A stretch of 56,918 bases of DNA from the NCBI GenBank assembly GCA_016932575.1, contig JAFGCO010000012.1:1-56918 (forward strand). The letters are read 5' to 3'. The position numbers and the translations under genes are program-made. The DNA comes from a bacterium. GTDB lineage: Bacteria > Zhuqueibacterota > QNDG01 > JAFGCO01. This document shows, in pieces, positions 1 through 56,918 of this stretch; position 1 is the stretch's first letter; every line of letters begins with the position of its first letter. A model generated the notes under the pieces. That model made no database searches, had not been told where the DNA came from, and worked only from the letters and a program-made list of their open reading frames with translations.

Positions 1-2
1 AG

Positions 3-494
3 GTTCAGTTTTCCGACAGCTCCACAGGGATCATTACAGAATGGTCATGGGACTTTGGGGACGGCCATGTCAGCAGCGAACAGAATCCTCAGCACACATA
101 CGAGATTGCGAATACCTTCACCGTGTCCTTGACAATAACCGGTCCAGGAGGATCCGATACGGAAACCCGAGAGGCGTATATTACAGTCACACACCCATCT
201 GATGTTCAGAAAAGTGACAGTGCAATACCGACCCGGTTTGCACTCGATCAGAATTTTCCCAATCCGTTCAACCCGTCGACACGAATCCGCTATCATGTGA
301 AAAATCCCTGCCGGGTTCGGCTTATGGTTTATAATGTGAACGGCCAAATTGTACAAACACTCGTTGATTCATATCAACAGGCGGGAATATATGAGACGCT
401 TTTTCATTTTGATCATTTGCCATCCGGCATTTATTTTTACAAAATACATATGGACGATTACAACAGTATAAAGAAAATGGTCAAGGTTGACTGA
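3..494 (+). CDS. Secreted protein, PKD domain plus T9SS C-terminal sorting domain (5' end outside window)
   Basis: The reading frame is open from the first complete codon at position 3, so this is the C-terminal part of a longer secreted protein. The first ~55 residues form a PKD repeat (FSDSST start, WSWDFGDG motif, HTY, then a TVSLTITGPGG strand). It is followed by a type IX secretion sorting domain: NFPNPFNPSTRIRY, a central VYNVNGQIV strand and a SGIYFYKI end. In T9SS bacteria this domain directs export across the outer membrane and is then removed. The catalytic or binding part lies upstream of the window, so the role is unknown. Confidence in the domain calls is high. Confidence 0.85.
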   Translation, partial: VQFSDSSTGIITEWSWDFGDGHVSSEQNPQHTYEIANTFTVSLTITGPGGSDTETREAYITVTHPSDVQKSDSAIPTRFALDQNFPNPFNPSTRIRYHVKNPCRVRLMVYNVNGQIVQTLVDSYQQAGIYETLFHFDHLPSGIYFYKIHMDDYNSIKKMVKVD

Positions 495-623
495 CCATTG
501 CATCATTTTAAAGTCATCAGACAAACGGGTTGAGTCAAAGTGCCGTTTTAACAAAAAGTTCAATATCCGCTTAAATAAAAACGGGATTTGGCTGATATTT
601 TTTACCTCACAGGAGAGCATTTT

Positions 624-3386
624 ATGCCGCAAAAAGACTATTTTCAAATGGATGTGAAAGAAGTTCTCGAACAATTCAGAACAAGCGAAAAAGGATTATC
701 AAAACAGGAAGCTGCCAGGCGTCTTAGAAAATATGGTAAGAATGAATTAAAAGCGAAAATTAAAATGCCGGTATGGCTTATTTTCCTGTCTCAATTCAAA
801 GAACTTCTCATATTAATACTGATTATTGGCGGTATTATTTCGTTTCTTATCGGGAATGCCCGGGATGGTGCCATTATTTTTATGATTGTTATTGTGAACG
901 CAGTAATTGGCTTCATCCATGAATATAAAGCGGGTAAAATCATTGACAAGTTGAAAAGTCTGATATCTTCCCCGGCAAAAGTCATTCGTAACGGTGATCT
1001 GTGTGAAATTTCACAGGAGAAACTCGTTCCGGGAGATATCATCAAAATAGACGAGGGAGATAAACTGCCCGCTGATATACGTCTTATTGAAGCAAACGGT
1101 CTTAAAACCAATGATTTTGCCTTAACCGGAGAGTCTGTACCACAGGAAAAACAGATTGAACTTATCAATGATGATGTCTCTATTGGTGACAGAACAAATA
1201 TGGCCTATGCCGGTACCACTATTGCCATCGGCAATGGCACAGGCATTGTTGTCTCAACCGGCATGGAGACAGAAACCGGCAGGATAGCCAGCCTCACCGA
1301 GGAAGCAGGTGATACCCAGACACCTCTCCAGAAAGAATTGGGCCGCCTTGCAAACCAATTAACCATCGCAGTCATTTTTCTTGGTATTGTCTTATTTATA
1401 CTGGGGCTGATTCAGAATTTCAGTTTATATATGAGTCTTGTTTATGCGCTTGGTGTGGCTATGGCCATGGTTCCCCAGGCATTACCCGCTCAGGTGACAG
1501 TCGCTCTGTCTACCGGCAGTAACCGTCTTGCGGATCGAAAGGCCGTGGTTAAAAATCTGCTTTCAGTGGAAACCCTGGGCTCCACCACGGTGATTTGTAC
1601 TGATAAAACCGGTACACTCACAAAAAATGAAATGACAGTCAGGTCGATATGGTTTGATAACAGAAAATATTTGGTATCGGGTGTCGGATATGAACCAGAG
1701 GGAAAAATCCTCGATGAAAATGAAAAGCCGCTGAGTAAAAAACAAATTGAAGAGCTCCAGGTGATTATGGAAGCCGCCACCATGGCCTCCAATGCCAGAA
1801 TACATAGACCGGATAAAGATCACAGGTCCTGGTATGCGATCGGGGATCCGACTGAAGCGGCATTGATCACAGTGTCTTCCAAAGCAGGATTTTGGTCAAA
1901 AAAAGAGGATAAAGAGACTCCGGAGATTCAGGAGTTTCCCTTTGATTCGGAAATCAGGCGTATGAGTTCGGTGAGAGATGCTGATGGTGGTGTGATGCTG
2001 ACAGTGAAAGGATCCACGAACAGCATTCTTTCTATCAGCAAATACATCTTTAAAGGCGGGAAGCGTGTAAAGATCACCGCAAAGCATAAAAAAGAAATTG
2101 AAAGGCTGAATGGACAGTATTCTGAAAATGGCATGCGTGTTTTGGCCATGGCTCAGCGCTCGCTGGAATTGCGGGAAAACGAGTATCAAAGAGACAAAGT
2201 GGAAAAGGATTTGACATTTCTGGGTCTCATGGCCATGATCGATCCGCCCAAGGAAGGGGTCAGGGAAGCGATTCAGGACGCAAGAAAAGCGCATATCCGC
2301 GTTTTTATTCTGACGGGAGACCATTCAGAAACAGCAGCGGCAGTCGGGCGCGAAATCGGGCTTCCGGATCCGGGAAAGGATACACCGGTCATTGCAGGGA
2401 CTGAATTAAAAAAGATGAACAGGCGGAAGCTCAAGAAATTGTTAAAAGAAAATCAATACATCATTTTTTCCAGAGTGGATCCGGAGGCCAAACTGCGTGT
2501 TGTCCAGACTCTAGAAGAACAGGGAGAAGTCGTTGCTGTCACTGGAGACGGTGTCAATGATGCACCCGCTCTGAAAAAAGCACACATCGGTGTCGCTATG
2601 GGGCTGCGGGGAAATGATGTTGCCAAAGAAGCATCAAGACTCGTTTTGCTGGATGATAATTTTTCAACGCTGGTCCGCGCAGTGGAAGAAGGCAGGACAA
2701 TCTATGACAATTTAAAGAAAACAGTGTATGCTTCGTTGACCACAAATGTCGGAGAATTGATCCTTGTGCTTTTGGGATTATTGGCTGCTGCACTGGGAAA
2801 TTATCCGATTCCTATTCTGGCGGCGCAGATTCTGGCCATTGATTTGCTGGGTGAGATCGGTCCGCTGACCATGCTGACTTTCGATCCGCCGGGAAAGAAT
2901 ACGATGACCAGAACGCCGAGGAAACTGAAAGAGCATATGTTGAATTGGGCTTCAGCCTCAGAGATAACATTTATGGGGATTATGATTGGCGGACTGGCTT
3001 TTCTGAATTTTCTTTTATACATGCGTCGCGGCGGCATATCCTTAACCGTGGAAGACGTGAACACATTGCCTTATTTTAAAGCGACCGCGATGAGTTATGC
3101 CACGATTGTTTTTTGTCAGTATGTCAATATCCTACAGCGAAGAGAAGAGCGCCTTTCTCTTTTTAATATGAATTTCTTTTCCAATAAAATTCTGCTCACC
3201 TCGGTTGTCATTTCTGCCGGGCTGGTTTTATTGGTTATTTACGGTCCTTATGTCAGTGATTTTCTTGCCTTTGGATCGATCGCATTAACAGATTGGGTGT
3301 TCATAATAGGATCGGCCTTAATTTATCTGGTTATATTTGAAAGTATCAAAATGTTTAAGCGGATGAAAAGGTTATCATCATGTTGA
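624..3386 (+). CDS. P-type cation-transporting ATPase (P2 class)
   Basis: A 920-residue P-type pump, normal length for the P2 (SERCA or Na,K-ATPase-like) class. Seen: an N-terminal cation-ATPase domain, the actuator motif TGES (about 168-171), the phosphorylation motif DKTGT with Asp at about 327, the hinge TGDGVNDAP (about 640-648) and hydrophobic segments consistent with ten TM helices. The start is ATG 624 because AGGAG at 611-615 sits in front of it; a TTG at 588 is also in frame but has no such site. Ion specificity is unclear: the TM4 motif, usually PEGLP, reads PQALP (about 284-288), removing the usual ion-binding Glu, whereas TM6 reads AIDLLGE with acidic residues at about 740 and 744, as in Na,K/H,K pumps. 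It stands alone between unrelated genes. Confidence 0.9.
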   Translation: MPQKDYFQMDVKEVLEQFRTSEKGLSKQEAARRLRKYGKNELKAKIKMPVWLIFLSQFKELLILILIIGGIISFLIGNARDGAIIFMIVIVNAVIGFIHEYKAGKIIDKLKSLISSPAKVIRNGDLCEISQEKLVPGDIIKIDEGDKLPADIRLIEANGLKTNDFALTGESVPQEKQIELINDDVSIGDRTNMAYAGTTIAIGNGTGIVVSTGMETETGRIASLTEEAGDTQTPLQKELGRLANQLTIAVIFLGIVLFILGLIQNFSLYMSLVYALGVAMAMVPQALPAQVTVALSTGSNRLADRKAVVKNLLSVETLGSTTVICTDKTGTLTKNEMTVRSIWFDNRKYLVSGVGYEPEGKILDENEKPLSKKQIEELQVIMEAATMASNARIHRPDKDHRSWYAIGDPTEAALITVSSKAGFWSKKEDKETPEIQEFPFDSEIRRMSSVRDADGGVMLTVKGSTNSILSISKYIFKGGKRVKITAKHKKEIERLNGQYSENGMRVLAMAQRSLELRENEYQRDKVEKDLTFLGLMAMIDPPKEGVREAIQDARKAHIRVFILTGDHSETAAAVGREIGLPDPGKDTPVIAGTELKKMNRRKLKKLLKENQYIIFSRVDPEAKLRVVQTLEEQGEVVAVTGDGVNDAPALKKAHIGVAMGLRGNDVAKEASRLVLLDDNFSTLVRAVEEGRTIYDNLKKTVYASLTTNVGELILVLLGLLAAALGNYPIPILAAQILAIDLLGEIGPLTMLTFDPPGKNTMTRTPRKLKEHMLNWASASEITFMGIMIGGLAFLNFLLYMRRGGISLTVEDVNTLPYFKATAMSYATIVFCQYVNILQRREERLSLFNMNFFSNKILLTSVVISAGLVLLVIYGPYVSDFLAFGSIALTDWVFIIGSALIYLVIFESIKMFKRMKRLSSC

Positions 3387-3666
3387 TTTTCTGATTTATA
3401 CCCGATACCTGCTGATATATTCCTTCAGAAGCGGATCATTTCTGTCGATGTGATTTACTGGGGTTCTGAAATCATTTTTTAATGAAATTCGGGTGATCGT
3501 TGATTTTTTACTGATACCGACAGATGAAAGAAAGCTGTTGACAGGTTTGTTTTTTATTCGATTTCGATTTTTTTTAAAATATTGATATAAATTTTATGCG
3601 TGATAAAAAACTTGCTTTCAGGGTTTTTTTTCAGTAAATTCAAAAGCTTGTATCAGGATAATTTTT

Positions 3667-4995
3667 ATGTTTGATGATCTGATTACGAAATTGGACGGTG
3701 CGATCAGGAAAATTCGTGGCACCGGGAAACTGAACGAAAAAAATATTGCTGATGCAATGCGTGATATCCGACGGGTTCTTTTGGAAGCGGATGTCAATTA
3801 TCGGGTCGTGAAGCAGTTTATTGCCGCAGTGCAGGGAAAAGCCGTGGGCCAGGAAGTGCTGCAAAGCATTACACCGGGCCAGCAAATCGTTAAAATTGTT
3901 CATGAAGAGCTGATTTACCTTTTGGGTCAAATCCATGTGCCAATTCAGTGGAGGGGAGCTTCTCCGCATATGATTATGGTTGTGGGTTTGCAGGGCTCTG
4001 GAAAAACCACATTTGCCGGAAAACTGGCTTACATGCTCAAGAAACAGGAAAGGCTGCCAATGCTGGTGGCAGCGGATGTGTATCGTCCTGCAGCCATCGA
4101 ACAGTTGATCACTCTGGGTGAATCCATCGATATTCCTGTATTTATCGGAGATCGAAAGCAGCCTTTGATTATTGCCAAGTCGAGTATAGAGGAAGCACGC
4201 AGGCAGAATCATGATGTGATCATTCTTGATACGGCAGGTCGTTTGCATGTGGATGATGTTATGATGAACGAACTTGTCGCCATCAAGAAGGCGATAAATC
4301 CTTCTGAGATTCTTTTTGTAGCCGACGGAATGACCGGTCAGGATGCTGTAAATTCGGCTCAGGCATTTATGGACCGGCTGGATTTTGATGGTATTGTGCT
4401 GACCAAGCTGGACGGAGATGCCAAAGGTGGTGCGGCACTTTCTATCCGCTCAATTACAGGCAAACCGATCAAATTCATCGGGATTGGTGAAAAGCTGCAT
4501 CAGCTGGAGCCGTTTCATCCAGACAGGATGGCTTCACGTATTCTTGGCATGGGTGATATTGTTACCTTGGTTGAGAAAGCCCAGGAAAGTGTCGATCAGG
4601 AAAAGGCAGAAAAGCTGGCTCTGAAAATTCGCAAACAGAGCTTTACTTTTGAGGATTTTCTGGATCAACTGAATCAAGTAAAAAAAATGGGACCTATCAG
4701 CCAGATTATGAATATGTTGCCAGGCACGGCGAAATTACCGGGAAATTTTGATGTGGATGATCATGCACTTGTGAAAGTGGAAGCCATCATTCATTCAATG
4801 ACAAAAGAGGAACGACAAAAACCGCAGATAATCAATGGCAGCCGGAGAAAGCGCATCGCACGGGGCAGTGGCTCTACAGTGCAGGATGTGAATCGGCTTT
4901 TAAGACAATTTCAAAGCATGCGAAAGATGATGAAGCAGATGAGTCGTATGCAGGGGAAGGGAGTTCCGAAAGGATTCCCTATGGATTTCAGTTAA
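3667..4995 (+). CDS. ffh: Signal recognition particle protein Ffh (SRP54)
   Basis: The 442-residue GTPase that binds signal sequences and SRP RNA and delivers ribosomes to the membrane. Seen: N-terminal helical bundle, P-loop GLQGSGKTT near residue 107, [23 protein letters not shown], then a Met-rich M domain with the SRP-RNA-binding stretch [11 protein letters not shown] and [11 protein letters not shown]. Length is typical. It is the first gene of a translation cluster, 22 bp ahead of rpsP. A 280-bp AT-rich gap upstream probably holds the promoter, but no convincing box was found. Confidence 0.97.
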
Positions 4996-5017
4996 TTACA
5001 AATACAGGAGGTTTTCT

Positions 5018-5812
5018 TTGGCGGTTAAGATTCGACTGACGCGTATGGGACGCAAAAACAGACCGTTTTATCGCATTAATGTTGCTGATTCCCGTTCACC
5101 ACGGGATGGCCGATTTATTGAAAGTATAGGTATTTATAATCCAATTAACGATCCGCCGGAGATTGAGGTTAAGGAGGATCGTGTTAATTATTGGCTGGAT
5201 CAGGGTGCGCAACCGAGTCATACGGTTAAAAATATATTACAGAAAAAAGGTATTTTACTAAAACGCAACCTGGTGAAGCACGGTCTTGATGAACCATCTA
5301 TTGAAGAGGAAATGAAAAAGTGGGAAATTCTTCAGCTGGAACGTCAACGCCGTCAGGAAGCCTCCAGTGAACAGGCCAAAAAGGCAAAAGTAAAAGCAAA
5401 GGCGGAAGAAGCAAAGACAGAAGAAAGTAAGACAGAAGAACCTAAGAAGGAAGAAGTCAAGGCAGAAGAAACAGAGACTGTAGAAGCCAAGACAGAAGAA
5501 GCAAAGGCAGTAGAGAAAAAGACGGAAGAGACAACAACCACAGAAACAAAGAAAGAAGCAAAGGCTGAGGCTCAGGCAGACGTCACACCTGAAGAGAAAT
5601 CAAATGAGGAATCTGAAACCGAAGAGGTGGCACCTGCCAAGGAATCTGATAAAGAAAATACAGAAGCAGCCGCTGAACCCGATTCAAATACTGAGCCGGA
5701 GGCATCTGCTATAGCGGAAGAACCGGCTGAACAATCTGAAGAAAAACCTTCAGAAAATGAAGTCCCTTCACCCCCTGAAGATGCGGCAAGTGAAGTAAAA
5801 GAGGATGCGTAA
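5018..5812 (+). CDS. rpsP: Ribosomal protein bS16 with long acidic C-terminal extension
   Basis: The first ~85 residues are a standard bS16 ([20 protein letters not shown], then [13 protein letters not shown]), a small-subunit assembly protein. The start is TTG 5018, six bases after AGGAGG (5006-5011). After about residue 105 comes a ~155-residue low-complexity tail made almost only of Glu, Lys, Ala, Thr and later Pro/Ser, giving 264 residues instead of the usual 80-100 (some FCB bacteria have shorter tails). The tail is probably disordered and net acidic; its DNA is GAA/AAG-rich and likely grew by slippage. Neighbours ffh, khpA, rimM, trmD and rplS fix the identity. Confidence 0.96.
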
Positions 5813-5919
5813 GTAACAAGGAGTCTATTTGCCCAGCCCAATGATGATGTGATCCATTCAGGAATTGTTATACACAAACCAGGACTGAATCGATACTGAA
5901 ACGAGGAGGGATCGAAGAG

Positions 5920-6150
5920 ATGAAAGACTTCATCGAGTTCATAGCCAAATACTTGGTGGATCAACCTGAAGCTGTTGATGTGACAGAAGTTGAGGGCGAA
6001 AAGACCACAGTTTACGAGCTGCGTGTCGGAGATGGAGACCTGGGTAAAGTTATTGGCCGGAAAGGTCAAACCGCAAAATCGATTCGGACACTGTTAACAG
6101 CAGCGTCTGCGAAACGCGGGAAAAGGGCTGTTCTGGAAATTCTTGAATAG
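5920..6150 (+). CDS. khpA: KH-domain RNA-binding protein KhpA
   Basis: A 76-residue single KH-domain protein. The nucleic-acid-binding GxxG loop is visible in [16 protein letters not shown]. It matches the KhpA (YlqC) family, which binds RNA and in other bacteria partners with KhpB; the family is normally encoded between rpsP and rimM, exactly as here. A GAGGAGGG stretch at 5903-5910 precedes ATG 5920. A ~107-bp gap separates it from rpsP and it nearly abuts rimM. Confidence 0.93.
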
Positions 6151-6175
6151 TCCGAACAGTACAAAGGGATTGGTG

Positions 6176-6688
6176 ATGGGAGGTGAGGCATTAGTTGTCA
6201 TTGGCCAGATCACACGGCCCCATGGATTAAAGGGGGAGGTGAAGGTGATGCCAATGACCGATTTTCCTGAACGGTTTAAAGCGCATTCCCGGTTTTTTAT
6301 CCGGACTCAGGAAAGCGGTGAATGGAAAGAATTAAGCCGGTTTAGTTGGCTCGGGCCCTTTGCACTGATGAAATTTAAGGGAATCGAATCGCGGGAAGAT
6401 GCAGAAATACTGCGGAACGGGACTGTTGAAATTCCCAGTAAATTTTGTCATGCTCTGCCTGCGGGTGAATTTTACATTTCTGAACTGATTGGCCTGAAGG
6501 TAAGAACGGTTTCAGGAGAAACCGTGGGGATCCTTGAAGATGTCATGCAACAGTCGGCTCAGGATGTATTTGTGATTTGTAAAGAAAACAGGGAAATATT
6601 AATCCCGGCGGTTCGTGAATTTATTAAGATAATTGATACTGAAGAAGGTGAAATTGTGATCGATCCCATTGAGGGATTGCTGGATTGA
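6176..6688 (+). CDS. rimM: Ribosome maturation factor RimM
   Basis: A 170-residue 16S rRNA processing factor that binds uS19 during 30S assembly. Seen: the N-terminal barrel motif GQITRPHGLKGEVKV, then a PRC-barrel half (EFYISELIGLKV, ILIPAVREFIKIID) and the acidic end VIDPIEGLLD. ATG 6176 is chosen because AAAGGGA lies six bases upstream; in-frame GTG 6173 and TTG 6143 are possible alternatives. It ends one base before trmD, consistent with co-translation. Confidence 0.95.
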   Translation: MGGEALVVIGQITRPHGLKGEVKVMPMTDFPERFKAHSRFFIRTQESGEWKELSRFSWLGPFALMKFKGIESREDAEILRNGTVEIPSKFCHALPAGEFYISELIGLKVRTVSGETVGILEDVMQQSAQDVFVICKENREILIPAVREFIKIIDTEEGEIVIDPIEGLLD

Positions 6689-6689
6689 C

Positions 6690-7400
6690 ATGATAATTGA
6701 CGTGATCACGCCTTTTCCCAATCTCATCCAGGGTGCTTTTCAGGAAAGTATATTAAAAAGGGCGCAAAACAGGGGATTGGTCAAGGTCACATTATGGGAT
6801 TTACGCGATTTCACTTCGGATAAGCATCATACAGTCGATGATTATCCCTACGGCGGTGGCGCCGGCATGATTTTAAAACCGGAGCCCATTTTTTTAGCGG
6901 TTAAAGAAATCCGGGGGAAGCATTCGGATACGACACCTGATATTATTCTGATGACGCCACAGGGAAAAACCTATACACAGGAAAAGGCCCGATTATTCAG
7001 CCGGCAGGAGCATCTGATTTTTTTATGTGGTCACTACCGCGGTGTTGATCAGCGGGTCATCGATGCACTGGTTACCGAAGAAATCTCTATAGGAGATTAT
7101 ATACTCAGCGGAGGAGAATTGGCGGCCGCTGTTGTGATTGACTCGGTGATTCGTTTGCTGCCGGATGTATTAAATAATACAGACTCGGCCGAAGGAGACA
7201 GCTTTACATGCGGGATGCTGGATTATCCGCATTATACACGGCCGGAAATTTTTCAAGATATGCCTGTGCCCGATGTGCTTTTGTCGGGTCATCATGAAAA
7301 TATTCGTAAATGGCGTCATGAGCAGGCATTAGAAAATACAAAAAAACGAAGGCCCGATTTATTGAACAATAATGAAGAGGCCCAGGATTCATCCGACTGA
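6690..7400 (+). CDS. trmD: tRNA (guanine-N1-)-methyltransferase TrmD
   Basis: A 236-residue SPOUT methyltransferase that makes m1G37 in tRNA to prevent frameshifting. Seen: DVITPFPNLIQGAF start, DDYPYGGGAGMILKPEP, CGHYRGVDQRV, and the trefoil-knot SAM-binding loop SIGDYILSGGELAA. The C-terminal part (HYTRPEIF, PDVLLSGHHENIRKWR) is also typical. The start is ATG 6690, directly after the rimM stop; an upstream in-frame TTG would overlap rimM. Length is normal. Confidence 0.97.
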   Translation: MIIDVITPFPNLIQGAFQESILKRAQNRGLVKVTLWDLRDFTSDKHHTVDDYPYGGGAGMILKPEPIFLAVKEIRGKHSDTTPDIILMTPQGKTYTQEKARLFSRQEHLIFLCGHYRGVDQRVIDALVTEEISIGDYILSGGELAAAVVIDSVIRLLPDVLNNTDSAEGDSFTCGMLDYPHYTRPEIFQDMPVPDVLLSGHHENIRKWRHEQALENTKKRRPDLLNNNEEAQDSSD

Positions 7401-7490
7401 CGCATAATATCAATAATCAATTTCCGGATGGTTCCGAAACAGAGAGAATTCATTTTATTGTTAATTATATTTAAGGAGGTTGCCCAGGAC

Positions 7491-7832
7491 ATGGACCCAA
7501 TTCAAGCGATTACGGCTGATCAGCTCCGTAAAGATATTCCTGAATTTGATTCTGGCGACGATGTGGCTGTACACTATCGTGTGATTGAAGGAGATAAAGA
7601 AAGAATTCAGGTGTTTCGAGGGCTCTGCATTCAGCGGCGAGGTGGTGGCCTGAACGAAACATTTACAGTCCGCAAGATATCCGGGGGAGTGGGTGTCGAA
7701 CGTATTTTTCCGATACATTCGCCCCGGATTGCAAAGATCGAGCGAACCCGCCGGGGCAAGGTAAGGCGCGCCAAACTATTTTATATCCGTAAACTTCGCG
7801 GCAAGGCTGCGCGTATTCAAGAGAAAATGTGA
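7491..7832 (+). CDS. rplS: Ribosomal protein bL19
   Basis: A 113-residue large-subunit protein at the subunit interface. Seen: [54 protein letters not shown] and the basic end [18 protein letters not shown]. The start is ATG 7491 behind a strong AAGGAGGT at 7473-7480; the frame is open further upstream without a supported start. It is the last gene of the translation cluster and is followed by a terminator. Confidence 0.97.
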
Positions 7833-7854
7833 TCTGGTCGCACATCTTTTTATT

Positions 7855-7893
7855 AGCTCCGCATTATCATTGATATTGCGGAGCTTTTTTTTT
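7855..7893 (+). terminator. Rho-independent terminator after rplS
   Basis: A perfect 9-bp stem, AGCTCCGCA (7855-7863) paired with TGCGGAGCT (7877-7885), is followed by a run of T (7885-7893). It lies 22 bp past the rplS stop and closes the ffh-rplS cluster. Confidence 0.92.
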
Positions 7894-7963
7894 ATTTTAT
7901 TATGAGCAGTCGGATTCGATATGCTCCCGGTCTGAATCCATAAATTGGTGATTTGGTTCTGAA

Positions 7964-9775
7964 ATGACCATCCAGGAAAAATTAAAGCACATACCTCAGA
8001 AACCCGGCGTTTATCTTCTGAAAGGGAAAAGTCAAAAAATTCTTTATGTAGGTAAAGCCAAGCAATTAAGAAACCGTCTGCGGTCTCATTTCAATCCGGG
8101 AAAAAATGATGAGCCGCGTCATCAGCGGTTGATGGCTCAGGTGATCGATTTTGAAATCATTGTCACCGATTCCGAAGTTGAAGCGCTGATTATGGAGGCT
8201 AATTTTGTTAAAGAGCACCGGCCCAAATACAATGTGAATTTGAAAGATGATAAAAGCTATCCCTATTTACGGATCACCAATGAACCCTTCCCACGCATAC
8301 TCGTTACCCGTAAAATTGTTCGTGACGGTTCCCGATATTTCGGCCCTTATACGGATGTGGGATCCATGCGGCAGTTGATGAATGCGGTCCGGCGTATTTT
8401 TCCTGTTCGAACCTGTACCATAAAAATCGATGAATCCTCAATTCAAAAGAAGAAACATAAAATTTGCCTGATGTATCATATCGGCCGGTGTCCGGGACCG
8501 TGCGAAGGTTTCATTTCTGTGGCCAATTATCAATGGATTGTTGATCAGGTAATTGCCTTTATTCAGGGGAAAAATGACCGATTGATCCATGATCTGGAAA
8601 ATCGGATGAAGAATCTGGCTGCAGAGAAGCGGTATGAAGAGGCCGGATTATTGAGGGATCAAATTCAGTCTGTGTCGACTTTTTACGCACGGCAAAAGGT
8701 GGTTGATAAATTTGAAACCGAACGGGATCTTTTATCCGTGGCAATATCCGGTTCACTGGCTGTCGGGCTGGTATTCAATGTTCGGGAAGGCAAGATTATC
8801 AACCGGCTTCAGTTTCATTTGGAAGGCGTGGAGGATAAAAGAGAATCAGAAGTGCTCACTTCCTTTATGGAGCAATACTATCTGCGTGCCGAGTTTATTC
8901 CCTGTGAAATTTTTCTATGCAGCGCCATTGACGAGATGACAGATATGTCATCCTGGCTTTCGGAAAAAAAAGGTCAGAAAGTCAGTATCATTGTTCCGCA
9001 ACGGGGGAAAAAGGCCAGTCTGATGGGCATGTGCCGCAAGAATGCCAGATTCGTTCTTGAGGAAATGATCCTTCAGAAAGAATCCGCCGGAGACTGGGTC
9101 GCTCCTTCTGTTCAGGCCCTGCAGAAGGATCTCCGGCTGAACCACCCGCCCATGCGCATTGAAGCCTTTGACAACAGCAATATCCAGGGCAGTGATCCGG
9201 TGGCGTCTCTGGTGGTTTTTGAAAACGGCAAGCCCAAAAAGTCGGAATACCGTAAATACAAAGTCAGGACGGTTCAGGGTGCCGATGATTTTGCCAGTAT
9301 GGCTGAAATTGTGGAACGACGGGTTTCCCATCTGATGAAAGAAGGAAAGGATATGCCGGATCTTATGCTCGTGGACGGCGGAAAAGGACAGCTGAATGCT
9401 GCATTGTCGGTCCTTAATAAATTCGGACTGGTCGATCAGCCTGTTGTCGGTCTTGCCAAACGGCTGGAAGAAGTTTTTATGCCGGGATTGCCTGATCCTC
9501 AAATGCTGCCTAAAACATCTCCCGGTTTGCGGCTTTTGCAGCGAATCCGGGACGAGGCCCACAGATTCGCCATTGCCTTTCACCGGTCACTTCGTCAAAA
9601 GCGGGCGGTTCATTCAGCTTTGGATGATATCCCGGGTATCGGAGAAACCAGACGCAAAGCCTTATTAAGAACGTTCGGTTCCATTGAATCGATCAGGAAG
9701 GCCTCGGCCGATGAAATCGCTGAAGTGAGGGGGATGAACCGGACGGTGGCCGAAGAAATTAAGAAGCGGTTATAG
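7964..9775 (+). CDS. uvrC: Excinuclease ABC subunit C (UvrC)
   Basis: The 603-residue nucleotide-excision-repair nuclease that cuts on both sides of a lesion with UvrB. Seen: N-terminal GIY-YIG-type domain (GVYLLKGKSQKILYVGKAKQLRNRL), the Cys-containing CLMYHIGRCPGPCEGF, a UVR motif around AAEKRYEEAGLLRDQI, the RNase H-like nuclease half (RIEAFDNSNIQG, LMLVDGGKGQLNAAL) and C-terminal helix-hairpin-helix motifs (DDIPGIGETRRKALLRTFGS). Length is typical. The ribosome-binding site before ATG 7964 is weak. Confidence 0.97.
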   Translation: MTIQEKLKHIPQKPGVYLLKGKSQKILYVGKAKQLRNRLRSHFNPGKNDEPRHQRLMAQVIDFEIIVTDSEVEALIMEANFVKEHRPKYNVNLKDDKSYPYLRITNEPFPRILVTRKIVRDGSRYFGPYTDVGSMRQLMNAVRRIFPVRTCTIKIDESSIQKKKHKICLMYHIGRCPGPCEGFISVANYQWIVDQVIAFIQGKNDRLIHDLENRMKNLAAEKRYEEAGLLRDQIQSVSTFYARQKVVDKFETERDLLSVAISGSLAVGLVFNVREGKIINRLQFHLEGVEDKRESEVLTSFMEQYYLRAEFIPCEIFLCSAIDEMTDMSSWLSEKKGQKVSIIVPQRGKKASLMGMCRKNARFVLEEMILQKESAGDWVAPSVQALQKDLRLNHPPMRIEAFDNSNIQGSDPVASLVVFENGKPKKSEYRKYKVRTVQGADDFASMAEIVERRVSHLMKEGKDMPDLMLVDGGKGQLNAALSVLNKFGLVDQPVVGLAKRLEEVFMPGLPDPQMLPKTSPGLRLLQRIRDEAHRFAIAFHRSLRQKRAVHSALDDIPGIGETRRKALLRTFGSIESIRKASADEIAEVRGMNRTVAEEIKKRL

Positions 9776-9783
9776 TCGTAACG

Positions 9784-9814
9784 ACCTTGCGAAGGTTAGA
9801 GACCTTCGCAAGGT
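9784..9814. repeat. Perfect palindromic hairpin downstream of uvrC
   Basis: ACCTTGCGAAGGT (9784-9796) and its exact reverse complement ACCTTCGCAAGGT (9802-9814) are separated by TAGAG. There is no T-run, so it is not an ordinary terminator; it looks like a dispersed hairpin repeat. Confidence 0.8.
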
Positions 9815-9896
9815 GGTCAATTCCTCTCTTGATTCCCCGATGAAAAATCCGTATCTTTCATCCGGCTGTTTGACCGGAAGAAGAAACGGAGCATCC

Positions 9897-11954
9897 ATGG
9901 TGAAGACGCTTATGAATAGTGCATTTATCGTGTGGCGTTGGGGAGACCGGGAAATCGAAGACCCCAAACTTCTCCGTCAGCAGTTGCAGGAGATACACGC
10001 CAAAGGATTTTCAGGTGTCGTCGTGGCACTTTGGGAAACACGATATGAAGTGATTGACCATAAAGTGGTGGTGGCCGTTGCCCAGGCCAGTCAATGGGCC
10101 AAGGCCCGGGGAATGACCTTCTGGTTTCAGGCAGATCCCAGGCAAGCCTCGCGCAGCCTGATTACTCAAACCGGCGAGCGTACCCAGAACCTGATAGTTA
10201 CCTGCACATCTGAAAATGGATTGGATCCTGAAAACATCAATCTTGTGCAGGTACAGCATCAGAAATTCAACCTGCGTTATGATTTTCCCAAATGTCAGCA
10301 TTCGCATATCGTTCAGGAAGTATCCCTTTATTTTGAACCCTCCGGACTGGAACGTGTTTTTATGTTTCGAATGTCGGGCGGCTGTGTGGTCCAATCTTCG
10401 ATTATTGATATTACCGGCATGTCCCGGTTATTTGCCAATATGGATGAAGGGTATGTGGAAGTGTTCGGTGAAGTCAGTGTGCCTGCGGATGAAATATGGT
10501 GGGTGATGGGATTCCCCCGGTTTGATACGAATTTGACAGATTTTGCAGGCCGGCAAAGCCGGGAAGCGCTTAAAGACCTGGTTGAAGATTTGTTCGATGT
10601 AAGCGCATATATTGACGGTATTACCTGGGATAATTCCGGTTATTGCGGCGATGTTGGACGTTTTCCTGTAAGTGAATCTATCTATAAGGCGTTTATTGCC
10701 GAATATGGTTATGATCTTCGTGATGTATTGCTGGCACTGGTGCTGGAATACGATGATGAGTTTCATGTTCATGTCCGACAGGATTATTATAATTTGCTTA
10801 TGCAGATTGTATATGGTGCTCAAGCTGAATTATTTGCTCTTTTCCGTGGATTTTTTGGTGAAATTGACAACACCATGCCGCATGCTTGGCATGCCGGACA
10901 ATCATTGTCCCACGATCTGGTCTGTGGCAATGTTGATCCCTGGGAGGGATTGTTCACTCAGGGCTCGGGTATGACTCTGATCGGGCGTTCCGAAACCATG
11001 CAAACGGGATTTGATTCCATGGTATCCAGGTTGATATTAAGCCGCAGCCTCGCTGTTTTTTCCAACCGAAAAAGATCTTTTACCAGCTTGTCGGAATTTG
11101 ATTTCGGATCGGAAGAAGCGGAATGCTGGACCGATCTGATGGCTATGTTTTCACTCCACTGGCTGGTGAAGGCCTATGGCCATGAGGGTAAATTCGGTAT
11201 TCCCTGTTTTCAGGAAGTGATTTTTCCCACGCATCCTTTATGGAATAAAATGGAGCGGTTGAATGCAAAAATGGATCATATCGGAGAACTCACAGGTTAT
11301 GCACAGCCGGAATCCAACGTGCTCCTGGTGTATCCTGTGGATTCAATTACAACTGCGGACTTTCAATCCGCGGAAATCATGATTGAAGCGGTGCATGCAC
11401 TGATCAGCCGGTTGATGAAGGCAGGTATTCAAATCGATGTGGTTTCTCCGAAGATATTAAAAGAAGGGCGGCTGATTCAGGAACAATTGCGGATCAGATA
11501 TCGTCTGTATTCAGCTGTCATTTATCCCTATCCCGAAATATTGGATCCGGATGTCCTGGAATTGATTACTGTGATGCAGCGTCTCGGATTTAAAATTTTA
11601 CTTGGAGGAGAGCGCCCGTTTTATACAACCACAGGGAAACGCATTCCGCATGAATTTGCGGTATGTTTTGATCCGGAAGATAACAATGTTTCATCTATGA
11701 TTTCAGAGGCTGATCTGCCAATTATTCAGGCTCCAAGCGGCTCGATGGCGACAAAAATTTTAAGAGGAGTAGAGGCTTACTATATGATCAGACCTTATGG
11801 TGTAGCCGGGTCTTTTCAGGGTGAATTCATCGACCGGAATATCCATTTTCATATTCCTAGAAGCGAGACGTTGGTTATTTATCATCGGGATGTGAATGAC
11901 CAAATCGTTAAATTGGACTGGCAGGAGGCACTTTCAGGTCTGGGTGCAAGATAA
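9897..11954 (+). CDS. Large glycosidase-like protein of unknown specificity
   Basis: About 685 residues from ATG 9897 (GGAG just upstream; in-frame starts at 9813 and 9840 lack such a site). No signal peptide is evident, so it is probably cytoplasmic. The N-terminal part (FIVWRWGDREI, LLRQQLQEIHAKGFSGVVV, MTFWFQADP) and the centre (GITWDNSGYCGD, TMPHAWHAGQ, VDPWEGLF, GMTLIGRSE) read like a TIM-barrel glycoside hydrolase of the GH106 or beta-galactosidase type, and the part from about residue 470 (NVLLVYPVDSITT) like the Rossmann-like domain that follows such barrels. Catalytic acids cannot be assigned. Its end overlaps the convergent Cys-rich gene by 21 bp. The family assignment is a guess from fold-like patterns. 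Confidence 0.5.
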   Translation: MVKTLMNSAFIVWRWGDREIEDPKLLRQQLQEIHAKGFSGVVVALWETRYEVIDHKVVVAVAQASQWAKARGMTFWFQADPRQASRSLITQTGERTQNLIVTCTSENGLDPENINLVQVQHQKFNLRYDFPKCQHSHIVQEVSLYFEPSGLERVFMFRMSGGCVVQSSIIDITGMSRLFANMDEGYVEVFGEVSVPADEIWWVMGFPRFDTNLTDFAGRQSREALKDLVEDLFDVSAYIDGITWDNSGYCGDVGRFPVSESIYKAFIAEYGYDLRDVLLALVLEYDDEFHVHVRQDYYNLLMQIVYGAQAELFALFRGFFGEIDNTMPHAWHAGQSLSHDLVCGNVDPWEGLFTQGSGMTLIGRSETMQTGFDSMVSRLILSRSLAVFSNRKRSFTSLSEFDFGSEEAECWTDLMAMFSLHWLVKAYGHEGKFGIPCFQEVIFPTHPLWNKMERLNAKMDHIGELTGYAQPESNVLLVYPVDSITTADFQSAEIMIEAVHALISRLMKAGIQIDVVSPKILKEGRLIQEQLRIRYRLYSAVIYPYPEILDPDVLELITVMQRLGFKILLGGERPFYTTTGKRIPHEFAVCFDPEDNNVSSMISEADLPIIQAPSGSMATKILRGVEAYYMIRPYGVAGSFQGEFIDRNIHFHIPRSETLVIYHRDVNDQIVKLDWQEALSGLGAR

Positions 11955-12797
11955 TCCCGCTTTTTTGTTTGCCCGCATATAGCAATAATCAGGATCCGCG
12001 ATCCCCTTTATACAAAATAAATTACGAAAATGCTGAGGTGGATTTTTGCTTAAATCTGTTGTATCGGTAAGTGCGCCCCAGGGGCAGTTAATGCAGTTTT
12101 CCGGCTGGTCAGGAAGCAATGTGGCTGTACGGATGGCAACCAGCGCCTTGTCTTTTTGCCAGCGTTTGCCCCATCCTTTTGTCAGTATTTCAATAGTGCC
12201 GGGCTTATGAATTACAATACGGCCCCTATCTTCACGTACTTCTCCTGACATTTCAACTTTCATTTTCGGAATGAAGCGGTAGGTCTGCATCAGGCGGTCT
12301 GAAATACGAACATAAAAAGTGTCTTCAAAAACATCCATACCGATGAATCCTCGCTTGAAGATCAGCAGATATCCCCGGAGTTTTACATGATTTTCATGAT
12401 TATATATCGACCGTTCGAACCAGGGCTTGACAATTTGAATACGCCCGGCAATTGGCAAACGTTTAAAACGCACTGCATCGAGCCAGGTCTCAAAATTTTC
12501 CAGATCTTCTAAAAAATCGGTATAATCTGCTTCTGATAGTAAACATGTTGGTTGAAGATGGACTTTTTCTTCCATGTAATATGTGCATCCCTTGCAGTTT
12601 TTACCCACATAGTGATACTTATGAATACAGGATTCACCTTTTTCAAACCGGCTGCACCGCCATAAAAAGTACAGACAGCCCTGCGGATAACATCCCTTTT
12701 CTTTAAGCACATGATATACGGAGACACGTCCCTGAAAACGCTTGTGGGCATCCTGGCTGCATCGGAAAACATCCAGACGTTTATATGGATTCTTCAT
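11934..12797 (-). CDS. Cys-rich protein of unknown function
   Basis: A 287-residue protein that I do not recognise. The N-terminal ~85 residues hold eight or more cysteines in spaced pairs (CYPQGC, C-x3-x3-C, NCKGCTYY), and the C-terminus has another set (PENCINCPWGA, LFCIKGIADPDYCYM). Such clusters suggest bound metal or Fe-S, but this is inference. The middle (IKPWFERSIYNHENHVKLRGYLLIFKR-like strands) looks like a beta-rich domain. Its ATG overlaps the stop of the upstream UPF0282-type gene by 4 bp (ATGA), so the two are translationally coupled and probably act together. It converges with the glycosidase-like gene. Confidence 0.75.
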   Translation of the reverse strand: MKNPYKRLDVFRCSQDAHKRFQGRVSVYHVLKEKGCYPQGCLYFLWRCSRFEKGESCIHKYHYVGKNCKGCTYYMEEKVHLQPTCLLSEADYTDFLEDLENFETWLDAVRFKRLPIAGRIQIVKPWFERSIYNHENHVKLRGYLLIFKRGFIGMDVFEDTFYVRISDRLMQTYRFIPKMKVEMSGEVREDRGRIVIHKPGTIEILTKGWGKRWQKDKALVAIRTATLLPDQPENCINCPWGALTDTTDLSKNPPQHFRNLFCIKGIADPDYCYMRANKKAGLSCTQT

Positions 12798-13675
12798 CGC
12801 CGGGAAACCGGTTCGTCTTGGTAAAGTTTTTTACGGCGGGCTTCAAAAAAGTCGTTATTTTCTCCACGATATTCTGCAGCGGTTTGTATGGTGATTTTTT
12901 TATACTGACCCAGTTTTAAGAATGGTGTCATCTTATACTGCCATTTTAAATCACGGGTGATATGGTGGTCGAGAATGATATTTTTCAGCGGTGTCGCAGT
13001 CATCATTTGTTCCATCATTGAAATAAATTGCTCAATTCTGTCCGTACGGGAAGTATTGCTTCTCGAACTGGTGTCTGGTCCGTCCAGGTATAAAAATGTG
13101 GGATTTTGTTTTATCATCCATTCTAAAATCGATTGCTGGAACAATCCTTCGATATTGGAAGAAAAAATAAACGTTTCATTTCCATGAGAAATAGAAACCG
13201 GAACAACGAAATCTTCTTGTTCATCGTGGCTGCTTCGGACGGGTTTGGAAAAAACCAACCGAAGATTGTTGAGTTCAAAGATTCGATTGTCCATATAAAT
13301 TGTGTCTTTCGTCAATCCTTTAATTTGATTAAGAAATTGAAAAGCCCTTTTTCGTCGGGGCGCGCGAATATGAACGTTGGGATTTTGCATAAAGATCAGT
13401 TTGTCACGATAAATATCTATCAGTTCATCGGAAAAGTGATCCGAGTGAAAACAAGTGATGATGATGGCATGCGAGGATCCGGCAAACAGATGAATGCGTT
13501 CCATGTGTTTTTGAAGGCGCCATTTCTCGAGTGGATGCGGAGGCAAGTGATATCGGGAGCCTGCCAGGCTGGCCCCGGGATCGATCAAGATCCGGAACCT
13601 GCCGCATTCTATATAAGTTGCCATAGAACGTGTGCCCATAGATTCGGCCGCCAATGGTATAATTTTTAATGACAT
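12794..13675 (-). CDS. UPF0282-type metallo-beta-lactamase-fold protein
   Basis: A 293-residue protein that starts KIIPLAAESMGTRSMATYIECG and continues ILIDPGASL and RYHLPPHPLE, the pattern of the UPF0282 (COG2248) family of predicted MBL-fold hydrolases, common in archaea. The metal motif normally HxHxDH here reads CFHSDH, so the first His is replaced by Cys; a later conserved LDHH (about residue 245) is present. The reaction is unknown. It overlaps the Cys-rich gene downstream by 4 bp. Confidence 0.75.
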   Translation of the reverse strand: MSLKIIPLAAESMGTRSMATYIECGRFRILIDPGASLAGSRYHLPPHPLEKWRLQKHMERIHLFAGSSHAIIITCFHSDHFSDELIDIYRDKLIFMQNPNVHIRAPRRKRAFQFLNQIKGLTKDTIYMDNRIFELNNLRLVFSKPVRSSHDEQEDFVVPVSISHGNETFIFSSNIEGLFQQSILEWMIKQNPTFLYLDGPDTSSRSNTSRTDRIEQFISMMEQMMTATPLKNIILDHHITRDLKWQYKMTPFLKLGQYKKITIQTAAEYRGENNDFFEARRKKLYQDEPVSRR

Positions 13676-13774
13676 CGCTGCTTATGAAGGTTTGTTAACA
13701 GGAAATACAAAAGAATTCAAATATCCCCGGGAACCATAAACCTTTCAGGGGATTGAGAATAAAAACAATAAATG

Positions 13775-15235
13775 TTAATAACGATAATGCTCAGGCTTAT
13801 AAGGCCCTTCTACAGGCACGCCAATATATTCGGCCTGCGCCTTTGTCAGTTTTGTCAGTTTTACGCCGATTTTTTTCAGATGCAGCTGAGCGACTTCTTC
13901 ATCAAGTTTTTTAGGCAGGCAATATACCTTCTTTTCATAGAAATCCCGGTTTTTCCAGAGATCAATCTGGGCCAGGGTTTGGTTTGAGAATGAATTGGAC
14001 ATCACAAAAGACGGATGCCCTGTGGCACAACCCAGATTAACAAGGCGCCCTTCAGCTAAAAGGAAGATTTCATGACCTTCCGGGAAACGGTACATATCTA
14101 CCTGTGGCTTGATATTGATTTTTTTAATTCCCGGATAGGTTTGTAGTTTTTCAACCTGAATTTCATTATCAAAATGACCGATGTTACACACAATGGCCCG
14201 ATTTTTCATTTTTGTCATGTGATCAATCCGGATAACATCTCTGTTGCCCGTGGCTGTGACATAAATATCACCGATTTCCAGTGCATCTTCTAGTGTGGTT
14301 ACTTCATATCCTGCCATAGCTGCCTGTAGCGCACATATGGGATCGATCTCTGTAACAAGTACGCGTGCCCCCAGAGCACGCAGTGATTGTGCAGATCCTT
14401 TCCCCACATCACCATATCCGCAAACCACAGCCACTTTACCTGCGATCATGACATCTGTTGCCCGTTTTATACCATCGGCAAGCGATTCGCGGCAACCATA
14501 TAAATTATCAAATTTGGATTTTGTCACTGAGTCATTCACATTGATGGCGGGAACGAGCAGCGATCCATTTTGCATGCGCTGATATAAGCGATTCACACCT
14601 GTTGTTGTTTCCTCAGATACACCTTTCCAGTCAGCCACTATCTGATGCCAGCGATGAGGATCCTTCCGATTAATATTTTTCAGCAGATCTTTGATGATCT
14701 GAATTTCTCTGGTTTCGGACGGTGTATTCACCCAATCATCGCCGTTTTCGAGTTCATAGCCCTTATGAATCAGCAAAGTAGCGTCCCCGCCGTCATCCAC
14801 AACCATATGCGGGCCTTTACCATCGGGCCAGGTCATGGCGCGATATGTATATTCCCAGTATTCTTGCAGAGATTCACCTTTGTAGGCAAAAACAGGGATT
14901 CCGGTTTGAACAATGGCCGCTGCCGCATGATCCTGCGTTGAGAAAATATTGCATGACGCCCATCGTACATCCGCGCCCAGCTCAGCAAGGGTTTCAATAA
15001 GCGCGGCTGTTTGAATGGTCATATGAAGAGAACCCATAATGCGAGCGCCATCCAGGGGTTTTTCCGGTGCGTATTTTTCCCGGATGGACATTAATCCGGG
15101 CATTTCATGTTCAGCGATCTGTATTTCCTTGCGCCCGAAGTCTGCCAGTCCGATATCTTTAATTTTATAATTCATCATACTGCCTTTGGGGATTGTCTGA
15201 TTAACCGTATCTGCTGATACGCTGGTTTTTTCCAT
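13775..15235 (-). CDS. ahcY: Adenosylhomocysteinase
   Basis: A 486-residue NAD-dependent enzyme that hydrolyses S-adenosylhomocysteine to adenosine and homocysteine, removing the inhibitor of methyltransferases. Seen: [18 protein letters not shown], substrate motif [16 protein letters not shown] loop [13 protein letters not shown] and the C-terminal PYKPEHYRY. It carries the ~40-residue insertion typical of many bacterial forms ([15 protein letters not shown] region). The start is ATG 15235 because AAGGTGG lies five bases upstream; the GTG nine bases further up overlaps that site. It lies 35 bp after metK on the same strand: a SAM-cycle pair. Confidence 0.97.
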
Positions 15236-15269
15236 GATATCCACCTTATGAATTGAAAGGTATGATGCG

Positions 15270-16406
15270 CTATGCTTTTTTCAAGGCGTCCGCATGTGTG
15301 GTTTTTTCCCAGGTAAAAACATCTTCGTTGCGGCCGAAATGACCATAAACAGAAGTTTTCCTGTAGATGGGGCGCCTTAAATCCAGTTGTTCAATCATGC
15401 CCTTGGGTGTCAAATCAAACACTTTTCTGACTTTTTTCTCAATTTCTTCATCCGGTATTTTTCCGGTTCCATTGGTGTCCACAAGAATAGAGACGGGTTC
15501 CGCAACACCAATAGCATAGGCAAGCTGTATTTTACATTCGTCTGCCAGGTCAGCAGCGACAATATTTTTTGCAATCCATCTTGCTGCATATGAAGCAGAT
15601 CGATCCACTTTTGTTGGGTCTTTGCCCGAAAAAGCGCCGCCGCCATGACTGCCGTATCCGCCGTAGGTGTCCACAATAATTTTTCTTCCAGTCAGCCCTG
15701 TATCGCCATGCGGACCGCCAATCACAAACCGACCTGTTGGATTGATAAAATAATTAATCTCCTTTTCATCCCGTAATTCTTCGGGGATTACCGGTTTAAT
15801 TACATGAGTAGTAATGTCTTGACGGATTTTTTCCATATCAATATCCGGATCATGCTGAGCTGCGATCACCACTGCATTGACTTTGACAGCTTTACCGTCT
15901 TTGTATAGTATCGAAACCTGACTTTTACCGTCCGGCCGCAAATAAGGCAAAACACCTTCTTTTCTCACCTGGGATAACTTTAATGTCAATTTATGTGCCA
16001 GAGTAATCGGAAGGGGCATCAGCTCCTTCGTTTCTCTGGTGGCAAAGCCAAACATCATTCCCTGATCTCCGGCGCCTTCACGATCCACACCCATGGCAAT
16101 GTCAGGAGATTGTTTCTGAATCGCATTCAGAACGGAACAGCTTTCATAGTCAAATCCATAATGCGGATTGGTATAACCGATATCCCTTATCACATTTCTG
16201 ACGAGTTCATGAATATCTACATAGGTTTCTGTCGTTATTTCACCACCGACGATTACCAGACCGGTTGTTAAAAAAGTTTCACAGGCCACACGGCCGTACG
16301 GATCGTCCTGAAAAACTGCGTCTAATACTGCATCCGATATCTGATCAGCCATTTTATCCGGGTGGCCTTCAGTCACAGATTCCGATGTAAAATAATGTAA
16401 TGCCAT
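15270..16406 (-). CDS. metK: S-adenosylmethionine synthetase
   Basis: A 378-residue enzyme that makes SAM from methionine and ATP. Seen: [49 protein letters not shown] and the P-loop-like [24 protein letters not shown] lies six bases before ATG 16406. It lies between ptsH and ahcY on the minus strand with short gaps, so the three are probably one transcript. No SAM riboswitch was seen upstream. Confidence 0.97.
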
Positions 16407-16427
16407 GGAATTCTCCTTAAATCCTGT

Positions 16428-16694
16428 TTATTGAATATCGTCCATCTTTCCTTCTAAAAATTTGCTCAACACATTAATGGCGTCTTTTTCGTCTGTTCCG
16501 TTTACTCTGATTGTTATTTTGCTTCCCTTTTCTGCGGCGAGCATTAAAACGCTTAAAATCGATTTGCCATTGACTTCAAAGCCATCTTTAATCAACTGGA
16601 TATTCGATTGATAATTGGCGGCCAGCTGGACAAATGCAGAAGCAGGCCGCGCATGAAGCCCCAGTTTATTTTGTATCGTCAATGTTCGTTCGAT
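16428..16694 (-). CDS. ptsH: HPr-type phosphocarrier protein
   Basis: An HPr of the PTS: phosphorylatable His in NKLGLHARPASAFVQL and the regulatory Ser region NGKSILSVLMLAAEKGS are both present. The full domain needs a start before the only standard in-frame start (TTG 16682), which has no ribosome-binding site. An AAGGAG at 16707-16702 is followed by ATT (16697) and ATC (16694) codons in frame, and no ATG, GTG or TTG lies between the upstream stop (16715-16713) and 16682. An ATC or ATT start giving (M)ERTLTIQNKLGLHARPA fits the family best. It precedes metK by 21 bp. No other PTS gene is in view, so it may have a regulatory role. Confidence 0.85.
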   Translation of the reverse strand: MERTLTIQNKLGLHARPASAFVQLAANYQSNIQLIKDGFEVNGKSILSVLMLAAEKGSKITIRVNGTDEKDAINVLSKFLEGKMDDIQ

Positions 16695-16755
16695 AATTAT
16701 GCTCCTTTTTATTCAGACAAATATTGTATTAAATATTTACTTAAAAATCAAGTAT

Positions 16756-16790
16756 AAAAAAGCCATTCGATATTGTTGAATGGCTTTTTT
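16756..16790 (-). terminator. Hairpin terminator between the polyprenyl synthase gene and ptsH
   Basis: AAAAAAGCCATTC (16756-16768) pairs with GAATGGCTTTTTT (16778-16790). Read on the minus strand it gives a stem followed by T, ending the fni-polyprenyl synthase transcript before ptsH. It is symmetrical and could work both ways. Confidence 0.88.
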
Positions 16791-16837
16791 ACTATGGCAA
16801 TTTATACAATCCGCCGTCTCCAGCGGCGGTAATTGAC

Positions 16838-17815
16838 TTACATCACACGGTCACGAATTTTCACTGCAAAAGATTCCAGAATGTTTCTGGATTCACCGGC
16901 TTTTAATTTTAAAAGGCAGCGGATTGCGCGTTCGACTCTCTGAGTTACCATGTTTCGCGTGTTTTGCAGTGTGCCTGTTTCATTGAAGAGCTGCTGAATG
17001 GTGTGAATGTCCGCTTCGGATAATCGGTCTTTTTGAAACAGCCGACGATAATATTTTTTTTGATCACTGGTGGCGCTATGCTCAAAATGAATAGTGAGAC
17101 AGGTCTGTTTTTTCTGTATTAAATCACTGCCTCGGGGTTTCCCGAAAACTGTTTCTTCAGAGATAAGATCGAGCAGATCATCCTGAATTTGAAAAGCCAT
17201 TCCAAGTTCTTTTGCAAATCCTCTCAGGCTTTTCGCTTCTTTTTGAGTGCCATTGCCAAGGATGACACCCATTTCACAGGAGACTTCCAGCAGTTTGGCC
17301 GTCTTTTTATAAATCATGTTCAGGTATTCATCGAGAGTGACGGATGCTTGATTTTCGAAAGTCTTGTCCAGAGCCTGACCTTCACAAAGCACCAGCAGTC
17401 CTTCAGTGAACAGTTTTATAACGGGAATCAATTGCTCGTGTTCAGTTTGCAGCAGTTTTTGATAGGCCATGGTAACCAGACCGTCCCCTGCCAGTATTGC
17501 CGTGGGTTCGTCCCATTGTACATGGACTGTGGGTTGTCCTCGACGCATATTATCATGATCCATAATATCGTCATGGACCAGTGTAAAAGTGTGCAGAAGT
17601 TCAATGGCCACTGCGGCTGGCAAACACGTATAAGCATCTCCTCCCACAGCCTCGGCTGACAGCAATAACAGCATCGGGCGGATTCGCTTTCCTCCTGAGC
17701 GGAGAAGGTGGGCCATAGGCCGGTAAAGACTGCGTGGCTCCCGATTTTCGAAAAGAGCCCGGATGCTGTTTTCAATGTGCTGTTGAAGTGTTTGAATGCG
17801 TTCGGATGAATCCAT
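16838..17815 (-). CDS. Polyprenyl diphosphate synthase (FPP/GGPP synthase family)
   Basis: A 325-residue trans-prenyltransferase that adds C5 units to an allylic diphosphate. Both Asp-rich Mg-binding motifs are visible: VHDDIMDHDNMRRGQPTVH (first, DDxxxD form) and FQIQDDLLDL (second). GGKRIRPMLLLLSAE near the start is the IPP-binding region. Chain length (farnesyl, geranylgeranyl or longer) cannot be fixed from the sequence. It lies 16 bp downstream of fni, so the gene that makes DMAPP and the gene that uses it share a transcript. Confidence 0.93.
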   Translation of the reverse strand: MDSSERIQTLQQHIENSIRALFENREPRSLYRPMAHLLRSGGKRIRPMLLLLSAEAVGGDAYTCLPAAVAIELLHTFTLVHDDIMDHDNMRRGQPTVHVQWDEPTAILAGDGLVTMAYQKLLQTEHEQLIPVIKLFTEGLLVLCEGQALDKTFENQASVTLDEYLNMIYKKTAKLLEVSCEMGVILGNGTQKEAKSLRGFAKELGMAFQIQDDLLDLISEETVFGKPRGSDLIQKKQTCLTIHFEHSATSDQKKYYRRLFQKDRLSEADIHTIQQLFNETGTLQNTRNMVTQRVERAIRCLLKLKAGESRNILESFAVKIRDRVM

Positions 17816-17831
17816 AGGAAGGTTTATTGAT

Positions 17832-18863
17832 TCAAATCGAAAACTGGCTGGACCGATAGAGGATTTCTTTTTTGGCCAACTCTTTTATAGACCGGCACCC
17901 GGTGAGAAACATGGCCATGCGTAATTCTTCCTTCCAGTGATCCAGCACTTCTACCAAACCTTCTGTTCCGCGTGATTCAGCGATGGAAAGAAACGGCCTG
18001 GCAGCACCACAGATTTCGGCTTTTAAAGCCAGGGCCTTGGCCATGGTCAGTCCACTGTCAATGCCCCCTGATGCAATGATAGTGAGATGGCTGATTGTTG
18101 AAACCATCTGCAGAGAGTCTGCTGTCGGGATACCCCAATCCCAAAAGCTTTGAGCAAGCTGAGCATTGGCACCTCGGTGATATTCCATTCCCGCCCAGGA
18201 TGTTCCGCCTGCACCGGCGATGTCCAGAATTTTAACACCTGCGTTTTTTAATTTCCATGCAGTTTCAACAGACAGGCCGCAGCCGATTTCTTTGGCGATA
18301 ATCGGGATTTTCAGGGCCTTGGCCAGAGTCTCGATTCCTTTCAGTACACCTTTAAAATGGCCATTCCCTTCAGGCTGCAATATTTCCTGCAGGGGATTCA
18401 GATGCACAGCCAGTGCATCTGCTTCAATGGAATCCACCAGCTTCTGAAAAACATCCTGATTCACTTCTCCCGTAACCTCTTCAGCGCCGATATTACCGAT
18501 AATCACGGCGTCCGGGGCGGTTTTTCGCACAATCTTATAGGTTTCAAGATGCGTGTCGTCTTCGATAGCCTGCCGCTGGCTCCCGATACCCAGAGCCACC
18601 TGTTTTTCCTGGGCAACTTCGGCGAGTATCCGGTTGATTTCAAGAGCGCCGTCAAATCCGCCTGTCATGGCAGAGATCATCATGGGAAAGGAAAGCGGCT
18701 TGCTGAGGAATTCAACGTCGGTGGCTACTTCGTCGAAATCCAGCTCGGGCAGGGCACAATGGATAAAATCGAATTTTTCAAATCCTGTGGTTTTCGTCCT
18801 GAAGCGCACATCCTGATTCAGTGCAATATCGATGTGTTCTTTTTTTCGTTTGGATACAGTCAT
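17832..18863 (-). CDS. fni: Type 2 isopentenyl-diphosphate delta-isomerase
   Basis: A 343-residue FMN- and NADPH-dependent enzyme that interconverts IPP and DMAPP. Seen: RKKEHIDIAL start, the FMN-barrel motif PMMISAMTGG, GIGSQRQAIED, AVHLNPLQEILQPEGNGHF, KEIGCGLS, GAGGTSWAGME and ASGGIDSG. It heads a two-gene isoprenoid unit with the polyprenyl synthase. Length is typical (330-350). Confidence 0.95.
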   Translation of the reverse strand: MTVSKRKKEHIDIALNQDVRFRTKTTGFEKFDFIHCALPELDFDEVATDVEFLSKPLSFPMMISAMTGGFDGALEINRILAEVAQEKQVALGIGSQRQAIEDDTHLETYKIVRKTAPDAVIIGNIGAEEVTGEVNQDVFQKLVDSIEADALAVHLNPLQEILQPEGNGHFKGVLKGIETLAKALKIPIIAKEIGCGLSVETAWKLKNAGVKILDIAGAGGTSWAGMEYHRGANAQLAQSFWDWGIPTADSLQMVSTISHLTIIASGGIDSGLTMAKALALKAEICGAARPFLSIAESRGTEGLVEVLDHWKEELRMAMFLTGCRSIKELAKKEILYRSSQFSI

Positions 18864-18945
18864 GATTTTAAATATAGTAAAATTATCCTGTGAATCAAGA
18901 AAAATCCATGTACATATTAAAATAAATTTTATTAAAATCCTTTGA

Positions 18946-19374
18946 TTACTTTTTCTTGGAACCCCATTTCATGATTTCGATTTTAACCGGCAGAATGCCT
19001 TGATTGAGGCCGTCAAGCAAATCGGCCGCCTTGTATGAGAGGTCCAGAATACGGCCCTGAACAAAAGGTCCCCGGTCATTGATACGCACGATCACGCTTT
19101 TTTTATTACTTTGATTGGTTACCCGGCACACGGTTCCGAACGGCAGGGTCCGGTGGGCGGCGGTCAGCGCGTACATATTGAAAATTTCTCCGCTGGCGGT
19201 TTTTCTGCCATGAAATTTTTTTCCGTAGTAGGACGCCCTGCCGTAGAAAATCCGTTTGCTGCTGGAATCAGGTGAATGGACGGGATAGGTGCATTGCTGG
19301 ATACAAATGGATATGACTGTCCAAAGAACGAGGACGCCAATATTTTTATTGTTCATTGGTGCATCCGGTCTCAT
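18946..19374 (-). CDS. rlpA: RlpA-like septal ring lipoprotein
   Basis: 142 residues from ATG 19374, or 136 from ATG 19356; neither has a strong ribosome-binding site. The N-terminus has a hydrophobic run ending in IQQC, a possible lipoprotein Cys. The rest is the double-psi beta-barrel of RlpA: GRASYYGKKFHGRKTASGE, AAHRTLPFGTVCRVTN, VIVRINDRGPFVQGRILDLS. RlpA proteins bind or cleave denuded peptidoglycan; the conserved Asp in NDRGP is present. No SPOR domain is attached. It is probably a single-gene unit. Confidence 0.9.
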   Translation of the reverse strand: MRPDAPMNNKNIGVLVLWTVISICIQQCTYPVHSPDSSSKRIFYGRASYYGKKFHGRKTASGEIFNMYALTAAHRTLPFGTVCRVTNQSNKKSVIVRINDRGPFVQGRILDLSYKAADLLDGLNQGILPVKIEIMKWGSKKK

Positions 19375-19450
19375 ATGAATATATATTTATATTACCCTGA
19401 AATTTCTGTATTGTCAACCGAAATTTCAGGGATTCATTTAAAAGTGACTG

Positions 19451-20713
19451 TCATTTCATCTCAGCCGTTTCTGCACTTTCGCGAATTGCCCGGATTCGCT
19501 GCAAAACCGGAGGATGGGAATAGTTTAAAAACACATAAAAGGGATGCGGCCTTAAATTTGACAGATTGTGGACGGACAATTTTTTTAAAGCACTGATAAA
19601 TGCCTCTGCCAGATTCGTGGTTTTTACGGCAAACCTGTCAGCCTGATATTCGTGACGGCGGGAGACGATGCTCATGGCAATGGAAAGCAGCATTTCCACC
19701 GGAGAATACAGCATGCCGAAAAAGAGAAATCCCGCGTAGATCGGCAAATAATCATTATGATCCATCAGGAATGCATCGAAAAGGGCCTCTTGTGAAAGAA
19801 AGAGAGAGAGCAGGTAAAATACAATCCCCATATGCAGAATACTGATCCCCATGCCGATCAGCACATGCTTCTTTTTGTAATGACCGATCTCGTGGGCCAG
19901 AATAGTCAGCAGTTCATCCGCTGAATGCTTTTCAATCAACGTATCGAAAAGTGCGATGCGTTTATGTCTGCCAAATCCGGTGAAAAACGCATTGGATTTG
20001 GTGGACCGGCGCGATCCGTCCATCACAAATATCCCGGCCAGTGAATAGTTCACTTTGTCTGCATAACTCAGAATTTTATCTTTCAGCTCATCCTCTTCCA
20101 GGGGTTCGAATTTATTAAACAGAGGCATGATCCAGGTAGGGGCAATATACTGGAGAATCAGTGTGAATACTGTGGTTACGATCCAGCAGTAAAGCCAGGC
20201 CGGGGGGCCCGCGTATTTAAAGAGTGCCAGCACAGCCGCGAATACCGGGCCGCAGATGACAAGAGACAGGGCCAGTCCTTTGATGATATCCAGAATGAAT
20301 GTTTTCGGAGTGGTTTTATTGAATCCGAATTTTTCTTCGATCACAAATGTACCGTAAATGCTGAACGGCAGGCCGAGAAGAAACCTGAATCCCATCAAGA
20401 TACCCACATAACAGAGCCCGGTCCAGATAAAGGGCAGGTTCCAGGATCGAACCAGCATGTCCAGCCAGTTGAAACCACCGGCGAACCAGAAAGTCAGAGT
20501 GACAGCCAGATTGAATGTCGAGATGATAAATCCGAATTTTGTATTCATGCGCGTGTATGCCTGGGATTTCTGATATTGATCCGCATCGTATACGCCTTCA
20601 AACTCGGCCGGTAATTCACCGCTGAGATGTTTCAGATTTAAACAATCCGCGATGAAAGACAAGACGTGATCAATCAGTAATGCAGACACAATAATCACAG
20701 CATAGATATTCAT
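19451..20713 (-). CDS. M48 family membrane metalloprotease (Ste24/CAAX protease 1 type)
   Basis: A 420-residue integral membrane Zn protease. Seen: N-terminal TM segments, the Zn motif LAHEIGHYKKKH, a downstream SIVSRRHEYQADRFAV with the third ligand, and the NAFFTGFGRHKRIALFDTLI signature of the Ste24 branch. The start is ATG 20713 behind GGGAG; an in-frame extension to 20755 lacks such a site. Bacterial members are thought to clear misfolded or clogging membrane proteins. It stands alone between rlpA and the U32 gene. Confidence 0.93.
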   Translation of the reverse strand: MNIYAVIIVSALLIDHVLSFIADCLNLKHLSGELPAEFEGVYDADQYQKSQAYTRMNTKFGFIISTFNLAVTLTFWFAGGFNWLDMLVRSWNLPFIWTGLCYVGILMGFRFLLGLPFSIYGTFVIEEKFGFNKTTPKTFILDIIKGLALSLVICGPVFAAVLALFKYAGPPAWLYCWIVTTVFTLILQYIAPTWIMPLFNKFEPLEEDELKDKILSYADKVNYSLAGIFVMDGSRRSTKSNAFFTGFGRHKRIALFDTLIEKHSADELLTILAHEIGHYKKKHVLIGMGISILHMGIVFYLLSLFLSQEALFDAFLMDHNDYLPIYAGFLFFGMLYSPVEMLLSIAMSIVSRRHEYQADRFAVKTTNLAEAFISALKKLSVHNLSNLRPHPFYVFLNYSHPPVLQRIRAIRESAETAEMK

Positions 20714-20900
20714 AAAAACTCCCGGATCAGGTTGATAATTTTTGTTAAGATACAAATCAAAACGATAAAATCCTAAAGGATTAAGTTCAAAATAGAATCC
20801 GAAAAGAGAAATTCCAGGACAATATTGGAGGGAGGAATGCAGGAGTGATCAGGTCCATGCGTGTTTTAATCATGGTTTGGTATTCAATCAGGCTGTGAAA

Positions 20901-22142
20901 TCAGGACTGCCAATCCGTGCGATTGCGAATGACGTATACCTGATCGTTGGGACGGACTTTCTCAGGACAGGGGAATGTGGCTTCTTCTTCTTTTTTCACG
21001 ACAGTTGCAGATCGATCATGGACAAACAGACTTTTCAGTTCGAATTCCACATACCCCGTAGTCGGGCCGGTAATGGCCACGGTCTCGAATTCACGCATCG
21101 GCCCACTGAGAACACGAATATGCACGGTTCCCGATTTCCGGTAATAATTCAATACTTTTCCAATATGTATTTTCTGTTTCGATGCCCGTGATCCGTAAGC
21201 ACCGCTCCATTCTCCAAGAGATTTTCCCAGATAATACCCGTTTTGCCAAAATCCCCGGTTGAACACGCTCTTCAGCTCTTCCATCCAGTTGTTTATTTTA
21301 TCTTTCGAAAAATTTCTGTCCTTCACACTGTCGATGGCCTGACGATAGACACGGGTGGTATGATACACATAATCCGCAGGGCGCGCCCGGCCTTCGATTT
21401 TAAATATCGAGACTCCGGATGCGATCAATCTATCCATAATGCCGATCGTGCACAAGTCTTTGGGAGACATGATATATTGATTGTCAATGTCCAGTTCCTG
21501 CCCGGTTTCTGTGTCGGTCACCCGATATGTCCGGCGGCACATTTGAAAACAATCACCCCGATTGGCGGAATGGCCGGTCAGGGCCAGACTCATGGTGCAT
21601 ATGCCTGAAACAGCCACACACAAGGCGCCGTGAACAAATAATTCAATGCGCACAGGTTCACCGGCGGGTCCGCAAATTTTTTCTTTTTGAACAGAGTCAC
21701 AAATCGACGCAATCTGGGGTAAACTCAATTCCCGTGCCAGAACCAGAACATCGGCGAATTGAGCGAAGAAACGTACCGAAGCCAGATTGGAGATGTTCAT
21801 CTGTGTTGAAATGTGCACTTCGAGGTCTGATTGGCGGGCGGCTTGAATAGCAGCCATGTCCGAAGCAATGACGGCTGAAATGCCGGCCTCTTTTGCGGCT
21901 ATGCAAATATCCTTCAGTAAAGGCAGTTCCCGATCATAGACCAGAGTGTTCAGAGCAAGGTAGGAACGCACATTTTGGTCACGGCAGATTGATGCGATTT
22001 TTTGGATGTCCGATAGATGGAAGGACCTGGATGCGCGGACTCGCATATTCAGCGGAGGTACACCAAAATAAATTGAGTCTGCGCCCGCACGGATGGCTGC
22101 GTGAAGGGATTCCCACGATCCGGCCGGTGCAAGTAGTTCCAT
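20901..22142 (-). CDS. U32 family protein (TrhP/YegQ-like)
   Basis: 413 residues. Starts MELLAPAGSWESLHAAIRAGADSIYFG, the hallmark of the family; also seen are VHGALCVAVSGICTMSL, the Cys cluster SANRGDCFQMCRR and FKIEGRARPADYV. Members include TrhP (tRNA 5-hydroxyuridine), RlhA (23S rRNA) and proteins first described as collagenases; the KIEGR motif favours the RNA-hydroxylation branch, but this is not certain. The ATG overlaps the subtilisin stop (TAATG), so it is the last gene of a coupled unit. Confidence 0.88.
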   Translation of the reverse strand: MELLAPAGSWESLHAAIRAGADSIYFGVPPLNMRVRASRSFHLSDIQKIASICRDQNVRSYLALNTLVYDRELPLLKDICIAAKEAGISAVIASDMAAIQAARQSDLEVHISTQMNISNLASVRFFAQFADVLVLARELSLPQIASICDSVQKEKICGPAGEPVRIELFVHGALCVAVSGICTMSLALTGHSANRGDCFQMCRRTYRVTDTETGQELDIDNQYIMSPKDLCTIGIMDRLIASGVSIFKIEGRARPADYVYHTTRVYRQAIDSVKDRNFSKDKINNWMEELKSVFNRGFWQNGYYLGKSLGEWSGAYGSRASKQKIHIGKVLNYYRKSGTVHIRVLSGPMREFETVAITGPTTGYVEFELKSLFVHDRSATVVKKEEEATFPCPEKVRPNDQVYVIRNRTDWQS

Positions 22143-24370
22143 TATTTCATCAACACCATTTTTTTGGATATTCTCCAGTCCCGGGATGTCAAAGTAAAAA
22201 TATAGACGCCGGTTGTCCATTCCGGTCCATCCAGTGTGAGTCTGTGGTCTCCGGCCTGTTTCATCCCCAGATCTTTTTTAAAAACACACTGACCTTTACA
22301 GTTTTGAACCATCAGCCGGATTCGCGATGCCTTCAGAATAGAATAGAGAAATTGGGTTGTATGGTTGAACGGATTGGGATAATTCTGACTTAAGGAATAT
22401 GTAAGGGGGATGTGCTCTTTCTGCTGGATGTCTGTTCCGTGTGTCAGCATGACAAAGGCGTCTGCTTTTCCATACCCCCATTCATTATTGGGCAGATCGA
22501 TTCCCGTGTCATCATCCTGCCGGGCAGAACCGGTAAGTGCATTATAAATCTGCTGATGTGTGGCGTTGGGATACCGCTGCAGATAAAGCGCGATGCATCC
22601 GGTTACGGCCGGACAGGACATGCTGGTACCGCTTGATATGACATGCTTGCCGCCCTGGACAATATCAGTGGTGTTAATATCACCACCATTTTTTGCCTGA
22701 GCAGACAAGGCTGAAATCACACCGTCTCCCGGCGCTATCAGGTCGGGTTTGATCCGTCCGTCCGCAGTGGGACCCCGGCTGGAAAAGGCAGCCAGGCTGC
22801 CTGCGGGCTCTTCACTGTAGATCCAGGTATCGCCGAATTGATCGACAAATGTTTCCCGGTTGACACTGGCCCCGACAGCGATCACATTGTTGGCTAAAGC
22901 GGGTACGCCTATACAGGATTTGTTATCCGGATTCAGATAACGGGGATCATTCATTTCTCCAGGATAACTGTATCCCATATCCCCTATCCAGGCATCCACA
23001 CGGTCATCGGGCTGCCAGATCATAAATCGCCAGAGATCCATATTTTCCGCTGTTTCATTGGTCTCATCCCAAATAACATCGTCTTCAATCATGATTCTTA
23101 ATACTGTAACCTCGTCATTCTGTGTATCAAATTCAAACGAGACCCGCCCCACTTCCTGGCCGTCCAATGTTTCGGCTCTTTCATAGAATCCAATATTTTC
23201 CAGAGTTTCAAGAACGGAGAACCAGGGTGTGCGTCCGCCAAACTCAATGGGTCCGCCTTCCTTGCTAAAGGGATTGAAGTCATGGGTATCCCAGCCTATG
23301 GCGAAATGCACCTGTGTCAATATGTCATTCGGCAGACGAATATAGAGCATGATGATACCGTCGGATCCGGGATAAACATAGGTGTAGAAGGAATCCGCGC
23401 TTGTCGTATATGACATATGAATATAATCATTGCCCTCATTGCCTGCGGATGCACATAAAGCCCGGCCCGGTGACCCGGAAATCAGTTGATTCAGCATCCG
23501 GGATTCCAGGTCGGTTCCGTCATGGCCGCCCTGATGGCTGCCCAGACTGGCATTGATTACGCAAGGCATACCAAGGGCGTCTGCCTGATCGTAAATATAA
23601 TTCACTGCATCAATGAAACCACCGGATATGTCTTTATTGTCTGCAACCACGATCAGATCAGCTTCCGGAGACACTCCCCGGTATTTTCCGATCGCCCGGC
23701 CATTGCCGGCAGCGATACCGGCCACATGCGTTCCATGTCCCTGTTCAGTGTCGTCTTTGTGTGTGCATAATCCGTTGTTGATGTCGGAACGAGACCATTC
23801 TGTGCCGTAATCATAACCTGAAGGCGGACTGCCGCTGATGTTTTGATCCCAGATAGAAAGAATCCGGGTTTTTCCATCTGATTTTTTAAAATCTGAATGG
23901 GTGATATCGATTCCTGTATCAATAATACCGATAATAACCCCTGCGCCTGTGTATGACTGAGGCAGAGGGGATAATCCTGCATATACCTGGTCGGCCCGGA
24001 TATCGGCCGTGAGCCTGTCATTGTTGTGATGATAGCGGTGCGGCAGGCATAATTGCCGAATTCCCGGATTCTCCATAAGGGCGGACAGCGCGTTCGAAGG
24101 GACTTTTGCAGAAACCATATTTCCCAGATCCAAACAGATCCGTCCGCCTGCCTGATGAATTGCTGACTGACAATGACTGCCTTCAGCCAGGATGTAAGTC
24201 CATATTTGCTCCTCTGTCTCGGACAGAGGATGACCGGTTCTTGCGGGAGACTGTTTATAAAGCATATGCCTTAAGCCAGCGTCTATTTTCATGAGGGAAG
24301 GGTTACCGCCGATGAGAATGGAAAACCATCCCGTAATAATAATGAAAATATATCTCCGAATCCGGTTCAT
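22142..24370 (-). CDS. Secreted subtilisin-like serine protease with T9SS sorting domain
   Basis: About 742 residues. A signal peptide (RRYIFIIITGWFSILIGG) is followed by a propeptide-like region, then an S8 catalytic domain with Asp in IGIIDTGIDITHSDF, His in GHGTHVAGIAAGNG and Ser in SGTSMSCPAVTG. About 150 residues inserted between the His and Ser blocks form a beta-rich domain. The end, SQNYPNPFNHTTQFLYSI to ISKKMVLMK, is a T9SS sorting domain, so the protease is exported to the surface or medium. ATG 24370 overlaps the stop of the lipoprotein gene (TGATG) behind GAGGAG; a GTG at 24373 is an alternative. It overlaps the U32 gene by one base. Confidence 0.94.
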   Translation of the reverse strand: MNRIRRYIFIIITGWFSILIGGNPSLMKIDAGLRHMLYKQSPARTGHPLSETEEQIWTYILAEGSHCQSAIHQAGGRICLDLGNMVSAKVPSNALSALMENPGIRQLCLPHRYHHNNDRLTADIRADQVYAGLSPLPQSYTGAGVIIGIIDTGIDITHSDFKKSDGKTRILSIWDQNISGSPPSGYDYGTEWSRSDINNGLCTHKDDTEQGHGTHVAGIAAGNGRAIGKYRGVSPEADLIVVADNKDISGGFIDAVNYIYDQADALGMPCVINASLGSHQGGHDGTDLESRMLNQLISGSPGRALCASAGNEGNDYIHMSYTTSADSFYTYVYPGSDGIIMLYIRLPNDILTQVHFAIGWDTHDFNPFSKEGGPIEFGGRTPWFSVLETLENIGFYERAETLDGQEVGRVSFEFDTQNDEVTVLRIMIEDDVIWDETNETAENMDLWRFMIWQPDDRVDAWIGDMGYSYPGEMNDPRYLNPDNKSCIGVPALANNVIAVGASVNRETFVDQFGDTWIYSEEPAGSLAAFSSRGPTADGRIKPDLIAPGDGVISALSAQAKNGGDINTTDIVQGGKHVISSGTSMSCPAVTGCIALYLQRYPNATHQQIYNALTGSARQDDDTGIDLPNNEWGYGKADAFVMLTHGTDIQQKEHIPLTYSLSQNYPNPFNHTTQFLYSILKASRIRLMVQNCKGQCVFKKDLGMKQAGDHRLTLDGPEWTTGVYIFTLTSRDWRISKKMVLMK

Positions 24371-24708
24371 CACATTTGCTCCTCATATTTGTATTGATAA
24401 ACAGGCGAGGCTTGCAGCCGAACGATGAAGTCCAATTTGGATAACTGTTGAATTTGACCGGCAGCACCCTTTGCAGAAAAGATGTTCCCTTTGACATTCT
24501 TGATTTGGATGCCCGTGTTTTCGATGCGCTGCCTGATCTGAAGGGTAATGTCTGAACGACATTCTCCGGTAAAGTAAATGACCTCCGTCTGCTCTTGAAC
24601 CTGTTGCCGGAGCTTTGCGTTCATTTTTGGGGTGCCGGGGAGGGTATTGCGATGGCACGCCATGAAAAGGGAAAGTAAAAAAAATAAAATTTTAATACGA
24701 TTTTGCAT
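24370..24708 (-). CDS. Small lipoprotein, possible protease propeptide/inhibitor-like
   Basis: 112 residues with a lipobox ending at the Cys in LFFLLSLFMAC. The mature part (QTEVIYFTGECRSD, IENTGIQIKNVKGNIFSAKG, AAGQIQQLSKLDFIVRLQAS) has the order of strands and helices seen in subtilisin propeptides and I9 inhibitors, where a GFSAKL-like strand is followed by a helix and a VxxI strand. This similarity is by eye. It is coupled to the subtilisin gene by TGATG, and its AGGAG overlaps the stop codon of the MFS gene. It may hold the protease inactive or help it fold. Confidence 0.75.
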   Translation of the reverse strand: MQNRIKILFFLLSLFMACHRNTLPGTPKMNAKLRQQVQEQTEVIYFTGECRSDITLQIRQRIENTGIQIKNVKGNIFSAKGAAGQIQQLSKLDFIVRLQASPVYQYKYEEQM

Positions 24709-24716
24709 GCATACTC

Positions 24717-26243
24717 CTAGGGAGATTCCAGAATTCTTCCGGCTTTTTTGTCTGCACGTTTCAGAAAAACAGCAAAGATCAGGCCCACAATGCCGAGTGA
24801 AGCAAACATGATCATACTGGATGTATAACTCCGTGTCGCATCACGTAGTATACCATTCAGGAAGGGGAAGAGGGCCAGTCCGATATTTTGAATCATGGTT
24901 AATAATCCAAAAGCGGTGCCCACCCGTTCACTGCTCACCACCATGGGCACCGAAGGCCATAATGCAGCCGGCACCAGGACAAAAGCCGCGCCGAGAACAA
25001 TCATGGGAATGACCGGATTTATCTCTGTCAGTCCCAGCGCCAAATAACTGGGAATCAACAGGAGCGATCCCCAAATCATGACAGAGGTCCGGTGTCCAAA
25101 GCGATCGACCAAATGGCCGGCAACAGGCGCGAAAATCATCGACGCAAATATAATAATGGATGTGATGCCTCCGGCTGTATTAAACATATGGAGAAAATTA
25201 TTAAACACTTGAACCAAAAAACCGCCATGGGCTTCAGCGACACGCTGAATATTCCATTTATCAACGAAGAAGTCCGTGGAAAGAGCAGTAAATGGAAAAA
25301 TCGCAGAATAAAAAGTCAGGCATAAAAATGTGACGAACCAGAAACTGGGTTTAAAATTTCTGATGTCCTTTAATACAATTTTTTCTTCTGCGCCTGCATC
25401 GGCCAGTTTCAGCGTGTTTTCGCCTTTTCGGTCCAAAATGATATACACCACATTGGCCAGCAAAGACACTGCGCAGAACAGGACTGCTGCTATCAGTGCG
25501 TAACGATACCCGCCAAAATGATTGGAAATCAGTTCGCCTGTGTTAAAACTGAACAGTGTACCCAGCCGGCTTACTGTAAGTGCAATGCCATAGGCAAGGG
25601 CAATTTCTTTATTTTTAAACCATCGGGCGACCATGGCACTTTGGGCAACGATCAGGGGTTCCGAGCCGGCGCCAAATATAAAGCGTCCGATAAAAAGAAC
25701 AGGAATGGAATGCGCCACTGCGACGCCCAGAGCCCCGAGAAATACAAGGATCGAGAAAATCATGCTGGCTTTTCGGGTACCCAGTCGGTCGATCATGAAT
25801 CCGCCGATGAACACCGAGAAAATCGCCGCGATGCTGTAAATGGTATAAATTGAACCCACAGTGCCCCGCGCACCCTCTCCGCCTGCATATTTTAAAATCG
25901 TTTCCCGCTCACTCTGTGGTTTCTTGTCTTCCGTTTCTTCATGTAACGAAATCAGGTGTCCGCCTGTCAGTGTCTGCAGAAATTGATCTTTACCCCGGAT
26001 TTGTTTATTCTTTATGCTTCTTAGGGACTGGATCATTGAATCCGGCAGCATGTGTGATTCAAGACTGTCCAATGTCGTATCAGTAATTTCATATACTGTG
26101 AATTCTTCCACCAAAGAAGGTGCCACAGCACCAATAATATCATAGGCAAAATAGGAACCGAATGAGAGCAGGCTGATAAAAATGAGAATGGTGAACCGAA
26201 ATGCTCGAGTTGCGGGATGAAACCGTGGAAGTTCAGATTTCAT
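24717..26243 (-). CDS. MFS transporter resembling MFSD1
   Basis: 508 residues, about 12 TM helices. The opening LLSFGSYFAYDIIGAVAPSL, then GGFMIDRLGTRKAS, GRFIFGAGSEPLIVAQSAMVARWFK, ALAYGIALTVSRLG and ALWPSVPMVVSSERVGTAFGLL follow the pattern of MFSD1, whose animal member exports dipeptides from lysosomes. About 90 extra residues, probably periplasmic, are inserted between TM1 and TM2. AGGAG lies eight bases before ATG 26243. It is the first gene of the unit MFS-lipoprotein-subtilisin-U32, so uptake of peptides released by the protease is a reasonable guess. Confidence 0.85.
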   Translation of the reverse strand: MKSELPRFHPATRAFRFTILIFISLLSFGSYFAYDIIGAVAPSLVEEFTVYEITDTTLDSLESHMLPDSMIQSLRSIKNKQIRGKDQFLQTLTGGHLISLHEETEDKKPQSERETILKYAGGEGARGTVGSIYTIYSIAAIFSVFIGGFMIDRLGTRKASMIFSILVFLGALGVAVAHSIPVLFIGRFIFGAGSEPLIVAQSAMVARWFKNKEIALAYGIALTVSRLGTLFSFNTGELISNHFGGYRYALIAAVLFCAVSLLANVVYIILDRKGENTLKLADAGAEEKIVLKDIRNFKPSFWFVTFLCLTFYSAIFPFTALSTDFFVDKWNIQRVAEAHGGFLVQVFNNFLHMFNTAGGITSIIIFASMIFAPVAGHLVDRFGHRTSVMIWGSLLLIPSYLALGLTEINPVIPMIVLGAAFVLVPAALWPSVPMVVSSERVGTAFGLLTMIQNIGLALFPFLNGILRDATRSYTSSMIMFASLGIVGLIFAVFLKRADKKAGRILESP

Positions 26244-26356
26244 TGTATACTCCTGTCAATTGATGGAAGTTTATCAAGATAAATGAAAGTAAGGATTTAC
26301 TGGGCAAAAGGCAAGGGTGATTCGCATATTTAAAAAGGAAAAATATTGTTCACCTA

Positions 26357-26389
26357 CACGTCCGCGAGGTTCGGAACCTCCCGGACGTG
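26357..26389. repeat. Palindromic hairpin between the MFS gene and carB
   Basis: CACGTCCGCGAGGTTC (26357-26372) pairs with GAACCTCCCGGACGTG (26374-26389) with one mismatch and a one-base centre. A T-run occurs about 10 bp later on the plus strand, but no plus-strand gene ends here; on the minus strand it follows carB, so it could act as an end structure for carB. Confidence 0.75.
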
Positions 26390-26508
26390 GATTTGTACTT
26401 TTTTTTATTTGATATCAGGATATTTATGGGTATAGATGGTTGTAAAAAATAAATGGTTTTTCCGGAGGCGTATACATAAATCCAAAGAAGTGATTCGGAG
26501 GGATGACC

Positions 26509-29500
26509 CTAATCCTGCAGGGCAGTCACTCCGAGTGCTTCATTTTTTACGGATCGGATTGCCTGAACCATTGCCCAGGCAGCGGATAAGGTGGTCAGGC
26601 AGGGAACACCATTGGCAAGAGCGGTTCGTCCGATACTGTATTCATCTGCCCGGGATATTTTTCCCAATGGTGTATTAATGACCAGCTTGATTTCTTTATT
26701 GATGATCAGATCCACAGCATTCGGGCGGCCTTGTCCCACTTTTTTCAGCATCTTGGATGGAATGCCTTCTTTCCGAAGCGCTCTGTAGGTCCCTTCGGTC
26801 GCCAGAATGCTGAATCCCAGATCATAAAGTTGCCGGGCAATGGGCGTGGCCCGCATTTTATCATAGTCATTGACACTGATAAAGACGGCCCCGCTGCAGG
26901 GAATTGTATTGCCGGCTGCCAGCTGTGCCTTGGCAAAGGCACCGCCGAAATGTGTGTCAAGCCCCATCACTTCACCTGTGGATTTCATTTCAGGACTTAA
27001 GAATGTATGAACATTGGGAAATTTCATAAACGGAAATACCGGACTTTTCACGGCAACGCGCTGGTCCGGCTGATACTCGGACACATTCAGATCTTTCAAT
27101 TTCATGCCTGCCATTACCTTGGCTGCGATTTTTGCCCAGGGAATACCGGTGGCTTTGCTGACAAATGGTACGGTTCGTGATGCCCGGGGGTTGACTTCAA
27201 GCACATAAATAATCCCGTCCTTCAATGCAAACTGCACGTTGATCAATCCGCGGACATTAAGCATCTGAGTCAGTTCCATGGTTTGCTCCCGGATAGTCTG
27301 ATATTCATCTTCTCCGATCATGTAAGGGGGAAGCACGCAGGAACTGTCTCCTGAATGCACGCCGGCTTCTTCGATATGCTGCATAAATCCGCTGATCAGT
27401 GTCTGCTCTCCGTCGCAGACAGCGTCCACATCAAATTCAAAGGCGTCTTCAAGAAATTTATCCACAAGAATCGGATGATCCGGAGATACAAGGGCGGCTT
27501 CCCGGATATATTTTTCAAGGGAGCTGTCATCATACACGATTTCCATGCCCCGTCCCCCCAGAACATAGGAGGGCCGCACAAGTACGGGGTAACCGATACG
27601 CTGCGCGATTTTTTTTGCTTCTTTATAAGTAAATGCCGTGCCCCATTCCGGCTGCCGGATTTTGGAATTTTTAATCAGGATACCGAACCGTTTCCGGTCT
27701 TCGGCCAGATCGATATCCTCGGGAGATGTACCCATGATCGGCACGCCTGCCCTTTCCAGACCTTTGGCCAGCTTTAGAGGTGTCTGACCCCCGAATTGCA
27801 CAATGACGCCTTCCGGCTGTTCAAATTCAATCACGTGCAGCACATCCTCCAGGGTCAGGGGTTCAAAGTACAGCTTGTCTGCAGTGTCGTAATCTGTCGA
27901 TACCGTTTCCGGATTATTGTTGATCATAATAGTTTCATAGCCCTCTTCCCTCAGGGCCATGACTGCGTGAACGCAGCAATAGTCGAATTCGATGCCCTGT
28001 CCGATACGATTCGGGCCGCTGCCCAGAATAATCACTTTGGGTTTTTCTGAATGGCGGGCTTCATTTTCGGTTTCATATGTGCCGTACAGATAGGAGGTCT
28101 CAGATTCGAATTCGGCCGCGCATGTGTCGACAATTTTGTAAACCGGTCCGATGGCCTCATTTCGCCGGTATTTAATGATCTCTTTTTCTTTTTTACCGGT
28201 CAGAAGCGCCAGACGCCGATCCGAGAATCCCATGCGTTTGGCTTTACGCAGCAGCCGGGCATCCAGGGATTGTGACCTTAAGCATTGTTCGGTTTCGATA
28301 ATGGCCTGAATTTGCCGAAGAAACCAGGGATCAATACCTGTGACATCAAACAGCTCTTCCAGGGGCTTACCGATACGAATGGCTTCCCCCAGATAAAAAA
28401 TCCGTTCGGGATTGGGTTTCTTTAAATACTCCATAATGATTTCTTCGGTCGCATCCGGCCGGTCATCCATGCCCCATGAGTCGATTTCAAGAGAACGCAG
28501 CGCTTTTTGAAATGATTCCCTGAATGTACGGCCGATGGCCATTGTTTCTCCCACAGATTTCATCTGAGTGCCCAGAACAGGTTCTGTCTGGGGGAATTTC
28601 GCGAAATCCCATCGGGGGATTTTGGTGACCACATAGTCAATACTTGGTTCGAAAGAGGCCGGCGTTTTTCCTGTAATGTCATTCGGTATTTCGTCCAGAG
28701 TGAGCCCGACAGCCAGCTGCGCCGCAATTTTGGCGATTGGGAAGCCCGTCGCTTTGGAAGCCAGAGCCGAACTTCGGGAGACACGGGGATTCATTTCGAT
28801 CACGACCATGCGGCCGGTTTTGGGGTTCACGGCAAACTGAATGTTCGATCCGCCCGTTTCGACACCGATTTCCCGGATAATGGCTTTGGCTGCATCCCGC
28901 ATCAACTGGTATTCGCGATCCGTCAGTGTCTGAATCGGTGCCACGGTAATAGAATCCCCTGTATGGATGCCCATGGGATCCAGATTCTCAATGGAACAGA
29001 TAATCACGACGTTGTCCTTGAGATCCCGCATGACCTCAAGCTCAAATTCTTTCCACCCGATAATGGATTCTTCAATAAGCACTTCATTAATGGGGCTGTT
29101 TTCCACCCCCCACATAACCAGCTCCTGATATTCCTGCATGTTGTAGGCGATGCTGCCGCCTGTCCCGCCCAGAGTAAAGGCCGGCCTGATAATGGCCGGA
29201 AATCCCACATCGGAGACCAGCTGCAGGGCTTCATCCAGATTATGAGCAAATCCGCCTCTTGGCAATTCCAGTCCGATTCGGAGCATGGCATCTTTAAAAC
29301 GCTCCCTGTCTTCGGCCTTTTCAATGGCTTCGAGCTGGGCGCCGATCAATTCAACCTGATATTTGGCCAGCGCACCGGATTTGGCCAGATCTACCGTAAT
29401 ATTCAGTGCGGTCTGCCCTCCCATGGTGGGGAGAATGGCATCTGGTTTTTCTTTTTTTATTACTTTAAGTACGGTGTCTACGGTCAGCGGTTCAACGTAA

Positions 29501-29691
29501 GTTTTATCCGAAATTTCCGGATCCGTCATGATTGTTGCCGGATTTGAATTAATCAGGACTGTGTGATATCCGAGTTTTTTCAGTGCTTTGACAGCCTGAG
29601 TGCCTGAATAATCAAATTCACAGGCCTGACCGATCACAATAGGGCCTGAACCAATAATTAAAATTTTTTCTAGGTCCGTACGTTTTGGCAT
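26509..29691 (-). CDS. carB: Carbamoyl-phosphate synthase large subunit
   Basis: 1060 residues, normal length. Makes carbamoyl phosphate from ammonia (from CarA), bicarbonate and two ATP, for arginine and pyrimidines. Seen: the duplicated start motif ([19 protein letters not shown] and [19 protein letters not shown]), two ATP-grasp halves ([12 protein letters not shown] and [12 protein letters not shown]), [17 protein letters not shown], and the C-terminal MGS-like allosteric domain ([19 protein letters not shown]). GGAG precedes ATG 29691. It lies 85 bp downstream of carA. Confidence 0.97.
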
Positions 29692-29776
29692 GAGTCTCCG
29701 TTTTGTTGGTCAATCAATGAATTGTGTTTTTCCGTTTTAATCTTTAATAAGCTTTCTCAAGCAAATAAAAAATTTA

Positions 29777-30895
29777 TTATTTTTTCATCATCTCTGCGAA
29801 TCGATGGAATAAATAGAGGGAATCATGGGGGCCGGGAGATGCCTCCGGGTGATACTGTACGGAATAAACCGGCAGATCCTCATGTTCCATACCCTCCACA
29901 GTCTGATCGTTTAAATTCAGATGTGTCATGCGCATGCCCTTGTTTCGAATCGATTCAGGATCAACGGCAAAATTATGATTTTGTGCCGTGATTTCGATCA
30001 CTTCCGTTTTCAAATCTTTCACCGGGTGATTGCTGCCATGATGTCCGAATTTCAATTTGTAGGTTTCTCCACCCAGTGCAAGACAGAGAATCTGATGGCC
30101 CAGGCAAATGCCGAACATGGGTTTATAGCCGATCAGCGCCCTGACTGTATCCACTGCATAGTGTACACCTGCCGGATCGCCGGGACCGTTTGAAAGAAAA
30201 ACACCATCCGGATCGAGTGCTTTCACCTGCTCAGCGGTGAATGATGCAGGCACTAGAGTGACCCTGAATCCGAACGATCGAAGCAGACGTAAAATGTTAT
30301 GCTTAATGCCGTAATCAAAAGCCGCAACATGAAACGTTTTCTCTGCAAGCGGGCTTATTGTATCATAGTACCATTGTTTCGGAACCTTGGGTTCCCAGGT
30401 TTCAACTTTATCAGAGGTAACATGCTGAACCATGTCATTGCCTTCCATGCGTGGATGCTGCTTCAGCCGATCGTTCATTTCAGGTATGCTTAATCCTTCT
30501 GAAGACAGAATTCCGGGCATGGATCCTTTTTCACGAATATGCCTGGTCAGCTCACGTGTGTCAATCTGGTGAATGCCGGGGATCCCATGCCGTTTGAGAT
30601 AGGCATCCAGACTCTCAGTTGACCGGAAATTACTGGGCACTTCGCACAATTCCCTCACAATAAATGCTTCCACACGGGGTTTGCCCGATTCCACATCTTC
30701 CGGATTGATGCCGTAATTCCCAATATGCGGGTAGGTCATTGTCACCATCTGGCCTTTATAAGACGGATCCGTCAGGATCTCCTGATAACCGGTCATGCCT
30801 GTATTGAATACCACTTCGCCGATCGTGGTGTCCGGTGCGCCAAAACTTTCTCCGGTGAATACCCGTCCATCATCAAGAAGAAGAATGGATTCCAT
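29777..30895 (-). CDS. carA: Carbamoyl-phosphate synthase small subunit (glutaminase)
   Basis: 372 residues. Class I glutamine amidotransferase: nucleophile Cys in [11 protein letters not shown], with His and Glu in [14 protein letters not shown]; the N-terminal half shows [20 protein letters not shown]. It frees ammonia from glutamine for CarB. ATG 30895 follows ACGAGGAA. Encoded directly upstream of carB in the same direction. Confidence 0.97.
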
Positions 30896-30985
30896 AAATT
30901 CCTCGTATTTCTTGTTACTTATATTACAGATTGTACGATTTTTTCATTTATAGTTGATCCGTCAGTTTATGATGCCCGGCATGTT

Positions 30986-32272
30986 TTATCCGATGATGGT
31001 TCCCGAAGCAAGAACGCCGTTTTTGGGGATAATCACAATGCCGTCCCGGATAACATAATTGTCTTCCTTGATATCATTCTGTCGGTTTTGATTTAAAATC
31101 TGAACATTGTTTCCGATGCGCGCGTTTTTATCAATAATGGCCTTTTCAATGATACAGTTTTCCCCGATTACTGTATCCGGAATATTGTTTTTTCTGTTTT
31201 CTTCGTGATCTTCTTCGGTTTCGTAAAAATCGCGTCCCATGAGTACAGAATCCCGAATCTGAGAACCTTTTCGAATTCTGGAACGAATTCCGATCATCGA
31301 ATGTTCCACACTGCATTCTTCAAGAATCGATCCGTCACTGATAATCGATTGACAAACATGACATCCTGTGATTTTTGCACCAGGAAGGTACCGGGGCCGT
31401 GAATAGATCGGCCGCTGCTGCAGATAAAAGTTAAATTTCGGAACCGGTGAGCACAGATCCATCATGGCATGATAATACGAGGCAATGGTTCCCACATCTT
31501 CCCAGTATCCTTCAAAAAGATAACCAAATACTTTGCGTGTTCGGATCGCATGAGGAATAATCCCTTTTCCGAAATCTGTATGATCCGACTCGGTCAGCAG
31601 GTCAAAGAGGATATTTTTCTTGAAAAGGTAAATCCCCATGGAACCAAGAAAATGATTGGTATTTGATTCGTATCCGTGACTTTTCATCCATGCGCCCGAT
31701 ATTTGATAAGGCGCCATGGCTTCATCGGTTTTCGGTTTTTCGATAAAATCGACAATCCGGTCCTGATTGTTCAGTTTTAAAATTCCAAATCCAGGTGCCT
31801 GATCTTTTGAAACCGGAAGCACGCCCACAGTGACATCCGCATCTTTTTTAATATGATAAGCCAGAAGATTCTGATAATCCATGGAGTACAGATGGTCGCC
31901 GGCCAGAATCAGGTGATAATCGATATTTTTATTTTGAAAATATTTCAGATTTTTTCGTACGGAATCCGCTGTGCCCTGATACCAGTCTGTGTGCTCCAAT
32001 GTTTGCTGGGCTGCGAGAATCTGAACAAACCCTTCTGCAAACGGAGCAAAGAAGTATGTTCTCGACAGATGCCGGTTCAGGCTGACGGAATTGAACTGGG
32101 TCAGCACAAATATTTTCCGGATCGATGAGTTGATGCAGTTGCTGATAGGAATGTCGATCAACCGGAATTTCCCTGCGATGGGAACGGCCGGTTTGGCCCG
32201 GTCTTTGGTCAGGGGCCACAGACGGCTTCCGGCGCCGCCCGCCATAATAATGCCCAGTACATTTTGAGACAT
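30986..32272 (-). CDS. glgC: Glucose-1-phosphate adenylyltransferase
   Basis: 428 residues. Makes ADP-glucose, the donor for glycogen. Seen: MAGGAGSRLWPLTKDRAKPAVP (product-binding loop), RLIDIPISNCINS, VLTQFNSVSLNRHL, LAGDHLYSMDY, FIEKP, GYWEDVGT and a left-handed beta-helix end rich in isoleucine-turn repeats. The sequence is closer in style to plant and cyanobacterial enzymes (SRTYFFAPFAEGFVQILAA) than to enterobacterial GlgC. AAGGGG precedes ATG 32272. It lies 90 bp upstream of carA on the same strand, with no terminator seen between them. Confidence 0.95.
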   Translation of the reverse strand: MSQNVLGIIMAGGAGSRLWPLTKDRAKPAVPIAGKFRLIDIPISNCINSSIRKIFVLTQFNSVSLNRHLSRTYFFAPFAEGFVQILAAQQTLEHTDWYQGTADSVRKNLKYFQNKNIDYHLILAGDHLYSMDYQNLLAYHIKKDADVTVGVLPVSKDQAPGFGILKLNNQDRIVDFIEKPKTDEAMAPYQISGAWMKSHGYESNTNHFLGSMGIYLFKKNILFDLLTESDHTDFGKGIIPHAIRTRKVFGYLFEGYWEDVGTIASYYHAMMDLCSPVPKFNFYLQQRPIYSRPRYLPGAKITGCHVCQSIISDGSILEECSVEHSMIGIRSRIRKGSQIRDSVLMGRDFYETEEDHEENRKNNIPDTVIGENCIIEKAIIDKNARIGNNVQILNQNRQNDIKEDNYVIRDGIVIIPKNGVLASGTIIG

Positions 32273-32498
32273 GGTTTTTTCCCCTTATCAGTGAACATGG
32301 TTCAAGGAACCGGTGCGTGATTTCTGCAACAAAATGACATTGGATTTAACCAATCCGCTTGAAAAAAAATATTTATTATAAAAATTATATTTACACATAA
32401 AATATTCTTTAATATAAATAAATATACTTAAATATTCAATTCTTCAGATACTACATCAATATACCTAAGTCCTCTGATATTTGCAAGAAAGATTGCAA

Positions 32499-32535
32499 TA
32501 AAAAACCCTTCCTCATGGCAATGAATGAAGAAGGG
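32499..32535 (-). terminator. Rho-independent terminator after prfA
   Basis: On the minus strand CCCTTCTTCAT (32535-32525) pairs with ATGAGGAAGGG (32516-32506) with one mismatch and is followed by a T-run. It lies 36 bp past the prfA stop. Confidence 0.88.
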
Positions 32536-32570
32536 CTGTCTATCTAACTGGTCGGATGTGTTTACAATCG

Positions 32571-33662
32571 TCATTGGGTTTCTTTCAGCTTTTCATCCCG
32601 TTCGACAATTTGCAGTTTCTCAATGATTTCATCAAGGTCGCCCGATAATATTTCCTGAAGCCGGTACAGGGTTAAATTAATCCGGTGATCGGTAACCCGC
32701 CCCTGGGGAAAGTTAAAGGTACGGATTTTTGCACTTCGGTCTCCGGAGCCGATCATGGAACGCCGGCTGGCTGAGATTTTGGCTTCTTCTTCCTTGATTT
32801 TGATGTCGTATAGACGTGCACGCAGTACTTTCAGTGCCTTGCTTTTATTTTTATGCTGTGATTTTTCATCCTGGCAGGTTACAACCAGTCCGGTGGGGAT
32901 ATGGGTGATTCGCACTGCAGAATCGGTTGTATTGACACTTTGCCCGCCCGGTCCTGATGAACGATACACATCAATGCGCAGATCATTGGGATTAATTTCG
33001 ATATCCACGTCTTCTGCTTCGGGTAATACAACGACCGAAGCCGCTGAGGTGTGGATGCGACCGCTGGTTTCCGTGGTTGGCACACGCTGGACACGGTGTA
33101 CACCGCTTTCGTATTTAAATGCACCGAAAACGTGATCCCCTGTCACAGAGAAAATGATTTCCTTGAATCCGCCCAATTCAGTGGGATTGGAGTTTAAAAT
33201 TTCCTGCTTCCAGCTCTGCTTTTCTATATACTTGGAATACATTCGGTACAGGTCGCCTGCGAACAGTGCTGCTTCATCGCCGCCTGTTCCGGCCCGGATT
33301 TCCATGATGGCATTTTTTTCATCCTGGGGATCTTTCGGGATCAGCAATACGCGTAGTTCCTGTTCCAGAGTTTCTTGCTCACTTTCCAGCTCGGGAAGTT
33401 CGTCTCTGGCCAGCTCTTTTAATTCGGGATCCGATTCTTTTTTAAGGATTTCATTGTCTTCTTCAATGCGCAGGAGCAGATTAAAATAGGATTTTGCCTT
33501 GTGAACCACCGGCTGAAGATTTTTATGCTCTTTGGTCAGTGCAGTTAATTTTTCCGGAACCTGGATGACGACCGGATTTTCCAGAGATTTAAGAATTTCA
33601 TCGTACCGGTTCTGTGCCTGCTTAAGCCTGCTGATCAATCCCTGCTGCTCCTTTGATATCAT
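32571..33662 (-). CDS. prfA: Peptide chain release factor 1
   Basis: 363 residues. Reads UAA and UAG stops and triggers peptide release. Seen: the catalytic GGQ in [20 protein letters not shown], domain 2 start [23 protein letters not shown], and the [22 protein letters not shown] block. The codon-recognition region is consistent with RF1 and not RF2 (no in-frame UGA frameshift signal). It starts 3 bp after the DUF1385 gene and is followed by a terminator. Confidence 0.97.
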
Positions 33663-33665
33663 GCT

Positions 33666-34619
33666 TTATTTCTCATTTTTTGGAACAACCCATTCGATCT
33701 GGTCACCCACATCCTTATTGAGCGCTGCTTTCAAAGAAACCAGCGCAACTTCCAGCTGACTGTCGTCCGGCTCTTTAGTAGTAATGCGCTGCAGCCATAA
33801 ACCCGGAGCCACCAGTATGCGGGCGAATTTTTTCCCGAATTTTGAGCCTGAGAGCCGAATGATTTCATAACTGATACCGCCAATCAGCGGTATGAAAACC
33901 AGGCGGATCAAGCGTTCATTGATATTATCGGGTTTTCCCAGCGGGATAAAGACCATAATGGATACCAGCATCACAATCAACAGAAAACTGGTTCCGCAAC
34001 GGGGATGATGGGTGGTAAATGATTTTACTCCTTCGATTGTCAATGGCTGCTTGTTTTCGTATGCAAATACTGATTTATGTTCCGCACCGTGATATTCAAA
34101 CACGCGCCTGATATCTTTCCAGAGGCTGATGAGAAACAAATAGATCAGAAAAAATGCCAGGCGGATAACACCATCCACCAAATTGAATGCGAGCCCGGTT
34201 TGAACACCTGTGCTGTCTGTGATGATCAGCGGCAGATAAAAAAACAGGCCAATCCCCAGTGCAAAGGCCAGTAACATTGTCAGGATGACCTTAAGGTCAT
34301 TTTCTTTTTGGGTTTTTTTACGGGTCTTCTCCTGCTTTTTTTCTGATTTGGATTTTTCTTCGGCTTCCATGGCAATTGTGCTGGAAAAATTGAGTGCTTT
34401 TATCCCCATGATCATGGATTCAATGAGAATAACCCCGCCCCGGATGAACGGCCAACCTAAAATTTTATACCTTTTTGTCCATGATTTGAAGGCATCTTTT
34501 TTCAAGACAATACGGCCGTTCGGTTTTCGTACTGCAACAGCCACGTATTCCGGAGACCGCATCATCACACCTTCGAGTACAGCCTGACCGCCGACTGTGA
34601 TTTTTGATTGTTCATTCAT
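33666..34619 (-). CDS. DUF1385 membrane protein (YqhQ-like)
   Basis: 317 residues. Seen: VGGQAVLEGVMMRSPEYVAVAVRKPNG, then several TM segments, and the conserved EYHGAEHKSVFAYENKQPLT and HHPRCGTSFL motifs of the DUF1385/YqhQ family. Function is not known to me. The family commonly sits with rpmE and prfA as it does here. An 18-residue Lys/Glu-rich stretch (KSKSEKKQEKTRKKTQKE) forms a charged loop. It is 3 bp upstream of prfA, so the two are co-translated. Confidence 0.93.
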   Translation of the reverse strand: MNEQSKITVGGQAVLEGVMMRSPEYVAVAVRKPNGRIVLKKDAFKSWTKRYKILGWPFIRGGVILIESMIMGIKALNFSSTIAMEAEEKSKSEKKQEKTRKKTQKENDLKVILTMLLAFALGIGLFFYLPLIITDSTGVQTGLAFNLVDGVIRLAFFLIYLFLISLWKDIRRVFEYHGAEHKSVFAYENKQPLTIEGVKSFTTHHPRCGTSFLLIVMLVSIMVFIPLGKPDNINERLIRLVFIPLIGGISYEIIRLSGSKFGKKFARILVAPGLWLQRITTKEPDDSQLEVALVSLKAALNKDVGDQIEWVVPKNEK

Positions 34620-34634
34620 CCTTAAATTCCCTAT

Positions 34635-34672
34635 AAAAAAACGGAATACGAGTCATTCAGACCCGCATTCCG
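34635..34672 (-). terminator. Terminator or attenuator between rpmE and the DUF1385 gene
   Basis: On the minus strand CGGAATGCG (34672-34664) pairs with CGTATTCCG (34650-34642) with one mismatch, followed by TTTTTTTATAG. It lies in the 75-bp gap after rpmE and could reduce expression of DUF1385-prfA relative to the ribosomal protein. Confidence 0.8.
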
Positions 34673-34694
34673 CTGATTAGCATGTCATGAAACC

Positions 34695-34913
34695 TTATGA
34701 TTCTTTTTCTTTGTTGTCGAGCTTATATTTGCGTCTGAACTTCTCCACCCGTCCGGCCGTATCCACGAGTTTCTGTTTGCCAGTGTAAAACGGATGGCAG
34801 TTCGAACAGATTTCAGTGTGAATGTCACCGGAAACAGACTTCGTTTTAAATGTAGCGCCACATGCACATGTGACTGTCGATTCTGCATATTTGGGATGTA
34901 TATCCTGTTTCAC
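34695..34913 (-). CDS. rpmE: Ribosomal protein bL31 (zinc-binding form)
   Basis: 72 residues. Starts at GTG 34913 ([19 protein letters not shown]) behind GGAGG with an 8-base spacer; the open frame upstream to 34970 has no supported start. Cysteines in CACG and [14 protein letters not shown] make this the Zn-binding C+ form. The end [11 protein letters not shown] is typical. Confidence 0.95.
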
Positions 34914-35472
34914 TGTTGTTTCCTCCAAAAACCTGATTTTCAGCCAATAAAGATAATAAATTCGATGCACGATTGCAAGCAGAATTTCCGATTTATGAGC
35001 TTAATATAAATGTTTCATATAAGAATTATTATTTGTGTTGAAAGAATCGAATGCTTTCTCTCATGAGGAAGTCATAATTTTAAAACAGATTTAATATTTT
35101 CTTTTGCATTTTAATGAAATATTTTGTATTGTTTTCTATATTCATTTTTAAAAGCATCAGCATTTTCGGCGTTCTGTATGCTATATTGTTAGATAGCGTT
35201 CTTATATCATGAATCTGCTTTTTATGATTTTAAAAAATCTTTTCACTTTTTGCCGGATTCAGAACAAGATTTAATCGTGCAGAGGGCTATTGAAAATACA
35301 TGTGTCTGAGTTCGCGGGCAAGCAAAAATTTTTATAAGAATAACAGCGGATTTTCATGATATCTCAAATCTAGGGAATAAATAATGATTCGTGATCCGCC
35401 TTCATGTACGAGATAAATGCCTGTGTCAAATATCAAATTGTTTGTAGGGAATTTATTTAAAAGGAATAGAAT
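34914..35472. other. AT-rich intergenic region, divergent promoter zone
   Basis: About 560 bp between the minus-strand rpmE and a plus-strand gene. It must hold promoters for both. I see no ORF with a ribosome-binding site, no clear hairpin and no tRNA. Boundary between the housekeeping block and the repeat-rich block. Confidence 0.5.
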
Positions 35473-35961
35473 ATGAAAACTTCACCGATCTTATTTTGTG
35501 GGATAATGATACTCATTGCTTTGATGATGTATTCTGAGCCCGCATTTTCTCAAAGTGATTCATTTGCAATGAATTTGCTGCAGGGTAATAATACTACAGC
35601 GATTAAAGAAAAAAGTCCAATAGTGGCTGCTCTGTTTTCTTGCTGCCTGACAAGCGCAGGGCACGCATACGCAGGCAATTGGAAACGGGGCCTTAACTAC
35701 ACTGCCGTAAGATTGAGCTTTGCAGCCCTTGCGGCAGCAAGTATGGCATTAAATGATGATGATGATGAGACAGCTTATTTTGCAATGGGCTGTATTTGTA
35801 TTATATCATTGGCAGAAATTGAAGATGCGTTTCAGGAAGCGAAAAGGTATAATGACAGGTTATTTCAAAAAAATTCCGGTATAAAACAAAATATCAATTT
35901 GGGCCTTAATGTGAATCCAAAGAGGTCCGCTTTAGCTTTAAAATTGGCCTATAGTTTCTGA
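35473..35961 (+). CDS. Small exported/membrane protein, DUF5683-like
   Basis: 162 residues with a signal peptide (MKTSPILFCGIMILIALMMY, cleavage near PAFSQ). AAAGGAA precedes ATG 35473. The motif KSPIVAALFSCCLTSAGHAYAGNWKRGLNY followed by a hydrophobic helix and EIEDAFQEAKRYNDRL resembles the small DUF5683/TM2-like proteins found in FCB bacteria, where a glycine-rich turn links two membrane segments; a run of four Asp follows. Function unknown. Stands alone. Confidence 0.7.
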   Translation: MKTSPILFCGIMILIALMMYSEPAFSQSDSFAMNLLQGNNTTAIKEKSPIVAALFSCCLTSAGHAYAGNWKRGLNYTAVRLSFAALAAASMALNDDDDETAYFAMGCICIISLAEIEDAFQEAKRYNDRLFQKNSGIKQNINLGLNVNPKRSALALKLAYSF

Positions 35962-36062
35962 TAATGGCTTATTTCAATTGGAAGCCGAAATATATTAAAT
36001 TGTTATCAATTTAATTTATATATGCCGAGTGTTCTGAATGAGAGAGGAATAACCGGAGAGGA

Positions 36063-36214
36063 ATCGTGTGACACGTGCCTTTGGAGATTTTGTAAAGGCC
36101 CTGTTCTTCAAGTGAAACAGGTCAGTGGATCCTTAATATTGACTTAAAGAACCCTATCAAATATCAGGAATTTATCCGTTTACACACAGTCTCCAAAGGC
36201 ACGTGTCACACGAT
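36063..36214. mobile_element. 152-bp MITE-like element with 25-bp perfect inverted ends
   Basis: The left end 36063-36087 (begins ATCGTGTGACACG, ends CTTTGGAGA) is the exact reverse complement of 36190-36214. The ~100 bp between them codes for nothing and contains a small CCTGTT/AACAGG hairpin. Size and structure fit a miniature inverted-repeat element. No target-site duplication was recognised and no second copy is in the window. Confidence 0.75.
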
Positions 36215-36789
36215 AAATTTAATGAATATCAGGTATCATAGCCACCCGTCATGACGTTTTATTTAAAACAGCGGTTTATCAGGCACTACTTAGAGCAGTT
36301 TCTCAATATTATTTCAACTTTTATTCCGGAATCTTTCGCATTTGTTTATGCTTTGGGTCATTGAGTCAAAGAGTCTTTGAGTCATTGATTGAGATTGGAA
36401 CAGAGAATCGGAGAAACGGAGAGAAAAACAAGAATCAAGAACCAAGAAACAAGAATCAAGAACCAAGAAACAAGAATCAAGAACCAAGAAACAAGAATCA
36501 AGAAACAAATGTTGATTGATACCTGCTGAAAATGGTTGCCGTATTGCTTATGAAAATAATTATTTAAGAATTGACCTTCACCATTTTTTCCCTTATATTT
36601 AAGTCGATATTCAGCTTAAACATAATTCTCCTTCTCTATATGAACAACTATGATGCAATCCTGAAAATCAGGAGGCATCGGTGTTGTAAAAAATTATTTC
36701 ATATCCTCCTGCAGAAGCAAGGTTACTTTGGTGGAAAATGCTGAAATCTTGATAGCAAGAAGATAACGATTGACATAATAATGTAAAAG
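36215..36789. other. Noncoding stretch before the transposase region
   Basis: Contains a 21-bp tandem array (listed separately) and AT-rich sequence with near-repeats of GAGTCATTGA and GAGTCTTTGAG. I see no credible gene; minus-strand ORFs here are by-products of repeats. Confidence 0.5.
36429..36506. repeat. 21-bp tandem repeat, about 3.7 copies
   Basis: The unit CAAGAATCAAGAACCAAGAA plus A starts at 36429, 36450, 36471 and 36492 (last copy partial). Inside it is a drifting 7-bp A-rich unit (CAAGAAT-like). There are no variable spacers, so it is not a CRISPR array. Confidence 0.9.
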
Positions 36790-36892
36790 CAATGACAAAT
36801 TTCAAAATTCCAATGTTAAGATAATGAAAAAATCCCAATGTTAAAAAGCAGTGTGATCCTGATTTGATATTTATCATTGGGATTTTTCGATA
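36790..36892. repeat. AT-rich IVP-type repeat, deletion derivative (copy 1)
   Basis: Begins AATGACAAATTTCAAA like the element at 44119, contains GCAGTGTGATCCTGA, the counterpart of the start of the four-helix-bundle ORF, then passes directly to TTTGATATTTATCATTGGG, the right end. The internal gene is missing. Confidence 0.65.
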
Positions 36893-36970
36893 AAAGACAG
36901 AAAATTTTTTAATATGAATCATTTTCAATAAAAAATAGGCTGGATCTTTTAATTTAGCTGCCATCAAAAA

Positions 36971-36994
36971 GTAGGGGCGAGGTGACCTCGCCCT
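36971..36994. repeat. GTAG-type palindrome upstream of the transposase gene
   Basis: GTAG followed by GGGCGAGGT (36975-36983) and ACCTCGCCC (36985-36993). The right foot is degenerate (TGATAG instead of CTAC). It lies 15 bp before the RAYT gene, where such transposases normally have their palindromes. Confidence 0.8.
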
Positions 36995-37008
36995 GATAGA
37001 TATCAGAT

Positions 37009-37590
37009 ATGTATGTGAAAGACAATCCTAAAAAATATTGTCGACGTTCAATTCGGTTAAAAGGATATGATTATTCTCAGGACGGATATTATTTTGTGAC
37101 GATCTGCACATATAGCCGGTTACCTTTATTTGGCAGAATTCAGGATGATTCTGTTGTATTGAATGATGGCGGAAAGATTGTGGATGTTTGTTGGCGTGCT
37201 ATTCCTGAACATTATCCAAATGTTGTTTTGGATGAATATGTAATTATGCCGAATCATGTTCATGGAATTTTAATTATTAATAATCATGTAGGGGTTCAAA
37301 ATGTAGGGGTTCAAGATTTTGAACCCCTACAGAATACGCATTTGAAAATGAACAGGTATCAACACATCATTCCCAAATCAATCGGTTCCATTATTCGTGG
37401 ATTTAAAATCGGCGTCACCAAATCGTTACGTCAACAGATAAAAATAAAACATGTCAGGCAAAGAAATTTTTACGAACACATTATCAGGAACGATGATGAA
37501 TTAAATAAAATCCGGGAATATATCAATTATAACCCATTGAAATGGGAACTGGATAAAGAAAATCCAATGAACCGGAAACATAGGAAATGA
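37009..37590 (+). CDS. REP-associated tyrosine transposase (RAYT, Y1 family)
   Basis: 193 residues. The HUH motif is in VIMPNHVHGIL, and the catalytic Tyr is probably in NFYEHIIRNDDELNKIREYINYNP; the opening RRSIRLKGYDYSQDGYYFVTICTY is typical of the family. Such enzymes cut and join single-stranded palindromes that carry a GTAG foot. Its own gene contains such a palindrome (37288-37330), adding VGVQNVGVQDFEPLQ between the two motif blocks. The stop overlaps the ATG of the following kinase (ATGA). Whether it is still active is unknown; no stop or frameshift is visible. Confidence 0.88.
   Translation: MYVKDNPKKYCRRSIRLKGYDYSQDGYYFVTICTYSRLPLFGRIQDDSVVLNDGGKIVDVCWRAIPEHYPNVVLDEYVIMPNHVHGILIINNHVGVQNVGVQDFEPLQNTHLKMNRYQHIIPKSIGSIIRGFKIGVTKSLRQQIKIKHVRQRNFYEHIIRNDDELNKIREYINYNPLKWELDKENPMNRKHRK
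37288..37330. repeat. GTAG palindrome plus extra half-arm inside the RAYT gene
   Basis: GTAGGGGTTCAA (37303-37314), four bases, then TTGAACCCCTAC (37319-37330) is a perfect 12-4-12 palindrome. A lone left arm GTAGGGGTTCAA lies at 37288-37299. Both are read in the frame GTA-GGG-GTT-CAA (V-G-V-Q). Confidence 0.92.
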
Positions 37591-40556
37591 TCGGCAAAAC
37601 CATTTCACATTACAAAATACTTGAGAAACTCGGCGAAGGCGGCATGGGTGTCGTCTACAAAGCCGAAGACATCAAACTCAAACGCCCTGTGGCTCTGAAA
37701 TTCCTTAATGATATTTATCTAAAAAACAATATCGGAAAATTTGTAGGGGCACATAATCATGTGCCCCTACATGGTAATGTGCCCCTACAGACGGAGGCGC
37801 AGGCTGCCGCGGCCGTCAACCATCCCAATGTGTGTACAATCTATGAAATCGATGAAGCGGATGGTCAGGTTTTCATTACCATGGAATATGTTGAAGGGGA
37901 GTCGCTTCGCGACAAGATTAAAGATCAAAGATTAAAGATTAAAGACGTTATTGTGTACGCCACCCAAATCGCAGAAGGTTTGCAGGCCATCCATGATCAG
38001 GACTTGGTGCACCGGGATATCAAAAGCGAAAATATCCTGATTACGGATAAAGGCCAGGTCAAAATCATGGATTTCGGTCTGGTGAAATCCATGCATGTTA
38101 AAGACAAACTGACGGATGAGTCATCCGGGGGCACCATCGCCACTATGTCCCCCGAACAGATCCGGGGAGAAGCGATCGATCACCGGTCCGACATCTGGTC
38201 GTTTGGGGTGGTGCTGTATGAAATGCTGACCCGCTGTTTACCTTTCACCGAAGAGAACACATATGCTTTAATTGATTCGATTCTGAATGAAGCACCGGTT
38301 CCTGTTGAAAACCATTGTCCTGATCTTTTACCTGAATTTTCACTTCTTATCAAGCGCATGATGGAAAAGAAGCCGGAGAACCGCTATCAATCAATGAAGG
38401 ATCTGCTTAAAGATCTGAGGCAGGTTCAGGCAGAACGTTCTCAAAAAGAAACAGCACCCCTTGTTTTCTCTAAATTTGTCCGGATTTTTCGTCGCCCTGT
38501 CATCATGATACCAGTAACAGTTATGCTTGTCATGATTATTTCACTAACAATTTTTATCATCAACCGAAACAAGAAAATCCGCTGGGCAAAAGTTGAGGCG
38601 ATCCCTAAAATTGCACAACTTGCGGATGAAGGTCGAATACACGAGGCATTCAATCTCGTTGTTGAAGCTGGAAAAATCATCCCAAATGATCCCAAACTTA
38701 TCGAATTATTGCCATCTATTTCCAGGCCGATCACCATTGATACGGATCCTCAGGACGCTGAGATATTTTGGAAAGAATACGCGGAAACGGAGGATCCGTG
38801 GATTTATCTTGGAAAAACACTCATTGACAGCATCAGGCTACCGACCGGATTGAAACGCATGAAAATAGATAAGGAAGGATTTCAGACGATTACCCTGGCT
38901 CCGCATATCCAACATCAGCCAGATCCGGAAGAAAACAGGAAACCTTTGCACCTGAGTATGATCAAGCTGGATCAACTGGGGAGCATCCCGGATGGCATGG
39001 TTCGTGTGTACCCCATTCATATTTCTAAGGAGTGGTATGAATATGGTGAGATTGAATATCCATCATTTTTCCTGGATCAATTAGAAGTGACGAATAAAAA
39101 TTACAAGGTTTTTGTGGACAGCGGAGGATACAGGAAAAAAGAATACTGGAAACACTCCTTTATCAAAGACGGACAGGCCGTTCCCTGGGAAGAAGCCATG
39201 TCCCTTTTTAAGGACAGAACAGGAAGGTTCGGTCCGGCAACATGGCAGGCGGGCGATTATCCATCGGGCAGGGAAAATTTCCCGGTGACAGGCGTAAGCT
39301 GGTATGAAGCGGCTGCCTATGCAGAATTTATGGATAAAGAACTACCTACGGTCACCCACTGGCGCTGGGCAGCGGGTATTGAATCCGCACCTTGTATGAT
39401 CCCCCTGAGCAATGTAAGCAGTATGGGGCTTGCCCGGGCTGGCAGTTATCCTGGGATGGGGCCCTATGGAACCTATGACATGGCAGGCAATGCCAGAGAA
39501 TGGTGCTATAACCGAATGATTCCGGGCGAAAGACGGTTTATTCTCGGCGGTGCGTGGAATGATCCTGACTACCTGTTCAATGCCAATCAGACAGCCATGT
39601 CTCCATTTGACCGCTCTGTAACAAACGGTTTCCGGTGTATGAAAATACTGGAAGGAGATTCAAGTTTCACAGATCTGGCAAAGCCAATCGAATATTCCAT
39701 GCGTAACGTTTATGAGGAAAAACCGGTTTCGGATCAGACGTTCGATATCTTCCTGCGTATGTTTAGCTATCCCAAAACAGATTTGAACGAATCGCTGATA
39801 GCAACCTATGAAAAGGAAGGGATGACCATCGAAAAGGTATCATTTGATGCCGCCTACTGGAATGACCGTGTTTTTGCCTATTTATTCCTGCCTGATAAAG
39901 GCTCACCCCCCTTTCAGACAGTTGTTTTTTTCCCGGGCAATGGTGCTGTAGGCGCATCCCCTGATATGGTATTGCAACCTTATTATATTCGTGATTTTGA
40001 CTTTCTTACTAAAAGTGGCCGTGCCGTTCTCCATCCTGTATACACCGGAACCTTTGAAAGAAGTCACAATCCGCCAAGAAAGATGTTCGAAGGAGATGAA
40101 TATTCGCAGAGGGATTTTTATATCATGTGCGCTAAAGATTTAAGCCGTTCGCTGGATTATCTGGAAACACGGCCGGATATTGACTGTTCAAAACTGGCCT
40201 ATTACGGATTAAGCTGGGGAGCGGAACGAGGTCCGATTATGGTGTACACTGGGAAGCGCTTTCGTACAGCTATATTTTATGGGGGTGGATTCTGGATATG
40301 GAACTTACCGTTTTTACCGGAGATTAATATATTCCATTATCTTCCAAGGTTAAAACTTCCCGTTCTCATGCTGAATGGGAAATTCGATTATGAGTTTCCA
40401 TATCAGCAGTCACAGCTGCCATATTATGATCTTTTAGGCACACCTGATCAAGACAAAAAACATTTTCTGGATAATACCTCCCATTTTGTTGGACGGGATA
40501 ATCTGATCAGGGAAATCCTTGACTGGCTCGATCAGTATCTTGGGCCGGTCAATTAA
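37587..40556 (+). CDS. Ser/Thr protein kinase - TM - SUMF1-like - alpha/beta hydrolase fusion
   Basis: 989 residues. Kinase domain: GEGGMGVVYK, VALK (Lys 38), αC Glu about 70, HRDIKSEN (142-149), DFGLVKS. A TM helix follows at about 305-330 (VIMIPVTVMLVMIISLTIFI), so the kinase is cytoplasmic and the rest is outside the cytoplasm. Next comes a PEGA-like beta region, then a SUMF1/FGE-type domain (DQLEVTNKNYKVFVD, PVTGVSWYEAAAYAEFM, TYDMAGNAREWC, GFRCM), and last an alpha/beta hydrolase with nucleophile Ser in YGLSWGAE, a candidate Asp in NGKFDYEFP and His in NTSHFVG. A GTAG palindrome is read through at residues 53-67. It begins inside the stop of the RAYT gene, with AGGA just upstream. Confidence 0.88.
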   Translation: MIGKTISHYKILEKLGEGGMGVVYKAEDIKLKRPVALKFLNDIYLKNNIGKFVGAHNHVPLHGNVPLQTEAQAAAAVNHPNVCTIYEIDEADGQVFITMEYVEGESLRDKIKDQRLKIKDVIVYATQIAEGLQAIHDQDLVHRDIKSENILITDKGQVKIMDFGLVKSMHVKDKLTDESSGGTIATMSPEQIRGEAIDHRSDIWSFGVVLYEMLTRCLPFTEENTYALIDSILNEAPVPVENHCPDLLPEFSLLIKRMMEKKPENRYQSMKDLLKDLRQVQAERSQKETAPLVFSKFVRIFRRPVIMIPVTVMLVMIISLTIFIINRNKKIRWAKVEAIPKIAQLADEGRIHEAFNLVVEAGKIIPNDPKLIELLPSISRPITIDTDPQDAEIFWKEYAETEDPWIYLGKTLIDSIRLPTGLKRMKIDKEGFQTITLAPHIQHQPDPEENRKPLHLSMIKLDQLGSIPDGMVRVYPIHISKEWYEYGEIEYPSFFLDQLEVTNKNYKVFVDSGGYRKKEYWKHSFIKDGQAVPWEEAMSLFKDRTGRFGPATWQAGDYPSGRENFPVTGVSWYEAAAYAEFMDKELPTVTHWRWAAGIESAPCMIPLSNVSSMGLARAGSYPGMGPYGTYDMAGNAREWCYNRMIPGERRFILGGAWNDPDYLFNANQTAMSPFDRSVTNGFRCMKILEGDSSFTDLAKPIEYSMRNVYEEKPVSDQTFDIFLRMFSYPKTDLNESLIATYEKEGMTIEKVSFDAAYWNDRVFAYLFLPDKGSPPFQTVVFFPGNGAVGASPDMVLQPYYIRDFDFLTKSGRAVLHPVYTGTFERSHNPPRKMFEGDEYSQRDFYIMCAKDLSRSLDYLETRPDIDCSKLAYYGLSWGAERGPIMVYTGKRFRTAIFYGGGFWIWNLPFLPEINIFHYLPRLKLPVLMLNGKFDYEFPYQQSQLPYYDLLGTPDQDKKHFLDNTSHFVGRDNLIREILDWLDQYLGPVN
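37743..37788. repeat. GTAG palindrome plus half-arm inside kinase 1
   Basis: GTAGGGGCACAT (37743-37754), AATC, ATGTGCCCCTAC (37759-37770): perfect 12-4-12 palindrome, followed by a second right arm ATGTGCCCCTAC at 37777-37788. Together they encode VGAHNHVPLHGNVPL, just before the αC Glu of the kinase domain. Confidence 0.95.
37914..37945. repeat. A-rich heptad repeat inside kinase 1
   Basis: Drifting copies of AAGATTA / AAGATCA encode KIKDQRLKIKD at the loop after the hinge of the kinase. The same kind of repeat occurs noncoding at 50593-50637. The loop length here equals that of ordinary relatives, so it may be a replacement and not an added stretch. Confidence 0.65.
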
Positions 40557-40583
40557 TGCAATATTTCAGGCAGTGGCAAGTAT

Positions 40584-40705
40584 GAAAAATATGTCAATTT
40601 CCAAATGATAAAAAACAATATAATTTTGATTTGACATTGATCATTGGGATTTTCCGCCTGAAAAGAATTGACAGACAAGCATTTGACATTTGGATTTGGT
40701 CATTT
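40584..40705. repeat. AT-rich IVP-type repeat, deletion derivative (copy 2)
   Basis: Contains ATGTCAATTTCCAAATGATA, CAATATAATTTTGA (counterpart of the IVP gene start) and then the right-end motifs TTTGACATTGATCATTGGG and CATTTGACATTTGGATTTGG. It stands directly before a kinase start fragment. Confidence 0.65.
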
Positions 40706-40719
40706 AAAAATTATTCGTT

Positions 40720-40821
40720 ATGATCGGCAAAACCATTTCACATTATAAAATCCTTGAGAAATTGGGCGAAGGCGGTAACTTGTCCCACAAGCCTAAAAGG
40801 AAATTTGTTAATGACAGGTAA
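40720..40821 (+). pseudogene. Truncated duplicate of a kinase start
   Basis: ATG 40720 opens MIGKTISHYKILEKLGEGG, matching the start of the kinases at 37587 and 45255; after 40775 the similarity stops and 14 unrelated residues lead to a stop at 40819-40821. The stop lies inside the start of kinase 2, in another frame. It is a leftover of duplication or recombination within the kinase family. Confidence 0.85.
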
Positions 40822-43072
40822 GATAATTTCCCATTACAAAATTTTAAAAGAGCTAGGCCGTGGCGGGATGGGCGTCGTCTACAAAGCCGAAGACACTAAA
40901 CTTAAACGCTCCGTGGCCCTAAAATTCCTCCACACATCTGCCACAAAAGACAAATCCGGTAAACTTATTGGGGCACATAATGATGTGCCCCTACAGACGG
41001 AGGCTCAGGGAGCCGCTTCAGTCAACCATACCAATGTGTGTACAATTTATGAAATTAATAAGGCCGATGGTCATATCTTCATCGCTATGGAATATGTTCA
41101 AGGCAGGACATTGAAGGATATCGTAGGGGCACATGGCCATGTGCCCCAGAGCATTGATGCCATTATCGATTACGCCACACAAATTGCCCAGGGCCTGCAG
41201 GCCATTCATGAGAAGGGCATGGTGCACCGGGATATCAAGAGCGAGAATATCCTGATTACCGACAAGGGTCAGGTCAAGATCATGGATTTCGGCCTGGTGA
41301 AATCCATGTCTGTTAAAGATCGGGTGACGGATCAGGATTCATCCGGAGGCACTGTCGCCTATATGTCCCCCGAACAGATCCGGGGAGAATCGATCGATCA
41401 TCGGTCCGATATCTGGTCATTCGGTGTGGTTTTGTATGAAATGCTGATCGGCAGTTTGCCGTTCACCGGAAAAAATGTTTATGCCATGATTGATTCAATT
41501 CTGAATGAAGAACCTGAGTCCATGACCGGATTAAGGATGGATATCCCGGAAGTGTTGGAACGGATGACATACAGGGCATTGGGAAAAAAGAAGGAGGATC
41601 GTTTCCAGGATGTTCAGGAAATTCTGGCGGATTTGAAAAAATCCCAAAAATTCATTGAATCCATACCTTTAAATGAAAAAACAGCTTCTAAAAAAACAAA
41701 ACCGTCCATAGCCGTACTTCCTTTCATAAACATGAGCGCGGATCCGGAACAGGAGTATTTTTGCGACGGGATCACCGAAGAGATTATCAATGCCTTAACA
41801 AACATTGGCAGCCTGCATGTTGTTGCCCGGACTTCCGCCTTCTTTTTCAAGGGCAAGGATGTCAAACTTCGGGATATAGGCAAAGAGCTGAATGTGGAAA
41901 CCGTGCTTGAGGGCAGTGTCCGGAAATCAGGCAGGCGACTTCGCATTACAGCACAGCTCATCAATGTCGAAAATGATTATCATATCTGGTCCGAAAAATA
42001 TGACCGTGAACTGGAAGATATTTTTGAAATTCAGGATGACATCTCTCTGGCTATTGCTGAAGCACTGAAGATCAGGCTTCTGAATAAAGAAAAAGCAGCT
42101 GTAATCAAACGTCACACAGACAATCATCAGGCTTATGAGCTCTATCTGAAGGGCAATTATTTCTGGAACCAGCGCTCTGAAGAAGGATACCACAAAGCCA
42201 TTGAATGCTTTCAAAAGGCCATCGAAAAAGATCCGAATTATGCACGGGCTTATGTAGGTATAGCCAAGTGTTATTGGGCACTTGGATTATATTTTATTGA
42301 TCCGGATGTGGCTTTACCCAAAACAGTAGAAGCAGCCAATAAAGCTTTGGAAATAGATGACAAAATAGGTGAAGCTTATGTAGCGGCCAGTAATAGTTGT
42401 CTTTTTTCATTTGATTGGAAAGAATCTATAAAACAGTGTAAACGGGCCATTGTAATGGATCTGCAGGATATTTATACTTACCATTGCTATTCAAATACAT
42501 TGGCGCTAATTGGAAAACACGATGAAGCAATCAGTGTCATTAAACAAGCTTTGGAACTGGACCCTCTTTCGCTTAATATGAACTCCGTTGCAGGATTTCT
42601 GCTTCTGTTCGCCCGCCGTTTTGATGAAGCTATAGAAAAATTTCATAAAATACTCGAAATAGATCCGGATTTTCAACATTCTTTGATGTACCTTGGAATC
42701 ACTTATATAGCAAAAACCATGATTGAAGAAGCCATAGATACCTTTCATAAATTTTATTCCCTTTCAGAAGAGAGCCCTTTAGCAACAGGCCTTCTGGGGT
42801 ATGCCTATGCCAGGGCAGGACGCAAAAAGGATGCTTTACAGTTGCTTACTCAATTGACCAACCTCTCAGAAAGCAGACATGTTTTATCGCTTCATCGCGC
42901 TCTCATATATTTAGGACTCGGAGAATATAATCAGACATTTGAATATTTGGAAAAGTCTTATAAAAAACATGAAATATTGTTTCCTTTCTTAAGTAGTATA
43001 TCCATTTTTGATCCGATACGTAAAGATCCCCGATATATAATTCTGATGAAAAAGATGAATCTTGAAAAATAG
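40811..43072 (+). CDS. Ser/Thr protein kinase with TolB-like domain and TPR repeats
   Basis: 753 residues from ATG 40811 (MTGKIISHYKILKELGRGG), behind AAAAGGAAA; an in-frame upstream ATG at 40754 would add 19 unrelated residues. Kinase motifs: RGGMGVVYK, VALK, HRDIKSEN, DFGLVKS, and SPEQIRGESIDHRSDIWSFG. After about 300 comes a TolB-like/adenylate-cyclase-associated domain (SIAVLPFINMSADPEQEYFCDGITEEI, LEGSVRKSGRRLRITAQLI), then TPR repeats to the end (AIECFQKAIEKDPNYARAYVGIAK). No TM helix is seen, so it is probably cytoplasmic. Two GTAG palindromes lie in the kinase domain. Confidence 0.9.
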   Translation: MTGKIISHYKILKELGRGGMGVVYKAEDTKLKRSVALKFLHTSATKDKSGKLIGAHNDVPLQTEAQGAASVNHTNVCTIYEINKADGHIFIAMEYVQGRTLKDIVGAHGHVPQSIDAIIDYATQIAQGLQAIHEKGMVHRDIKSENILITDKGQVKIMDFGLVKSMSVKDRVTDQDSSGGTVAYMSPEQIRGESIDHRSDIWSFGVVLYEMLIGSLPFTGKNVYAMIDSILNEEPESMTGLRMDIPEVLERMTYRALGKKKEDRFQDVQEILADLKKSQKFIESIPLNEKTASKKTKPSIAVLPFINMSADPEQEYFCDGITEEIINALTNIGSLHVVARTSAFFFKGKDVKLRDIGKELNVETVLEGSVRKSGRRLRITAQLINVENDYHIWSEKYDRELEDIFEIQDDISLAIAEALKIRLLNKEKAAVIKRHTDNHQAYELYLKGNYFWNQRSEEGYHKAIECFQKAIEKDPNYARAYVGIAKCYWALGLYFIDPDVALPKTVEAANKALEIDDKIGEAYVAASNSCLFSFDWKESIKQCKRAIVMDLQDIYTYHCYSNTLALIGKHDEAISVIKQALELDPLSLNMNSVAGFLLLFARRFDEAIEKFHKILEIDPDFQHSLMYLGITYIAKTMIEEAIDTFHKFYSLSEESPLATGLLGYAYARAGRKKDALQLLTQLTNLSESRHVLSLHRALIYLGLGEYNQTFEYLEKSYKKHEILFPFLSSISIFDPIRKDPRYIILMKKMNLEK
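40967..40994. repeat. GTAG-type palindrome in kinase 2, site 1
   Basis: ATTGGGGCACAT, AATG, ATGTGCCCCTAC: same 12-4-12 layout, with the left foot mutated from GTAG to ATTG. Encodes IGAHNDVPL at the same place as in kinase 1. Confidence 0.92.
41123..41147. repeat. GTAG palindrome in kinase 2, site 2
   Basis: GTAGGGGCACAT, then G, GCCATGTGCCCC; the right foot CTAC is replaced by AGAG. Encodes VGAHGHVPQ in the loop after the hinge region of the kinase domain. Confidence 0.9.
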
Positions 43073-43157
43073 TATAAAATAAAAAAGTTAGAATGGATAT
43101 TATTTGAATTAATAAAAATATAGATGATAAGTTAATTATAAATCAAGGACAATTACA

Positions 43158-44084
43158 ATGGAAGAAGAATATCTCATTGCAAAAGCTCCGAATCCACAAT
43201 TTTTCAAAAAACAGATGGGTGACGTTGAACTCATTGCCATTAGTGATGGAGGGCTGAACTACGATATTGATATGATACTTGGCCGAATTCCTCAGGATCA
43301 GGTTTCACAATATAACTTTCCTGAAAAACAGATATTCCTGCCCTATACCATCCTGCTTATCAAAACAAAAGACACGCTTTTGCTGTGTGATGTGGGCGCA
43401 GGTGAATTCGGGAATAATGGCGATAAGTTCTTTCCCGGTCTGGATCATACAACATCAAGAACCAATCTGGTTGTACCAAGTCTTAAACTTGCCGGAATCC
43501 AACCCGAGGACATCGATCTGATTCTCATAACCCACGCGCATCCTGATCATATCACAGGCATGCTGGATGCAGAAGGCAATCTGGTCTTCCCCAATGCCCG
43601 TTATCTGACTGCACAGAACGAGTGGGACTACTGGATGTCCGTCGATCCTTCGGCTGTTGAAGCGGAAGCACTGCGCAAACATCTTGAAGCGCTGGTTCAT
43701 GAAGCAAGAACCGGTTTTAATCCAATCAGGGATAAAATCACATTTGTACAGAATGGTGAGGAGATTCTGCCGGGAATTCGTGTAGAGGCCGCATACGGCC
43801 ATACACCGGGGCATGTGATGGTGTCCATCACATCGATAGGTCAAACCGCGTATAATATCAGTGACGTTGTGGTCCATCCCCTGTTTGTGGAACATCCGGA
43901 GTGGGCACCTGCCATTGATATGAATTGGGATCAGGCAGATCAAACACGCCGGCAATTTTACGCAAAGGCAGCCGATGAAAATGCATTGGTGTTTGGCCAC
44001 CACATGGGCCCGTTTCCCAATTTCGGCCGGATTGTAAAGCAGGGAAGTTCATTTCAGTGGCAGGCCATTGAGAAAGATGGTTAA
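43158..44084 (+). CDS. MBL-fold metallohydrolase
   Basis: 308 residues, no signal peptide. The Zn motif HxHxDH is intact in LITHAHPDHITGM; further ligands are likely in AYGHTPGHVMVSI, the Asp of NISDVVVHPLF and the final GHHMG. Overall it resembles the lactonase or quorum-quenching type MBL proteins (about 300 residues), but the substrate cannot be named. It stands between kinase 2 and the IVP element, apparently alone. Confidence 0.88.
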   Translation: MEEEYLIAKAPNPQFFKKQMGDVELIAISDGGLNYDIDMILGRIPQDQVSQYNFPEKQIFLPYTILLIKTKDTLLLCDVGAGEFGNNGDKFFPGLDHTTSRTNLVVPSLKLAGIQPEDIDLILITHAHPDHITGMLDAEGNLVFPNARYLTAQNEWDYWMSVDPSAVEAEALRKHLEALVHEARTGFNPIRDKITFVQNGEEILPGIRVEAAYGHTPGHVMVSITSIGQTAYNISDVVVHPLFVEHPEWAPAIDMNWDQADQTRRQFYAKAADENALVFGHHMGPFPNFGRIVKQGSSFQWQAIEKDG

Positions 44085-44118
44085 ATTTAAATTTGATTAT
44101 TAGTGATAAAATGATCAA

Positions 44119-44588
44119 AAAATGACAAATTTCAAATGACAAATGACAAGAAAATGTCCAAATCCAAATGACCAAAAGCTATATGATCTTGAAGACCGCA
44201 CTGCGATTTTTAGAGAAAGTATTATATATTTTGCCAAAACAATTCCTCAAAATCTAATTAATAATTCTCTAATTAACCAGCTTATACGATCCGGAACAAG
44301 TATTGGTGCAAATTATATGGAAGCAGATGCTGCTGCATCAAAGAAAGACTTTAAACATAAAATAAGTATTTGCAGAAAGGAAGCAAAAGAAACAATGCAT
44401 TGGCTTCGAATGATCGTAAAGGCCAATCCTGAAAAGACGAATGAAGGTCGGACATTATGGAAAGAAGCCAAAGAGTTAGCACTTATCTTTTCTGCAATAC
44501 TAAACACAAAGAAACAGCCATGAGTAACCATTTGACATTTGTCATTGGAATTTTTTTTGACATTGGGATTTAGTCATTTTACATTTTA
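44119..44588. mobile_element. Full-length IVP-type element carrying the four-helix-bundle gene
   Basis: The left end (AATGACAAATTTCAAATGAC, then AATGTCCAAATCCAAATGAC) and right end (CATTTGACATTTGTCATTGG, then GACATTGGGATTTAGTCAT) are imperfect inverted repeats of about 55-60 bp. The only gene is the four-helix-bundle protein, whose start lies inside the left repeat. Five derivatives in the window keep the ends but lack the gene. Confidence 0.75.
44143..44523 (+). CDS. Four-helix-bundle protein, 23S rRNA intervening-sequence (IVP/S23) family
   Basis: 126 residues. Core motifs: YDLEDRTAIFRESIIYFAKTIP, LINQLIRSGTSIGANYMEADAAASKKDFKHKISICRKEAKETMHWLRMI, and a final helix KELALIFSAIL. This is the four-helix-bundle family first seen in sequences inserted into 23S rRNA genes, but common outside rRNA. 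The first ~12 residues are encoded by the terminal repeat. Biochemical role unknown. It may be the mobility or maintenance protein of the element, or a passenger. Confidence 0.9.
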   Translation: MTRKCPNPNDQKLYDLEDRTAIFRESIIYFAKTIPQNLINNSLINQLIRSGTSIGANYMEADAAASKKDFKHKISICRKEAKETMHWLRMIVKANPEKTNEGRTLWKEAKELALIFSAILNTKKQP

Positions 44589-44645
44589 AAGATATTTATA
44601 AAAACAACATCACATTTCATTCATTAAATTTGAGGAGGAGTTATC

Positions 44646-45080
44646 ATGAATCTACAGGACTGTACCAAGTTTGCCAATGAGTATCCGATTTGCTACCTGG
44701 CCACAATGGATGGAGACCAACCCAGAGTCAGAGCGCTTTCAATGGTATTGGCAGATGAAAGGGGATTCGGTTTTTGTACGTTATATCCCAAGCAATTCAG
44801 CAAACAATTACATGCGAATCCTAAAATCGAAATCTGTTTTTATAATAATGCCACCGAATTTCCGGACATGAAAATGATGCGGGTCACCGGCAAGGCAGAA
44901 TTTACAGATGAGAAAGTGCTGATGGACAAAGCCATCGAAACCAGAAAGGGTCTATCGGATGTAATAGGACAACCGGTAGAATCCCTTCTTGAAATTTTCC
45001 GAATTAGCACAGGCGAAGCTTATTTCTGGACCATCATGGACAATCTGAAAGAACCTGATATAGAAAGGATCAGGTTTTAA
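44646..45080 (+). CDS. Pyridoxamine 5'-phosphate oxidase-like FMN-binding protein (copy 1)
   Basis: 144 residues, split-barrel flavin-binding fold: CYLATMDGDQPRVRALSMV, GFGFCTLYPKQFSKQLHANPKIEICFYN, MKMMRVTGKAEF, EAYFWTIMDNLKEPDIERIRF. Strong GAGGAGG before ATG 44646. Closely related to the gene at 51081 (most positions identical by eye). Probably binds FMN or F420-like cofactor; substrate unknown. Preceded by the right end of the IVP element. Confidence 0.88.
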   Translation: MNLQDCTKFANEYPICYLATMDGDQPRVRALSMVLADERGFGFCTLYPKQFSKQLHANPKIEICFYNNATEFPDMKMMRVTGKAEFTDEKVLMDKAIETRKGLSDVIGQPVESLLEIFRISTGEAYFWTIMDNLKEPDIERIRF

Positions 45081-45083
45081 AAA

Positions 45084-45238
45084 CAATGACAAATTAATGT
45101 CAAAATTCAAATATACAAAAACAATATGATCTTGAGAAGAATATAATCATATTAAACACAAAGAAAAAATCGTGAATAGCCATTTGACATTGGTCATTGG
45201 GATTTCATTTGACATTTGGATTTGGTTATTTGACATTT
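45084..45238. repeat. IVP-type repeat, internal-deletion derivative (copy 3)
   Basis: Keeps both ends of the 44119 element and short remains of the gene: TATGATCTTGA (45125-45135) from its start and ATTAAACACAAAGAAA (45151-45166) from its end (full copy: ACTAAACACAAAGAAA). The ~330 bp between are deleted. Confidence 0.85.
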
Positions 45239-45254
45239 ATTCGGTAGTACTAAT

Positions 45255-48200
45255 ATGATTGGTAAAACCATTTCACATTATAAAATCCTTGAGAAACTCG
45301 GTGAGGGCGGCATGGGTATCGTCTACAAGGCCGAAGACATCAAACTTAAACGCCCCGTGGCCCTCAAATTCCTCCATGAATCTTCCATAAAAGACAAATC
45401 CGGTAAACTTATCGGAGCATATGATGTGCCCCTGCAGACGGAGGCTCAGGCAGCCGCTTCAGTCAACCATCCCAATGTGTGTACAATCTATGAAATCGAC
45501 GAAGCTGATGGTCAGGTTTTCATTGCCATGGAATATGTGGAAGGCAGAACATTAAAGGATATCGTAGGGGCACATAATCATGTGCCCCAGAGCATGGATA
45601 CCATTATCGATTACGCCACACAAATCGCAGCAGGTTTGCAGGCCATTCATGAAAAGGGTATGGTGCATCGGGATATCAAAAGTGAAAACATCCTGATTAC
45701 CGACAAAGGTCGGATTAAAATCATGGATTTCGGCCTGGTAAAATCCGTACATGTCAAAGACAAACTGACGGATAAGTCCTCCGGAGGCACCATCGCCTAT
45801 TTGTCTCCTGAACAGGTCCGGGGAGAAACGATTGATCATCGGTCTGATATCTGGTCTTTTGGTGTAGTGCTGAATGAAATGCTGACAGGTCAGTTGCCTT
45901 TCTCTGGAGAGAATGCCTATGCAGTGGTTGATTCAATTCTGAATGAAGAACCTGTCCCCCACAGAAATCTTTTGCCTGAGATATCGATGTCTCCAGAAAA
46001 TATGGTATTCCGATTATTGGAAAAAAATCCGGATGATCGCTACCAGGACATGGATGAACTGCTCCGAGATCTTAAATTACTCAAGATAGCGCCTGAATTT
46101 GAGGCTTCTGAAAATTATTTTAAACATACACCCTCTTTTTTATCCCGAAAAAAAATAAAAACAGAAAATAAACCATTATTCTGTGTGGGCCGCGAACAGG
46201 AACTGTCAACACTTCAGAAAACATTGGAGAAAATTCTGACAGGCCGGGGACAGATCATTTTTGTAATAGGCGAGGCCGGATGCGGCAAAACCACACTGAT
46301 CAATGCATTCGGACAAAACATACAAAAAACAACTCCGGATCTGATTATTGCAGGAGGCAAATGTAATGCGCATACCGGTTTTGGGGATCCGTATTTGCCG
46401 TTTCGTAAGATTATAAAACTCCTGACCGGAGACGTTGAAGCGATGTGGGAAGCCGGGGCTGTTACCCGGGAACATGCCAACTATTTGTGGAATATGCTTC
46501 CATATACAGTGAAGGCATTAATAAAGGAGGGACCTGATCTTATTGATACCTTCCTGTCAGGCGATGCTCTCGTTTCCCGCGCAACAACTTATTCCTCAGG
46601 AAAAGAAAGCTGGCTGCCCCAATTAAAATCTAAGGTCAAAGAAAAGGCGGATTCTGCATTATCTTCAAATATTCAGCAGACCGACCTGTTTGAGCAATAC
46701 ACCAATGTTTTGTTAATATTAGCACGGCATAAACCTCTGCTTTTAAAACTGGATGATCTTCAATGGGCAGATGCGGGTTCCATCAGTCTGTTGTTTCATC
46801 TGGGACGGAGGCTCCAGGGCAGTCGAATATTTCTTTTAGGGGCCTATCGATCTACTGAAGTGGCTCTGGGCCGGGGAGAGACCAGACATCCGCTGGAGCT
46901 TGTGATCAATGAATTCAAACAAATGTACGGGGACATCGAACTGACATTCAGCGAGGATACGGATCGGCATTTTATCGATGCTTTAATTGATACGGAACCC
47001 AATAACCTGGGAAGATCATTTCGAGATACTTTATTTCATCAAACAGAGGGTCTGCCCTTGTTTACAGTGGAATTGTTACGCAATCTGCAGGAACAAAAAA
47101 TGATTGTCCGCAATAGAGAGGGCCGATGGATTGAGGGTTCGGATCTAGACTGGAACAGGCTACCAGCACGCGTGGATGCGGTTATTGGAGAACGTATCGG
47201 ACGGCTGCCCAAAAAACTACAGCAAATTCTCTCTTTCGCTAGCATACTGGGTGAAACCTTTATAGCAGAAGTCATCGCGTCGCTTTCTGACACAAGTGAA
47301 CGTGAAATGATCAAATTACTGAGTTCCGACCTGGATAAAAGGCACCATCTGGTGACTGCATTGGGTATCCAGCGTGTCAACAACAGACGCTTGTCCCTGT
47401 ACAGGTTCCGGCATGTCCTGTTTCAAAAATATCTATACAGCAGCCTGGATAAAATCGAGCGTGCCAGTCTGCACGAAGAAGCGGGTGCCATTCTGGAAAA
47501 GATATATGAAAATCATATCGATGAAATTACTGGCAATCTGGCCCGTCATTTTCGTGAAGCCGGGCTGTTTGAGAAGGCTGTTGATTACCTGGTTGAAGCT
47601 GGTCACAGGGCTTTACAGCTCTCTGCGAACAAAGAAGCCATTGAACACTTTAATCAGGCACTGACACTCATTCAAAATCTAACTGAATCTCATGAACGTG
47701 ATCAAAAGGAGCTTTCGGTTCAAATTGCTTTAGCGGTTCCCATCATTGCCATAAAAGGATGGGCTGTCGCGGATATTGAGAAAATATACATGCGTGCTCG
47801 GGAATTAATTGAGAAGACTGGAGAGTCCCGGCATCGTTTCACCGTTCTCCGGGGTTTGTGGGGTTTTTACGCAACCAGTGGTCAATTGCATAAAGCACAC
47901 ATCATGGGTAAAGAACTGGTTTTAACTGCGAAAAATTTAAAGGATTCATCGCTTCTGGTTCCGGCCTACCGTTCGCTGGGAGTGGCTCTGCTGTATCTTG
48001 GGAAGTTCGGACCAGCGAGAGTCAATCTGGAAAAGGGGATTGCCCTTTCCAAGCCTCAACAGCATCAATCACTGATTTTTCGTTTTGGTCATGATCCGGA
48101 AGCCATCTGCAGGGGATTTGCTGGATTGAATTTATGGTTTCTTGGCTATCCCGAACAGGCTGTCCATACAAGCAAAGAAGCACTGGCATCGGCCAGAAAA

Positions 48201-48866
48201 GTGTCCCACCCCTTCACTTTGGCTTATACTGTGTTTCTGAGCCTTCATCTTCATCACTGTATTCGGAACATACAAAAAACAGAGGAACTGTGTAAGTTAT
48301 TGATCGACTTATCATCCGGTAAAGGGCTTAAAATCTGGACATCACAGGGACACTGTTATCATGGGTGGTGTCTGATCAAACAGGGACAATTCGATCAGGG
48401 CATCGGGAAAATACAGGAAGGTCTGGAAGTTTTTCGTACTTTTGACCAATTAACTTTTTTACCTCATTATCTTGCGATGTTGGCTTATGGTTATCTATCT
48501 ATTGGAAAAATACAAGAGGGTCTTGTCGTAACCAATGATGCATTTTCTGTAATAAAAAAAACCAAAGAGCATATTCACGAAGCAGAGATTTTTCGGCTTA
48601 AAGGTGAATTGTTATGGAAAATGAATAATGCAGAGACAGAAGCAGAGAAATGCTTTAGTCAGGCGCTTAAAATCGCCCGAAGGCAGAAAGCAAAATCCTG
48701 GGAACTGCGATCAACAATAAATCTATGTCGACTCTGGAAAAATCATGGAAAAACACAGGAGGCTTGTAATAGTCTGACACAGATTATGCAATGGTTTACA
48801 GAAGGATTTAATACGCCGGACCTGAAAGAAGCCAGGGCATTGCTGGATGAATTATCCGGAACATAA
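45255..48866 (+). CDS. Ser/Thr protein kinase fused to AAA ATPase and TPR domains
   Basis: 1203 residues. Kinase domain at 1-280 (GEGGMGIVYK, VALK, HRDIKSEN, DFGLVKS, LSPEQVRGETIDHRSDIWSFG). From about 310 a predicted ATPase of the MalT/PknK type: P-loop VIGEAGCGKTTLINAF, Walker B LLLKLDDLQWADAGS, LLGAYRSTEV, HQTEGLPLFTVELLRNL. From about 790 on, TPR-like helices (EAIEHFNQALTLI, EEGLVV-type repeats) to the end. No TM or DNA-binding domain seen. Two palindromes of the GTAG family lie in the kinase part. The ribosome-binding site is weak and a repeat of the IVP family ends just upstream. Confidence 0.9.
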   Translation: MIGKTISHYKILEKLGEGGMGIVYKAEDIKLKRPVALKFLHESSIKDKSGKLIGAYDVPLQTEAQAAASVNHPNVCTIYEIDEADGQVFIAMEYVEGRTLKDIVGAHNHVPQSMDTIIDYATQIAAGLQAIHEKGMVHRDIKSENILITDKGRIKIMDFGLVKSVHVKDKLTDKSSGGTIAYLSPEQVRGETIDHRSDIWSFGVVLNEMLTGQLPFSGENAYAVVDSILNEEPVPHRNLLPEISMSPENMVFRLLEKNPDDRYQDMDELLRDLKLLKIAPEFEASENYFKHTPSFLSRKKIKTENKPLFCVGREQELSTLQKTLEKILTGRGQIIFVIGEAGCGKTTLINAFGQNIQKTTPDLIIAGGKCNAHTGFGDPYLPFRKIIKLLTGDVEAMWEAGAVTREHANYLWNMLPYTVKALIKEGPDLIDTFLSGDALVSRATTYSSGKESWLPQLKSKVKEKADSALSSNIQQTDLFEQYTNVLLILARHKPLLLKLDDLQWADAGSISLLFHLGRRLQGSRIFLLGAYRSTEVALGRGETRHPLELVINEFKQMYGDIELTFSEDTDRHFIDALIDTEPNNLGRSFRDTLFHQTEGLPLFTVELLRNLQEQKMIVRNREGRWIEGSDLDWNRLPARVDAVIGERIGRLPKKLQQILSFASILGETFIAEVIASLSDTSEREMIKLLSSDLDKRHHLVTALGIQRVNNRRLSLYRFRHVLFQKYLYSSLDKIERASLHEEAGAILEKIYENHIDEITGNLARHFREAGLFEKAVDYLVEAGHRALQLSANKEAIEHFNQALTLIQNLTESHERDQKELSVQIALAVPIIAIKGWAVADIEKIYMRARELIEKTGESRHRFTVLRGLWGFYATSGQLHKAHIMGKELVLTAKNLKDSSLLVPAYRSLGVALLYLGKFGPARVNLEKGIALSKPQQHQSLIFRFGHDPEAICRGFAGLNLWFLGYPEQAVHTSKEALASARKVSHPFTLAYTVFLSLHLHHCIRNIQKTEELCKLLIDLSSGKGLKIWTSQGHCYHGWCLIKQGQFDQGIGKIQEGLEVFRTFDQLTFLPHYLAMLAYGYLSIGKIQEGLVVTNDAFSVIKKTKEHIHEAEIFRLKGELLWKMNNAETEAEKCFSQALKIARRQKAKSWELRSTINLCRLWKNHGKTQEACNSLTQIMQWFTEGFNTPDLKEARALLDELSGT
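45411..45435. repeat. Degenerate GTAG-family palindrome in kinase 3, site 1
   Basis: ATCGGAGCATATGATGTGCCCCTGC is seen as arms ATCGGAGCAT and ATGTGCCCCTGC: shortened by 3 bp and mutated, but still in frame, encoding IGAYDVPL at the same position as in kinases 1 and 2. Confidence 0.8.
45564..45588. repeat. GTAG palindrome in kinase 3, site 2
   Basis: GTAGGGGCACAT, AATC, ATGTGCCCC, right foot lost. Encodes VGAHNHVPQ in the loop after the hinge, as in kinase 2. Confidence 0.92.
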
Positions 48867-48912
48867 ACGTATTCACTGGATCATTTTTATGGAGGGAATG
48901 TCTGATTCCAAA

Positions 48913-49014
48913 GTAATGATAAATTAATGATACATTTCAAATGATAAAGAAAACACTCATTTAACATTGGTCATTGGGATTTCTTTTGGCATTTGGATTT
49001 TGTCATTTGACATT
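48913..49014. repeat. IVP-type repeat, short derivative (copy 4)
   Basis: AATGATAAATTAATGATACA on the left, then TTAACATTGGTCATTGGG, GGCATTTGGATTTTGTC and ATTTGACATTG on the right. The gene and its edges are missing. It ends about 50 bp before the sigma54-activator gene. Confidence 0.75.
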
Positions 49015-49036
49015 GTATCCACATTATAAGTATATT
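49007..49036 (+). promoter_or_regulatory. Possible sigma70 promoter reading out of the repeat
   Basis: TTGACA (49007-49012), an 18-bp spacer and TATATT (49031-49036), 31 bp before ATG 49068. The -35 box belongs to the terminal motif of the IVP-type repeat. Confidence 0.45.
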
Positions 49037-49067
49037 TAACAATATCAATTTGAACTAATTTATAATC

Positions 49068-50591
49068 ATGGATCCCGCACCCTACAAACAGCTGTTCGAG
49101 TTCGGAAAACGGCTTCTTACGGAAAAAGATGTGAACCGGCTGCTAACCGTGGCCATGGACATGGCCATCGAGATTTCCGGAGCCGAGCGGGGATGGATCA
49201 TCCTGTGCAATGAAGCCAATCAGGATATACGGTTTCAGACCGCACGCAATCTTCAGAAAACAGACATTGAGAATCCCGAATTCGAGACCAGCCGGACCAT
49301 TATTGACAAGGTAAGGGCACAGGGAAAACCCGTGTGTCTGCAGAATGCCCTGGATGACAGTGCCTTTAAGGAGAGCAAGAGCATCGAGTCACTCAAGGTG
49401 TTGTCCGTGATCTGCCTGCCGCTGATCCGGGACAACCGGATTTTTGGTGTCGTGTATCTGGATAACCGGAAGATCACCGGTGTGTTCAAGCCGGACATCT
49501 TTGATTTTATTCAGGAATTTACCAATTTTGTGGCTACGGCCGCTTTTTCGGCTCTGGAACGACAGGAGCTGCAGAACCAGATTTCCGACCTTGAAAAGGA
49601 ACTGCGCGGAAAGTACCGGTTCGATCACATTATCGGGCAGCACCCGAAAATTCTCGAAATCCTGCAAATGGTTTCCCAGGTGGCTGATACCCCTGCAACA
49701 GTTCTGATTCAGGGAGAGAGCGGCACTGGCAAGGAGCTCATTGCTCGGGCTCTGCATCATAACAGTTCACGCAAGGAAAAACCATTTATTGCTGTAAACT
49801 GTGCGGCGCTGCCGGAACAGCTGCTGGAGTCTGAACTCTTCGGACATGTGAAAGGCGCCTTTACAGGGGCCGTGAAGGACCGGCCCGGCTGGTTTGAGAA
49901 AGCGGACTGCAGCACGATTTTTCTGGATGAGATCAATGACATGAGCAGTGCACTTCAGGCACGGCTTCTGCGTGTGCTGCAAACCGGAGATTATTCACGG
50001 GTCGGCAGCTCGGAAATTCAGCACTGCGACGTCCGCGTCGTGGCTGCTACCAGCAAAGATATTCAAAAAATGATCAAAGAGGGCTTGTTTCGTGAGGAAC
50101 TCTATTATCGTTTGAATGTGATTAATTTATGGCTTCCTCCTCTCAGGGATCGAAAAAGCGATATCCCTTTATTGGTTCAGCATTTTTTAAATCTTTATAA
50201 GGACAAATACAATAAGCCAGATTTGAAATTTTCCCCACAGGCTGAAATGCTGTTGATGAATTATGATTTTCCGGGGAATATCCGGGAACTTGAAAATATG
50301 ATTCAGCGCACAGTTATTTTAACAAAGGATCCTGTTATCCAACCTCAGCATCTTCCCATTGTTTCTGCCCAGCATGAAGAACATGTTCTGAATGAACAGA
50401 AATTACTCTCCCTTTCGGAACACAAACGTCGTGAATCAGACCGCACAGAAAAAAACGCCGTTATCCGTTATCTAATGGTTTCATCCGGCCATATATCCAG
50501 AGCGGCGAAACTCGCAGGTGTGGATGTGAGCAATTTTCACAAGCTTATTAAAAAGCATAATATTGATCCGAAGGCGTATAAGCAGAAGTGA
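49068..50591 (+). CDS. GAF-domain sigma54-dependent transcriptional activator
   Basis: 507 residues. GAF sensor at about 15-170 (SGAERGWIIL, LSVICLPLIRDNRIFGVVYLDNR). AAA+ domain at about 195-420 with P-loop GESGTGKELIARALHH, the sigma54-contacting GAFTGA loop intact (GHVKGAFTGAVKDRPGWFEKA), Walker B TIFLDEIND, arginine-finger region FREELYYRLNV. The end is a Fis-type helix-turn-helix (SGHISRAAKLAGVDVSNFHKLIKK). It should melt sigma54 promoters when its GAF ligand or a partner kinase signals. A matching promoter lies 400 bp downstream. It has a truncated paralogue at 52292. Confidence 0.95.
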   Translation: MDPAPYKQLFEFGKRLLTEKDVNRLLTVAMDMAIEISGAERGWIILCNEANQDIRFQTARNLQKTDIENPEFETSRTIIDKVRAQGKPVCLQNALDDSAFKESKSIESLKVLSVICLPLIRDNRIFGVVYLDNRKITGVFKPDIFDFIQEFTNFVATAAFSALERQELQNQISDLEKELRGKYRFDHIIGQHPKILEILQMVSQVADTPATVLIQGESGTGKELIARALHHNSSRKEKPFIAVNCAALPEQLLESELFGHVKGAFTGAVKDRPGWFEKADCSTIFLDEINDMSSALQARLLRVLQTGDYSRVGSSEIQHCDVRVVAATSKDIQKMIKEGLFREELYYRLNVINLWLPPLRDRKSDIPLLVQHFLNLYKDKYNKPDLKFSPQAEMLLMNYDFPGNIRELENMIQRTVILTKDPVIQPQHLPIVSAQHEEHVLNEQKLLSLSEHKRRESDRTEKNAVIRYLMVSSGHISRAAKLAGVDVSNFHKLIKKHNIDPKAYKQK

Positions 50592-50592
50592 G

Positions 50593-50637
50593 ACAAGATA
50601 CAAGATTAAAGAAGTAAGATTAAAGATTAAAGAAAAT
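50593..50637. repeat. A-rich heptad repeat after the sigma54-activator gene
   Basis: Drifting AAGATTA units (ACAAGATACAAGATTAAAG, then AAGATTAAAGATTAAAG). Same type as the repeat inside kinase 1. Confidence 0.75.
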
Positions 50638-50658
50638 TCAAAGTACGAATCTTAAATC

Positions 50659-50831
50659 AATGATTAATTAATGCCAAATTTCAAATGACAAATGTCAAAA
50701 GAATGTCCAAGCCCCAATGACAAAGATAAAACCCATTGGACATTTGTCATTGGGATTTTTTTTGGCATTTGGATTTTGTCATTAGGCATTAAATAGCAAT
50801 CTTGGCATTTGAACTTTGTTATTTGACATTT
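50659..50831. repeat. IVP-type repeat, deletion derivative (copy 5)
   Basis: AATGCCAAATTTCAAATGAC and AATGTCCAAGCCCCAATGAC on the left, a short centre, then CATTGGACATTTGTCATTGG, GGCATTTGGATTTTGTCATT and a duplicated right end. No gene remains. Confidence 0.8.
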
Positions 50832-50858
50832 TTTTTCTTAATTCTATTTGGTTTTCAA

Positions 50859-50874
50859 ATACCAAATTTGGTAT
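50859..50874. promoter_or_regulatory. 16-bp perfect palindrome, candidate activator site
   Basis: ATACCAAATTTGGTAT, extended by near-symmetric TTTCAA and TTGAAA flanks. It lies about 120 bp upstream of the sigma54-like promoter, the usual distance for enhancer-type activators. Confidence 0.55.
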
Positions 50875-50950
50875 TGAAACACCAAAAACTTATGATAGAC
50901 CTCTCCCCCATCTGATTATTAATCTATCCTCATTAATCTAATATTTATAG

Positions 50951-50983
50951 TCCCTTAAGAATTCTTTTAAGGGATTTTTTTTT
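50951..50983 (+). terminator. Rho-independent terminator before the second PNPOx operon
   Basis: TCCCTTAA (50951-50958) pairs with TTAAGGGA (50967-50974), then nine T. It insulates the following promoter from upstream transcription. Confidence 0.88.
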
Positions 50984-50996
50984 AACCTCCTTTTCA

Positions 50997-51012
50997 TGGC
51001 ACAATCCTTGTC
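50997..51012 (+). promoter_or_regulatory. Sigma54-like -24/-12 promoter
   Basis: TGGCAC (50997-51002), five bases, TTGTC (51008-51012), against consensus TGGCAC-N5-TTGCA/T; only the -12 C differs. A start about 12 bp downstream gives a ~57-base leader to ATG 51081. The neighbouring gene encodes a sigma54 activator. Confidence 0.6.
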
Positions 51013-51080
51013 TGTTTCCTATTCAGAAATTTCCTCATCACACTGCATCATCGATAAAAATATTTATAAAGGAGGCTATT

Positions 51081-51515
51081 ATGTCCATCCAGGATTGTAT
51101 TCGATTTGCCAATGCGCATCCCATCTGTTATCTCGCAACAGCAGACGGGGATCAGCCCAGGGTCAGGGCGCTGTTAATGGTTATGGCCGATGATAAGGGA
51201 TTCGGATTCTGCACATTGACGCCCAAGAAAATGAGCAGGCAGCTGCATCAGAATCCCAAAACCGAAGTCTGTTTTTTCAACGGCGCCGCTGAATTCCCGA
51301 CCATGAAAATGATGCGGGTCACAGGCAAGGCAGAATTTACAGACGAGAAAGCGCTTTTTAACAAGGCCCTTGAGACCAGAAAGGCGCTATCGGATATTAT
51401 CGGGCAGCCAATCGAATCCTTTATCGAAGTATTCCGAATCAGGACAGGCGAGGCCCATTTCTGGACCATCATGGATGCCATGAAAGAACCTGATATTGAG
51501 CGGATTCAATTTTAG
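51081..51515 (+). CDS. Pyridoxamine 5'-phosphate oxidase-like FMN-binding protein (copy 2)
   Basis: 144 residues, the paralogue of the 44646 gene with the same length and the same motifs (CYLATADGDQPRVRAL, GFGFCTLTPKKMSRQLHQNP, MRVTGKAEFTDEKAL, EAHFWTIMDAMKEPDIERIQF). Strong AAAGGAGG before ATG 51081. First gene of a probable operon with a flavoprotein and a GAF protein, behind the sigma54-like promoter. Probably flavin-binding and redox-related; the substrate is unknown. Confidence 0.88.
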   Translation: MSIQDCIRFANAHPICYLATADGDQPRVRALLMVMADDKGFGFCTLTPKKMSRQLHQNPKTEVCFFNGAAEFPTMKMMRVTGKAEFTDEKALFNKALETRKALSDIIGQPIESFIEVFRIRTGEAHFWTIMDAMKEPDIERIQF

Positions 51516-51575
51516 AGATCCTGCGATGATTAACAATCAACATGAAGCATGGATATTCATATAGGGAGAAAAATC

Positions 51576-52265
51576 ATGGATCGAAGAGAATTTACTAAAA
51601 AAACCGTAAAAACAGCCATTGCTGCCGGGCTGGTTATCAGCTCACCTTCAGGATTATTTTCTAAACAAAGTTCCAAAAAGAAAATTCTGGGTCTGGCTGG
51701 CAGTCCCAGAAAACAGGGCAATACAGATACGTTGTTAACCACACTCCTGGATGCAGCCCACAAGGAAGGTGCAGAAACTGAAAAAATCTATCTGATCGAT
51801 CACCACATTCAACCCTGTTTGATGTGTGAAAAATGTCATGAAAATGGCCGGAAGCCCTGTTTTCAGAAAGATGACTTTCATTTTATTGCTGAAAAAATGG
51901 TGGCCGCCGATGCCATTGTCATTGCTTCTCCTGTGTATTGGATCACTGTAACCTCCAGTGTAAAATTAATTCTGGATCGTGCATACAGCCTTATAAATCA
52001 ATCCCTTGCCGTATCATTAACCACATGTAATTCTATACTCAATGGGAAAACCGGTGCGATCATTGTGTGCGGAAACTCAAAGGACACCCAGACCTATGGA
52101 GAGCCTCTGGCCAATACGATCAATCATTTTTACAGATGGATGGGCATTCAGCTGGCAGGAAAAATCGTGGCCAGTGCCGGTTTTGTCAAAGGTGAAGTGG
52201 CTGACAATGAAATCGTTATGAACCAGGCCGTCGAGCTTGGAAAGAAACTGGCTGTTTCAGGCTAA
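51576..52265 (+). CDS. Exported NADPH-dependent FMN reductase / iron-sulfur flavoprotein-like
   Basis: 229 residues from ATG 51576 behind GGGAG; an earlier in-frame start at 51549 lacks such a site. The N-terminus MDRREFTKKTVKTAIAAGLV has a twin-arginine motif and hydrophobic core, so export folded by Tat is likely. The rest is a flavodoxin-like fold: GLAGSPRKQGNTDTLLTTLL, the Cys motif CLMCEKCHENGRKPC typical of multimeric flavodoxin/ISF proteins, ASPVYWITVTSSVKLILDR. Located 60 bp after the PNPOx gene and 26 bp before the GAF gene. Confidence 0.88.
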   Translation: MDRREFTKKTVKTAIAAGLVISSPSGLFSKQSSKKKILGLAGSPRKQGNTDTLLTTLLDAAHKEGAETEKIYLIDHHIQPCLMCEKCHENGRKPCFQKDDFHFIAEKMVAADAIVIASPVYWITVTSSVKLILDRAYSLINQSLAVSLTTCNSILNGKTGAIIVCGNSKDTQTYGEPLANTINHFYRWMGIQLAGKIVASAGFVKGEVADNEIVMNQAVELGKKLAVSG

Positions 52266-52291
52266 ACCGAATCAAAAAAATTGGAATAAAT

Positions 52292-52876
52292 ATGAATCAG
52301 GAAACCACACATATCAATCCTGATATTTATCAGAACCTTTTCGAATCCGGAAAGCAGCTGCTCGCAGAAAGGGATATGAAATCCCTGCTGGCCGCTGCTG
52401 TCAACACAGCTGTACACATATCAGGCGCAGAACGGGCATGGATTAATCTTTTTAAAGAACAGGCACAGAACATTGAATTTCAGGTCACGGTCAACCTGCA
52501 AAAGACTGAAATCGAAGCAGCCCCGTTCGAATTCAGCAACATGATTATTGAAAATGTGAAAACCGGAGGGGTTCCCGTTATGCTGCCAGATTCCGCAGAT
52601 CCATTCTTTCCGGAAACAGCGAAGCATTCAAAACCGGTCAGGTCGTTATCAGTCATCTGCATTCCCCTGAAGCACGGCCATCATGCGTTCGGTGTTCTGT
52701 ATCTGGACCGACAGCTATTGAAAGGCCGGTTTACTCCGGAAATCTTCGAACTGGTTCAGGAATATGCAAAATTCATCTGCACGGCGGTTCATGGTTTAAA
52801 AGAGCAGGAACAGCTCCGCAGCCTGATTTCAAATTTTGAACAATCGTCAGGAAAGGGATCATCAACATGTTATTGA
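52292..52876 (+). CDS. GAF-only paralogue of the sigma54 activator
   Basis: 194 residues. Aligns along its length with the N-terminal part of the 49068 protein (YQNLFESGKQLLAERDMKSLL, SGAERAWINLF, SVICIPLKHGHHAFGVLYLDR) and stops in the linker before the AAA domain (SLISNFEQSSGKGSS). No AAA or HTH follows in any frame seen. It may compete for the same ligand or partner, or be a degenerate copy. The promoter and ribosome-binding site appear shared with the operon. Confidence 0.8.
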   Translation: MNQETTHINPDIYQNLFESGKQLLAERDMKSLLAAAVNTAVHISGAERAWINLFKEQAQNIEFQVTVNLQKTEIEAAPFEFSNMIIENVKTGGVPVMLPDSADPFFPETAKHSKPVRSLSVICIPLKHGHHAFGVLYLDRQLLKGRFTPEIFELVQEYAKFICTAVHGLKEQEQLRSLISNFEQSSGKGSSTCY

Positions 52877-52944
52877 ATATTTTTCACAGCAGTATGGACT
52901 TGGTACAGTTCGGATCAAATTGACATAAACAGAGGGAGGTTATT

Positions 52945-53136
52945 ATGGTCAAGCACTCATTTATACTGATGATTATTATCCTGCTTTTTTGCAGTGCAGG
53001 GTATGCCCAAATGACAGTTTCGGACAGTGACGACAATGTTCTGATGCGTTTGAATGACGAAGGCACAAGCGTATCCATCCTTCTGCCAAAAACGGACCTA
53101 CAACATGTTTCAAAATATAAGAAACCTATCATTTAA
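52945..53136 (+). CDS. Short exported protein, possible truncated copy
   Basis: 63 residues behind a strong GGGAGG. Signal peptide ILMIIILLFCSAGYAQ, then MTVSDSDDNVLMRLNDEG, closely like the beginning of the protein at 55341 (FCSAGYAQMTAIDSEDSVLMRMNDKG). The remainder (VSILLPKTDL) ends early. Either a small secreted protein or the 5' relic of a longer one. Confidence 0.6.
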   Translation: MVKHSFILMIIILLFCSAGYAQMTVSDSDDNVLMRLNDEGTSVSILLPKTDLQHVSKYKKPII

Positions 53137-53167
53137 TCTGATTTTAAATCAAACAAAGGAGGACAAA

Positions 53168-55285
53168 ATGTTAACCACAAACAGTTTTTATAAAAAGGGA
53201 TCAGGCTGGCTGCATGTATCTGTTCTGGTTTTAAGTCTGCTTATCATTACCGGATATTTGCATGCGCATGTCATCACATTTGATGAGCAACAATATACGG
53301 ATATCGCCAATCAAGAATTCTATCGAGGTGGTCCCAACACTATAATAGATGATGTTATGGGTCTTGAATATCGTGTCGATTATGGTAAAATGCTCATATT
53401 GGCATCTCTTGTCCAGGTACAACCCCCGATTATGTATAAATTCTATTTTTACTTCACACCGTTTATTTCTGGTAAAAAAGATCCTTTATGTCGAATTGTC
53501 ATCACATTCAATGATTTGCAACAATATGTAAGGATATTGGTATCGACTGATCGCTGCTGTAATCCAAGTGACGAGTTATACGTTACTTACTATAAAAATA
53601 CAAATCCCAATAATCCACTCTATTCTGGGTCATTGAAAGGTGCTGGCTGCGGTAATATTGAGCATACAGATACAAAAAACGGAATCAAAATGATCATTAT
53701 AGAAACCAAATTTGCCGAAAACAACATCGAAGAAATCGAGTTTATCCCACTTGGAGAATCCACTGCGTCCCCCAATCCGCCCATTCTTTTATCCCCTTCA
53801 AACGGAGCCAATGGCACATCGCTGAATCCCACACTGACGTGGAAAGCTGCGGACGGCCCAACACCCTCTTCATACCGTCTGAATGTAAGAACAGCATCCG
53901 GGATCACTTTTTTTGAAGAAGACGTTTCGGGTACTTCAAGAACCATTGGCCCTCTTTCTTCCAATACTACCTACCTGTGGAGCATGCGGGCAAAAAATGA
54001 TGCCGGCAGAAGTTCCTATACGGATCCCTTCAGTTTTACAACGATTTCGGATGGTGCAGAAGCACCTGAGCGAGCTGAAGAACCCGAAGGCGATATTGTC
54101 TCCAACTGGAGCTTCAATAATAATATGACAGACTGGGGTTTCTATGCCGGGAGTTACGGCGCCAGCGGTTCAGGTTCCGTTGAAAACGGTGTGTTCCATG
54201 CACAAATCAATAACGGTGGCATATACGGCTGGTGTGTCAATTTAAAACAGAATATCCCCATTGAACACGGTAAAACCTATCAGGTGTCTTTTGACGCTTA
54301 CGGTGATGCAGCCCGTCAAATATGGCCCATTGTGGCTCTGGATGCCGAACCCTGGACTTCCTATTCAGGCAGTCAGACATTTTCCATTTCCACAACAAAA
54401 CAAACCTTCTCCTTTACTTTTACCATGGACCATTCTACGGATAACAATGCCCGTCTTCAATTTGATCTGGGAAATTCTGATTCGGATGTGTATCTGGACA
54501 ACATCAGTGTTGTGGAGGTGCCTGAGGAAACGGAAGAACCCGCTGGTAATATGGTCTCCAACTGGAGTTTTTCCAACGGCATGGATGACTGGACGTTAAA
54601 TTCATCCGAATCCGGCAACGCGGCAGGAAAAGTGGAAGACGGCGTGTTCCACGCACAGATCACCAATGGCGGAGGTAATGTGTGGAATGTCGCTTTGTAT
54701 AAAAACAACCTGAATGTTATCAAAGGAAAAACCTATAAGGCTTCGTTTAATGCCCGCGCGGCCAGTCCGAGAAACATATTAGCGTCTGTGGCCATGGGTG
54801 TTTCGCCTTTTTATTTGTACAATTTTGAACCCGACTTTTCAATCACCACTGAATGGAAAACCTATACCTTTACATTTACCATGGGTTTTGATACGGATCC
54901 GGCCGCGCGCATGGGATTCGATCTCGGCGCCTCCAATGCGGACGTGTATCTGGACAATATCAGTCTTGTGGATGTTTCATCCTCAACGGATGTGGAGCTG
55001 ACAGATTGCAGTCAAATGATAAGAACCTTTGAACTGGGCCAGAACTATCCCAATCCGTTCAATCCGTCTACCACTATTCATTATCGTGTTCCGATATCCT
55101 GTCATGTCAATCTGACCATTTGTGATCTACTCGGTAAAGAGATAACCACTTTAGTGAATGAAACCAGAACTCCCGGAGAATATACGGTGGATTGGAATGC
55201 ACAGGAACAGGCGGCAGGTATATACTTCTATCAATTGAGGGCAGGTAACTTTTCGGAAACGAGAAAGCTGATTCTGCAAAAATAA
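53168..55285 (+). CDS. Secreted multidomain protein with FN3-like and carbohydrate-binding-like modules and T9SS sorting domain
   Basis: 705 residues from ATG 53168 behind AGGAGG; an earlier in-frame start (53054) overlaps the previous gene and has no such site. Signal peptide SVLVLSLLIITGYLHA. A unique N-terminal domain (~40-210), an FN3-like domain (PPILLSPSNGANGTSLNPTL to TYLWSMRAKN), two CBM4/9-type modules (NWSFNNNMTDWGF and NWSFSNGMDDWTL starts, each ending YLDNISVV/YLDNISLV), then the sorting domain GQNYPNPFNPSTTIHYRV. It probably binds polysaccharide at the surface; no catalytic domain is recognised. Confidence 0.87.
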   Translation: MLTTNSFYKKGSGWLHVSVLVLSLLIITGYLHAHVITFDEQQYTDIANQEFYRGGPNTIIDDVMGLEYRVDYGKMLILASLVQVQPPIMYKFYFYFTPFISGKKDPLCRIVITFNDLQQYVRILVSTDRCCNPSDELYVTYYKNTNPNNPLYSGSLKGAGCGNIEHTDTKNGIKMIIIETKFAENNIEEIEFIPLGESTASPNPPILLSPSNGANGTSLNPTLTWKAADGPTPSSYRLNVRTASGITFFEEDVSGTSRTIGPLSSNTTYLWSMRAKNDAGRSSYTDPFSFTTISDGAEAPERAEEPEGDIVSNWSFNNNMTDWGFYAGSYGASGSGSVENGVFHAQINNGGIYGWCVNLKQNIPIEHGKTYQVSFDAYGDAARQIWPIVALDAEPWTSYSGSQTFSISTTKQTFSFTFTMDHSTDNNARLQFDLGNSDSDVYLDNISVVEVPEETEEPAGNMVSNWSFSNGMDDWTLNSSESGNAAGKVEDGVFHAQITNGGGNVWNVALYKNNLNVIKGKTYKASFNARAASPRNILASVAMGVSPFYLYNFEPDFSITTEWKTYTFTFTMGFDTDPAARMGFDLGASNADVYLDNISLVDVSSSTDVELTDCSQMIRTFELGQNYPNPFNPSTTIHYRVPISCHVNLTICDLLGKEITTLVNETRTPGEYTVDWNAQEQAAGIYFYQLRAGNFSETRKLILQK

Positions 55286-55330
55286 AGAATAAAGAATAAA
55301 GATACAAGAATCAAGATTGAAGACATAAAG
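55281..55330. repeat. A-rich short repeat between two surface-protein genes
   Basis: AATAAAGAATAAAGAATAAAG followed by ATACAAGAATCAAGATTGAAG in drifting 7-bp units, like those at 36429 and 50593 (each written here as separate short motifs: AATAAAG x3, CAAGAATCAAGATTG). Confidence 0.6.
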
Positions 55331-55340
55331 GAGAAAAATC

Positions 55341-56918
55341 ATGAAATGTTCAAATTACTTGATTATCATTGCTCTGCTTTTTTGTAGTGCAGGTTATGCC
55401 CAGATGACGGCCATAGACAGTGAAGACAGCGTTCTGATGCGCATGAATGATAAAGGCTATAATCACTGTCATTTACTGTCAGAAGTTACAGTTACAGCTG
55501 GAGAAACAGAGCTCACCTGCAGTCCAACCATTTGGGATGTCGGATTGGTGGATATGGGATATCAGGCGGATAAGACGTTTACGGTTACCAATACAGGCAA
55601 TGCGGATTTAATCGTGACTGAGACAAGACTTCTGGATTATGGCATATATGATTTAGAGTATTTTCGATGCGGTGATTATATTAACCAGTTCACAATTACA
55701 GCCGGAGGCGGATCTTTCACACTGGCGCCGAACGCTTCACGAAATATAAGCGTACATTTTGAACCTACAAGTGGTGGGAAAAAACAGATCAGTCTGAGTT
55801 TCCTGAGCAATGATCCAAGCCGGCAGCCATCTCCTATGCCGGGTATGGCGGATTATGTCAGGGCCTCAGCCAATATGGTCGCTTGGGTAACATTCAATTT
55901 TGGCGATGTCAGCACAGGCAGTTACGCGGATAAAACGATTCCTGTTACCAATGTCGGGTTGACCACTCAATCTTTCAGTATGGATTATATTTACTTGAAT
56001 GAATACTTACAGCAAGTACATCCGGATTTTTCTTATGTCAGCGGGATTACAGAAGAACTCGGCTCGGGTGAAGTATTTAACGTCATTATTCGTTTCAGTC
56101 CGGCTGATGTTGGATCAGAGGAAGCCGAAACCGCGCTGTGGGGAAGTAAAGAACCAGACGAGGTGCTCTTTCTGAAAGGCACAGGAATTTCCTCAACAAC
56201 CAGCCTTCCAGATCTTATTGTATCCGATGTGAATATAACGGACGGGAATGGTCCGGATATTTCCTATACAGTGACTGTAACGAACATTGGAACAACAAGT
56301 ACCACCGGCGAATTCAAAACCAGAATCTATCTCTCCGCGGACAATAGCATCACTCCCTCCGATTATCAGATCAACGACTGGAACTGTTACGACATTCTGG
56401 CCGCTGGCCAATCGAAAACCAGCTATGAACTGACCTCCACGGTCACAGGTGTGCCAGCTGGAGAATACTATATGGGGGCTGTCACGGATGCCAAACAGAT
56501 GATTCTGGAATCCAATGAAAACAACAACGCAGGATATGCGAATTCTCCAAAGGTCACGACCACCAATGGCGGCAGCAGCGATCCGGACGAACCCGATGAA
56601 CCCGCAGGCAACATGGTCTCCAACTGGAGTTTTTCCAATGGCATGAATCAATGGCAGTTTAACACAGCTGAAGCCGGCAATGCAGCAGCAAAAATAGAAG
56701 GCGGCGTTTTTCATGCCCAGATCACCAATGGCGGGGGTAATGTATGGAATGTCGCTTTGTATAAAAACAACTTAAATATTGTCAATGGAAAAACCTATAT
56801 AGTCTCGTTTGACGCCCGCGCGGCCAGCCCAAGAAATATACTGGCCTCAGTGGCCATGGGTGTGTCACCCTTCTGGTTGTATAACTTTGAACCCAACTTC
56901 TCAATCACCACTGAATGG
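55341..56918 (+). CDS. Secreted multidomain protein with ASH-like, CARDB and carbohydrate-binding-like modules (3' end outside window)
   Basis: The frame is open from ATG 55341 (behind AAAGGAG) to the window end, 526 codons. Signal peptide NYLIIIALLFCSAGYAQ. Then two choice-of-anchor-D/ASH-type domains (WDVGLVDMGYQADKTFTVTNTG, FNFGDVSTGSYADKTIPVTN), a CARDB domain (DLIVSDVNITDGNGPDISYTV) and a CBM4/9-like module from about residue 420, almost the same sequence as the second module of the preceding gene. By analogy a T9SS sorting domain may follow outside the window. Role: surface or extracellular adhesion or polysaccharide binding, inferred. Confidence 0.85.
   Translation, partial: MKCSNYLIIIALLFCSAGYAQMTAIDSEDSVLMRMNDKGYNHCHLLSEVTVTAGETELTCSPTIWDVGLVDMGYQADKTFTVTNTGNADLIVTETRLLDYGIYDLEYFRCGDYINQFTITAGGGSFTLAPNASRNISVHFEPTSGGKKQISLSFLSNDPSRQPSPMPGMADYVRASANMVAWVTFNFGDVSTGSYADKTIPVTNVGLTTQSFSMDYIYLNEYLQQVHPDFSYVSGITEELGSGEVFNVIIRFSPADVGSEEAETALWGSKEPDEVLFLKGTGISSTTSLPDLIVSDVNITDGNGPDISYTVTVTNIGTTSTTGEFKTRIYLSADNSITPSDYQINDWNCYDILAAGQSKTSYELTSTVTGVPAGEYYMGAVTDAKQMILESNENNNAGYANSPKVTTTNGGSSDPDEPDEPAGNMVSNWSFSNGMNQWQFNTAEAGNAAAKIEGGVFHAQITNGGGNVWNVALYKNNLNIVNGKTYIVSFDARAASPRNILASVAMGVSPFWLYNFEPNFSITTEW

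Follow-up and report, generated by a model that had tools for sequence, protein, structure and literature searches.

In-frame GTAG-type palindromes in surface loops of bacterial PknB-type kinases and their concentration in the alphaD-alphaE loop

Palindromic repeats of the GTAG and CGTC REP types are translated inside ORFs in many species (Di Nocera et al. 2013, PMC3733652), and recB of two Xanthomonas carries an intragenic REP at about the same site (PMC3733652). Such intragenic REPs lie mostly in scattered single genes, many of them for DNA repair, and belong to families abundant in the genome (PMC3733652). The Rickettsia palindromic elements (RPEs) are also found in frame in likely functional protein genes, and two of them, RPE-4 and RPE-6, are CGTC-tagged (PMC3733652). 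GTAG palindromes are further associated with RAYT transposase genes in REPtrons (Nunvar et al. 2010, PMC2817692). Coding REPs, Rickettsia RPEs and RAYTs accompanied by REPs are established, and read-through repeats inside genes are usually known as scattered oddities. At the protein level, the position between helices alphaD and alphaE holds the DE insert, or kinase insert domain, of receptor tyrosine kinases (PMC8662651, PMC4058747).

The locus described here lies in a window of 56,918 nucleotides (the whole stretch of DNA analyzed) from the 4.4-Mb genome G000, which belongs to a little-studied bacterial phylum. It resembles the intragenic REPs in having short GTAG-tagged palindromes translated within ORFs, but differs in that different palindromes, with few or no other copies in the genome, have repeatedly hit a single loop within an expanded family of kinases. 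The likeness to the coding palindromes of Rickettsia drawn in the first-pass annotation holds for the in-frame position in protein genes and not for the ends, which are GTAG/CTAC rather than the CGTC of RPE-4 and RPE-6. REPs flank the gene in described RAYTs (PMC2817692), whereas about half of the RAYT-like genes here carry a palindrome in frame. The DE insert shares the alphaD-alphaE position and fast evolution, but is eukaryotic, longer and endowed with known signalling roles, and its DNA source is not addressed in the available parts of these two papers. In the literature searched, from which subscription journals were mostly absent, neither an RPE recurring in a single loop of one paralogous family nor a recurrent kinase-loop hotspot was found described.

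Palindromes within three neighbouring kinase genes

Three PknB-type kinase genes, all on the + strand as are the RAYT-like gene beside them and the repeats inside these four genes, were found in the window. K1 (37587..40556; Pfam Pkinase 7.1e-52) is fused to an FGE-sulfatase domain, K2 (40811..43072, with ATG 40811 preferred as start to the listed TTG 40754) possesses a TPR region, and K3 (45255..48866) possesses AAA_16 and TPR regions. All three match PF00069 (Pfam) with invariant HRD and DFG, and PknB/Stk1 were the best fold matches. They have a common kinase module and different C-terminal parts, and form one group with full support in a tree built with both loops masked. Just one kinase beyond these three was detected in G000 by Pfam search. 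A RAYT-like (HuH/Y1) transposase gene (37009..37590; NCBIfam NF047646) is located directly upstream of K1, and its stop overlaps the K1 start (ATGA). Immediately 5' of K2, at 40720-40811, a kinase gene-start stub (MIGKTISHYKILEKLGEGG..) is interrupted by a 35-nt stretch (TAACTTGTCCCACAAGCC..GTTA), after which the second kinase start comes.

All five occurrences of the 28-bp GTAG palindrome, whether copies or relics, that the first-pass annotation had listed in K1-K3 were recovered at the positions given there, each in frame. At site 1, in the beta3-alphaC loop, K1 carries a perfect palindrome with 12-bp arms (37743-37770) followed by a third arm (37777-37788), and the whole stretch (37743..37788) codes VGAHNHVPLHGNVPL. 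The copy in K2 (40967..40994, coding IGAHNDVPL) is partly decayed with two mismatches in the 5' arm, and a relic is left in K3 (45411..45435, coding IGAYDVPL). Site 2 is placed by the structure model and the PknB alignment in the predicted loop between alphaD and alphaE. The palindromes there in K2 (GTAGGGGCACATGGCCATGTGCCCC, 41123..41147, coding VGAHGHVPQ) and K3 (GTAGGGGCACATAATCATGTGCCCC, 45564..45588, coding VGAHNHVPQ, between model helices 100-104 and 114-133) are complete but for TAC absent at the 3' end. K1 possesses no palindrome in the same loop (37917..37949), where a short direct repeat is found (AAGATTAAAGATCAAAGATTAAAGATTAAAGAC, KIKDQRLKIKD). The arm with up to two mismatches occurs 11 times in the window, a number reached in none of 100 shuffles. 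As single-stranded DNA the K1 palindrome gives a folding z of -7.6, and a nested hairpin is predicted for the 46-nt stretch.

Pattern searches of the whole genome, which had been proposed as a check, did find copies inside ORFs, but the exact arm GTAGGGGCACA is confined to K1-K3 with six copies and is thus not a genome-wide repeat. Full palindromes of the exact pattern GTAGGGG..CCCCTAC were found only in K1 and once within the adjacent RAYT-like gene. The 28-bp GTAG...CTAC unit of K1 has the size and ends of a GTAG REP (20-40 bp palindrome, GTAG end), but not the high copy number and mostly intergenic location, as the two GTAGGGG..CCCCTAC places and six arms of G000 are all inside genes, within 8 kb. 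The term GTAG-REP-like is therefore used here. A genome-wide REP family in G000 was rejected, none being found by the pattern search.

An alignment of 147 kinase domains confirmed the longer distance from the catalytic Lys to the alphaC Glu noticed earlier. It is nearly constant in the homologues, at about 19 residues, but reaches 25 in K3, 26 in K2 and 32 in K1. The insert (+13, +7 and +6 residues in K1, K2 and K3, respectively) is present in these three proteins only, and since the peptide is absent from every other aligned homologue, K1-K3 gained it. Both peptides fall in surface loops of the structure models, the site 1 peptide in the beta3-alphaC loop, which is modelled with low confidence in K1 (pLDDT under 50). 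Neither peptide was found among the aligned homologues as a conserved motif in any distant lineage; an old conserved peptide was rejected, as homologues lack it. The simplest reading is a single ancestral insertion at site 1 preceding the copying of the kinase module.

The alphaD-alphaE loop in related kinases

A total of 243 kinases were surveyed for palindromes in their kinase-domain DNA, with the site-2 loop defined as codons 99-116. Among the palindromes scoring at least 11 in the kinase-domain DNA, 14 of 17 are located in this loop (binomial P 1.7e-14; counting each distinct type once, 12 of 15 with P 2.7e-12), and 38 palindromes scoring at least 9 were observed against 17.7 expected from codon shuffles. 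Short direct repeats also peak in the loop. The types include GTAG palindromes with differing cores (L095, L106, L149, L128, L129, L145 and K2 of the window) and several unrelated palindromes, namely AACCT..AGGTT (L020, L098, L148), CAATTG (L130, L139), CCCCCTTAG (L132) and TGACCCG (L117), nearly all from the same phylum. In the sampled kinases of other phyla the pattern was absent, except for records grouping with this phylum; judging from the named KSB1 records L015, L026 and L035, which group with its kinases, the phylum is probably candidate division KSB1. The relatives are draft genomes, mostly metagenome-derived, with as many as 45 kinases per genome. The two homologous sites first reported are both real and in frame, and what had been missed is that site 2 is a phylum-wide hotspot for several unrelated palindromes. 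AACCTT palindromes were rejected as dispersed repeats in G042 and G020, being single-copy in both.

On the tree, constructed by a quick method, the GTAG label requires 8 changes, of which at least 4 are forced by well-supported branches, and all palindrome types together require 14; the changes may be gains or losses, so these counts are approximate. The whole loop core has been swapped between close paralogues: the G056 genes L145 and L233 share 94.3% of their DNA sequence and have different cores (GTAGGGGCACGGGG.. versus GTAGGGGCGTATAA..). Across 32 independent close pairs the site-2 loop is the most variable segment, with 41% identity and a length difference in 7 pairs, compared with 58-96% identity in other segments. 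The dN/dS values outside the loops range from 0.03 to 0.25, so the kinases are constrained, and these ratios indicate purifying selection outside the loops.

At site 2 the palindrome mostly replaces the native loop, with a net gain of 3 residues and not about 10. The usual site-2 span is 24 residues, and kinases with a palindrome depart from it by -2 to +13. Four palindrome-bearing kinase ORFs look broken (L224, L225, L233, L236). The native loop GGGGCCCC was considered as a seed of REP recombination, but is present in only 1 of 70 GPL loops, and the idea is therefore unsupported.

GTAG palindromes and RAYT-like genes

The gene upstream of K1 matches NF047646 (REP-associated tyrosine transposase) in two stretches with E 5.6e-14 and 52 bits, under the curated cut-off of 80 bits, and has no Pfam match; it is therefore labelled RAYT-like. 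It contains an HuH motif (HVH, residue 83) and a downstream Y motif (FYEH, 154; numbering of the aligned stretch). Between them an in-frame palindrome GTAGGGGTTCAA.. (37288..37330) codes VGVQNVGVQDFEPLQ and differs from the kinase palindrome. In G000 the latter was found nowhere beyond K1-K3, and the palindrome of the nearest RAYT-like gene is another one, so that no donor is visible. The initial description of REP-type repeats beside a RAYT accordingly stands as to the GTAG type and the adjoining RAYT-like gene, but not as to a dispersed REP family, and the neighbour carries GTAGGGGTTCAA. Of 31 RAYT-like genes examined, 16 (from G033, G056, G006, G041, G022 and others) contain a GTAG or GTAGAGAC palindrome in their reading frame. 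With few exceptions it is placed between the HuH and Y motifs, and the transposase gene thus codes its own palindrome.

GTAG palindromes were classified at 35 distinct places in G033, G056, G011, G002 and G006. Ten are in kinase ORFs, comprising nine at site 2 and one in the linker after the kinase domain (L239), eight are in RAYT-like ORFs, few are in other ORFs, and the remainder are intergenic. G033 and G056 contain 12 and 17 places, some of them intergenic. Exact GTAG palindromes are enriched in the kinase genes of these two REP-bearing relatives, with 9 of 29 (P 2e-8; 6e-6 without duplicates) against a kinase share of about 2.5% of the DNA at an assumed gene length of 2.6 kb. The reading frame of all kinase cases is V-G-A-x4-P-L/T. 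Outside kinases and RAYT-like genes, one internal in-frame GTAG palindrome was observed in the five genomes, VGATGRSPLL at aa 432-441 of L232 (G056:C163), an ABC permease-like protein of MacB/FtsX type by eye.

The kinase palindrome on G033:C246 is identical to that within the RAYT-like gene on G033:C167; the flanks differ, and these are the sole two exact copies in G033. RAYT-like genes abut kinase starts in four genera (G000, G006, G013, G033). Directly upstream and within 400 bp they were found for 4 of 241 kinases versus about 0.16 expected, an enrichment that is suggestive only because a density of 3 per genome was assumed and random windows from the same kinase loci score similarly (5 of 447), so that the proximity rests on few cases. 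In L236 (G056:C316) the kinase ORF stops short of DFG and continues as RAYT-like sequence, which looks like the result of a RAYT entering the kinase gene. From these sequence relationships, it is suggested that RAYTs may supply the kinase palindromes.

Origin and retention of the loop inserts

We consider it probable that repeat DNA is recurrently captured by a surface loop that tolerates it and that corresponds in position to the insert of receptor tyrosine kinases. In two surface loops of the K1-K3 ancestor, a palindrome of GTAG type would have entered the reading frame; it was probably a REP, with a RAYT-like transposase helping to move or copy it. Copying of the kinase module would have carried it into the three neighbouring genes, where it partly decayed. 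The alphaD-alphaE loop would be a general landing place, occupied and re-occupied in related kinases of the phylum by different GTAG, other palindromic and short repeated DNA. The inserts may have been kept because the loop is exposed and far from the catalytic core, so that they do little harm, with the rest of the protein under purifying selection. RAYT would thus be the mover of the palindromes and tolerance the cause of their retention, and recombination between paralogues may have spread them further. Against this reading count the unseen donor in G000, the single-copy AACCTT palindromes, the variable site-2 span, the few cases of RAYT proximity and the broken-looking kinase ORFs. In addition, no pair of empty and filled sites fixing the exact insertion borders was found, and each 28-bp unit requires a frame-correcting change. 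The earlier idea of a system of repeats that domesticate loops is not supported as stated, with no sign of a dedicated system or benefit.

A sizeable minority chance is given to recombination between kinase paralogues, by gene conversion or shuffled gene starts, in place of RAYT, with the palindromes as passengers. Such recombination bears on the mechanism alone and is compatible with the hotspot of the preferred reading. The common module and different C-terminal parts of K1-K3, the stub 5' of K2, which shows recombination at gene starts, and the high number of kinases per genome conform to it, but the first arrival of palindromes is left unexplained, and so are the identical units with different flanks in kinase and RAYT-like genes.

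Adaptive diversification of the loop, in which captured repeats were retained as new alphaD-alphaE loops offer paralogous kinases new docking or regulatory surfaces in the manner of the DE insert of receptor tyrosine kinases, seems unlikely, although the inserts may have some adaptive value. Close paralogues do diverge most in the site-2 loop while the remainder is constrained, the internal in-frame GTAG palindromes of the genomes checked are largely those of kinases and RAYT-like genes, and in tyrosine kinases this loop holds a functional insert that evolves fast (PMC8662651). However, no particular peptide appears conserved, the palindromes are free to decay, some of the genes with a palindrome look broken, and most of this pattern would also be expected under neutral tolerance. 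It is likewise improbable that the loop serves this large family of bacterial kinases as a natural cassette for diversification, rewritten again and again by mobile palindromes and repeats whose products are selected as such surfaces; if true, bacteria would have an equivalent of the DE insert whose DNA source is known.

Slightly more doubtful is a single ancient GTAG insertion at site 2, followed by compensatory mutation or conversion from other REP copies instead of separate insertions. It would account for the frame VGAxxxxPL common to all kinase cases and for the several carriers within one subfamily, but carriers lie in several separate clades with non-carriers between, unrelated palindromes occupy the same site, and the whole core differs between the 94%-identical paralogues. 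Ordinary coincidence, a conserved protein motif with chance-palindromic codons, is highly improbable and was rejected by the homologue alignment, the hotspot count and the paralogue swap, for although genuine coincidental palindromes exist at the IMDFGL motif (score 10-13), no part of the domain is less conserved than the site-2 loop, and its palindrome cores of 22-33 bp have few mismatches or none.

Under the preferred reading of a tolerant, repeat-capturing loop, unrelated repeats were taken up many times by one structurally defined loop of an enzyme that remained constrained. Whether useful protein segments can come from mobile repeats is an old question that these dozens of natural replicates make testable. 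They also suggest how inserts might arise at the DNA level where receptor tyrosine kinases carry their functional insert.

Another repeat, AAATGACAAATTTC / TTTGACATTTGGATTTGGTCATTTGACATTT, was observed around the kinase genes at 36780-36889, 40591-40720, 44110-44192, 44497-44594 and 45149-45246. Its copies lie on both sides of an S23 (23S rRNA intervening sequence) protein gene (44143-44523) and also 5' of the RAYT-like gene, K2 and K3, there without the S23 gene; it looks like a repeat element with the S23 gene aboard in some copies. Between K2 and K3, 43158-44084 encodes a metallo-beta-lactamase-fold hydrolase similar to quorum-quenching lactonases, under the curated cut-offs. K3, mainly in the part after its kinase domain, resembles the TOMM system kinase/cyclase fusion proteins (TIGR03903) with 366 bits, under the cut-off of 706.
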